Shown in pieces: positions 1 to 33,514 of a stretch of DNA of 33,514 nt. A model generated the notes under the pieces. The model had not been told where the DNA came from, made no database searches, and saw only the letters and a program-made list of their open reading frames with translations. A program made the position numbers and the translations under genes. Source of the stretch: a virus. The stretch spans positions 1-33,514 of the IMG/VR virus record IMGVR_UViG_3300011116_000751; one strand, 5' to 3'. The first letter of the stretch is position 1. Each line of letters opens with the position of its first letter.

Positions 1-190
1 CACAAATTGCATAAACCCAAGTAATGCCAGCAGGTATTTTTACTGAACCAGAGGACGTAATAGTTTGACGTAGTGTTAATCCGTAAGGAGCAAATAAAGA
101 AGTCTGTTGAGTAGGCGTGACTGTATTAGACGAGGCGTTCCAAGAGTTAACTTGAGTTCCCGCTTTATTATGGCGAAATGCATTTGTCAT
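1..190 (-). CDS. Glycine-rich fibre-tip paralog, N-terminal part (runs off the left edge)
   Basis: Partial gene; only about 63 N-terminal residues are in the window. It starts at ATG 190, with an AGGAG ribosome binding site just upstream. The visible part is clearly related to the start of the next gene (200..1117): both carry the strings QVNSW, a PYGL.LRQTI segment and ITWVYAIC at matching places. It is therefore a paralog, and its missing C-terminal part probably continues into a glycine-rich domain. The two genes are 9 bp apart and read in the same direction, so they belong to one operon. A role in the receptor-binding end of a fibre is inferred from the paralog and location. Confidence 0.75.
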   Translation of the reverse strand, partial: MTNAFRHNKAGTQVNSWNASSNTVTPTQQTSLFAPYGLTLRQTITSSGSVKIPAGITWVYAIC

Positions 191-199
191 TGTTTGCTC

Positions 200-1117
200 C
201 TAGTAAAACAAATAAAGTATTCCATTGCCGCCATTGCCTGTCGTCCCGCTTCCGCCACCACCAGCGCCACCACCTAAGCCACCGTTGGCACCTGTTCCAC
301 CAGAAGCATTTGAACCGTTTCCTGCTACACCTGCTCCACCACCGCCACCGCCATTATTTACTGCTGAACCACCTGCACCGCCAGTAGTTACTGCACCAGT
401 AAGAATGTTTATACCATTGCCGCCGTTTCCGCCAGTTGCTACTGTACTGTTATTTCTTTTTCCTTGACCACCACCGCCGCCAACTAAACCTGAGCCACCG
501 TGGCCGCCATTAAGATTGTTATTAACAAATGGTCCACCGCCTCCACCACCTGAAATACCGTTACCGCCTGGACCGCCTGAACTTCCCAAAGTTCCAGTAC
601 CGCCTCCACCGCCTGCACCTATTCCTGCTGCAGTAGCGTTTCCACCAGCGCCACCTGGAACTCCCCAATAATTAGTGCCACCTGTTCCCCCGCTGCCATC
701 TCCGCCGCCGCCTCCGCCTGAACCTAAAACACCTGCGGTTCCAGCAGCACCTACACCGCCTCTACTACCACCGCCTGCAATTATGTTTCCGTAACGAGTA
801 TAACCACCAGACGCCTGACTAGTACTACCCCCAGCACCAACAACGCAAGTTGGGTTTGCTAAAGTCCAGCCCCAAGCAACACCACCTGCGCCACCGCCAC
901 CTTGACTACCAGCAGCGCCACCACCTACGCATATTGCGTACACCCAAGTGATGTCAGATGGTATGTTTACAGTAGTTGTACCTGCGTTAATTGTCTGGCG
1001 TAGTTGAAGTCCATAAGGCAAGATAGTAGAGGCAAATCCATAATCTGTTGCGCTATCGCTTTGCGCCCAACTATTTACTTGCGAGCCTGACTCACCTCTT
1101 TTTATAGGATTAGCCAT
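200..1117 (-). CDS. Glycine-rich putative receptor-binding / fibre-tip protein (305 aa)
   Basis: A short N-terminal domain (residues 1-63, ending ITWVYAIC) is followed by about 240 residues dominated by runs such as GGGGG, GGAGG and GGTG, then a short hydrophobic end (ILYLFY). This composition matches phage glycine-rich adhesins, which pack as polyglycine-II helices at fibre tips (the architecture known from Gp38-type adhesins of T-even phages). Start ATG 1117 overlaps the stop of the upstream 211-aa gene by one base (TAATG), so translation is coupled. It is the last full gene of fibre module B (collagen-like 1771..3579, small beta protein 1117..1752, this gene). A function in host recognition is inferred from composition and context; no binding residue can be named. 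Confidence 0.75.
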   Translation of the reverse strand: MANPIKRGESGSQVNSWAQSDSATDYGFASTILPYGLQLRQTINAGTTTVNIPSDITWVYAICVGGGAAGSQGGGGAGGVAWGWTLANPTCVVGAGGSTSQASGGYTRYGNIIAGGGSRGGVGAAGTAGVLGSGGGGGGDGSGGTGGTNYWGVPGGAGGNATAAGIGAGGGGGTGTLGSSGGPGGNGISGGGGGGPFVNNNLNGGHGGSGLVGGGGGQGKRNNSTVATGGNGGNGINILTGAVTTGGAGGSAVNNGGGGGGAGVAGNGSNASGGTGANGGLGGGAGGGGSGTTGNGGNGILYLFY

Positions 1118-1752
1118 TATGCAATCCTATTTACGTACCCCGAAATGTTGATAACAGAGGCCGCATTTGAAGTAGTAGATAGCGCAGTTGCAAATGCTGC
1201 AACTGTAATAGCAGATGCGCTAGTTAATATTAATCCTGGAACTACAAGAGTTAATCCAGATTGAGCAGGAATTGTTTGAATAATGGGTGCTAGCTGAGAG
1301 CTACCTGTAGCAGTTCCACCATAGAATATAGTTAACTGAACTGCAGTAGTAGCAGTGTTTGTAGCATAGAGCCAAAGCTCATCAATCTTTGTAGCGTCTG
1401 CCTGTGTAGTGTGGATAGTTGTTAAAGAAGAGGGGTTTGCAGTAGCCACACCTCCAGATGTCCATGTACCTGTAGCGGCGTTTGTAACAGTGAAGTTAGA
1501 ACCAGAAGCAGTAGCAATAACTACGTTAGATAGGTTATAACCAGAGTTAGGCGCACCTGTAGTATTAGTGCTAGATATAACGCCAGTAATAGTTACTAAC
1601 GCACCAGCAGTAAAGGAGTTAGTTGCTGTGTAGGTGATTGTTCCAGCAGAGGCAGAGACACCTGTAATAGTTCCTGTAAGCGCTGTTGCAGATACAGGAA
1701 TAGAAACACCTGTTGTTGCGCCTGATAACGCTACTTTTGTAAATGTTGCCAT
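1117..1752 (-). CDS. Small beta-rich fibre-associated protein with an inserted beta module (211 aa)
   Basis: The ends match the 120-aa protein at 4745..5107: both begin MAT-SKV/TKV.LSG.T and share TTIH, IDE.WLYA, the string SGLTLVVPGL and a terminal ING/ISGYVNR. Between residues about 25 and 108 this copy carries an extra Thr/Val/Ala-rich segment (GTITYTATNSF...VTITGV...FTVTNA) that the short copy lacks. The same module type occurs in the 432-aa protein at 17156..18454. The gene is thus a paralog with a domain insertion. It lies between a collagen-like gene and a glycine-rich gene, the same order as its paralog, suggesting an adaptor or cap between fibre shaft and tip. The start ATG 1752 has only a weak ribosome binding site. 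Confidence 0.7.
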   Translation of the reverse strand: MATFTKVALSGATTGVSIPVSATALTGTITGVSASAGTITYTATNSFTAGALVTITGVISSTNTTGAPNSGYNLSNVVIATASGSNFTVTNAATGTWTSGGVATANPSSLTTIHTTQADATKIDELWLYATNTATTAVQLTIFYGGTATGSSQLAPIIQTIPAQSGLTLVVPGLILTSASAITVAAFATALSTTSNAASVINISGYVNRIA

Positions 1753-1770
1753 GTTTTTATTGTACCATTC

Positions 1771-3579
1771 CTATCCAAACACTTGTCCTGGAAGAATCTG
1801 TTGGTCGGAGTCCCCAGCGGCTCCACCGCCACTGCCACCGCTACCACTTGGTCCTTGAATACCTTGGGTTCCAGTACCAGTTAACCCTTGAAGCCCTGTA
1901 AATCCTTGTAATCCAGTTGTTCCTTGAAAGCCGTTAGCACCATCAGTACCTGAAGTTCCCTGTGAGCCGTTAGTGCCATTAGTACCTGAAGTTCCTTGAG
2001 AACCAACAGTTCCTTGTGTACCAGTAGTGCCTTGTGTTCCAGTTAGTCCTTGAGAACCATTTGTACCCTGTGAGCCAGTTATACCTTGCGACCCGTCGGT
2101 ACCATTTGTTCCATTCGTACCCTGCGACCCTGTAAAGCCTTGTATACCGTTTGTTCCGTTTGTGCCTGAAGTTCCTTGACTGCCTGTAATTCCTTGCAAT
2201 CCCGTTGTTCCCTGTGAACCATTAGTTCCGTTAGTACCTGAAGTTCCCTGAAGTCCAGTGTTACCTTGAATACCATTTAGTCCTTGAGTTCCAATTGTTC
2301 CCTGAGAGCCTATCGTACCCTGTAAGCCTGTGTTGCCCTGTAGACCTGTGGTTCCTTGTGAGCCAGTTAACCCTTGTAAACCAGTTGTTCCTTGGGCGCC
2401 GATAGTTCCTTGCAAACCTTGTAATCCAGTAATTCCTTGTACACCGTTTGCGCCCTGAGTTCCTGTAGTTCCTTGAATACCAACAGCGGTTGTAACTAAA
2501 ATAACTGCTTGGTTATTTGTAAACCCAGTTAAACCAGTTCCATAGGCAATTACATATGTTACTGGGATTTGTACATAGTCATTAGTTCCTGCATTAATAG
2601 ACCCATTAACTTTAAATTGTTGGTAGTTGTCAGAGTTAGCTGAATCTTGAATAAATACGTTGTCATTGACTTTTAGTAACGACAAAAACATATCTATGTC
2701 AACATTATTTGTTGTAAGATGGCTTACATAAAGAGTTGTAGTGCTAGTCTGGGTAACGTTGTTGTATCTTATATATCCATCAGTTGGCTGTGAATTAGCT
2801 ATACTAACTGTATCTGTTTTGTAATTAAAATAACTAGAAGATACTCCACTTGCTCCTACTACGCCTTGAGTTCCTTGTATTCCAAGTAAACCTTGAGTAC
2901 CTGTAGTGCCTTGAAGTCCTTGGGTGCCTTGAACACCTTGGTTACCAACAGTTCCTTGCAGCCCAGTTGCTCCTTGTGTACCAGTAATGCCTTGCGTACC
3001 AAGAGTTCCCTGAATACCATTAGTACCCTGAGTTCCAAGAGTTCCTTGAATTCCAGTTAAACCTTGTGAGCCGACTGTGCCCTGTAAGCCTTGAGAACCA
3101 GTTGTTCCTTGTAATCCAGCTGAACCCTGAACCCCTGTAGTTCCTTGATTACCAATAGTTCCTTGGTTACCTTGAATGCCGGTTGTTCCTTGTGTGCCCG
3201 TTGTTCCCTGTAAACCAGTAATACCTTGGATACTTGTTCCTTGAGTGCCCTGCGTTCCAACGGTTCCTTGACTACCTGTTAATCCTTGGGCACCTACTAT
3301 GCCTTGCGCTCCCGTAGTTCCTTGTGTACCAAGAGTCCCCTGAATACCAGTAGTGCCTTGAATTCCAGTAGTTCCCTGCCGCCCTTGGGTGCCCTGTTGC
3401 CCTTGTAATCCTTGTAATCCTTGAGTTCCTTGAATACCGTTTAAACCTTGAGGTCCAATTAAGCCCTGTACTGTTCCTACGGATTGCCAAGCAACGCCAT
3501 TCCAAAGCCATACACGGCCTGCGTAGGTATAGGTAGTTACATTAGCAACTAACCCAGAGGTAGGGAAATTAATAGGCAT
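1771..3579 (-). CDS. Collagen-like fibre protein, module B (602 aa)
   Basis: A short N-terminal domain (residues 1-37, with the RVWLWNGVAWQSV motif common at the base of phage fibres) is followed by a Gly-X-Y tract (about 39-246), a non-collagen beta-type domain (about 247-366), and a second Gly-X-Y tract (about 367-584). The X-Y pairs are mostly TQ, TT, LQ, IQ and SQ, with almost no proline, typical of bacterial and phage collagen-like trimers. The tract has at least one register break (GTSIQG). The last residues contain DSDQQILP, echoed at the end of the other module's fibre (DSDQIIIP). Start ATG 3579 directly abuts the stop of the 79-aa gene. Probable role: shaft of a virion fibre. The exact site on the virion is unknown. 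Confidence 0.8.
   Translation of the reverse strand: MPINFPTSGLVANVTTYTYAGRVWLWNGVAWQSVGTVQGLIGPQGLNGIQGTQGLQGLQGQQGTQGRQGTTGIQGTTGIQGTLGTQGTTGAQGIVGAQGLTGSQGTVGTQGTQGTSIQGITGLQGTTGTQGTTGIQGNQGTIGNQGTTGVQGSAGLQGTTGSQGLQGTVGSQGLTGIQGTLGTQGTNGIQGTLGTQGITGTQGATGLQGTVGNQGVQGTQGLQGTTGTQGLLGIQGTQGVVGASGVSSSYFNYKTDTVSIANSQPTDGYIRYNNVTQTSTTTLYVSHLTTNNVDIDMFLSLLKVNDNVFIQDSANSDNYQQFKVNGSINAGTNDYVQIPVTYVIAYGTGLTGFTNNQAVILVTTAVGIQGTTGTQGANGVQGITGLQGLQGTIGAQGTTGLQGLTGSQGTTGLQGNTGLQGTIGSQGTIGTQGLNGIQGNTGLQGTSGTNGTNGSQGTTGLQGITGSQGTSGTNGTNGIQGFTGSQGTNGTNGTDGSQGITGSQGTNGSQGLTGTQGTTGTQGTVGSQGTSGTNGTNGSQGTSGTDGANGFQGTTGLQGFTGLQGLTGTGTQGIQGPSGSGGSGGGAAGDSDQQILPGQVFG
1828..3465 (-). repeat. Collagen-coding repeat tracts of module B
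   Basis: Two stretches (about 2842-3465 and 1828-2481) of imperfect 9- and 18-base repeats encoding Gly-X-Y units such as GTQGTTG and GLQGTTG. Separated by a unique domain of about 120 codons. Confidence 0.85.
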
Positions 3580-3819
3580 TTATGAATTCTCTTTCGGGTA
3601 CATTGGTGAAATAAATGTGTCAGATTTTTCATCATATAAATCACCAACTGCTGCATACTTGCCACGAATATTGCCATTGTAAGAGGTACGTATACAGCGT
3701 TGCCCTCTGAAATTGCCGTACCATTCTTCAGGTGATAGTCCTTCAATGAGTTCATTTTCATCAATGCCGACAATAACTTCAGTTACTATGTTACCAGTTA
3801 AGAATGCGTAATGTGCCAT
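3580..3819 (-). CDS. Small phage protein with YGNFRGQ / RTSYN motif (79 aa)
   Basis: Starts MAHYAFLTGN at ATG 3819, which overlaps the upstream stop by one base (TAATG). A TTG nine bases further upstream is less likely. The motifs VTEVIVG, YGNFRGQ.C, RTSYN, the GKYAAVGDLYD region and F(I)SP are typical of a family of small proteins often found near tail-fibre or structural genes in cyanophages and other aquatic phages, as I remember it. Members I recall are longer and end in a Pro/Trp-rich tail (PPKP.SW) that is missing here, so this copy looks short at the C-terminus. Function unknown. It sits between the two fibre modules and is coupled to both neighbours. Confidence 0.7.
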   Translation of the reverse strand: MAHYAFLTGNIVTEVIVGIDENELIEGLSPEEWYGNFRGQRCIRTSYNGNIRGKYAAVGDLYDEKSDTFISPMYPKENS

Positions 3820-4745
3820 TATGCCCAACTCACATTTCCAGTACCAGCAGTAATTGTTGTAACTTTAAAACCACCTGATGGTGCAGGGGTGCTGCCTGTT
3901 AAACCTGAGCCAATTGTAATTGTAAATGAATCTGGATATCTTAAAATAACTACCCCAGAGCCGCCATTTCCACCGCGGGTATAGGTAAATCCGTTAGCGC
4001 CTCCGTTTCCTCCGCCGCCACCACCACCTAAATTAGCAGTTGCATCAACTCCAGATGTACTTCCGCCGTCAGTTCCAGACCCAGCCGCAAGGCCTTTAAA
4101 ATACCCGCCACCCCCACCGCCAGCTCTACTGACAGCTGTTCCTGTAATAGAAGATGAAACTCCAGCTCCACCATTACCGCCATTTGAAGAGTTAGTTGCA
4201 GGTGTTTGACCTACCCCACCAGCCCCTCCTCCGCCTCCAGCAGGGACTAAGTTTGCATTAGTTGTTGGTGTATTTCCACCAGCATATCCTTGATTTGCTG
4301 TGCCAGACCCACCAGTTGTGTTATAGAGCCCAGCACCTCCTCCAGAACCTCCCGCAATACCGTTAACTTGGAACCCGCCACCCCCTCCACCAGTAGATAC
4401 AATAGAAGAAAAAACTGAGTTATTTCCATTTGAACCACTTGCACTACCATTGCCTGCAACTCCTGCGCCACCAGCTCCTACTGTTACTAAATAAGATGTT
4501 GAAAGGTTGATTACTAAAATAGGTTCAGAGACAGCGCCCCCTCCTGAAGACTCTCCTATTACTGAGGAACGATAACCTCCACCACCACCTCCGCCAGAAG
4601 CATACGCACCGCCACCGCCTCCACCAGCAATTACTAAATACTCAACAAAAGACTGAACGCGAGATGGCATGTTTATTACATTGCTCTGTGAAAACCAGTC
4701 TGTAACTTGACTAGATGAGACATTTCTGTTTAAAAGGTTGTTCAT
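3819..4745 (-). CDS. Glycine-rich putative fibre-tip protein, module A (308 aa)
   Basis: Residues 1-33 form a short N-terminal region with S-Q-V-T-DW, resembling the QVNSW of the module B protein. A segment FVEYLVIAGGGGGG then opens a long glycine-rich domain that closes with GGNGGSGVVILRYPD. These opening and closing motifs (EYLVIAGGGG and GGSGVVILRYP) are hallmarks of phage glycine-rich fibre or adhesin proteins. About 40 residues follow (TITIGSGLTG...SGGFKVTTITAGTGNVSW). ATG 4745 overlaps the stop of the 120-aa gene by one base. Probable role: receptor-binding tip of the fibre whose shaft is encoded at 5120..6454. The assignment rests on composition, motifs and position. Confidence 0.78.
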   Translation of the reverse strand: MNNLLNRNVSSSQVTDWFSQSNVINMPSRVQSFVEYLVIAGGGGGGAYASGGGGGGGYRSSVIGESSGGGAVSEPILVINLSTSYLVTVGAGGAGVAGNGSASGSNGNNSVFSSIVSTGGGGGGFQVNGIAGGSGGGAGLYNTTGGSGTANQGYAGGNTPTTNANLVPAGGGGGAGGVGQTPATNSSNGGNGGAGVSSSITGTAVSRAGGGGGGYFKGLAAGSGTDGGSTSGVDATANLGGGGGGGNGGANGFTYTRGGNGGSGVVILRYPDSFTITIGSGLTGSTPAPSGGFKVTTITAGTGNVSWA

Positions 4746-5107
4746 TAAGAAACCCTATTGACATAACCATTAATAGTAATAACATTTGTTGTTGCTGCGT
4801 AAGCATAAACAGTATTAGCTACGCTACCTGTTCCCGTCAAAGTAAGACCAGGTACTACAAGAGTTAATCCAGATGTAGCAGGTATTGTAAGTTTAATGTC
4901 ATTGTCTACCGCTGTTGTCCCACCAAATTGAATTGTTAATGCGACCGCAGAAGCGCTAGAGTTATAAGCATAAAGCCAGATTTCATCAATAACAGATGAT
5001 GAAGTACCTGTTGCGTGAATAGTTGTACCAGTTGAAGTGGTGGCAGCAACCTTGATTGCCTTGCCCTGTGTGCTTCCTGATAGTTGTACTTTGCTATACG
5101 TTGCCAT
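4745..5107 (-). CDS. Small beta-rich fibre-associated protein, module A (120 aa)
   Basis: This is the short form of the protein at 1117..1752. Shared marks are the N-terminus (MATYSKVQLSGSTQG), TTIH, IDEIWLYAYNSS, the segment SGLTLVVPGLTLT and the end ING YVNR. It is Thr/Ala/Val-rich with alternating polar and hydrophobic residues, which suggests a beta-sandwich. No signal peptide or TM segment is present. A strong AAGGAG ribosome binding site precedes ATG 5107. The gene lies between the collagen-like gene (12 bp upstream) and the glycine-rich gene (overlapping), as does its paralog. An adaptor between shaft and tip is plausible, but its biochemical role is unknown. Confidence 0.72.
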   Translation of the reverse strand: MATYSKVQLSGSTQGKAIKVAATTSTGTTIHATGTSSSVIDEIWLYAYNSSASAVALTIQFGGTTAVDNDIKLTIPATSGLTLVVPGLTLTGTGSVANTVYAYAATTNVITINGYVNRVS

Positions 5108-5119
5108 TGTTTCTCCTTA

Positions 5120-6454
5120 TCAAAACATGTGTGTTGGAATAATGATTTGGTCTGAGTCCCCGCTACCACTTAGTCCGCTAGTACCTTGAATACCTTGCGC
5201 TGCAAAGGCACCCGCTATACCTTGATTACCTAACAGACCTTGCGTCCCTGTTAAGCCTTGTGTACCTTGAGAACCAGTAGTTCCTTGAGTACCTTGAGCT
5301 CCTATTGTACCTTGTATACCTGTTAAACCTTGTAAACCAGTTGCTCCCTGGGTACCTGTTGTTCCTTGTGTACCTGTTGTTCCCTGTAAACCAGTAGCCC
5401 CTTGAATTCCCCTAACCGACTGTATATACCCATATGTAACCCCATTTGTAAACGTGCCGCTGCTAGATACAAACGTAACTGGGACTGTATAAGTAGTTGT
5501 AACTAAAGTAGTAGCAGCGGATACTGTAAACTTTGCGTATACCGCTCCCAATGAAAACACAAGCGTACTACCAATAGCTAATGGGGAAGCAGACGTGTTA
5601 TTTATATAAACAGAAGTAACAGAGCCAACAGTTGCGTTATTAAAGTTAAACTGTCCAGCACTTGAAGATGTAGAGGTCACCCCGCTGTTAAATACCAAAG
5701 GTACGCCAGATAAAGCTCCTTGTACTCCTTGTAAACCGGTGGTTCCTTGTGTTCCTTGTGTCCCTTGTGTACCTGTGGTACCTTGGCTACCTGTAGTACC
5801 CTGTAAACCAACGGTTCCTTGAGCACCTGTTAATCCTTGAGAACCTGTTGCTCCTTGCGTACCAACAGCACCTTGTGTTCCTGTAGTTCCCTGTAGACCT
5901 TGTGTTCCTTGTGTTCCTTGTGTACCTTGTGTTCCTTGCGTACCAACAGCACCTTGTGTTCCAGTTGTTCCTTGTAATCCAATAGTTCCTTGAGCGCCTG
6001 TTCCTATTAAACCTTGAGTTCCTTGTAGTTGATTAAAACCGCCACCTTGAAGACCCTGAGCTCCTTGGATACCGATTAGATTATCGTATGGTTCAAACCA
6101 TTCAACTCCATCATATATGTATGTGCGCCCATAATTTGTATCTACCCAAGCATCCCCAACTACAGGTAAAGATGGAACTGTTGATGAAAGTGTGTAACGC
6201 CCTTGCACACCTTGAGCGCCTTGTAACCCTTGTATTCCTTGTGTACCTTGAATGCCACCAAGGCCTTGAGTTCCTATAGTTCCTTGTGTGCCTTGTGGGC
6301 CGACGGCACCACCCTGTCCAGTACCAACAACTATAGGAGATGCGGTTGTAACAGAAGGTGTAACTGTTTGGATACTGATTACAATTGGCGCTCTAGGTGT
6401 TACTGTAATTGAGCAAGAACAAGGAGTGCAGTTACAAGATGTGCAGTTACTCAA
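5120..6454 (-). CDS. Collagen-like fibre protein with cysteine-rich N-terminus, module A (444 aa)
   Basis: Starts at TTG 6454; the alternative start is supported by an AGGTG site upstream and an 8-base overlap with the preceding gene. Five cysteines lie within the first 14 residues (C4, C7, C9, C12, C14), unusual for a fibre. Then come a first Gly-X-Y tract (about 51-86), a small domain with VGDAWVDTNYGRTYIYDGVEW (about 87-125), a second tract (about 128-247), a beta-type domain (about 249-348), a third tract (about 349-428) and the end motif GDSDQIIIP. The Gly-X-Y tracts are rich in T and Q and poor in proline. Likely the shaft of a trimeric virion fibre; the cysteines may crosslink chains or bind metal, which is speculative. 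Confidence 0.8.
   Translation of the reverse strand: MSNCTSCNCTPCSCSITVTPRAPIVISIQTVTPSVTTASPIVVGTGQGGAVGPQGTQGTIGTQGLGGIQGTQGIQGLQGAQGVQGRYTLSSTVPSLPVVGDAWVDTNYGRTYIYDGVEWFEPYDNLIGIQGAQGLQGGGFNQLQGTQGLIGTGAQGTIGLQGTTGTQGAVGTQGTQGTQGTQGTQGLQGTTGTQGAVGTQGATGSQGLTGAQGTVGLQGTTGSQGTTGTQGTQGTQGTTGLQGVQGALSGVPLVFNSGVTSTSSSAGQFNFNNATVGSVTSVYINNTSASPLAIGSTLVFSLGAVYAKFTVSAATTLVTTTYTVPVTFVSSSGTFTNGVTYGYIQSVRGIQGATGLQGTTGTQGTTGTQGATGLQGLTGIQGTIGAQGTQGTTGSQGTQGLTGTQGLLGNQGIAGAFAAQGIQGTSGLSGSGDSDQIIIPTHMF
5170..6302 (-). repeat. Collagen-coding repeat tracts of module A
   Basis: Three Gly-X-Y-coding stretches (about 5170-5410, 5714-6072 and 6197-6302), same repeat vocabulary as module B (CCTTGTGTTCCTTG-like units on the plus strand), separated by two non-repeat domains. 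Confidence 0.85.
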
Positions 6455-7511
6455 GTGTCACCTGCTGTACGGTAAACACCTGACCATGAATATATGTGAC
6501 CTCATAGTTAGGGTCCGTAACAGAGGTGGCCTGTAGGTCCCAGAAAGCGCGGACTGGCATATATTTAGTCTCGGAACTAGTTAAAGATAACTTAAGCTTA
6601 CTTAAAGTAGAACTTGTTGAAATAGTTGTAACTGTAAACGTAGCATATAGGGATGGTGCGTTTGGATACGTGCGGATTTGTGAGCTAAACGTGTAGTTAG
6701 TTGTATCAAACGGAAAGTCAAATTCACACTCAAATGAGTCGCCTTGGTAAAGAACAAGGTCGTATAGCTGACCGTAAACTGGAGCTGGGCTTCGTCCAGT
6801 TAAATCATTTTGTAGGTATACGCGCTCTGGACGGCGTGAGTCATCAATTTCTTGAGCCATGTACACAGGAACAAGCTTATTAGTTTTACGAGATACTCGA
6901 CGTAAAGTACCCATTTCAATCCGCCACAAACCAATATTAAGCTGGGCGCATAGGGTTCTGTATTGTTCCCAGCGCTGTTGGATTACATTAGTTAACTGCT
7001 GGTAGCGTTGAGCGCGTGGGATTACAACCCCGTCAGGGGCGTTAATGTTAATATCAAAAGCTGAGTCTGTTGCTAGTACCCAAAGCGCCTCAATCACTGC
7101 CAAGATGGCTAGTGGATACTCTTCTACGGCAGGGATAGAGCTAATGCTGACTACAGAGCCGTAGGAATCTGTTCTATTGTAAGTGTGTTGGCTAATCGCA
7201 GTGCTGATAAAAGTAGAAATGTCTGTATCTGTAAAGTAACGGTAATGTACGCCAGTCACTACAATACTTGCATTTGCATACGGCGCAGTGACAAAGTGCA
7301 CTACCGCAACATCTTGCTCTAATGTGTAAATAGATGGTGTAGGCACAGGTATGCCATTGACCGTAACTAATAAAGTGTTAGGGTCAACTGGCTTGCACTC
7401 AAGGGTAAAGTCTTTAGTGGTTCCATCACCTGTTGTTTTATATGTAAATTGAACAGGTTGGTCACCGAGCTCAAGTCTGACTCTTGACACTAGGTCTGCT
7501 AATAGGGCCAT
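6447..7511 (-). CDS. Putative neck / fibre-adaptor protein (354 aa)
   Basis: The N-terminal half (MALLADLVSRVRLELGDQP...) has the look of head-to-tail connector proteins encoded just after the capsid gene: a short helix, a beta part with VTVNGIPV, and an alpha-helical part around residues 100-200. The last 110 residues (from LYQGDSFECEF to GQVFTVQQVTLE) fit the beta-sandwich pattern of fibre-base or BppU-like N-terminal domains (QGD...F...S.QIR...L.LSLT...WDLQ...G.V). It may thus be two functions joined: connector and fibre adaptor. A strong GAGGAG site precedes ATG 7511. The downstream fibre gene overlaps its stop, agreeing with a role in fibre attachment. Exact family not certain. Confidence 0.55.
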   Translation of the reverse strand: MALLADLVSRVRLELGDQPVQFTYKTTGDGTTKDFTLECKPVDPNTLLVTVNGIPVPTPSIYTLEQDVAVVHFVTAPYANASIVVTGVHYRYFTDTDISTFISTAISQHTYNRTDSYGSVVSISSIPAVEEYPLAILAVIEALWVLATDSAFDININAPDGVVIPRAQRYQQLTNVIQQRWEQYRTLCAQLNIGLWRIEMGTLRRVSRKTNKLVPVYMAQEIDDSRRPERVYLQNDLTGRSPAPVYGQLYDLVLYQGDSFECEFDFPFDTTNYTFSSQIRTYPNAPSLYATFTVTTISTSSTLSKLKLSLTSSETKYMPVRAFWDLQATSVTDPNYEVTYIHGQVFTVQQVTLE

Positions 7512-7560
7512 CTTACGCTCCTCACACTACTGTATTAATAATACTTGTATAAACGAAGAA

Positions 7561-7582
7561 GCGCCCCGTAAACACAGGGCGC
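7561..7582 (-). terminator. Hairpin after the 122-aa head gene
   Basis: Inverted repeat GCGCCC / GGGCGC (7561-7566 and 7577-7582) with a 10-base loop. On the minus strand it is followed by TTCTTCGTTT. It lies between the stop at 7602 and the next start at 7511. A weak terminator or transcript-end stabiliser. Confidence 0.5.
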
Positions 7583-7601
7583 CCACTCCGATAGATATGC
7601 C

Positions 7602-7970
7602 TTAAATAACTCCTGCAAGGTATCCTTTTTCTTTAAGATGAAGGGCTACGTCTTTAGTTACTTTATAGCGCTGACCAGCTCTAAAGTTATAGTTGTTTCC
7701 AACGCCAAGAGTCATGTTTTCAATATCTTGAATTACACGAATTTCAACGTTTTCATCACTAGGGCTTCCTACAGTTACAGGTTCATCAACAATAACAGTT
7801 TGACGGTCTGGTACGGTGGCGTCAACTACGTTAACGTCTAGTGCTATTTTTGCTTGGGCAGTTGCCATAGACATTTCAGCTGCACGGTCTGTTTGCGCTT
7901 GAGCGTTTGCTTCTAGAAGCTGCTCGCGAACACGGCCTGTTGCATCAGTGGGCTTTGCTTTTGTTGCCAT
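7602..7970 (-). CDS. Small head-region protein downstream of the capsid gene (122 aa)
   Basis: Residues 1-50 are Ala/Gln/Lys-rich and probably helical or disordered. Residues about 75-122 form a compact domain with the pattern VEIRVIQDIENMTLG.G..Y.F..GQRYKV...VA.HL.EKGYL. I associate this pattern with small proteins next to major capsid genes in actinophages. It lies between the capsid gene and the 354-aa connector candidate, with hairpins on both sides, so its dose may be set separately from that of the capsid protein. Possible roles are a head-completion or minor capsid protein. No enzyme motif is visible. Confidence 0.6.
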   Translation of the reverse strand: MATKAKPTDATGRVREQLLEANAQAQTDRAAEMSMATAQAKIALDVNVVDATVPDRQTVIVDEPVTVGSPSDENVEIRVIQDIENMTLGVGNNYNFRAGQRYKVTKDVALHLKEKGYLAGVI

Positions 7971-8006
7971 TTAAGTATTCTCCAATTTAGTATCTCGGTT
8001 AGATAA

Positions 8007-8032
8007 GGCGGGCCCTTGCGGGCCCGCCCTTT
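8007..8032 (-). terminator. Strong GC hairpin after the major capsid gene
   Basis: Perfect 9-bp inverted repeat GGCGGGCCC / GGGCCCGCC (8007-8015 and 8020-8028) with a 4-base loop, 17 bp downstream of the capsid stop codon on the minus strand. The following T-run is short, so it may act as a partial terminator or as a 3' end block that keeps capsid mRNA abundant. Confidence 0.65.
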
Positions 8033-8048
8033 AAGCTATTTAATTGTA

Positions 8049-9134
8049 TTAGTTGGTTTCTGCAATAACTACAGACTGGTCAGTGATTAGACCAAGACCG
8101 AAGATTGAGTACCAAGCAAGTGCGTGCTCACGACCGAAGTCTAGAATACCGCCATCGCGGAGTTCTACTGGAAGTGAGATAGCGTGACCGAATGCGTTAT
8201 CTCCAATGAAGATAGCTGAGTAGCGGTCAGATGAACCGGCACCTGTGTATGTTGCAGGTGTTGTGTATCCACCACCGGCTGCAACTGTTGGGTTAGCAAC
8301 AGCAACATCGCCAGCATAAGATGTTCCAGCTCCACCAACAACCTTTAGAACCTGAGTTGTTTCGATGAATACTGTGTCGTATAGACGACCAATTTCACCA
8401 AGCATGAAGTTACCAGGTGCTGCGTACTTGGTTACTTCAATGAATTCAGGATTGTCACGAAGCTTACGTGACTGGTGAGGGTGCACGAATGCAACATATG
8501 TCTCACCTAAGCGAGGGATGTTCTTGGTTGCAAGTGTTTCTACTGCATCCTTAACTGTCTTAGGTGTTAGGTTGTATGCACCGGTCATTGCTGCGCGAGC
8601 AGTGTTACCTGTGCTTGTAATCTTTGTACCATCTGCGTACCAGTTGTTAACAGCTGATAGGTTTGAACGGTCTTCACCGTAGATAGTAGATGTAGCTGCG
8701 TATAGGGTGTCGCGTGATAGCTGGTCTAGGTAGATAGCCATGTTACGACCAAGAAGACGTGAGGCTGAAGCCATTACGTCATCGAATGATGCATTTAGCA
8801 ATAGCTCTGATACAGCAAGAGCATAACCATGCTCAGCTACTGTGATTGAGAACTGTTGTGCTGTCAATGCGTTTGTCTGCATACGTACGCCTTCAACCAA
8901 TGGGGCTGCAAAGCCGAGGTTGTTGTAACGCATGAAGTTAATCTGAAGACCAGGTGCAACACCTAGTTCGGTCTTCTTTACTGCGAACTGCTCAAAGCGA
9001 AGGATAGGCATTGCCTGGAAAAGGATTTCCTTTGACCAGATTGTCTGAATCGCTTGAGTCAGCTGAGTATTGGTACCTGAGTACGCGGTAGGCGCTGCTG
9101 CGAGACTACCTGTACCTGTGATTGATGATGCCAT
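8049..9134 (-). CDS. Major capsid protein, N4-gp56 family (361 aa)
   Basis: Forms the icosahedral shell. The region around residues 215-258 (YVAFVHPHQSRKLRDNP.F, then EVTKYAAPGNFMLGEIGRLYDTVFIE) matches the conserved core of the N4-gp56 capsid family, and the N-terminal part (TQAIQTIWSKEILFQAMPILRFEQFAV) is also typical. The length is close to what is usual for the family. A ribosome binding site AAGGAG lies 10 bases before ATG 9134. The scaffold-like gene is immediately upstream and a strong hairpin follows the stop, the usual arrangement for a highly expressed capsid gene. This family occurs in podoviruses and myoviruses, so tail type cannot be read from it. Confidence 0.9.
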   Translation of the reverse strand: MASSITGTGSLAAAPTAYSGTNTQLTQAIQTIWSKEILFQAMPILRFEQFAVKKTELGVAPGLQINFMRYNNLGFAAPLVEGVRMQTNALTAQQFSITVAEHGYALAVSELLLNASFDDVMASASRLLGRNMAIYLDQLSRDTLYAATSTIYGEDRSNLSAVNNWYADGTKITSTGNTARAAMTGAYNLTPKTVKDAVETLATKNIPRLGETYVAFVHPHQSRKLRDNPEFIEVTKYAAPGNFMLGEIGRLYDTVFIETTQVLKVVGGAGTSYAGDVAVANPTVAAGGGYTTPATYTGAGSSDRYSAIFIGDNAFGHAISLPVELRDGGILDFGREHALAWYSIFGLGLITDQSVVIAETN

Positions 9135-9178
9135 TTAGCTATGACTCCTTGATAGATTTTAGGGTTGGTTTAATTTAA

Positions 9179-9973
9179 TTAACCCAGTAGTCCGCGGTTC
9201 TTCCCACGAGCGGTATCGCTCATGAGTCGGTCGCGTACTTTGGCGTAATCGTTTACCGACATTGACGCAATATCTTGCGCCGTGAACTGACGTGATTCCG
9301 AATATGTGTCCATAGGTCCAGATGCAGGGAGCGTTGCTCTTGTTCCTGCCATCTCTTTGCGAGCAGTTTGGGTTGCAGATAATGCATCCTGCATAATGCT
9401 TGCAGATTGTTCTTTAAGAGAATCCACACTAGCTTGAATTTCTTCAGGAGTGTTTCCTTGAATGTATCCAATTAGTTGAGGAATAATGTTTTCACGCTCT
9501 TGTTCAATAACTTGACGACGGAAGTCGTTCAAGCTTGCAAACTGACGTTCGCGCTCCAATAGAGCGAAGGCACGTTCGCGTTCCTGACGCTCACGCTCCA
9601 ACTGCTCACGCAATTCATCCGCAGTTAGCTTGATTAAGTCCTTAGCTTCAAGTTCATTTTCAAGCTTTTCACGGTCTTTAGCCGCTTTAGCTGCCTCTTG
9701 TTCAGCAGCCTCAGCAGCTTTACGAGCTGCTTTTTCTTCCTTATCTTTTTTAAGAGAAAGAACTTCTTCCTTTAATCTTTCAATTTCTGGATAGAGTTTA
9801 TCTTTTTCTTGAGAACGAACCTTTGCTAAATCTTCATCAGTATAAAACTTCTGAACTCTAGCTTCTGGCTCTTCAGTGGTAACAGTAGGCGCGTCAACGC
9901 CCGACACATTTACGACTGGAGCGGTTCCGGCTTCTGCTTCAAAAGCAGTTGCCATGTTGTTTGCATCTGACAT
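9179..9973 (-). CDS. Scaffolding protein (264 aa)
   Basis: Strongly charged and largely a predicted coiled coil: residues about 45-165 consist of Glu/Lys/Arg/Ala/Leu heptads (KLYPEIERLKEEVLSLKKDK, many EAAEQEAA, ERERQERER). The C-terminus (GTRATLPASGP...RDRLMSDTARGKNRGLL) is typical of scaffolds that contact the capsid protein. No serine-protease motif is evident, so this looks like a pure scaffold rather than a fused maturation protease. It lies between portal and capsid, the standard place. AAGGA precedes ATG 9973. The 122-bp gap upstream holds a TTGTCA (10060-10065, minus) followed by an AT-rich stretch, a possible but unproven promoter for scaffold and capsid. Confidence 0.85.
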   Translation of the reverse strand: MSDANNMATAFEAEAGTAPVVNVSGVDAPTVTTEEPEARVQKFYTDEDLAKVRSQEKDKLYPEIERLKEEVLSLKKDKEEKAARKAAEAAEQEAAKAAKDREKLENELEAKDLIKLTADELREQLERERQERERAFALLERERQFASLNDFRRQVIEQERENIIPQLIGYIQGNTPEEIQASVDSLKEQSASIMQDALSATQTARKEMAGTRATLPASGPMDTYSESRQFTAQDIASMSVNDYAKVRDRLMSDTARGKNRGLLG

Positions 9974-10095
9974 GAGTATGTCCTTATCCTAGGGGTCGTC
10001 TTCCGAATGCCTTGCGGCTTAGCACATATGACCGAACGTATTTATTACTATCTTTATTTTGACAATTTAGTAAGAAAATGTCTGCTTAAATAGCA

Positions 10096-11823
10096 TTATT
10101 TTTCATACTCTTCTGGCACTCTTCGTTGAGGAAGTTTTGTACCATAAGCTTGAGTTACCAGTTTGGTGCGGATGGCCTGGTCGCCAATCTGGTCTGCAAT
10201 TAGAACATCATCCATAATTGCTGGGTTTCCAGGAACCGCCGTTGGGGCTCCTGGGGTAGCCGCTGACGCTGAAGAGCCTGTAGAAGCTCCGCCAGGTCCT
10301 ACAGGCGCTGGCATCTGACCAGTTAGGGACATGATGTCCATTTCAATTTGAGTTTGAATAAGCTTTAGTGCGCCGTCCGCTACTGCATCATCTTGTAGTT
10401 CTTGACGGATTTCGCTCAACTTCATAGCCGGGAACTCTTCGCCAAGAATGCGCAAAGCGCCTTCTTTGGATTCAAGTCCAAGAGAAAGCATTGATTGAAC
10501 TTCATTGATAGCAATAAGTTTATCAAGTGGCAGTGGCTGTGGAAAATGCACATAAGAGCGATAAGTAAGAGGGTCATTAAAATCAAGCTGTGCTAACTGC
10601 CCTTCTTTAAGGGGCACAGTGTTTGCCTCAGGGTTCCAAGTAAAAGTCTCTGGTTCTTTTAATGCAAGGTTTAAAAGAATAAGTTCGTTAACGCGCTCTA
10701 ATCCATGAGCGTATTGAATAATCTTTTGATGGTAACGGTTCATCAAAGGCTGGAACATAATAGAAAGAGCAACGCCTGAGGTATTTGAAATAGGCATAGC
10801 TTGACCTAGAGCAGTTTCTGGAATACCAATCATTTCATGCATTGACTTTTTCATCATTGCAAGGAACTCCATGGCGCCCTTTAGTCCTTGAGCACCGCCT
10901 TCAAGATTCTCAACCCTGGCGTCTTTAGGTAATCCGCCCCATACTTTGTTTGCTCCTTTTTCAAGCTGGGATGCTTTTGCTCCAATAATAACTGTAACTG
11001 GCGCAGCGTGATAATTAACAATGTCGGCAATATCAGTAGCAGTCTCATTGTAAGCGCGATTAATGTTAATAATATCAAAGCAATCAGCAAGACCCCAAGG
11101 GCTACCGCTAATGCGAACGTTTGGAATATGGATAACAGGAATAGTGCCGAGCGGATTAGGGCGAGAGTCAATGAGTTCATCGTTAATGTATTCTTCAATA
11201 ATGTCATCAGTTAAGATTTCTGTGTAAGTAAATACTTGACGCGTTCCTTCAAGCGAAGTGCCCCAGAAACGATACTTGAGCTTAAAACGAATAAGGCGCT
11301 CGCGGTCATGAGGATGAAACTCTGGAAAAGCGAAAGATGCGTTAAGAGGTAATATACGCACGCGCCCAGGGTGAGTGCGACCAGCGGGGTCTGTATATGA
11401 TTCTTCATACGCTACCTTAATAAAACAATCACCAGAGACAGCGCCCTGTTGCCCCATCTCCCAAAGTACAGTCGCTTTGTTGTTGTCTACCTCCCATACT
11501 CTTTCAAGTAAGTCAGGGACAATAGCTTCTGTTTGCTTTGCACTACGAAAGTTAACGCCTTTACCAAAAGTAAAGTTAGTAATAAAGTCTGTAAAAGCAC
11601 GGTAATAGTTAAGAACCATCTGTGTTTCGCCTGATTGACGGCGGTACGAATAATGATGGCCTAAATACATAGCCCAGTTAAGGCTGTAACGGTTTAAGCG
11701 AGGGCCGTGAACTTCAAACTCTTCATCCGCTAGTTCAACTAAACCTAGAGGGGATATAGAGATTGTTAAGTCAGACGAGGCTGCGCGATAACTCGGAGGG
11801 GAGAAATCAACACCACTCACCAA
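10096..11823 (-). CDS. Portal protein (575 aa)
   Basis: Forms the dodecameric ring at the packaging vertex. The region around residues 225-290 (NPLGTIPVIHIPN..ISGSPWGLADC.DIININRAYNETATDI...) and the following helical part (MHEMIGIPETALGQAMPISNTSG) match phage portal proteins of the broad SPP1-gp6-like type. The Pro/Gly/Ser-rich stretch near residues 505-540 is a likely flexible tail near the C-terminus. The start is uncertain: TTG 11823 and GTG 11820 are adjacent, and a GAGG element fits the GTG better (about 6 bases away). It is flanked by the 101-aa gene and the scaffold gene. Length is in the normal range. Confidence 0.88.
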   Translation of the reverse strand: MVSGVDFSPPSYRAASSDLTISISPLGLVELADEEFEVHGPRLNRYSLNWAMYLGHHYSYRRQSGETQMVLNYYRAFTDFITNFTFGKGVNFRSAKQTEAIVPDLLERVWEVDNNKATVLWEMGQQGAVSGDCFIKVAYEESYTDPAGRTHPGRVRILPLNASFAFPEFHPHDRERLIRFKLKYRFWGTSLEGTRQVFTYTEILTDDIIEEYINDELIDSRPNPLGTIPVIHIPNVRISGSPWGLADCFDIININRAYNETATDIADIVNYHAAPVTVIIGAKASQLEKGANKVWGGLPKDARVENLEGGAQGLKGAMEFLAMMKKSMHEMIGIPETALGQAMPISNTSGVALSIMFQPLMNRYHQKIIQYAHGLERVNELILLNLALKEPETFTWNPEANTVPLKEGQLAQLDFNDPLTYRSYVHFPQPLPLDKLIAINEVQSMLSLGLESKEGALRILGEEFPAMKLSEIRQELQDDAVADGALKLIQTQIEMDIMSLTGQMPAPVGPGGASTGSSASAATPGAPTAVPGNPAIMDDVLIADQIGDQAIRTKLVTQAYGTKLPQRRVPEEYEK

Positions 11824-11884
11824 TCACCTCTTTCACTTTATTAACAAGCATATAATAGCACTAACTGTTAATTAAATACAACAC

Positions 11885-12190
11885 TCAACCGGGACGCTGA
11901 CCCTTTAAAAGGGACTTGGTAACAGGTTTAGTGACCTTCTTCTTTTCTTGCTTTTCTTTTTTATCTAATTCTTCTTGTTTGTAATCTCTAAATCTAGGGT
12001 CAATTTCCTTTTTAGAATCTACAAACTTTCCACCTAATTGCAAGTAATGGGTATGAATCCAGTGGCCTCGTGCAGGAGAGTTTTTAGAGAAACGGGTAAG
12101 CGCTTGTGCAGTAACCATGTTCCATAGTTTAGGATTAGCAGCCTCTTGCTTAGGGGCTTTCTTAACCTCACGGCCTCTAATCAGTGCCAT
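11885..12190 (-). CDS. Small basic head-region protein (101 aa)
   Basis: Unrecognised. The N-terminal 65 residues may fold (LWNMVTAQALTRFSKNSPARGHWIHTHYLQLGGKFVDS). The C-terminal 35 residues are nearly all Lys/Glu/Gln/Thr and are probably disordered and nucleic-acid-binding (KEKQEKKKVTKPVTKSLLKGQRPG). AAGGAG precedes ATG 12190. It lies between terminase and portal, where small minor head or packaging proteins are often found, but no motif supports calling it a small terminase. Confidence 0.6.
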   Translation of the reverse strand: MALIRGREVKKAPKQEAANPKLWNMVTAQALTRFSKNSPARGHWIHTHYLQLGGKFVDSKKEIDPRFRDYKQEELDKKEKQEKKKVTKPVTKSLLKGQRPG

Positions 12191-12212
12191 TTATACTCCT
12201 TAATATGCTCTT

Positions 12213-12249
12213 GCCCCCCGCCACGTATTCGCCGTAGAAACGGGGGGAC
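12213..12249 (-). terminator. Large intergenic hairpin between the two small head genes
   Basis: CCCCCCG (12214-12220) pairs with CGGGGGG (12241-12247), extended by CTTG/CAAG with one bulge; the loop is about 20 bases. It lies between the stop of the 132-aa gene and the ribosome binding site of the 101-aa gene. There is no T-run on the minus strand, so it is more likely an RNA processing or stability element than a full terminator. Confidence 0.5.
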
Positions 12250-12264
12250 AAGAACCCTATTTAA

Positions 12265-12663
12265 TTAGTCTACTACTACTGCTGGATTGCTAGCCTTTTG
12301 TGGACCACCGCTGCGGAATACTTCCTCAATACGGTTGTCTCCAAAGTCTGCAAAACCACCTGCTGCAAACTCAGAAAGATGCGCTGGAGCTTCTACCCAT
12401 GCTGCAGAACCAACGTGAGCACGCTCACGCATTGTCTCTTCTGGTAGCTTCTCAAAAACATTCTGATTACGGTTTGGACGGCCTGGTGCAGGGACGTATC
12501 CTTGCATAGCGCCATTTGTAAATTCCATTGGAACGTCAGTGTCTGTTGCTACGCCTTCTTCAAAACGTAGTGGGCCGCGCTGACCAGGTGTAGCTGGTGA
12601 GAACTTGCGGTCGTACATAGTACCTGGGCGTTCTGGGAACTTTGGGTCTGGTGCAATTGTCAT
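12265..12663 (-). CDS. Small structural-region protein (132 aa)
   Basis: Unrecognised. Pro/Gly/Glu-rich with little predicted regular structure at the start (PDPKFPERPGTMYDRKFSP) and a more compact middle (residues about 75-115, ERAHVGSAAWVEAPAHLSEF, then FADFGDNRIEEV). No TM or signal peptide. A good AGGAG site precedes ATG 12663. Upstream, between terminase stop and this start, a perfect 12-base palindrome (12681-12692) lies 19 bases before the start. Position between terminase and portal suggests a minor virion or assembly protein. Confidence 0.6.
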   Translation of the reverse strand: MTIAPDPKFPERPGTMYDRKFSPATPGQRGPLRFEEGVATDTDVPMEFTNGAMQGYVPAPGRPNRNQNVFEKLPEETMRERAHVGSAAWVEAPAHLSEFAAGGFADFGDNRIEEVFRSGGPQKASNPAVVVD

Positions 12664-12680
12664 TTATAACTCCTAAAGTG

Positions 12681-12692
12681 TGAAGTACTTCA
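12681..12692. repeat. 12-base perfect palindrome before the 132-aa gene
   Basis: TGAAGTACTTCA, in the 71-bp gap between terminase and the 132-aa gene. It could be a small operator or be due to chance. Confidence 0.3.
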
Positions 12693-12734
12693 TGTACAGT
12701 TTGACTTGTATTGGTTCAAATTTCAGGCTAAACG

Positions 12735-14312
12735 TTAATTAAAAAAAGGAGAAGACGTGACTTCTACCGAAGGCATGGTCTGGTCCAGGGTTAAAGAACA
12801 AGCTATTGCCAAAGAGTCGGCAAAGTCATCATGGGCGTGGGCTTCGTCAGGGGCCGCCGCTAAGAAGTTAGGGCCTGTGAACTTAGTTTCAAGGTCTGTC
12901 ATTTGCTGATAAAAACGACGCCAAGAGCTTAATCGGCGGGTTCTAGAGTTAGCAGGCCAGCCTATCATTCTGCGGTCAATAAGCGCCTTTAGGTGCTTCC
13001 AACGCTTAGACTGCTCTGTTTGACTGGAAGTAAGAGATATAACCTCGGCTCTAGGTAATAGAAGCTTTAAACGTTGAGCCACAGCATCACCCACACCGTT
13101 TGCATCTACACCTACATACATAACATCATAATTAGATAAGAAGTTAACAATCTGAAAATACTGGTCTTCCCAGTCATCGCCTTGTAGCTCTAACCAATTA
13201 AGTATTCTGTGGTCAAAGTACCCAAACTCATCTGGTCGGTCCCAGTCAACCCAGACTACCGTTACTACAGTGGAGTCAAGTTTACGCGCTGGGTCAATAC
13301 CAACTACCACAGGTGTTCTGTGCCAAGCTCTAGTTATTTCAGCTGAGGTATCACCAAGCTCATCCATGATGGATGATGTGATAAACATACCGCGTTCAAG
13401 AAGCCATTTACAGTTGTACGACATTTGGAACTCATCTGAGTCCTCACCAATGCGCAGCATTTCCTTTTTAATGTATTTGCCATAGTTTGTGTTGACCTTG
13501 GATACTTCACGCCAGTCCCACTCAAAGTGGTTTTGTCGTTTGCCTCGTGTAGTTTGACGGCGCTTGTTTAGTTGAATAGAACGGTAAAAGTTATTCTTAC
13601 TTGTAGTAGGTGTTCCTGTTTTGACCATAGTACCTGAGTAGTACGCAAGCATAGGAGAAATAGATTTAGATACTACAAAGTCATCTGCCTCTTGGCACTC
13701 GTCAATAACAATAAGGTGGAAAGACTCAGATTCAATCTTTGCGCGTGGGTTAGCGGTCATCATAGTTAAACTACTGCCTGAGTTCTTTAATATAATCTTA
13801 CGCTTAACTCCGCTTACTCTTCCTAAGTTATCGTCAATCTCAGGGTCGCCTAGAATCTCTGTAGCGCGCTCGGATGTAAGTCGGTTCACTGTTCTACCAA
13901 ATAGGGTTTCTACCTGGCCCTCAACTGGAGCAAACATACCAATCATAATGCCGTTCTTGAACTTACCAAGAAGGTCTGGGTACATCTTTGCAAGGCGTGG
14001 AAGTAGCACCATAAGCGTGGCTACTGTGTTAGCAATAGTTTCTGATTTGCCTGACTGGCGCGCAGCAAGGGCTGTTACCTCTTCACCGTCATTAATAATA
14101 ACTGATTCTATAATGCGACGAGCAAGTGGCATTTGGTAGGGGTGAAGGCTGTGACCTACAAGCGCATCCATAAACTGAATGCATCGGTCAATGAGCTTAT
14201 TGACAAACTCTTTAGAAAGCTCATCGAGTTCAACTTCATCGTCTTCAGCTAAAGGCGCTTCATCCACATCAGGGATAAACTCTTCGTCTTCGTCATCTAA
14301 TAAGTGTTCCAT
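12735..14312 (-). CDS. terL: Terminase large subunit (525 aa)
   Basis: ATP-driven motor and nuclease that packages DNA into the head. N-terminal ATPase: Walker A ARQSGKSE at residues 84-91, Walker B LIVIDE at about 200-205, and coupling motif KTGTPT at 231-236. C-terminal RNase H-like nuclease: first acidic residue D340 (VVGIDPARK), second D403 (VGVDANG), third in HDDFADS (D495/D496/D500). All key residues are present and the length is usual. The first 30 residues are unusually acidic. ATG 14312 has an AGGG element 6 bases upstream. A strong hairpin terminator lies just before the gene, so it probably has its own transcript start or depends on read-through. Confidence 0.95.
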   Translation of the reverse strand: MEHLLDDEDEEFIPDVDEAPLAEDDEVELDELSKEFVNKLIDRCIQFMDALVGHSLHPYQMPLARRIIESVIINDGEEVTALAARQSGKSETIANTVATLMVLLPRLAKMYPDLLGKFKNGIMIGMFAPVEGQVETLFGRTVNRLTSERATEILGDPEIDDNLGRVSGVKRKIILKNSGSSLTMMTANPRAKIESESFHLIVIDECQEADDFVVSKSISPMLAYYSGTMVKTGTPTTSKNNFYRSIQLNKRRQTTRGKRQNHFEWDWREVSKVNTNYGKYIKKEMLRIGEDSDEFQMSYNCKWLLERGMFITSSIMDELGDTSAEITRAWHRTPVVVGIDPARKLDSTVVTVVWVDWDRPDEFGYFDHRILNWLELQGDDWEDQYFQIVNFLSNYDVMYVGVDANGVGDAVAQRLKLLLPRAEVISLTSSQTEQSKRWKHLKALIDRRMIGWPANSRTRRLSSWRRFYQQMTDLETKFTGPNFLAAAPDEAHAHDDFADSLAIACSLTLDQTMPSVEVTSSPFFN

Positions 14313-14339
14313 ATAAACCCTAGTTTAGAAGTAAAAAGA

Positions 14340-14365
14340 AAGTCTGGGTCGTTAAACCCAGACTT
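14340..14365 (-). terminator. Intrinsic terminator ahead of the terminase gene
   Basis: Perfect 9-bp inverted repeat AGTCTGGGT / ACCCAGACT (14341-14349 and 14356-14364) with a 6-base loop. On the minus strand it is followed by TTCTTTTTAC, a good T-run. It ends the transcript of the 14.4-16.4 kb small-gene cluster. On the plus strand it also ends in CTTTCTAA, so it could work both ways. Confidence 0.8.
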
Positions 14366-14414
14366 TCTAATGCCACCTACGGGGAGAGAAAAGAGAGGCA
14401 AGCTAAGTCTAACA

Positions 14415-14657
14415 CTACTTCATGCGTGTATACAACTCTTCAACTACGGCGTGGAGAGCCTCAGCTCCCTGCCGCGCCTCGTCTAAATAAAACTTCTCAC
14501 GGCTTCGTTGGTACCCTGATAAACACCTACCAATTTCAATTAAAGACTGGTCTACCCACATCTCTAACTCTCCAGTAGGTATTCTAGAAACTCGTTTAGC
14601 TACCTTTTCAGAAAAAGGCTTATCCCATACTTTTTTATTCTTTAAAAAACTCATCAT
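14415..14657 (-). CDS. Conserved actinophage-type small protein (80 aa)
   Basis: Unrecognised by function. It is alpha-helical with the pattern VAKRVSRIPTGELEMWVDQSL.E.GR.L......L.EARQGAEALHAVVEEL, which resembles small proteins encoded near terminase genes in actinophages. The start was set at ATG 14657, because GGAGG lies 9 bases upstream of it but directly touches the in-frame ATG at 14666. It overlaps the previous gene by 23 bases. A possible role beside the terminase is only inferred from position. Confidence 0.65.
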   Translation of the reverse strand: MMSFLKNKKVWDKPFSEKVAKRVSRIPTGELEMWVDQSLIEIGRCLSGYQRSREKFYLDEARQGAEALHAVVEELYTRMK

Positions 14658-14931
14658 AGTACCCATCCTCCGGAGTCCAAGCCGTTCTTCCTCTCATGGC
14701 TTTGTAGAGCAGCTCATCAATAGATTCAGCATCATCTAAATGAATATCAGGTGTATGGTAAAACACGCCAATATAGTAGCCAGGTTTGGTGAATGGTAAC
14801 CTAAAAACTAAGCATTTGCCAAGTCGATAAGTTTCCTCAGTCTCTTGGGTAGTGCCTATTTCAATAATAGGTAAAAATCTATTGTGATAGTACTCAAGCT
14901 TTCCAACATATAGTTTTCCAAATGTTTTCAT
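14635..14931 (-). CDS. Hypothetical protein (98 aa)
   Basis: Unrecognised. Mixed alpha/beta composition with several aromatic residues (KLEYYHNRFLPIIEIGTT, then LVFRLPFTKPGYYIGVFYH) and a C-terminal EDGYYDEFFKE. No TM, cysteine cluster or enzyme motif. ATG 14931 overlaps the stop of the KTSC protein gene by four bases (ATGA), so the two are co-translated. Confidence 0.65.
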   Translation of the reverse strand: MKTFGKLYVGKLEYYHNRFLPIIEIGTTQETEETYRLGKCLVFRLPFTKPGYYIGVFYHTPDIHLDDAESIDELLYKAMRGRTAWTPEDGYYDEFFKE

Positions 14932-15521
14932 AAGTAGTCTTTAAATATCTCCTCTGCTGTAAAGCTTTTTAAATTAAATAACTTAGACATTGATTCTTTG
15001 CTATTTTGAATACCCCTAGCCATACTAGCCGAATAAGATATTTGTGCTCTAACCCCAGCTGACAGAGCATCTGGGTTTGCGGGTCCCATATCAGGCCATT
15101 GGTCTAAACCCTCAGCCCTTAGGAATTCTCCCGTAGAGCCGCTGTTACGCAGCCCAATCCACATATGGGCTGGGACATCATTGTATTGCCACCATGTGTT
15201 GTCTCTAAATACAACAATAAGTGTTCTTGTATCTGCGTTGTAGCCTATAGTTAAAGCACGAGGTCTTTTAGCGTTTGAAGTAGGAGCTACCATTTGTTCG
15301 CTTCCTATTGAGTCTAATTCAGCCTCATTAGCGTCTTGAATGTCTTTAGGAACAGTCACATCCCAAGAACCAGAATCTTCTTGATTACGGTCTGCGCGTT
15401 GTTCAACTTGCCTCTTAAATACTATTTCATCATATGTAGGAAGATTAGAGTTTTTATTAGTGGGTGGGGTTGACTGTTGATTCATCTCATCCCATGAAGG
15501 GACTCTAGGTGACTTTGCCAT
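14928..15521 (-). CDS. KTSC-domain protein (197 aa)
   Basis: Residues about 86-137 match the KTSC domain: RALTIGYNADTRTLIVVFRD.TWWQYNDVPAHMWIGLRNSGSTGEF. KTSC is a small domain often seen in phage and bacterial proteins, sometimes fused to nucleic-acid enzymes; its biochemical role is not settled. The first 80 residues are polar and probably disordered, with two short repeats of the form P-[ST]-[WY]-DE (PSWDEM near 8 and PTYDEI near 28). The C-terminal 40 residues may be helical. ATG 15521 overlaps the upstream stop by one base. It belongs to the small-gene cluster read before the terminase. Confidence 0.75.
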   Translation of the reverse strand: MAKSPRVPSWDEMNQQSTPPTNKNSNLPTYDEIVFKRQVEQRADRNQEDSGSWDVTVPKDIQDANEAELDSIGSEQMVAPTSNAKRPRALTIGYNADTRTLIVVFRDNTWWQYNDVPAHMWIGLRNSGSTGEFLRAEGLDQWPDMGPANPDALSAGVRAQISYSASMARGIQNSKESMSKLFNLKSFTAEEIFKDYL

Positions 15522-15799
15522 TAATCCTCACATATATGCAACTCAGTCTCTGTCTCTATTACACGAGCAGAGCACACAGAACATCTTAAATAACGTAAAG
15601 GCTTATAGTTATTTTGCACAGTAGCTCCAGGTAAAAACTCAGAGCCATCTTCTGCGTAAGCCTCTTCATATTCATAAATAATATCAGGTTCAGATAAAGG
15701 GTGCCCCAAAGTAAGTTCTGGAGGGAACGGCCCTTGAGGGGCTGTTACCTTGTCTGGCACTGGATGTACTTGTATTGCTTGTTTATTAATTATTTTCAT
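15521..15799 (-). CDS. Small zinc-finger-like protein (92 aa)
   Basis: Start placed at ATG 15799 (MKIINKQAIQVHP), inside the end of the upstream zinc-finger gene; the region further upstream would read a very basic stretch that belongs to that gene. The last 22 residues hold CSVCSARV..TETELHIC, a CxxC plus HxC set that could bind one zinc. The middle is acidic with E/Y repeats (IIYEYEEAYAEDGSEF). Function unknown. Confidence 0.6.
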   Translation of the reverse strand: MKIINKQAIQVHPVPDKVTAPQGPFPPELTLGHPLSEPDIIYEYEEAYAEDGSEFLPGATVQNNYKPLRYLRCSVCSARVIETETELHICED

Positions 15800-15980
15800 C
15801 TGAAGGCGCCGCCTTCTTTTTTGTTTTTGGTTCCTCAACCGTTGCTAATGGAAAACTACCAGCTTCTGCGCGGCCCTTTAGCCACACTGGAAGGCAGTCT
15901 ACGCAATAGTTAATTGGGTTAAGCCCTGGGTCTGCGCATGTGTATGCTGCATCTTTATTGCAATTATCGCATTTAATCAT
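15786..15980 (-). CDS. Zinc-finger mini-protein (64 aa)
   Basis: Starts MIKCDNCNKDAAYTC and has a second pair YCVDCLP: CxxC (residues 4 and 7) and CxxC (26 and 29), a typical zinc ribbon like those in many small actinophage proteins. A basic tail follows (EEPKTKKKAAPSDENN). AGGAG precedes ATG 15980. It is the second gene of the minus-strand cluster starting at 16350, and overlaps the next gene by 14 bases. Confidence 0.7.
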   Translation of the reverse strand: MIKCDNCNKDAAYTCADPGLNPINYCVDCLPVWLKGRAEAGSFPLATVEEPKTKKKAAPSDENN

Positions 15981-16047
15981 TAAAGTCTCCTAAAGCGTTT
16001 AGTATACATGAAAACTAGTGGTTTTGCGCAAGTGTTACTTTAGCACA

Positions 16048-16350
16048 TTATTCGTTATCGTCAACATGCTGTTCAAATCGCCCTTCAAGACGGGCTACCC
16101 GGTCAAATATGATTATTTGGTTTGCGCGTAACTCTTGTACAATAGGCAATATTTGAAGCTTAACAACGTCTAAGAGAGAACTTCCGCCATTATGGCGCAA
16201 TTCGTTAATGGGCTCTTCCATAACGGCTGTATTAGCCTCTATAGCCTGTTTAACGGCCGTTCTAAAGAGCTTCCATGCAACTCCGCCAATAACTACGGCT
16301 ACAGCGGTGTACGAAGCGACAATTGTTGCGATATCGGAGGCTGACATCAA
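16048..16350 (-). CDS. One-TM membrane protein, holin-like (100 aa)
   Basis: One clear TM segment at residues about 8-28 (ATIVASYTAVAVVIGGVAWKLF), then an amphipathic helical tail. The string HNGGSSLLDVVKL (54-66) fits a motif, NGGSSLxDxV, that I associate with small membrane proteins (often annotated as holins) of actinophages, and the end LEGRFEQH is also typical. It may therefore help membrane disruption at lysis, although it is read away from the transglycosylase 208 bp to the right. It is the first gene of the minus-strand cluster, so a promoter should lie in the gap upstream. Confidence 0.6.
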   Translation of the reverse strand: MMSASDIATIVASYTAVAVVIGGVAWKLFRTAVKQAIEANTAVMEEPINELRHNGGSSLLDVVKLQILPIVQELRANQIIIFDRVARLEGRFEQHVDDNE

Positions 16351-16557
16351 TACCCTATCCTGTGTATAGTATGAGTTACAGAATAGTTATCCGTATTAAT
16401 TACACAAAATCTGACGTTTTGTCTAATTTTACACATAAATAAATAAATAAACATCTAAACATGCGTAGTTCAACTTGACATATGCTGTAACTCTTTGGTT
16501 AGCTAGTACATGACTAAGGCGCCGTATGGGCGCCTTTGCCGACTGAGAGGAGCAGAA
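16351..16557. promoter_or_regulatory. Divergent control region between holin-like gene and transglycosylase
   Basis: 207-bp AT-rich gap between genes read in opposite directions. It contains a perfect TTGACA at 16475-16480 on the plus strand (no clear -10 element at 16-18 bases), an AAAT/AATA-rich run (16435-16451), and an inverted repeat ACAAAA-N7-TTTTGT (16404-16422) that could be an operator. On the minus strand, TAGACA with TAATTA 17 bases downstream is a possible but weak promoter. Exact starts cannot be fixed from sequence. Confidence 0.45.
16516..16537 (+). promoter_or_regulatory. Leader hairpin before the transglycosylase start
   Basis: Perfect 8-bp inverted repeat AAGGCGCC / GGCGCCTT (16516-16523 and 16529-16536) with a 5-base loop, 21 bases before ATG 16558 and just before the ribosome binding site GAGAGGAG. 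It may stabilise or attenuate the leader. There is no long T-run, so full termination is unlikely. Confidence 0.5.
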
Positions 16558-17094
16558 ATGCTTAATATCAGAATAAACTTTAGTGTTGACGTCCGAAAGG
16601 CGGTAAGGAAATGGATAGCAATAGCAATCCTCTATTCCCAAATATGTTGGGGCAGCCCACATGCTGCAGCTCTAACTGCCCCTGTGGAGAAGCCAATAAC
16701 AGTCAACCTGACGTATCTGAAAGTGACAACGACAAAGTCACAAGCCAAGAAGGACTTGGCTAGTAACGGCGTTAAATACTTTGACGCTGAGGCTCTTGCC
16801 TTTTTGACAGTCTATACACAAGACTGGTCTATAAAAGAGTGGGAGTGCCTACGAAACATATGGAAGAAGGAAAGCCATTTCAACCCTAAGGCTCATAACA
16901 AGTCTTCAGGCGCGTATGGAATCGCTCAGTTCATGCCCTCAACGTGGGGCAACTACAAAGTCACTAAAACGGCTGAGGCGAAGTTACAGATAAAATACGG
17001 GTTACGCTATATTGAAAAACGGTATGGCAGTACGGACAATCCAACTGGAGCCTGCAACGCTTGGGCGTTTTGGCAGAAAAACAATTGGTATTAG
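16558..17094 (+). CDS. Secreted lytic transglycosylase (SLT/Rpf-like domain, 178 aa)
   Basis: Cleaves the glycan strands of peptidoglycan. ATG 16558 is chosen because GAGAGGAG lies just upstream; an earlier ATG is not supported. Residues about 13-38 look like a signal peptide (RKAVRKWIAIAILYSQICWGS, then PHAAA). The catalytic domain starts near residue 92: W-E-CLRNIWKKESHFNP with catalytic Glu at E105, then SSGAYGIAQFMPSTW (117-130) and GLRYIEKRYGS...ACNAW.FW....WY. C97 and C166 probably form a disulfide. This looks more like an actinobacterial secreted wall enzyme than a classic phage endolysin. It stands alone on the plus strand between convergent genes. Confidence 0.87.
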   Translation: MLNIRINFSVDVRKAVRKWIAIAILYSQICWGSPHAAALTAPVEKPITVNLTYLKVTTTKSQAKKDLASNGVKYFDAEALAFLTVYTQDWSIKEWECLRNIWKKESHFNPKAHNKSSGAYGIAQFMPSTWGNYKVTKTAEAKLQIKYGLRYIEKRYGSTDNPTGACNAWAFWQKNNWY

Positions 17095-17104
17095 AAGGAA
17101 AAGC

Positions 17105-17136
17105 AAAAAGGCCCCTGGGAAACCAGGGGCCTTTCT
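17105..17136. terminator. Bidirectional intrinsic terminator between convergent genes
   Basis: Inverted repeat GGCCCCTGG / CCAGGGGCC (17110-17118 and 17123-17131) with GAAA loop, extended by A-run on the left and TTTCTG on the right. It serves the plus-strand transglycosylase (stop 17094) and the minus-strand 432-aa gene (stop 17156). Confidence 0.88.
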
Positions 17137-17155
17137 GTTATGTTCTATTAAGCTA

Positions 17156-18454
17156 TTAAGCCCAAGATGTCATTGTGATTGTAGCTGATAGAGCTGTTGA
17201 AGCTGTACCTGCTGCAATTGACTGAGTCTTGACTGTTCCTGAGGCACCAGTTAGCTTTGTACCAGGTGTGATAGCGCCTGAGTCGGCAACTGTCCATCCT
17301 GAACCTGCAATAACAAGTGTGCTTCCTGAACCACCAGTTACAGTCCAAGTACCAACAAGTGCTGCTGGGATACCTGTGCCTGTAGCGATTGTTACCTTAG
17401 TACCTACTGGCCATGTAGTTGTTCCGCCAGAGACGGTTACGGTAGCCGCAGTAGTTGTTGTAACGTTAATCTGTGTAGGTTGTGTAGCAGTGTTTGTAAC
17501 ACCAGTTGTATTGGTGATATTAGCTGTTGCGAATCCTGCATCCTTAAGAGCGTCCAAACCAAGAGCGGTTGTGAGACCAAGGATTGAAGGAACATCAATA
17601 TAAGCAGTTCCAGCTACATAAGCGCCGTCAGCTGCTGTAAGTTGATTTGTAAGAGCTGCATAACCGTTGTTAATGTTAATCAATGAACCTGTAGTTCCAG
17701 CAGTTACTGTGAAGTAATCACGAGTTGCTGTTGCGACAGTTACGCTTGATGAGTTAAAGTCGCCAATTCCTGTAAGGATTACTGTGTCGCCAGCCTTCAA
17801 GAAGTTAAATGACTCGTAACGGATAGTTGTACCATCTCCAGTTACTTGAGTAATGGCGTACTTACCAGTTCCTGGTGTATATGATGGATAACCTGAGTAA
17901 CCTGTTTCATCAAGTTCATGGTATGCGCTCATAATAGTCTTATCAGCGATTACGTTTGAGCCTGATTTTCCAGTAGTTCCTGCAAAGTCTAGACGAGCGC
18001 CAGTTACTGCAGTTGTAGCTGCCCAACCGTAGTCGGCACCTACTCCTGGAAGTGAGTATTCGCCAACTTTAGCGACAGCTGTCTGACCTGTGTCAGATAC
18101 AGAAGTTGCATTTGTTACTGTAAAGCCTGTGTACGCTCCAGCTGAACCTACAAGAGAAGCAATTGTTGCGTTTGTTAGGTTAGCTGCTGTAGTTGTAAGA
18201 CCTGTAATAGTTACCTGTTGCCCTACGTTAAATGTGTTTGCTGCTGTATAGGTAATAGTAGTACCGTTACCAGATGCCGCAGTTACTGTAGCTGTCTTAT
18301 ATGAAACTTGACCTGAGCCTGTAGTACCACCGATGTTAGCCGCAGCAGTTTCTGTGCGTTGGTCGTTTGGTTGTAAAGGCATGTTTCCCCATACGAAATC
18401 AACTACTGGATTACCGGCAGTATCAAGCGTATGAGCATTGTTATTTGTTGCCAT
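17156..18454 (-). CDS. Virion-surface-type protein with three inserted beta modules (432 aa)
   Basis: No named family recognised. Thr/Gly/Ala/Val make up much of it. A backbone domain (MATNNNAHTLDTAGNPVVDFVWGNMPLQPND..., continuing with GVGADYGWAA and AYHELDETGYSGYPSY) is interrupted or followed by three similar beta modules: residues about 52-128 (TITYTAANTFNVGQQVTITG...FTVTNA), about 199-252 (TIRYESFNFLKAGDTVILTG...YFTV) and about 328-395 (VSGGTTTWPVGTKVTIATG...GTWTVTG). The same module type is inserted in the 211-aa fibre protein at 1117..1752. Probably a decoration or fibre-base protein. AGGAAAA precedes ATG 18454; a strong terminator follows the stop. Confidence 0.65.
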   Translation of the reverse strand: MATNNNAHTLDTAGNPVVDFVWGNMPLQPNDQRTETAAANIGGTTGSGQVSYKTATVTAASGNGTTITYTAANTFNVGQQVTITGLTTTAANLTNATIASLVGSAGAYTGFTVTNATSVSDTGQTAVAKVGEYSLPGVGADYGWAATTAVTGARLDFAGTTGKSGSNVIADKTIMSAYHELDETGYSGYPSYTPGTGKYAITQVTGDGTTIRYESFNFLKAGDTVILTGIGDFNSSSVTVATATRDYFTVTAGTTGSLININNGYAALTNQLTAADGAYVAGTAYIDVPSILGLTTALGLDALKDAGFATANITNTTGVTNTATQPTQINVTTTTAATVTVSGGTTTWPVGTKVTIATGTGIPAALVGTWTVTGGSGSTLVIAGSGWTVADSGAITPGTKLTGASGTVKTQSIAAGTASTALSATITMTSWA

Positions 18455-18484
18455 TGGCTTTTTTCCTATCTATAGATGTTGGGT

Positions 18485-18760
18485 TTAGCACTCCCATGCG
18501 CGAAGGGACTTGTTAATTCTACTATTTGGGTCTTTAGCAGTCTTGCTAGACGTATTATGCTTTTTCATACCCTCCATACGACTACAGAACGACTTGCGGC
18601 GCGCTGCAGACTTTGGAGACTTCTTAGCTTGTTCTTTCTTTACAGGGGGCTTTAAGTTAGAGCCTGGGTTAGCCTTCTCATAGGATTTGCGCCCCTTCTC
18701 GTTTAAACCACCTTTTGAGTTCTTACCCTCAGAGCGCTGCCATGCTTCTGACTTAGCCAT
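18485..18760 (-). CDS. DUF6321-like basic protein (91 aa)
   Basis: The sequence pattern EAWQRSEGKNSKGGLNEKGRKSYE, then LKPPV, SAARRKSFCSRMEGM, DPNSRINKSLRAWEC matches the small DUF6321-type protein found in many aquatic phages, as I remember it. Highly basic, without TM segments. Function unknown. The start was set at ATG 18760 (MAKSEAWQ); this start overlaps the upstream stop by 8 bases and is supported by family match. Confidence 0.8.
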   Translation of the reverse strand: MAKSEAWQRSEGKNSKGGLNEKGRKSYEKANPGSNLKPPVKKEQAKKSPKSAARRKSFCSRMEGMKKHNTSSKTAKDPNSRINKSLRAWEC

Positions 18761-18986
18761 TTGTTGGCACCTCTGGAGATGTAAATTCATTAGACTCTGC
18801 GTTGTACTTCCAGGCTACGATGTTAAAGCCTTCTTCATGCTCTTCGTATAGAGCAGTTACATCCACAATAGTAGGTTGGCTTAAGAAGATTGCTGCTAGC
18901 CTGTCATCTGTATGTAGCACGTCTACAACGCCCCCATCAATAACAAAAGCAAGCTTGTTTGGGGGTAGTGTTGGTTTGTCTGTCAT
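18753..18986 (-). CDS. Small conserved phage protein (77 aa)
   Basis: Pattern NKLAFVIDGGVVDVLHTDDRLAAIFLSQPTIVDVT resembles small proteins of aquatic phages that carry a beta-hairpin reading VIDGxVVDVLHTDxRLAAI. Acidic, soluble, no cysteine. Function unknown. ATG 18986 overlaps the upstream stop by one base (TAATG). It is co-translated between two other small conserved genes. Confidence 0.7.
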   Translation of the reverse strand: MTDKPTLPPNKLAFVIDGGVVDVLHTDDRLAAIFLSQPTIVDVTALYEEHEEGFNIVAWKYNAESNEFTSPEVPTNG

Positions 18987-19231
18987 TAGTGGTCCTCTTC
19001 TTTATATGAAACGCGTACTATGTCCCATTTGTTCTCAGGACAGCTTGCGTTAGGTAGTTTTACCTTTGCTGACATAAAGCAACCGCATTTACTGCAGTTG
19101 CCTGTAGGAAGCAAAAATGGGCATTCTTTACATATTGCATAACGTTCTTCTGCGACAATTGTATCAACTCTGCCTAGGTTTTTATTAAACAAGTCCCAAG
19201 GCCTAGCTGGCCTATCGTATGGTGTAGTCAT
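18986..19231 (-). CDS. DUF6171-like zinc-binding protein (81 aa)
   Basis: Residues about 26-69 have the pattern VAEERYAICKECPFLLPTGNCSKCGCFM.AKVKLPNASCPENKW, which matches a family of small cysteine-rich phage proteins (DUF6171-type). Cysteines fall as CxxC, CxxCxC and a final CPE, enough for one or two zinc ions. AAGGGC precedes ATG 19231. It heads the three-gene run of small proteins after the lectin-like fibre. Function unknown. Confidence 0.78.
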   Translation of the reverse strand: MTTPYDRPARPWDLFNKNLGRVDTIVAEERYAICKECPFLLPTGNCSKCGCFMSAKVKLPNASCPENKWDIVRVSYKEEDH

Positions 19232-19239
19232 GGTAGCCC

Positions 19240-20262
19240 TTATGCTGTAGCGGAGAAGTTATCTATTGTAGAGCCTTGATTGTATGTTGAAGGGGCTTTT
19301 ACAATACCAACCCAAGGTCCTGTATTAGGAGAGCCTGGGCTATATGTAATAGGGCTTCCAAGCTGGCTTACAAGGCCCGTAGAGGAGTAAGCAGTGATGG
19401 TGGCAGAGTTACCCGAGGTTACTACCTTTAAAGAGCCCACAGAGCTTAGAGAACCAGCGCCGCTTACAAGTGTAGTGGTTGAGGCTGTAACCACAGAGCC
19501 AGATACAGAGCTGACTACTTTAATCTGTGTGTCATATGTGTAAGTAGTAGAAGTTACGTAAGTATTTTGAGTACGTGTATAAGTAGTTACGTAAGTATTT
19601 TGAGTGCGTGTGTACGTAGTGCTACTAGATTGCAGAGTGGCGGAAATATCTGCCCCTTGACAGCCAGGTAATTCATTACATCTTTGACCTGGACATAGAT
19701 ACGGGTACCCTGGGTTTGGGCAATAAAACGTGTTAGTAGTAACTGATGAGATGCTGATAGCCCCACACCCATTCCCCGAAGGATTAGGGTCGCAGTTATT
19801 AGCATAATCTTGACACGAATTAGATTGTCCTGTACAGGTAACAGCGCTTGAATAACTTGGTGTTCCACAACCACCTGGGTTACAAGTGTTAGTAGTGTCT
19901 GAGCAAGATACAGTACCGCCAGTACAACTAGAACTAGTAGATGAGTTTTCAATATAGTTAGGATACGCGGCATACCAAAGAATAGAAGATTCAGTTGATG
20001 CCCAGAATGAAAGCCCTACGCCGCCAGACACATCTGCTGAGATAGTAGCGTTTGGATATAGAAGTTGATACGCGCGAGCATAGGAGCTTCCAGCATCAGA
20101 TGAAGTTGCTGAGCTACCGTTTGCAGACCATGTGCCTGCAGTTGTGAGCCACGCGCGCTGTGTTCCGCCGCTTGCACTTCCTAAAGAGCCAGATACTGTT
20201 CTATTAAAAGTGTCGGATATAACTCGTACTATGCCAGCGGCTATTCCGCCTATGTTTGGCAT
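19240..20262 (-). CDS. Lectin-like fibre protein with cysteine-rich insert (340 aa)
   Basis: Start set at ATG 20262 (MPNIGGIAAGIVRV), which overlaps the stop of the 695-aa fibre gene (TAATG). Two regions, about 15-103 (DTFNR..SGSLGSASGG..WLTTAGTWSANG...ISADVSGGVGLSFWAS) and about 245-340 (IKVVSSVSG...LKVVTSGNSATITAYSSTG...STIDNFSA), together look like one concanavalin/LamG-type jelly-roll. Between them residues 113-201 carry 12 cysteines in motifs such as SCSDTTNTCNPGGC and YLCPGQRC, followed by a tandem 11-residue repeat (TYTRTQNTYVT). The cysteine-rich block thus sits in a surface loop of the lectin-like fold. Likely binds a host surface; the ligand is unknown. Confidence 0.7.
   Translation of the reverse strand: MPNIGGIAAGIVRVISDTFNRTVSGSLGSASGGTQRAWLTTAGTWSANGSSATSSDAGSSYARAYQLLYPNATISADVSGGVGLSFWASTESSILWYAAYPNYIENSSTSSSCTGGTVSCSDTTNTCNPGGCGTPSYSSAVTCTGQSNSCQDYANNCDPNPSGNGCGAISISSVTTNTFYCPNPGYPYLCPGQRCNELPGCQGADISATLQSSSTTYTRTQNTYVTTYTRTQNTYVTSTTYTYDTQIKVVSSVSGSVVTASTTTLVSGAGSLSSVGSLKVVTSGNSATITAYSSTGLVSQLGSPITYSPGSPNTGPWVGIVKAPSTYNQGSTIDNFSATA
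19553..19618 (-). repeat. Two tandem 33-bp repeats in the lectin-like fibre gene
   Basis: Copies at 19553-19585 and 19586-19618 differ at a few bases near their ends and encode TYTRTQNTYVT twice. In-frame unit (33 = 3 x 11), so length changes would keep the reading frame. Confidence 0.8.
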
Positions 20263-22349
20263 TAATAAATATCTCCAAACACGAACCACGTAGTTCCATC
20301 GTATACAGCAGATGCTGCTGAATAACGAGTGCGTAGACGCGGTGCATTATATGTAGCGGCTGTTGATTGAATAGAGGTTGTACCTCCACCATTGATTGTT
20401 GTTTGACCAGCCCCAGCTTGAATAATGCTAAGAGAAGTTCCTGTAGGGAATCCAGTTGTTGATTGAATTGTATATGTGTTTGCGGTAGCCACGTTCATAA
20501 CAACTAATGCGGTTGAGTCTGTCAATGTAGAGTTAGTACTAGCCGTCTTAGTATTAACTGAATAAGACGATGCATAAGTACCTTGAATGCCTTGAAGACC
20601 TGTAGTTCCTTGTGCGCCATTTGTTCCTTGAAGACCATATGGATATACATACCAAGATGTATAAGTTCCAGAAGTTCCAGAAGAAGACGTTGCATTAATA
20701 GTCATTGATGTATAACCCGCGCCAGAACCAAACGCTGTAACTGCTCCATAAAGGATTGCAGTTCCAGTTGAGTTAACAGCGGCTATTGGCTCTCCAACAT
20801 AAAATAAAGAGCTAAGAGCTGGTGATGAAGGGAATACAAATGAAGTTGAACCTGTGGATGGGATAACTACGCTAGAGGTTGAGTTAGCTCCGTAACCAGA
20901 ACCAGTAATTCCTTGCGTACCAGTTGTACCCTGAATACCTGTTGTTCCTTGACTTCCTGCAGCACCTTGAGTACCTGCTCCTGTAGTTCCTTGAACACCT
21001 GCTGTACCTTGAGAGCCAGATGTTCCTTGTAAACCAGTTGTTCCTTGGGTACCGGCACCGGTAGTTCCTTGGGTGCCTGTTAATCCTTGAGTACCTGTTA
21101 ATCCTTGAGAACCAACGGTTCCCTGAGAACCGGTTGTACCTGTGGTGCCTTGAGTACCTGTGTTTCCTTGAAGTCCAGTTGTGCCTTGTGTACCAACAGA
21201 GCCTTGAATACCTTGAATGCCTTGTGCGCCACGAGCTCCGGCAGTAGTAATAGTCCAGTTGCTAGCTAAAGTGGTTCCAACATTGAAGTCTGCTGCAATA
21301 GCAAAAGTTGTACCACCAGTAATTGTTACTGTGCCTTCAAAGTAATTTGAAGTTGTATTAACTGCGCGAACTCTAGTGCCGGTTACAAAAGCACCTTGAC
21401 CATTTGTTGTAAGAGTAATAGTTCCAGTAGAAGACGGCGTAGCAGATGTAGTAGAGGTGGTATCAGAAAAACCAGAACCTACTACTCCTTGTGGTCCTTG
21501 AATACCTTGTGCAGCGACTGCACCAGCAATACCTTGAACGCCTTGGTTACCAAGTAAGCCCTGTGTACCAGTATTTCCTTGAATTCCAGTTGTACCCTGA
21601 TTACCTTGAATGCCTTGAGAGCCGGTTAAACCTTGAGTTCCTTGAATGCCTTGTATACCAGTTGTACCTTGAGGACCTTGCACACCTTGAGCTCCTTGCG
21701 TGCCTTGCACGCCCTGTGTGCCCTGAATTCCAGTTGTACCTTGAATACCTTGAGTTCCTGTTGTGCCTTGCAGAGTTGCAATAGATGTCCAGCTTAAAGC
21801 TGAGCCGTTGCTTGTAAGCATTGTGCTAGCTGAACCAATACCTAATCTAGTTACAGTTGCAGCGCCTGAGCCTACAATTAAATCACCAGCTGTTGTAACT
21901 GTAGATAGAGCTACGTTTCCAGAGGCTGTTCCAATTAAATTACCAGAGGAGTTGATAGAGGTTACAACTGTGCCACTAGAGTTTTGCCATTCTTGTAGGT
22001 TAGCGCTTTGTCCCGAAGCGGCCTTAATAATAAGACCTTTAACAGTGCTTGTTACAGGAATAATAATGTTAGCTGAGTCTCCAGCTTTACGAAGATATTG
22101 AGTATGCGCATCAGAAACAATACCTGTTTCAATGTTAGTTAAACGCTCTACAACTGATGCAAAAGTGGTGGATGTCCCATTAAAAGTGCCGCTTGGGCTA
22201 GGGGTTGTGGAGGTTGTAGGGTCAACTCCGAGGGTAGACTCAATAGCTACAACTTCACCCTGAATGTTATTTGGGTGAGAAGCATCAATAATCTCAGTAA
22301 TGTTAACGTGCGTAGGGAACGTTGCTACTTGAGAGGGATAGGAAGCCAT
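20262..22349 (-). CDS. Collagen-like tail-fibre protein (695 aa)
   Basis: N-terminal domain (1-190) with HVNITEIIDASHPNNIQGEV, a motif of phage tail-fibre N-termini, then VSDAHTQYLRKAGD and a repeat-like beta part. Gly-X-Y tracts run about 194-292, 371-483 and 572-591. Two beta domains separate them: about 295-370 (FVTGTRVRAV...YFEGTVTITGGTTF) and about 487-571 (LFYVGEPIAAVN...YGAVTAFGSG). The C-terminal domain (592-695; NTYTIQSTTGFPTGTSLSIIQAGAGQTTI...YDGTTWFVFGDI) is common at fibre ends. GAAAGGATATC precedes ATG 22349. The lectin-like gene follows, coupled by TAATG, so the two products probably assemble together. Confidence 0.82.
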   Translation of the reverse strand: MASYPSQVATFPTHVNITEIIDASHPNNIQGEVVAIESTLGVDPTTSTTPSPSGTFNGTSTTFASVVERLTNIETGIVSDAHTQYLRKAGDSANIIIPVTSTVKGLIIKAASGQSANLQEWQNSSGTVVTSINSSGNLIGTASGNVALSTVTTAGDLIVGSGAATVTRLGIGSASTMLTSNGSALSWTSIATLQGTTGTQGIQGTTGIQGTQGVQGTQGAQGVQGPQGTTGIQGIQGTQGLTGSQGIQGNQGTTGIQGNTGTQGLLGNQGVQGIAGAVAAQGIQGPQGVVGSGFSDTTSTTSATPSSTGTITLTTNGQGAFVTGTRVRAVNTTSNYFEGTVTITGGTTFAIAADFNVGTTLASNWTITTAGARGAQGIQGIQGSVGTQGTTGLQGNTGTQGTTGTTGSQGTVGSQGLTGTQGLTGTQGTTGAGTQGTTGLQGTSGSQGTAGVQGTTGAGTQGAAGSQGTTGIQGTTGTQGITGSGYGANSTSSVVIPSTGSTSFVFPSSPALSSLFYVGEPIAAVNSTGTAILYGAVTAFGSGAGYTSMTINATSSSGTSGTYTSWYVYPYGLQGTNGAQGTTGLQGIQGTYASSYSVNTKTASTNSTLTDSTALVVMNVATANTYTIQSTTGFPTGTSLSIIQAGAGQTTINGGGTTSIQSTAATYNAPRLRTRYSAASAVYDGTTWFVFGDIY
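20577..21770 (-). repeat. Collagen-coding repeat tracts of the 695-aa fibre gene
   Basis: Gly-X-Y-coding stretches at about 21474-21770, 20900-21239 and 20577-20636. Units such as GIQGTTG and GTQGTTG are shared with the fibre genes at 1.8-6.3 kb, so these tracts can serve as substrates for recombination. Confidence 0.82.
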
Positions 22350-22412
22350 TGATATCCTTTCAACTACTAACTACTAAGGTAGAGCAAATAAGGTTTATTT
22401 TCTGCGTAAACG

Positions 22413-22571
22413 CTAGTTTTGGTGCTCCCCATTAACACCTTTACCAGGGTGTTTATAGCCAGCCACGGAAGAACGTTCAGGGTTTAAAAACAACTTACGA
22501 AGACCAAAGCGAGAATCAACAATAGTTGCAGGTTTTGCAACAGACTCTTTAAATGCTTTTTTGCGTTTCAT
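22413..22571 (-). CDS. Small basic protein (52 aa)
   Basis: Starts MKRKKAFKESVAKPATIVDS and ends YKHPGKGVNGEHQN. Unrecognised. Coupled to the 55-aa gene by a 4-base ATGA overlap, which supports it being translated. Lys/Arg-rich, without cysteine or TM. Confidence 0.6.
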   Translation of the reverse strand: MKRKKAFKESVAKPATIVDSRFGLRKLFLNPERSSVAGYKHPGKGVNGEHQN

Positions 22572-22735
22572 GGGGTCCAGCGTCCCCAATGCTTTGCATT
22601 AGTATTTTTACCTTTTATAGGAGCTGTAATTATTCCAACTCTAGTTAAGCCCTCTCTAAACTGACGGCTACCAGTATCGGATGTTACTGGAGAAGTCACG
22701 GGGGATTTATGGGTTTGTGACTTCTTTTTTCTCAT
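22568..22735 (-). CDS. Small basic protein (55 aa)
   Basis: Starts MRKKKSQTHKSPVTSPVTSD and ends NTNAKHWGRWTP. Unrecognised. ATG 22735 overlaps the stop of the Lys/Ser/Pro-rich gene by four bases (ATGA) and AAAGG lies upstream. Likely a small nucleic-acid-binding or virion-internal protein, by composition only. Confidence 0.6.
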   Translation of the reverse strand: MRKKKSQTHKSPVTSPVTSDTGSRQFREGLTRVGIITAPIKGKNTNAKHWGRWTP

Positions 22736-23127
22736 AGCGCCTTTATCTTTGATTTACTCATTCCAGGCAAAGAAGGTTGTGAGAACTTTGGTTTAGATTT
22801 TGGAGTAAAAGACTCTTCTTTAGTTTCTTTTGTAGAAGGTCTTTCAGACGGTTTACTAGAAGGTGGTTGATTAGACGCTGGTTTAGAGGATGAGGGTTTA
22901 TTAGACTTTGTAGGCGTTGGTTTAGAAGAAGACTTTTTAGCAGCCTCTGCCTTCTTTTTAGCAGCAGCGTCTTTTTTAGCTCTAGTGTTAGCGGCACTTT
23001 TGTAAGCTTTAGATATCTTTTTAGCACCAGCTTGGCCTTTGCCTGTTGTCTTTCTGACACCAGCCATAATATTGTTTATTGCATTAAGTTCAGCGCTCAT
23101 TGTCTGATTGTAAGTGTTTTTCTTCAC
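22732..23127 (-). CDS. Lys/Ser/Pro-rich low-complexity protein (131 aa)
   Basis: The first 50 residues may form a helix (AELNAINNIMAGVRKTTGKGQAG); the rest is a tract of Lys, Ser, Pro and Ala (SSSKPTPTKSNKPSSSKP and similar), probably disordered. The end FSQPSLPGMSKSKIKAL may be a short binding motif. Start uncertain: GTG 23127 or ATG 23100 (MSAELNAINN), neither with a strong ribosome binding site. No function recognised; the histone-tail-like make-up suggests DNA or anionic-surface binding, which is inference. Confidence 0.6.
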   Translation of the reverse strand: MKKNTYNQTMSAELNAINNIMAGVRKTTGKGQAGAKKISKAYKSAANTRAKKDAAAKKKAEAAKKSSSKPTPTKSNKPSSSKPASNQPPSSKPSERPSTKETKEESFTPKSKPKFSQPSLPGMSKSKIKAL

Positions 23128-23209
23128 AATCTCTAGCTAAACCTGTTACTACGTAACGCTTCCCACATAAAGCGCATGTCCAGCGCTTTATGCGGTCGGC
23201 ATCATTCAT
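23090..23209 (-). CDS. Zinc-finger mini-protein after the endolysin (39 aa)
   Basis: Reads MNDADRIKRWTCALCGKRY with a CxxC at residues 12 and 15, then C28 and H32 (RDCEEKHL). The spacing CxxC-N12-C-N3-H fits a single small zinc finger. It starts 2 bases after the endolysin stop and overlaps the next gene. A perfect 10-bp inverted repeat covers codons 6-14. Too short for most gene callers. Confidence 0.6.
   Translation of the reverse strand: MNDADRIKRWTCALCGKRYVVTGLARDCEEKHLQSDNER
23166..23192. repeat. Perfect 10-bp inverted repeat inside the 39-aa gene
   Basis: CATAAAGCGC (23166-23175) and GCGCTTTATG (23183-23192), loop of 7 bases. It lies about 20 bases downstream of the endolysin stop on the minus strand. 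May act as an RNA element after the endolysin message; there is no T-run. Confidence 0.55.
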
Positions 23210-23210
23210 C

Positions 23211-23771
23211 TTACTTACCGCAGGTTGGGCAGATAGCCTTTGCTGTAGGGGCTACAACCGCTGTTGTAGCGTTCTTGAACTTTGGGCGACCAAAGCCAAC
23301 AATTGAAATCTGTTCGCCAGCTTTGTTCTTTTTGAAACCACGAAGTTTCTTAGAGACCTGCCCACCATTGCGCTGTGAGCCCTTCTTATCTGGGCTTGTG
23401 TTGCCTTCAATAGTCCAGACAGTTCCATCGCCGTTGTCCTTGATAACAATTCCAACGTGAGATATGCGGTCTACGCCATCTGAAGGGAAATCAAAGTAGG
23501 CAATATCTCCTGGCTCTGGGTCAGCAATATCTGCATCAATCCAAGCGCCAGACTTCTTAAATGCTGCTGCGCCACCTGGTGTGTAAACAGTATTAGGTAC
23601 TTTTACCCCAGCCTCATTAGCGCACCACATTACAAAAGAGCCACACCAAGGCTGAAAGTTAGCCTTGGTAAAAGCGCCATACTTTGTTTCATTATCTTTA
23701 GGACCTTCAATAGTTCCTAATTCTGCCTTAGCAACTTCAATTAACTTATCTACTGTGCCTTGGTCTGCCAT
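23211..23771 (-). CDS. Endolysin, CHAP amidase/peptidase (186 aa)
   Basis: Cuts peptide bonds in host peptidoglycan at lysis. The CHAP domain covers about residues 5-162: catalytic Cys C43 in QPWCGSFVMWC, His H105 in ISHVGIV, and acidic/polar third position in TIEGNTS (E122/N124). GDIAYFDF (89-95) is also typical. The C-terminus ends AICPTCGK with a lone CxxC, unusual, perhaps half of a metal site. No signal peptide, so it needs a holin. AGGAG precedes ATG 23771, which overlaps the stop of the 128-aa membrane gene (TAATG). Confidence 0.9.
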   Translation of the reverse strand: MADQGTVDKLIEVAKAELGTIEGPKDNETKYGAFTKANFQPWCGSFVMWCANEAGVKVPNTVYTPGGAAAFKKSGAWIDADIADPEPGDIAYFDFPSDGVDRISHVGIVIKDNGDGTVWTIEGNTSPDKKGSQRNGGQVSKKLRGFKKNKAGEQISIVGFGRPKFKNATTAVVAPTAKAICPTCGK

Positions 23772-24157
23772 TAGTTGTTCTCCTTATCCCAGTCTTCATC
23801 AACTGGATGCTCTTCTGGAACTTGTCCATCAGGCTTTCCTGTAGGCTCAGCAGCAATAACAATGCTCTTACCTGACTGATTAGCTTCAACTTGTAGGTCA
23901 GCTGCTGTCTTAGAGTTAACATCAACTGCAGCAAAAGCTGAGTTAATTTCATCTAATGAAAGCTTTCCATCATTCATAAAGCCGCGAGCTAGTTTTTCAA
24001 TTACTGCGGCAACTGCTGTAAGACCAGCAACTGTAATTGCTTTTGCTACTGAGATGCCTGCAACTGAACCTGCACCAATTACTGATAGGCCAGATGCTGC
24101 AAATACTGCAACGATGCGTAAAAGCACGTTGCCAAACATTTTAAATCCGTTTTTCAT
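23771..24157 (-). CDS. Membrane protein with EF-hand-like loop, lysis cassette (128 aa)
   Basis: One or two hydrophobic segments at residues about 10-55 (NVLLRIVAVFAASGLSVIGAG, then ITVAGLTAVAAVIEKLA), then NDGKLSLDEINSAFAAV (62-78), an EF-hand-like helix-loop that I recognise in membrane proteins next to actinophage endolysins. The C-terminal 45 residues are acidic and disordered (EEHPVDEDWDKENN). It lies directly upstream of the endolysin and downstream of a smaller two-TM protein. A holin or holin-partner role is likely; calcium binding is possible but not certain because the loop is shortened. Confidence 0.72.
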   Translation of the reverse strand: MKNGFKMFGNVLLRIVAVFAASGLSVIGAGSVAGISVAKAITVAGLTAVAAVIEKLARGFMNDGKLSLDEINSAFAAVDVNSKTAADLQVEANQSGKSIVIAAEPTGKPDGQVPEEHPVDEDWDKENN

Positions 24158-24327
24158 TATTCATCCTTTGGGTTACGTAGTGGATATGTAATAGCCCAAG
24201 CAATTAATGTTCCAATAATTGCATAGCCAACGATTGTTTTAGCAGACCCATCAAGAACTACCCAAGCAATAAACATACCTAGTAGTGTCCATAGTTGGTC
24301 AACCATGTCTGTGAATATCTTCTTCAA
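24157..24327 (-). CDS. Two-TM mini-protein, holin candidate (56 aa)
   Basis: Starts at TTG 24327 with GAGGAG 9 bases upstream and a TTGA overlap with the stop of the lectin-stalk gene; an in-frame ATG at 24306 would give 49 aa. Two hydrophobic segments: about 10-25 (LWTLLGMFIAWVVLD) and about 31-49 (IVGYAIIGTLIAWAITYPL), then a charged tail (RNPKDE). The stop overlaps the next start (TAATG). Size, topology and place directly before the lysis genes fit a small class II-like holin. It would be missed by a caller restricted to ATG and at least 60 aa. Confidence 0.7.
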   Translation of the reverse strand: MKKIFTDMVDQLWTLLGMFIAWVVLDGSAKTIVGYAIIGTLIAWAITYPLRNPKDE

Positions 24328-25976
24328 GGTCTGCGTCTCCTCACGCTCTTTGATTCACTGGAGGCGCCTCCGCCTCCAGAACTTCCTCCGCCGTTTCCGC
24401 CAGAGCGAGTTCCGCTTGATGCGGCACCTCCAGCAGCTGCTACTGCATTAATTGCAGCATTACCTGCAATAACGGCAGCAACTACCATTTTTTGTGCTTC
24501 TTCACGTTCTTGTGGGGACATGTCAGCACCAATGTTTCCTAGTGCTTGTAGTGCCTCACCTGGGTCGCTAAATAGTGCGCCAATTAATTCTGATGGGTTC
24601 TCTAGTAAAACTAGAGCCGCAGCAACGTCTGCTGTAATTATAACTTCATTACCGTTCTCATCCTGTCTAACCTCAACAGGAGTCTCGGGTGGTAGGTCTT
24701 TATATTCAAGACCAGCTTCTTTAATAGCTTCAGCAGTAATAGATTGTCCAGGAGCAACAGATGCAATTAGCGCCTCTGCTACTACTTCTTTTTCTGCTTC
24801 AGTAAGTTTGCCATCAGCTAGCGCATCCTTGACAGCTTCTGCTACAGTTGGCTCCTGATTTACAGGAGGTTGTGATGGTTCTACTATCGGATTTTGTGGC
24901 TCTGGCTTTGGTGACGGCGGTACTGGTTCTGGTGCCACAGGTGGCTCAGGTGCCACAGGGGGCTCCACAGGCGCTACGGGTGGCTCTGAAGGCTCTTCCA
25001 CGGGTGGTTGGGGTTCTGTGGGTGGTAATGGCGCTTCTATGGGTGGCTCAGTAGATGGCCCGCCAATTGACCCCTCAGGGTCTGGAAGCGCTACAGGAGG
25101 CTCTGGAGCAGGCTCAGGAGCAGGTTCTAAAGTTGGCTCAGGAGCAGGTACAGGTTCTGGGATTGGCTGTGGCAAAGGTTCAGGAACTGGTTGAGGCTTT
25201 GGAACCACAGGGGTGGGTTCAGTTGGAATTGGATTTGGAGTAGGCGATGGAACCACAGGAGATGGCACAGGAGACGGCTCTGGCTTTGGAAGAAGCGGCT
25301 CAGTCGGCTCTGGCAAAGGCAAAGGCTTTGGGTCTTTTGAAGGCTCAGGAGAAGGAGTAGGCAATGGCGTTGGGTCTGGGAGTTTCGTTGGCGGTATTGG
25401 CTCTGGCTTATTGGTATCTACAGGAGAAGGAGTAGGTGAAGGTGAAGGCAACGGAGTTATATTGGTTGGCAAAGGTGAAGGCTCTGGAGCTACGAGTATC
25501 GGAGCTGGAGATGGCTCTGGCTTTGGCTCAGGAGAAAGCAATGTGGAAGGAGTAGGAGATGGTTCTGGTACAACAGTTTGTGTTGGGCTTGGTGTTGGTT
25601 CTGGGCTTGGTTCTGGTTGTGTGGTTGGAGCAGGTGAAGAAGACGGCTCGGGAGCGCTCTCATTACTTGGACTTGGGAAAGGACTCGCGGTTGGCTCAGG
25701 AGAGGTCTCTGGCTTCACTGGTTCAGAAATCGGAAGAGGATTAATAAGTTTATATTCAATAGACACATTAAGTCTTTTATAAGTTCCACTGCAAGGGTCA
25801 CCAAATACGCCATTATTAGCTGAGATAGTAGCTGTTTCTTTTCCTAATACAGCATTAGCAACAATTTCTATTGAGTTTGCGGCATGGCACTTACCTAAAG
25901 TGTTTCCATTAGGGGTGCCGTAACTTGCAAATAAGACTGTTGTAAACATAGAACCAATAGGTGCTTTTAACACCAT
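24324..25976 (-). CDS. SUEL-type lectin with proline-rich stalk and C-terminal anchor (550 aa or more)
   Basis: Residues about 1-76 match a SUEL/rhamnose-binding lectin domain: LFASYGTPNG, KCHA, GVFGDPCSGTYKRLNV (YG, DPC and K-L motifs kept; several cysteines replaced). Residues about 80-370 are a Pro/Glu/Ser repeat stalk (PEPSPEP type). A folded part follows (about 375-495, including ADGKLTEAEKEVVAEAL and DLPPETPVEVRQDENGNEV). A hydrophobic helix is at about 496-519, then a Gly/Ser tail ending VRRRR. The frame stays open upstream of ATG 25976 to about 26108 and encodes a good signal peptide (ALRLFAALFVATSAAFF, then STAYA cleavage site), but that stretch has no ATG, GTG or TTG. The real start is therefore likely ATT/ATC near 26103-26108 or needs a frameshift. 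Probably a cell-wall-spanning, surface-exposed lectin. Confidence 0.72.
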   Translation of the reverse strand: MVLKAPIGSMFTTVLFASYGTPNGNTLGKCHAANSIEIVANAVLGKETATISANNGVFGDPCSGTYKRLNVSIEYKLINPLPISEPVKPETSPEPTASPFPSPSNESAPEPSSSPAPTTQPEPSPEPTPSPTQTVVPEPSPTPSTLLSPEPKPEPSPAPILVAPEPSPLPTNITPLPSPSPTPSPVDTNKPEPIPPTKLPDPTPLPTPSPEPSKDPKPLPLPEPTEPLLPKPEPSPVPSPVVPSPTPNPIPTEPTPVVPKPQPVPEPLPQPIPEPVPAPEPTLEPAPEPAPEPPVALPDPEGSIGGPSTEPPIEAPLPPTEPQPPVEEPSEPPVAPVEPPVAPEPPVAPEPVPPSPKPEPQNPIVEPSQPPVNQEPTVAEAVKDALADGKLTEAEKEVVAEALIASVAPGQSITAEAIKEAGLEYKDLPPETPVEVRQDENGNEVIITADVAAALVLLENPSELIGALFSDPGEALQALGNIGADMSPQEREEAQKMVVAAVIAGNAAINAVAAAGGAASSGTRSGGNGGGSSGGGGASSESKSVRRRRP

Positions 25977-26108
25977 GGCTCGACCTTCGCCAACAGAGGC
26001 GTCTATAACGCCTTGGTCAGCGTAGGCTGTTGATTCGTATAATAAAGGAAAGAAAGCTGCGGATGTTGCTACAAATAGTGCTGCGAATAAACGCAGTGCT
26101 TTGATAAT
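25977..26108 (-). other. Signal-peptide-coding extension of the lectin-stalk gene without a standard start
   Basis: In frame with the gene at 24324..25976. Encodes IIKALRLFAALFVATSAAFF, PLLYESTAYA, then DQGVIDASVGEGRA: a basic n-region, hydrophobic core and an A-Y-A cleavage motif. The frame is closed by TGA at 26114-26112. The nearest ATG (26115) is one base out of frame. One base less in the ATATTATC region would join that ATG to this frame. Confidence 0.6.
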
Positions 26109-26139
26109 ATCTCATTCCCGTAAGAGTACATTTAGTTTA

Positions 26140-26334
26140 TCAAATTAAAATGAATTCGTCAGGGTCATATATAGATATAGATTTATTTAATAGAGGTACT
26201 GACAGCTCTTTTGCGTGATGTCCGCAAAACATAAGCTCACCATTTAAAAATGTAACGATAACTTTTGCTTGTGCATTACAAGAATCGCAGCGGTCAAGCG
26301 CAGTTATATCTCGCTCAACGGCTTTTGTAGGCAC
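26140..26334 (-). CDS. DUF7455-like zinc protein (64 aa)
   Basis: The pattern TALDRCDSCNAQAKVIVTFLNGELMFCGHHAKEL matches a small family widespread in actinobacteria and their phages (DUF7455): CxxC at residues 16 and 19, and FCGHH at 36-40. It probably binds one zinc ion. Starts at GTG 26334, with GGAG upstream and a one-base overlap with the previous stop (TAGTG). This gene is one of the clearer signs of an actinobacterial host. Function unknown. Confidence 0.82.
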   Translation of the reverse strand: MPTKAVERDITALDRCDSCNAQAKVIVTFLNGELMFCGHHAKELSVPLLNKSISIYDPDEFILI

Positions 26335-26522
26335 TATAGACGTTCTCCGCGTGAGCGCTTAGAGTTTTCAATGTCCTCTGCATCACGTGATAAAGGTCGA
26401 TGACGGTGGCGCTTTTTCGCTTCCTCTTCGCCTTGTTCATTTTGAGATTCCGCTGTCCAAGAAAAGTCCATGCCTTCTGGCATAACACCATCAAATTGGG
26501 TTTCTGAACGTTTATCTGTCAC
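26334..26522 (-). CDS. Small charged protein (62 aa)
   Basis: Unrecognised. Starts at GTG 26522, overlapping the upstream stop (GTGA). The first half is acidic (FDGVMPEGMDFSWTAESQNEQGEEE) and the second half strongly basic with His/Arg (KKRHRHRPLSRD, SKRSRGERL). Probably disordered, with a charge split that could bridge protein and nucleic acid. Coupled on both sides. Confidence 0.55.
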   Translation of the reverse strand: MTDKRSETQFDGVMPEGMDFSWTAESQNEQGEEEAKKRHRHRPLSRDAEDIENSKRSRGERL

Positions 26523-26740
26523 GCTACACCGCTTCCTGCACCTGTCATTGCTGCGCCAGCTGCTGCGCCGCTTCCAGAGTTCATACTAGCACCTTCTTCT
26601 GTGTTTGACATAGGTGACTCTGCGCCACCGTTACCCACAACACCAGAACCACCAATAGTTAGATAAGAAGGGTGTAATACATCCCATACACCGCGATTAG
26701 GATATTGGGCTTGGTAAGTGTATTTTTTAGCAAATTTCAT
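26519..26740 (-). CDS. Small Gly/Ala/Ser-rich protein (73 aa)
   Basis: Unrecognised. Starts MKFAKKYTYQAQYPNRGVWD and reads into a Gly/Ala/Ser tail (GSGAAAGAAMTGAGSGVA). No cysteine; the tail is too polar for a TM segment. The start directly follows the previous stop. Could be a minor virion component. Confidence 0.55.
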   Translation of the reverse strand: MKFAKKYTYQAQYPNRGVWDVLHPSYLTIGGSGVVGNGGAESPMSNTEEGASMNSGSGAAAGAAMTGAGSGVA

Positions 26741-27208
26741 TTACTTTTTCTTTTTAATAGGAGAAGAAAGTCCTTTTTTATTTAACTTTGTAGCTTGTTC
26801 AATAGTAAGACGTCCTTTACCTAACATCTCACGTACTACTTTTACAGGAGCTTTGCCTTTAGGTTTGCTAGTTTTACGCTCTCTATCTACCTTTTCAGTA
26901 GCCTCTTCGCGCCCTAAACGAACACGTTTTTCTGCGTGTGCTGCTGTAGCGGAACCGCTAACAGGTATGTTGCTACGATAAACTTTAGCGCGCTTACCGT
27001 CTTTACCTGCAGGCTGCTTATAATCATATTCAAACGCTCTTGGTGTTCCTGTAGAGTTTTCTACTAACGCGTTAGACACACGAGGAAACCCACCACCACC
27101 TAAACCGGCAGCTCCTTTTTCTTCTGCACTAGTGAATTTGCGAACAGACTTCTGTTCTTCAGCTGCTTGTTGCAGCCCAGACTGGTCTTCACCTTTACGA
27201 TAAATCAT
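26741..27208 (-). CDS. Basic hypothetical protein (155 aa)
   Basis: Unrecognised. The N-terminal half is polar (MIYRKGEDQSGLQQAAEEQK, GAAGLGGGGFPRVSNALVEN), the middle is basic with AHAEKRVRLGREEATEKVDR, and the end is KVVREMLGKGRLTIEQATKLNKKG followed by a Lys-rich tail (PIKKKK). The REMLGKGRLT..QA segment could be a small helix-turn-helix-like unit, but this is weak. ATG 27208 overlaps the upstream stop (TAATG). Confidence 0.55.
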   Translation of the reverse strand: MIYRKGEDQSGLQQAAEEQKSVRKFTSAEEKGAAGLGGGGFPRVSNALVENSTGTPRAFEYDYKQPAGKDGKRAKVYRSNIPVSGSATAAHAEKRVRLGREEATEKVDRERKTSKPKGKAPVKVVREMLGKGRLTIEQATKLNKKGLSSPIKKKK

Positions 27209-27384
27209 TAGTTGCCTCCTAAGTACTTTTTACGACGTTCTGAAAATGCTTCTTGGTTTTTAGCCGCTTCTTGTACCTCTGGGGAAGCAGCAGCCATGTT
27301 TTCTGTAGAGCTGCGCGCAGCCTGAACTTGAGCAAGGAACTCTTCAGTTCGCTTAGAGCTTGGGTCCTGGTTGCGATTAATCAT
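27208..27384 (-). CDS. Small helical protein (58 aa)
   Basis: Starts MINRNQDPSSKRTEEFLAQV and ends NQEAFSERRKKYLGGN. Predicted mostly helical, Ala/Gln/Glu/Arg-rich, perhaps a small coiled coil. Both ends are coupled by TAATG overlaps, good evidence that it is a real gene. Function unknown. Confidence 0.6.
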   Translation of the reverse strand: MINRNQDPSSKRTEEFLAQVQAARSSTENMAAASPEVQEAAKNQEAFSERRKKYLGGN

Positions 27385-27689
27385 TACTTAATCTTACTCT
27401 GTACGCTCTTGCCTTGGGGCATGTAGCCAACACTTGGCTTGTATTGGTCAGAACGAGTTCCAGGGTTACCTAGAACAGCACCAGCAACCTCTTTAACCTG
27501 ATTAATTATATTGCGGTTACCCGCTACATCTAGAGGCTTATTCTGCATAGCGTTTGCGCCACCATAACGGGCAATCTGAACGTTTGTACCTACCGCAGTG
27601 CCTACGTCGCGCACGTTCTGTGCAACATTACCTACATAGCCGCCGACCTTCTTAGCAACATTACCAAACTGACTAATTGCTGGAAACAT
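27384..27689 (-). CDS. Small virion-type protein (101 aa)
   Basis: Unrecognised. Amphipathic helices with Val/Ala/Gly/Asn spacing (VAKKVGGYVGNVAQNVRDVG, INQVKEVAGAVLGNPGT), which recall small internal or membrane-active virion proteins. GGAG lies before ATG 27689. No cysteine. It overlaps the next gene by one base. Confidence 0.55.
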   Translation of the reverse strand: MFPAISQFGNVAKKVGGYVGNVAQNVRDVGTAVGTNVQIARYGGANAMQNKPLDVAGNRNIINQVKEVAGAVLGNPGTRSDQYKPSVGYMPQGKSVQSKIK

Positions 27690-27982
27690 TATTTCTCGTT
27701 CTCCTTCTTGCCTGCACGGCGTTTGTTTTCTTTTGCTACGTTCTTAGAGTGGCTAAGAGCGCGTAAGTTACCTTTACCATCATTGTTCTTGTTATTATCT
27801 TTGTGGTCTACATCTGTGTTCTTAGATAACTTCTTACCGGTCTTAGACTCATAGTCTGCGCGAGCTTTGTTCTTAGATGTAGTAACCCACTTATCGCCTA
27901 CCTTTTTCTTGTATACATAAATGGGACGACCACCGTTCTCAGCGGAACCCTTGTACGGGCCAAAACGCTTACTTTCCGCCAT
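27689..27982 (-). CDS. HNH-type nuclease (97 aa)
   Basis: The core TDVDHKDNNKNNDGKGNLRALSHSKNVAKEN (residues 56-86) matches HNH endonucleases: D59-H60 (metal and general base), N72 and the N81 position. The N-terminal part (GGRPIYVYKKKVGDKWVTTSK) resembles the small beta part seen in phage HNH proteins. Likely nicks or cuts DNA as a homing or packaging-associated enzyme. ATG 27982 lies inside the end of the endonuclease VII gene (14-base overlap), so two nuclease genes are co-translated. Confidence 0.8.
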   Translation of the reverse strand: MAESKRFGPYKGSAENGGRPIYVYKKKVGDKWVTTSKNKARADYESKTGKKLSKNTDVDHKDNNKNNDGKGNLRALSHSKNVAKENKRRAGKKENEK

Positions 27983-28505
27983 CTAACGTCTCCTCATCTA
28001 AATAGTCCAATACCTTAGCAATCATAGCAAGACCTGTATTTTCTATGTGCCCTAGGATAACATTGCATTTAAAGCATAAAAGCCCTCGGACTGCCCCAGT
28101 TTCATGATTATGGTCTACAGCTAATCTGCGGTCAAGTTCCTCTGGGTTAGCGCATATTTTGCATAACCCGCCCTGGGCATCGTGCATTTGGTTGTAGTCG
28201 TCCAGTGTGATACCAAAGCGTTGAATAAGCTTACGGTTACGCTCTTTGTCAGGGTCAGCGGCGCGCACGGACCTAGCACGAGCGTTTCTAGCCTCTTTAT
28301 TAGAAGCATGATAAGCGCGGCTGCGGGCTAATTCTTCTTCAGACAAAGGGGTTGGGTCATTATCGTATTTAAACTTAGCATCTTCTAAAGTGCATGGTTT
28401 GCAACGACTCACGATAGTTGCTGTTCCAGCTTTAGTAGTCTTCTTGTAGAAGTCGTCTACTGGCAGCTCAAAGCCGCATTTAGTGCACTTCTTTGTCTCA
28501 GCCAT
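27969..28505 (-). CDS. Endonuclease VII-type recombination nuclease (178 aa)
   Basis: Resolves branched DNA (Holliday junctions) during replication or packaging. Starts at ATG 28505 (MAETKKCTKCGFELPVDDFY) with AAAGGAAAG upstream. Zinc site 1: C7, C10, C35, C38. Catalytic zinc part: C115, C118, DHNHETGAVRGLLCFKCN (131-148; C144, C147). This is the endonuclease VII fold seen in many phages; an extra N-terminal CxxC...CxxC zinc ribbon precedes it. Overlaps the upstream 65-aa gene by 8 bases and the HNH gene by 14 bases. Confidence 0.88.
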   Translation of the reverse strand: MAETKKCTKCGFELPVDDFYKKTTKAGTATIVSRCKPCTLEDAKFKYDNDPTPLSEEELARSRAYHASNKEARNARARSVRAADPDKERNRKLIQRFGITLDDYNQMHDAQGGLCKICANPEELDRRLAVDHNHETGAVRGLLCFKCNVILGHIENTGLAMIAKVLDYLDEETLDGGK

Positions 28506-28695
28506 TTGTGAACTTTCCTTTAAACGGGCTATCTGGAAATAGTTTATCAGATACATTTTTAATGAATTCTTCTGACTTAACTCTCTCATCTGGCGTGTAA
28601 CTTTCTGGTTCCACATATTTAATAAAGTTATATGCGCTATCAACCCTGCTTAAATTAAGCTTACGATTTGGGTCATGGGCTCTGTCCTTAGCCAT
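28498..28695 (-). CDS. Small hypothetical protein (65 aa)
   Basis: Starts MAKDRAHDPNRKLNLSRVDS and ends SDKLFPDSPFKGKFTNG. Predicted helical, mixed charge. The first ten residues resemble the start of the 58-aa protein at 31313..31489 (MAEDRAHRRE), perhaps coincidental. Coupled to the neighbouring genes by overlaps. Function unknown. Confidence 0.6.
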   Translation of the reverse strand: MAKDRAHDPNRKLNLSRVDSAYNFIKYVEPESYTPDERVKSEEFIKNVSDKLFPDSPFKGKFTNG

Positions 28696-28853
28696 TACTT
28701 GCTCTTTTTCTTTGCAGCGTTCATGTTATCAACAAGATTAGGATAAGGACGCCCAGCAGCTTTAGCGCTAGCTTTAGCTGCAGACTTCTTTTTTGGAGAA
28801 AGCTTCTTGTCTTTATTTGTAGGGTCTTTAGTTTCCCATACCTTCTTATCCAT
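28695..28853 (-). CDS. Small Lys-rich protein (52 aa)
   Basis: Starts MDKKVWETKDPTNKDKKLSP, then KKKSAAKASAKAAGRPYPNL and an MNAAKKKSK end. Strongly basic, Lys/Ala-rich, histone-tail-like. Overlaps the upstream gene by 8 bases and the downstream one by one base (TAATG). Probably binds nucleic acid; no family recognised. Confidence 0.6.
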   Translation of the reverse strand: MDKKVWETKDPTNKDKKLSPKKKSAAKASAKAAGRPYPNLVDNMNAAKKKSK

Positions 28854-29034
28854 TTTTCTTATGCCAATCTTTAGTTGCCTTTACGCCTTGCTTGATAGTT
28901 TTGGCGCCTGCCTTCTTAGTAAGGTTAATCTTATCGTACTTTCCCTTATTTCCAACATGGTCAACAATAACTTCGCCTTTTTTGTTCTTTTTAATAGTGT
29001 GCTTTTCTCCAGCGGCTTTAATAACTTTACTCAT
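28846..29034 (-). CDS. Small Lys-rich protein (62 aa)
   Basis: Starts MSKVIKAAGEKHTIKKNKKG at ATG 29034, overlapping the previous stop by four bases (ATGA). Contains EVIVDHVGNKGKYDKINLTK and ends DWHKKNG. The KKGEVIVDHVG segment could be a beta-hairpin; the remainder is basic. Function unknown. Confidence 0.6.
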   Translation of the reverse strand: MSKVIKAAGEKHTIKKNKKGEVIVDHVGNKGKYDKINLTKKAGAKTIKQGVKATKDWHKKNG

Positions 29035-30518
29035 ATGATTGAGCTCGGTGTCCATTGGCGGGAAGAATCATTCTTTAAAGGAAGTAAAAGGCGCTTCTTC
29101 TTCTTCTTATCTGGTTCTTTAGGTTTTTTATAAGGCGGTCCGTCATACCCTTCACTTGGGCCCTGTTCACTGGGGGCGACTGTAGGGGTTTCATTTATAG
29201 TAGGAAGCTCAACGGGGGCAGAAATAGAAGTTGGAAGCTCGTCGTTAATTTTATTTTTATTAACATCACCGCCAGGTTTGGGTTGTGTAGGACCAGGTTT
29301 GCCTGGTTCTGTACCACCAGGTTTGCCTATGTCTGTACCACCAGGTTTATTTGAATCTTTAAAGGCCCCATCATTAAACGAATTAACTCGAGGATTATTT
29401 AATGTAGTTGGTGATTGAGATTCAGTTGGAGCGGTATTAGGAGTTTTTGCATCTATAGTACTAGCTTTAGTATCAGTCTTAAATGGATTATTATTATAAA
29501 ATGGATTATTAGTTACCGGGGCAGCGTTACGAATTGCGTTGGCAGCAGTAACTGTTTGAGCAACTTTTCCACTAGTACCTGCTTTTACACCTGCGGCGGC
29601 AACTGAAGGTCTAATAACGTCTGGCACTGCTCCGCCACTAGTAACCTTTGTAGCTGCTTTAGCGGCATTTGGTACAAACGTATCAGCAGCGGCTGTAACC
29701 TTTTTAGCAGCATTAACTGATTGAGTAATAGCTGTTGTAGCTTTTCCAGCTGCAGAAGCGCCTGCTGCTCCAGGCCCTAGTGCTATAACACCTGCTGCTA
29801 AACCAGATGCTGTTTTTCCTTTAGCCTGTGTTCCAAGGAACTGCGCACCCTTCATTGCTGAAGTAAGTGCTAAATCACCCGCACTAACTACTTTAGCGCT
29901 TTTAGCTGTGGCCGCTTCAACTGCAGCGTTTTTAGCCTTTACAGCTGTTGTAATTGCTTTGCTAGTTTTTGGAGCTACAGCATTAGCTACCTTAGCGCCT
30001 TTAACTGCTGCGTTAAGGCCAGTAGTACCAGCTTTAATTCCAACACCTGCGCCAGGAACAAGTAGTGCGGCTGTACCAATTACATTAAGAGCACCTAACC
30101 CAGCGTCTCCAACAGCTGAAGCTGCTGATTTAGCACGATTAACTTTGACACCCTCTGCATTTTTTCCAGTAATAACTTCTTTAGCATTGTTTACCGCTGC
30201 TTTAAAAGAACCAACTCCAAACAAAATATCAGCTGCGCCTCCAGCTATTTGTTCTTTAGTAATTCCAGGACCTTTTGCAGGTTCAGGGGCGACAGGGCCT
30301 GAGTATGAGTAACCGCCACCTGCGCGTGAAGACGCAGATGCAGCTTGTGCGGCAGTTGGAAGATTAGCACTTCCAGTTGATGTATTAACATTAGAAAACT
30401 GTTTTGAAAGGTTAGGTAAGTCAGAGGCGCTTGGTGATTGAACTGCAGGCATACTAGGAGCTTTTGTAGGGGCTTCTCCACCGCCATCAAATCTAGCAAT
30501 TCCGGGTTGTACGTACAC
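29031..30518 (-). CDS. Ala-rich putative virion-internal protein (495 aa)
   Basis: Starts at GTG 30518 with GAGG 6 bases upstream. Residues about 95-330 are Ala/Val/Lys-rich helices with weakly hydrophobic stretches (VGDAGLGALNVIGTAALLVPGAG; TASGLAAGVIALGPGAAGASA), which might pair with membranes. Residues about 395-450 hold Gly-Lys-Pro repeats (KPGGTDIGKPGGTEPGKPGP), and the end is very basic (KEPDKKKKKRLLLPLKND). No family recognised. The size, Ala-rich helices and basic tail fit an ejected internal protein or virion component, but that is inference. It is the largest gene in a row of small basic genes. Confidence 0.5.
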   Translation of the reverse strand: MYVQPGIARFDGGGEAPTKAPSMPAVQSPSASDLPNLSKQFSNVNTSTGSANLPTAAQAASASSRAGGGYSYSGPVAPEPAKGPGITKEQIAGGAADILFGVGSFKAAVNNAKEVITGKNAEGVKVNRAKSAASAVGDAGLGALNVIGTAALLVPGAGVGIKAGTTGLNAAVKGAKVANAVAPKTSKAITTAVKAKNAAVEAATAKSAKVVSAGDLALTSAMKGAQFLGTQAKGKTASGLAAGVIALGPGAAGASAAGKATTAITQSVNAAKKVTAAADTFVPNAAKAATKVTSGGAVPDVIRPSVAAAGVKAGTSGKVAQTVTAANAIRNAAPVTNNPFYNNNPFKTDTKASTIDAKTPNTAPTESQSPTTLNNPRVNSFNDGAFKDSNKPGGTDIGKPGGTEPGKPGPTQPKPGGDVNKNKINDELPTSISAPVELPTINETPTVAPSEQGPSEGYDGPPYKKPKEPDKKKKKRLLLPLKNDSSRQWTPSSII

Positions 30519-30520
30519 AG

Positions 30521-30781
30521 CTACCTCGCGTCCATATTGCGCTTCTGACGGTTTAATCCATCAGAGGCTGTCTTAGATACATTGTATCTTCCATAAGAGG
30601 CTTTTGGCCCGTCATACTGACCGTTATGTATAACTCGCAGCTCTTCTACTTTGCTTTTCTTATTCTGGCCTTTAAATGGCGTCTTAGCTGTTTTTTTAAT
30701 AGCTGCTTTCTTTTTACGTTTAGGGTGGCCTTCTCCTAAAGCGCGCTCAGAACGCGTACGTCCTACGGCTGGGTCTTTCAT
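30521..30781 (-). CDS. Basic hypothetical protein (86 aa)
   Basis: Starts MKDPAVGRTRSERALGEGHP, then KRKKKAAIKKTAKTPFKGQ and a more ordered end (ELRVIHNGQYDGPKASYGRY). Strongly basic, nucleic-acid-binding-like. ATG 30781 overlaps the upstream stop by four bases (ATGA). Function unknown. Confidence 0.6.
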   Translation of the reverse strand: MKDPAVGRTRSERALGEGHPKRKKKAAIKKTAKTPFKGQNKKSKVEELRVIHNGQYDGPKASYGRYNVSKTASDGLNRQKRNMDAR

Positions 30782-31230
30782 GCTTTCATCTCCCTTGGAG
30801 GGTTATATCTACGCGTACGTGATTTGCTTGTCATAGGTAAACGATTTCCAGTGCTTTTATCTAACAAAGCAGAGTTAACAATTTTAGTAATGCCGTGCAC
30901 AGAAACAGGTTTTCCCTTTTTAGCAGTGACTTCAGACTCTGTTGCTTCTTTAGGCTCGTCTACGCCAAGTACATCTAGTTTTCTTAAAGCTTTTTTATCT
31001 GTCTCTATTGAACCAAAAGGAAGGTCTCCATGTATAACTGTAGTGGTAGTAGGTTCATAGAATACTTCTTTAGAAATGCGATGCATTCCAGGCAAACTCT
31101 CTGCAACCCCAGCGTCGGTAGTCCAGTGCAGACCCGCCCCTTTAGATTTATCTACTGAGGGGCTATTTAACCCTCTGTGTACAGGTACGCTAAGTTCAGG
31201 TTGAACCCACTGACTTTCGCTACGATTCAT
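30778..31230 (-). CDS. Putative ADP-ribosyltransferase-like protein (150 aa)
   Basis: The pattern VPVHRGLNS (R19), GAGLHWTTDAGVAESL (H35-W36-T37-T38) and ESEVTAKKGKPVSVHGITKI (E98 and E100) fits the R - S/T-T - ExE signature of ARTT-type mono-ADP-ribosyltransferases, in the right order. HIG-like strand VIHGDLPFG lies between. It is short for such an enzyme (about 100 residues of core) and the second motif is HWTT instead of STS, so the call is tentative. An enzyme of this kind could modify host proteins or RNA. ATG 31230 overlaps the upstream zinc mini-gene (ATGA). A basic tail follows (SKSRTRRYNPPREMKA). Confidence 0.45.
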   Translation of the reverse strand: MNRSESQWVQPELSVPVHRGLNSPSVDKSKGAGLHWTTDAGVAESLPGMHRISKEVFYEPTTTTVIHGDLPFGSIETDKKALRKLDVLGVDEPKEATESEVTAKKGKPVSVHGITKIVNSALLDKSTGNRLPMTSKSRTRRYNPPREMKA

Positions 31231-31316
31231 CGTTCACATACACATTTGCATAGGTTAGATACACAAGTGCCGTGGTCTAGTTCGTGACCACACTTTTTGC
31301 AAAACTCAATACTCAT
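31227..31316 (-). CDS. Cysteine-rich mini-protein, zinc-ribbon type (29 aa)
   Basis: MSIEFCKKCGHELDHGTCVS then NLCKCVCER. CxxC at 6 and 9, and further cysteines at 18, 23, 25 and 27, with two histidines. AAGGA precedes ATG 31316, and both borders are ATGA overlaps, so translation is likely in spite of the small size. Confidence 0.55.
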   Translation of the reverse strand: MSIEFCKKCGHELDHGTCVSNLCKCVCER

Positions 31317-31489
31317 TTATTTCCTTTATCAGGGTTTCCCACGTGCAGAGCTGCATCTTCATGGGCGGTTAGTGCATGGTCATTGGAATTGTGCTCAACA
31401 AGTAAGCCTTTACCAAATCGCGCCTTACTATCTTTAAAAGCTTTAAAATCAATTACGCGCTCGCGCCTGTGTGCTCTATCTTCTGCCAT
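31313..31489 (-). CDS. Small hypothetical protein (58 aa)
   Basis: Starts MAEDRAHRRERVIDFKAFKD and contains HALTAHEDAALHVGNPDKGNK. AGGAG lies upstream of ATG 31489; the stop overlaps the next start (ATGA). Mixed charge with four histidines. Function unknown. Confidence 0.6.
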   Translation of the reverse strand: MAEDRAHRRERVIDFKAFKDSKARFGKGLLVEHNSNDHALTAHEDAALHVGNPDKGNK

Positions 31490-31503
31490 AGTTGTATTCT
31501 CCT

Positions 31504-31731
31504 CTATTTGCTTGCGCGTGAAAGCATGTACTCTTGATATGCAGGCAGCATAAGAGAAATTAATACTTCTTTGTTATCTTTATGTTTTTCCTCAAAATGG
31601 TCAAGCCAATTAGTTGCGCTAAAGGTTGCGTGCGCACAGCCATTATTTACATCATCCCAGCAAAGCTTGGCAAAGCGAGAGGCGGGCCCAGCAGTGTCTA
31701 ACTGCTCCCATAGCCATGTAACAAATCTCAT
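31504..31731 (-). CDS. YozE-SAM-like small protein (75 aa)
   Basis: Pattern MRFVTWLWEQLDTAGPASRFAKLCWDDV...WLDHFEEKH.....VLISLMLPAYQEYML resembles small helical proteins of actinophages with a YozE/SAM-like fold (WL..Q.....P...A......D...HL........A..EY). Two cysteines, no zinc set. Function unknown. First gene of the long coupled row running leftwards to about 22.4 kb, so a promoter should lie in 31732-31927. Confidence 0.6.
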   Translation of the reverse strand: MRFVTWLWEQLDTAGPASRFAKLCWDDVNNGCAHATFSATNWLDHFEEKHKDNKEVLISLMLPAYQEYMLSRASK

Positions 31732-31927
31732 GCAGAAAGTATGCCACTTTCGAGAAGAAAATTAGTGCCTTACACCAAAACAGTTATCCCGAGGCTACAC
31801 TCTATGAAACGTAGCAATGGCTAGACACTTTGTGCGCCCCGGGTACAACATGCGCAGACAATCGACCTGGTGCTCTGCATCACCGTGGGTAGGTTTACCC
31901 TCCCATATTCCCGAAGGAATGACAAAC
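31732..31927. other. Gene-poor gap between two small minus-strand genes
   Basis: 196 bp. Contains small inverted repeats: ATTCC-CGAA-GGAAT (31907-31920) and GGGTA-GGTT-TACCC (31888-31901), both just downstream of the 50-aa gene stop on the minus strand, possibly a weak terminator pair. No convincing promoter is visible for the 31731 gene, although one is expected. Confidence 0.4.
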
Positions 31928-32080
31928 TTAAAAGATTAGTTCGAGATTGAAGTAGTCCTCTACGCAGTCTTCACAGACAAGGGCGATATATTCAAATGGC
32001 TCAAGTCTAAACTTTCGCGCGGTTGAGACCGGGATACTATCCTCTGGCTCCATACGGGCGTTGCATACATTACACTTCAT
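31928..32080 (-). CDS. Zinc-ribbon mini-protein (50 aa)
   Basis: MKCNVCNARMEPEDS with CxxC at 3 and 6, and VCEDCVEDYFN with CxxC at 36 and 39: a classic four-cysteine zinc ribbon. AAGGAG lies 6 bases before ATG 32080, a strong start. Function unknown; similar small ribbons surround it. Confidence 0.68.
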   Translation of the reverse strand: MKCNVCNARMEPEDSIPVSTARKFRLEPFEYIALVCEDCVEDYFNLELIF

Positions 32081-32148
32081 TGGTTTCTCCTTAGCTACTG
32101 CCTAAGATAGTTTACATTAAAATTGGTATAAAAAGATAGTTGAGTGGG

Positions 32149-32364
32149 CTACTCTAGCGAAATCTCAATCGCAACGATGGTAGGGCAGGGATATTCAACA
32201 TAGTAGTCAATATCTGCTGTACACATCTGGCAGACGGGATTTGTAAAGTATTCACTGCATATGGGCTTATGCAGGTCCACAACCGCAAGAAGGGCATCTT
32301 TCATAAAGATTGCATCGTTATTGGTCATAGGGGCTATCAATGCTAGTAAGTTATCGTGTGTCAT
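32149..32364 (-). CDS. Conserved actinophage-type small protein with CxxC and YPCPT (71 aa)
   Basis: MTHDNLLALIAPM... then ALLAVVDLHKP, CQMCTADI, VEYPCPTIVAIE. The pattern of a helix ending LHKP, a CxxC and a terminal YPCPTI.AI is familiar from small actinophage and actinobacterial proteins. Two to four cysteines and one histidine could bind zinc. ATG 32364 overlaps the previous stop (ATGA). Function unknown. Confidence 0.7.
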   Translation of the reverse strand: MTHDNLLALIAPMTNNDAIFMKDALLAVVDLHKPICSEYFTNPVCQMCTADIDYYVEYPCPTIVAIEISLE

Positions 32365-32483
32365 AGCTTATCCCTACAATCAGCGCATACCTTCTCTGGA
32401 ATGCTATATACAATTATAGTTTTACAATCAGTGGCCCAATTACCGCATTCGCTGCAATAGCCTTTAGTTCCTACTTTAGTCAT
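32361..32483 (-). CDS. Zinc-ribbon mini-protein (40 aa)
   Basis: MTKVGTKGYCSECGNWATDC then VCADCRDKL: CxxC (10 and 13), C20, and CxxC (33 and 36). A minimal zinc ribbon. Stop overlaps the next start (ATGA). It is the first supported minus-strand gene left of the strand switch. Confidence 0.62.
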   Translation of the reverse strand: MTKVGTKGYCSECGNWATDCKTIIVYSIPEKVCADCRDKL

Positions 32484-32558
32484 AGGCGCACCATACCTCA
32501 TCGGCTACTGCCTGGCAAATATAGGTAATAGCGATGCGTGAGCCCTGGTGGCCTCCCC

Positions 32559-32567
32559 TGTGGATAA
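32559..32567. promoter_or_regulatory. Perfect DnaA box
   Basis: TGTGGATAA on the plus strand (TTATCCACA on the minus strand), identical to the consensus 9-mer. A single box only; it may be a DnaA-controlled promoter site, part of an origin, or chance. Confidence 0.4.
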
Positions 32568-32568
32568 C

Positions 32569-32655
32569 TCACTTAACCGTGGGGGGGTCTAGAAGTCTGA
32601 GAGTTTCCTGAGAGTCGTAGTCATGGGAATAAATACTGCTAGTCTCTTGTTCCAT
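32569..32655 (-). CDS. Possible 28-aa leader peptide
   Basis: MEQETSSIYSHDYDSQETLR then LLDPPTVK. AAGGGG lies 8 bases before ATG 32655. No homology seen; it could be a leader ORF of the minus-strand transcript or a chance reading frame. Confidence 0.3.
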   Translation of the reverse strand: MEQETSSIYSHDYDSQETLRLLDPPTVK

Positions 32656-32708
32656 TAGTAGCCCCTTGTGCGCGCGCATTTTGCGAAGGCACCCCGCGGC
32701 TTTGCAGA

Positions 32709-32737
32709 TTGACAATTCTATAGCGTAATTCCATAAC
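32709..32737 (+). promoter_or_regulatory. Sigma70-type promoter for the plus-strand genes
   Basis: TTGACA (32709-32714), 17-base spacer, CATAAC (32732-32737, 4 of 6 matches to TATAAT). Start of transcription expected near 32744, about 20 bases before ATG 32766. Confidence 0.6.
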
Positions 32738-32765
32738 CCTACTAACGAAAGGGGTGTCTATCGCT

Positions 32766-33095
32766 ATGTGCGAAGACTATCCATGTTGTGGGCACACAGA
32801 CGGACTCGGTTGCGACTGGGTTTCTCCTAATGAGATTGTGCCCTGTAATCTATGTATCGAGGCGCGCAAGCCCTCTCCATATCACGCAGGTTGGGCAGGT
32901 TCATGCCCTACTGTGCGCGAGAATAAACGCCAAGAATCTGCACGCGAAGCAGTACCCGAAGGCTTCGAGTGTGATGAGTGCGGTGAGTCTGAGGATAAGC
33001 ACTCAGACTTTGATTCCCTATGCTTCAACTGTGGTGAAGATGCTCATCATTACCATACGCAAATGCTTATCGAACAAGGTTACTTCGATAACTAA
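32766..33095 (+). CDS. Cysteine-rich protein with several zinc sites (109 aa)
   Basis: Starts MCEDYPCCGHTDGLGCDW; an upstream in-frame GTG (32754) is too close to the AAAGGGG site. Cysteine pairs: CCGH near 7-10, PCNLC near 26-30, FECDEC near 68-72, LCFNCGEDAHHYH near 85-97. Altogether at least two zinc ribbons. The start MCEDxPCCGH and the whole design are common in small actinophage proteins of unknown function. First gene after the plus-strand promoter. A long perfect hairpin follows. Confidence 0.72.
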   Translation: MCEDYPCCGHTDGLGCDWVSPNEIVPCNLCIEARKPSPYHAGWAGSCPTVRENKRQESAREAVPEGFECDECGESEDKHSDFDSLCFNCGEDAHHYHTQMLIEQGYFDN

Positions 33096-33103
33096 GTAGT
33101 AAA

Positions 33104-33134
33104 GGGGAGGCGCAAGGCGCGCCTCCCCTCTCTT
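33104..33134 (+). terminator. Strong hairpin between the two plus-strand genes
   Basis: Perfect 10-bp inverted repeat GGGGAGGCGC / GCGCCTCCCC (33104-33113 and 33119-33128), loop AAGGC, followed by TCTCTTT. Likely a partial terminator or a 5' stem for the next message. Confidence 0.72.
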
Positions 33135-33150
33135 TAAGAAAGGCATAACT

Positions 33151-33429
33151 ATGCAAAAGACATCTATATCTAAAGACTTATTCCCTTACTATCTACAGGC
33201 TCGCGCTTGGCTTGTTCAACGGCGCGAGGAATATCGCAAGGAGTGCGCGGAGTGGAGTGCGAAAGGCTTTCGCCCTCACTACTGTATACACGGCGTGAAT
33301 ATGTGGGTTGATTATGATTGCGCTTGCGCGGAGTGCGAGTTAGACGATAGGTCTGACATACAGATAGCGCGCGACATGGCAAGGCGCGAGTTCGCCAGGC
33401 GCCTAGCGATGGTAGCCATGCAAGACTAG
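33151..33429 (+). CDS. Actinophage-type small protein with CIHG...CxxCE motif (92 aa)
   Basis: Helical N-terminal half (YYLQARAWLVQRREEYRKEC), then HYCIHGVNMWVDYDCACAECEL (residues about 43-64): Cys/His set CxHG...CxCxxCE, probably binding one zinc. The CIHG....DYD..C..CE pattern is common in small proteins of actinophages. The C-terminal helix is Arg-rich (IARDMARREFARRL). AAAGG lies upstream of ATG 33151. Function unknown. Confidence 0.72.
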   Translation: MQKTSISKDLFPYYLQARAWLVQRREEYRKECAEWSAKGFRPHYCIHGVNMWVDYDCACAECELDDRSDIQIARDMARREFARRLAMVAMQD

Positions 33430-33438
33430 CAAGTAAAC

Positions 33439-33468
33439 AGGCGCTCCCGAAAGGGAGCGTTTGTTTGT
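33439..33468 (+). terminator. Intrinsic terminator after the last plus-strand gene
   Basis: CGCTCCC (33442-33448), GAAA loop, GGGAGCG (33453-33459), followed by TTTGTTTGTG. A textbook rho-independent terminator on the plus strand. Confidence 0.85.
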
Positions 33469-33514
33469 GTTGAGCACCTTACCCTACGCCACGCCTATAC
33501 AAAAGCTTCGCTTT

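Follow-up and report, generated by a model that had tools for sequence, protein, structure and literature searches.

The phage proteins PblA and PblB (Streptococcus mitis phage SM1) come to lie on the surface of the bacterium, bind glycans and are linked to lysis; they are virion proteins and lack signal peptides, in which they differ from the protein described here. Unimolecular spanins of the T1 gp11 type are characterized by an outside N-terminus, an envelope-spanning linker and a C-terminal transmembrane helix, and are encoded in lysis cassettes. The SUEL or L-rhamnose-binding lectins (PF02140), among them SUL-I (5h4s), CSL3 (2zx0) and the lectin domain of latrophilin, share a fold that is also found in the bacterial surface adhesin RemA (8gl6, Flavobacterium johnsoniae). 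Finally, the phages T5 and BF23 make the surface protein Llp, which has been proposed to spare the progeny from infected cells and debris (PMC4728585). The locus analyzed here resembles each of these systems in part. It encodes a stalked lectin, predicted to be secreted and membrane-anchored, and a small membrane protein within an actinophage lysis operon, and as far as the sequences tell, this adhesin and its partner constitute a two-gene system of modular build that occurs in hundreds of actinophages and whose non-canonical start is marked by a hairpin. Beyond the SUEL domain itself, membership tests place the locus in no described family, and no phage SUEL or PA14 surface proteins were found in open-access papers. 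The sequence-only reading of this DNA had known of no described phage system with such a layout, and none came to light in the libraries and papers that we searched. What that reading observed proved correct, the gene overlap included, and its interpretation is supported in part. To judge by its appearance, the locus is a device for the cell surface, made by the virus and so far undescribed.

The window, by which we mean the whole analyzed stretch of 33,514 nt, is the IMG/VR virus record IMGVR_UViG_3300011116_000751. The features of the locus are listed in Table 1. Elsewhere in the window, three long proteins with collagen-like GxxGxQG repeats, probable fibres, are encoded on the minus strand (1771-3579, 5120-6454 and 20262-22349), and a lone plus-strand gene for an SLT transglycosylase with a signal-peptide-like N-terminus (16510-17094) lies amid minus-strand genes.

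Table 1. Coordinates of the adhesin gene, its start region and the overlapping lysis genes in the window.
Feature	Position	Strand	Basis or remark
Stalk adhesin ORF, 593-594 aa	24324..26108	(-)	ATC start 26105 or ATT 26108; stop TGA 24324-24326
Shine-Dalgarno-like GGGA	26116..26119	(-)	7 nt before ATT, 10 nt before ATC
Candidate start codons ATT ATC	26103..26108	(-)	family alignment points to ATC 26105
Hairpin CTGCG-N6-CGCAG from fourth codon	26081..26096	(-)	conserved, compensatory changes among relatives
Signal peptide, residues 1-30, site STAYA↓D	26019..26108	(-)	hydropathy and AxA rule
SUEL / L-rhamnose-type lectin tip, residues 37-122	25743..26000	(-)	Pfam, profile and structure searches
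Pro-rich stalk, residues 123-412, 40% Pro	24873..25742	(-)	composition
Conserved anchor-proximal domain (C-domain), residues 421-540, without named family	24489..24848	(-)	
Hydrophobic segment, predicted transmembrane helix, residues 541-562	24423..24488	(-)	hydropathy
Gly/Ser linker and Arg-rich C-terminus (VRRRRP)	24327..24422	(-)	translation
56-aa two-TM partner ORF	24157..24327	(-)	TTG overlaps adhesin TGA; TAA overlaps next ATG
128-aa holin-like ORF, N-terminal half hydrophobic	23771..24157	(-)	1-nt overlap at either end
CHAP-domain endolysin	23211..23771	(-)	domain match

The adhesin frame is uninterrupted on the minus strand between TGA 26114-26112 and TGA 24324-24326, with 594 codons from the ATT at 26108, and a chance ORF is excluded because the C-domain is conserved (dN ~0.02-0.08 vs dS 0.3-0.8). 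The succession of parts recognized by the sequence-only reading was recovered in full: a signal peptide (hydrophobic residues 4-23, followed by an AYA↓D site at residue 30), a Pro-Glu-Ser stalk of 290 residues (116 Pro, 35 Glu and 29 Ser), a further domain that we now know to be conserved, a hydrophobic helix and an Arg-rich end. Residues 541-559 of the helix have a Kyte-Doolittle value of 1.92, and two Asn are found inside this C-terminal hydrophobic segment. The translation contains no LPXTG sortase motif, and there is no lipobox Cys at the mature N-terminus, the first Cys of the protein being residue 74. The same termini recur in the family, as a site fitting signal peptidase was detected by simple rules in 103 of 109 distinct members, and all 108 measured members combine a C-terminal hydropathy peak of at least 1.55 with 2-5 Arg/Lys in the last eight residues. 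We infer from these features a topology with an exported N-terminus and a C-terminal membrane anchor, which agrees with the secreted, C-terminally anchored architecture suggested earlier, and we consider it highly probable that the lectin tip is held outside the cell by a protein anchored in the membrane. At full extension, 290 residues of ~0.31 nm each would give the stalk a length of ~90 nm, which would reach well beyond the wall.

The tip had been interpreted as a SUEL/rhamnose-type lectin because of its YG, DPC and K-L motifs, and a comparison of its structure model with SUEL lectins had been named beforehand as a test that could refute the reading. The model (pLDDT 91.6) matched: Foldseek returned 14 PDB entries with E <0.001, all of them SUEL/Gal_lectin domains with TM values of 0.79-0.86, and the best was 5h4s with 3e-6. 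In Pfam, PF02140 matches adhesin residues 53-117 with an E-value of 2.7e-9 and 37.7 bits, above the curated cut-off of 31.4, and a profile of four phage SUEL copies (A5) recovered the solved structures of SUL-I (5h4s, 3.8e-42), RemA (2.5e-17) and CSL3 (2.6e-17). The motifs are present as SYGT, GDPC and YKRL in the window protein, and YG, DPC and the K.L that follows DPC are invariant in the four phage copies. The tip is thus confirmed as a genuine SUEL lectin domain, for which sugar binding is predicted. Multiple disulphides are typical of animal rhamnose-binding lectins but are not required for the fold match; the phage tip has only two cysteines, Cys74 and Cys106, and not the full disulphide set of the animal members. 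It also differs from the described SUEL lectins (like in fold at TM ~0.8-0.86) in that a single domain sits on a Pro-rich stalk and a membrane segment follows towards the C-terminus. RemA, although among the closest PDB SUEL sequences, is a cellular gliding adhesin of a diderm bacterium and shares neither the anchor nor the partner nor the lysis linkage. Other phage SUEL proteins (MGFKxVPYSTxVCG...; L293, L295, L296, L297, L299, L302, L305 and L315) lack a signal peptide and form a class of their own, which appears virion-fibre-like.

The layout is not unique to the window phage but occurs in hundreds of contigs. Relatives of the C-domain are encoded on at least 503 IMG/VR viral contigs, and in an alignment of 20 diverse relatives the C-terminal region was 59-81% identical to that of the window. 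Between signal peptide and anchor, the relatives carry PA14, SUEL, fn3 or unnamed domains. In five of them (L114, L070, L193, L201 and L014), the signal peptide is 52-66% and the C-domain 70-84% identical to the window protein, and no tip is shared; judged by these alignments, the tips are exchangeable on a constant anchor. In 34 phage records, the gene with the C-domain is present in a single copy, PA14 and SUEL matches are confined to this gene with at most one per record, and no such lectin domain was found in any other gene, tail genes included. No recognized receptor-binding protein gene lies beside the lectin gene. As all 20 large related phage records that were tested encode WhiB, these phages are actinophages, which bears out the origin proposed before. 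Streptomyces phage BRock encodes the closest match to the window terminase, and the window endolysin is mostly closest to Streptomyces phage endolysins. The window record is a metagenomic fragment, and the adhesin-bearing phages probably infect freshwater actinobacteria.

The C-domain had no convincing match in Pfam, NCBIfam or PDB. Weak Pfam matches to Ig_mannosidase (0.0055), Unstab_antitox, TerB, CtsR_C and MNHE were rejected, being below the cut-off or inconsistent across members, and the model of the domain, which is of low confidence (pLDDT 60), gave no Foldseek match below E 0.98. A host origin of the domain was considered and set aside, as two scans of bacterial genome contigs by exact short peptides, which have low sensitivity to divergent cellular relatives, detected no relative. 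With tblastn, the window protein found no adhesin relative in 50,697 public phage records. A search for an isolated phage that carries the adhesin yielded none; DSL-LC01 alone matched a divergent relative, and DSL-LC01 is itself metagenome-assembled.

The place beside the lysis genes that the sequence-only reading had noted is real, as the genes for the adhesin, the 56-aa protein, the 128-aa protein and the CHAP endolysin form a chain in which each overlaps the next. An apparent gap of 167 nt between the adhesin and the holin-like ORF, seen with an ORF cut-off of 60 aa, is the 56-aa ORF (LKKIFTDMVDQLWTLLGMFIAWVVLDGSAKTIVGYAIIGTLIAWAITYPLRNPKDE). Of 304 loci, which include repeats of some contigs, 291 have this ORF directly after the adhesin; the two overlap in 248, and the motif of the small ORF is present in 278. 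The ORF is under strong constraint (dN 0.01-0.08 vs dS 0.7-1.4), with a near-invariant core, and had no significant Pfam or PHROG match and no match to a known holin family. A holin-like gene comes after the adhesin in most loci and a CHAP gene in many, with the CHAP gene not adjacent in some relatives, and the position in the lysis operon is kept across phages of different sizes. The holin-like protein of the window matches PHROG 26427; the label of this family, "nuclease", is apparently a wrong annotation for a membrane protein of hydrophobic character.

Fusion of proteins that are usually encoded as separate neighbours is standard evidence for their joint action. In a divergent SUEL/stalk lineage (L261, L263, L279, L281, L292, L255, L268 and L269), the stand-alone 56-aa ORF is absent, and the C-terminal segment of the adhesin aligns with the 56-aa ORF (hhalign probability 95.5, 54 columns, 11% identity). 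Because this segment is short and hydrophobic, the fusion counts here as moderate evidence. In DSL-LC01 (OQ999401), the gene at 14385-17219, annotated as a 944-aa "hypothetical protein", has a related C-terminal region, a stalk and the two-TM protein fused at its C-terminus; it differs from the window gene in its Thr-rich stalk and in having no SUEL or PA14 match. The same kind of stalked surface protein with a C-terminally fused small two-TM protein is seen at L238 10683-13517 (minus strand)/OQ999401 14385-17219. Since the 56-aa ORF is fused to a stalk protein in the divergent lineage and a separate holin-like ORF follows it, sequence comparison makes it more likely a dedicated membrane partner of the adhesin than a holin, and the two proteins probably form a complex. 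The overlap with a holin candidate that had been reported earlier is therefore correct as an overlap, the TTG of the small ORF lying over the adhesin TGA, while the candidate itself is better read as this partner.

None of the codons ATG, GTG and TTG precedes the signal peptide in the adhesin gene of the window. We read the start position three codons before a conserved Leu-Arg-x-Phe-Ala motif in 62 distinct relatives, picked by protein motif alone, and found ATA in 23, TTG in 14, ATG in 10, GTG in 4, CTG in 3, ATT and ATC in 2 each and others in four; GTA occurs in one relative. Neighbouring genes of the same phages start with ATG (133) or GTG (6). An out-of-frame ATG at 26115-26113 might suggest that the start region contains a frameshift or an error of assembly; this explanation was rejected, as relatives have near-cognate codons at the same position. 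Among the 30 members with ATA, ATT, ATC or CTG, 29 lack a canonical in-frame upstream start and all have a Shine-Dalgarno match, whereas such a match is absent in 9 of the 10 members with ATG, which look leaderless. Among ATG members without Shine-Dalgarno sequence (L229, L196, L200, L203, L202, L042, L061 and L225), several have a TATAAT/TATATT-like box 10-20 nt upstream, whereas the Shine-Dalgarno sequence of the ATA, ATT and ATC members is a strong one. In Staphylococcus aureus, AUA and AUU starts that are conserved and preceded by strong Shine-Dalgarno motifs give ~10% of AUG expression (PMC13009471). The adhesin is thus likely to be made in small amounts, as its start is a weak near-cognate codon.

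From the fourth codon on, RNAalifold predicts exactly the stem CTGCG-N6-CGCAG from the family alignment. Three of its five pairs show changes on both sides, namely CAGCG/CGCTG (L201), TTGCG/CGCAA (L033) and CTACG/CGTAG (L217), and the covariation exceeds that of shuffled and slid controls. The pairing of 97.7% in the covariation alignment is flattering, as 10 of the 62 sequences, those without the stem, were omitted from it; all five pairs are present in 48 of the 62 unselected relatives. Codon choice supports a constraint at the nucleotide level: CTG makes up 3% of the Leu codons in the window genes but is the first hairpin codon in 40 of 62 relatives, and the ratio of TTC to TTT in the hairpin region is 40:4, although TTT is normally preferred. 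A covariance model found the hairpin once per phage, at the adhesin gene only, with no convincing further copies in the same phages (matches at E 0.4-0.8 only). The sequence may alternatively be a DNA palindrome that is bound by a protein. A subfamily with TTG start codons (L065, L172, L174, L164 and L179) has no CTGCG hairpin and carries an inverted repeat CCAGCC...GGCTGG ~30 nt after the start.

Taken together, we propose a two-component phage-encoded surface display device that masks host sugars, and we regard this whole reading as evenly balanced between right and wrong. The large protein would be exported via its signal peptide and kept in the membrane by its C-terminal helix, where the 56-aa two-TM protein would serve as its dedicated partner, and the stalk would cross the cell wall and display the glycan-binding tip outside. 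Expression would come from the lysis operon, at a low dose owing to the weak near-cognate start codon. Late in infection, the tip would bind the host's own surface sugars, so that receptors are masked and neither the infected cell nor its debris takes up phages, and the tips would be swapped as host sugars change. Secretion, the stalk, the anchor with its partner and the low-dose start in a lysis operon fit a lectin that is displayed shortly before lysis. The masking role is the likeliest of the roles considered but on its own a tentative proposal, which we would sooner expect to fail than to hold. Several points weigh against the reading as a whole: the C-domain model is of low confidence, the hydrophobic segment contains two Asn, the fused segment is short with 11% identity, and neither a neighbouring receptor-binding protein gene nor a lectin domain in another gene ties the lectin to the receptor of the phage itself. 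The precedent for masking is the blocking of receptors at the infected-cell surface by T5 Llp (PMC4728585), which exists in unrelated versions with one role; the swapped adhesin tips might behave likewise. Llp, however, is a small lipoprotein, and its gene neighbours that of the receptor-binding protein in phages of Gram-negative hosts (PMC4728585), whereas the protein described here is a stalked lectin without lipobox Cys, encoded in an actinophage lysis operon.

The conserved operon position, the overlapping frames and the near-invariant core of the small protein would also suit a role in the control or execution of lysis, in which lectin stalk and 56-aa protein together span the wall and serve as a sensor or tie; the pair might be a lectin-tipped analogue of unimolecular spanins, or the ectodomain might respond to an outside ligand by gating the 56-aa protein, which would then be holin-like. 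The weak start and the hairpin would be compatible with dosage control of lysis, and the outside N-terminal anchor, the linker and the C-terminal helix within a lysis cassette resemble the u-spanin topology. However, u-spanins carry a lipobox, which is missing here, the lectin tip takes the place of the lipid anchor, and the inferred hosts, with WhiB in all large records tested, have no outer membrane. A separate holin-like gene and the endolysin come after the 56-aa ORF, the CHAP gene is non-adjacent in some relatives, and a small protein that can be fused to an adhesin of 600-1160 aa would be odd for a pore former. We therefore regard a lysis role as unlikely overall. A specific form of it, in which the lysis module is a transmembrane sensor of extracellular glycan, be it from neighbouring cells, from debris or from superinfecting phages, and determines the timing of lysis, its dose kept low by the AUA-type start and the RNA hairpin, we hold to be distinctly unlikely.

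The protein could instead be a fibre or decoration of the virus particle whose stalk and lectin serve adsorption, as virions commonly bear lectins and collagen-like fibres, many collagen-like proteins are encoded in the window, and the phage SUEL class without signal peptide resembles tail fibres. The signal-peptidase-like sites across the family, the C-terminal transmembrane segment with its positive end, the linkage to the lysis operon and the small membrane partner all speak against this, and the SUEL proteins without signal peptide (L293-L297, L299, L302, L305, L312 and L315) have neither the 56-aa partner nor a holin-like neighbour, so that the chance of a virion role appears slim. It is very improbable, in our estimate, that the tip binds other cells or particles and thereby causes aggregation or attachment, with progeny released near new hosts: a fully extended stalk would project far enough past the wall, and the swappable tips include fn3 and PA14, domains common in adhesins, but cells that express the protein along with the lysis genes would hardly have time to aggregate.

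If the display of a masking lectin is correct, freshwater actinophages commonly dress the dying cell with their own lectin, made from the lysis operon. The hosts of these phages, for instance the Nanopelagicales, belong to the most abundant bacteria of lakes. The phages would then possess a new kind of tool that masks receptors or controls lysis, the tips could be typed in metagenomic data and assayed on host glycans, and two unnamed protein families that are present in hundreds of phages, the anchor domain and the 56-aa partner, receive a first functional hypothesis. The architecture, gene linkage, conservation, tip swapping and start context of the system can be read from sequence; its function is predicted. 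The start region offers a natural and repeatedly conserved case of AUA/AUU/AUC initiation with a covarying hairpin, in which non-AUG initiation is directly testable. Of 12 distinct relatives of a second small gene of the window, which codes for 86 aa (30521-30781, minus strand), three have ATT where the start codons align.
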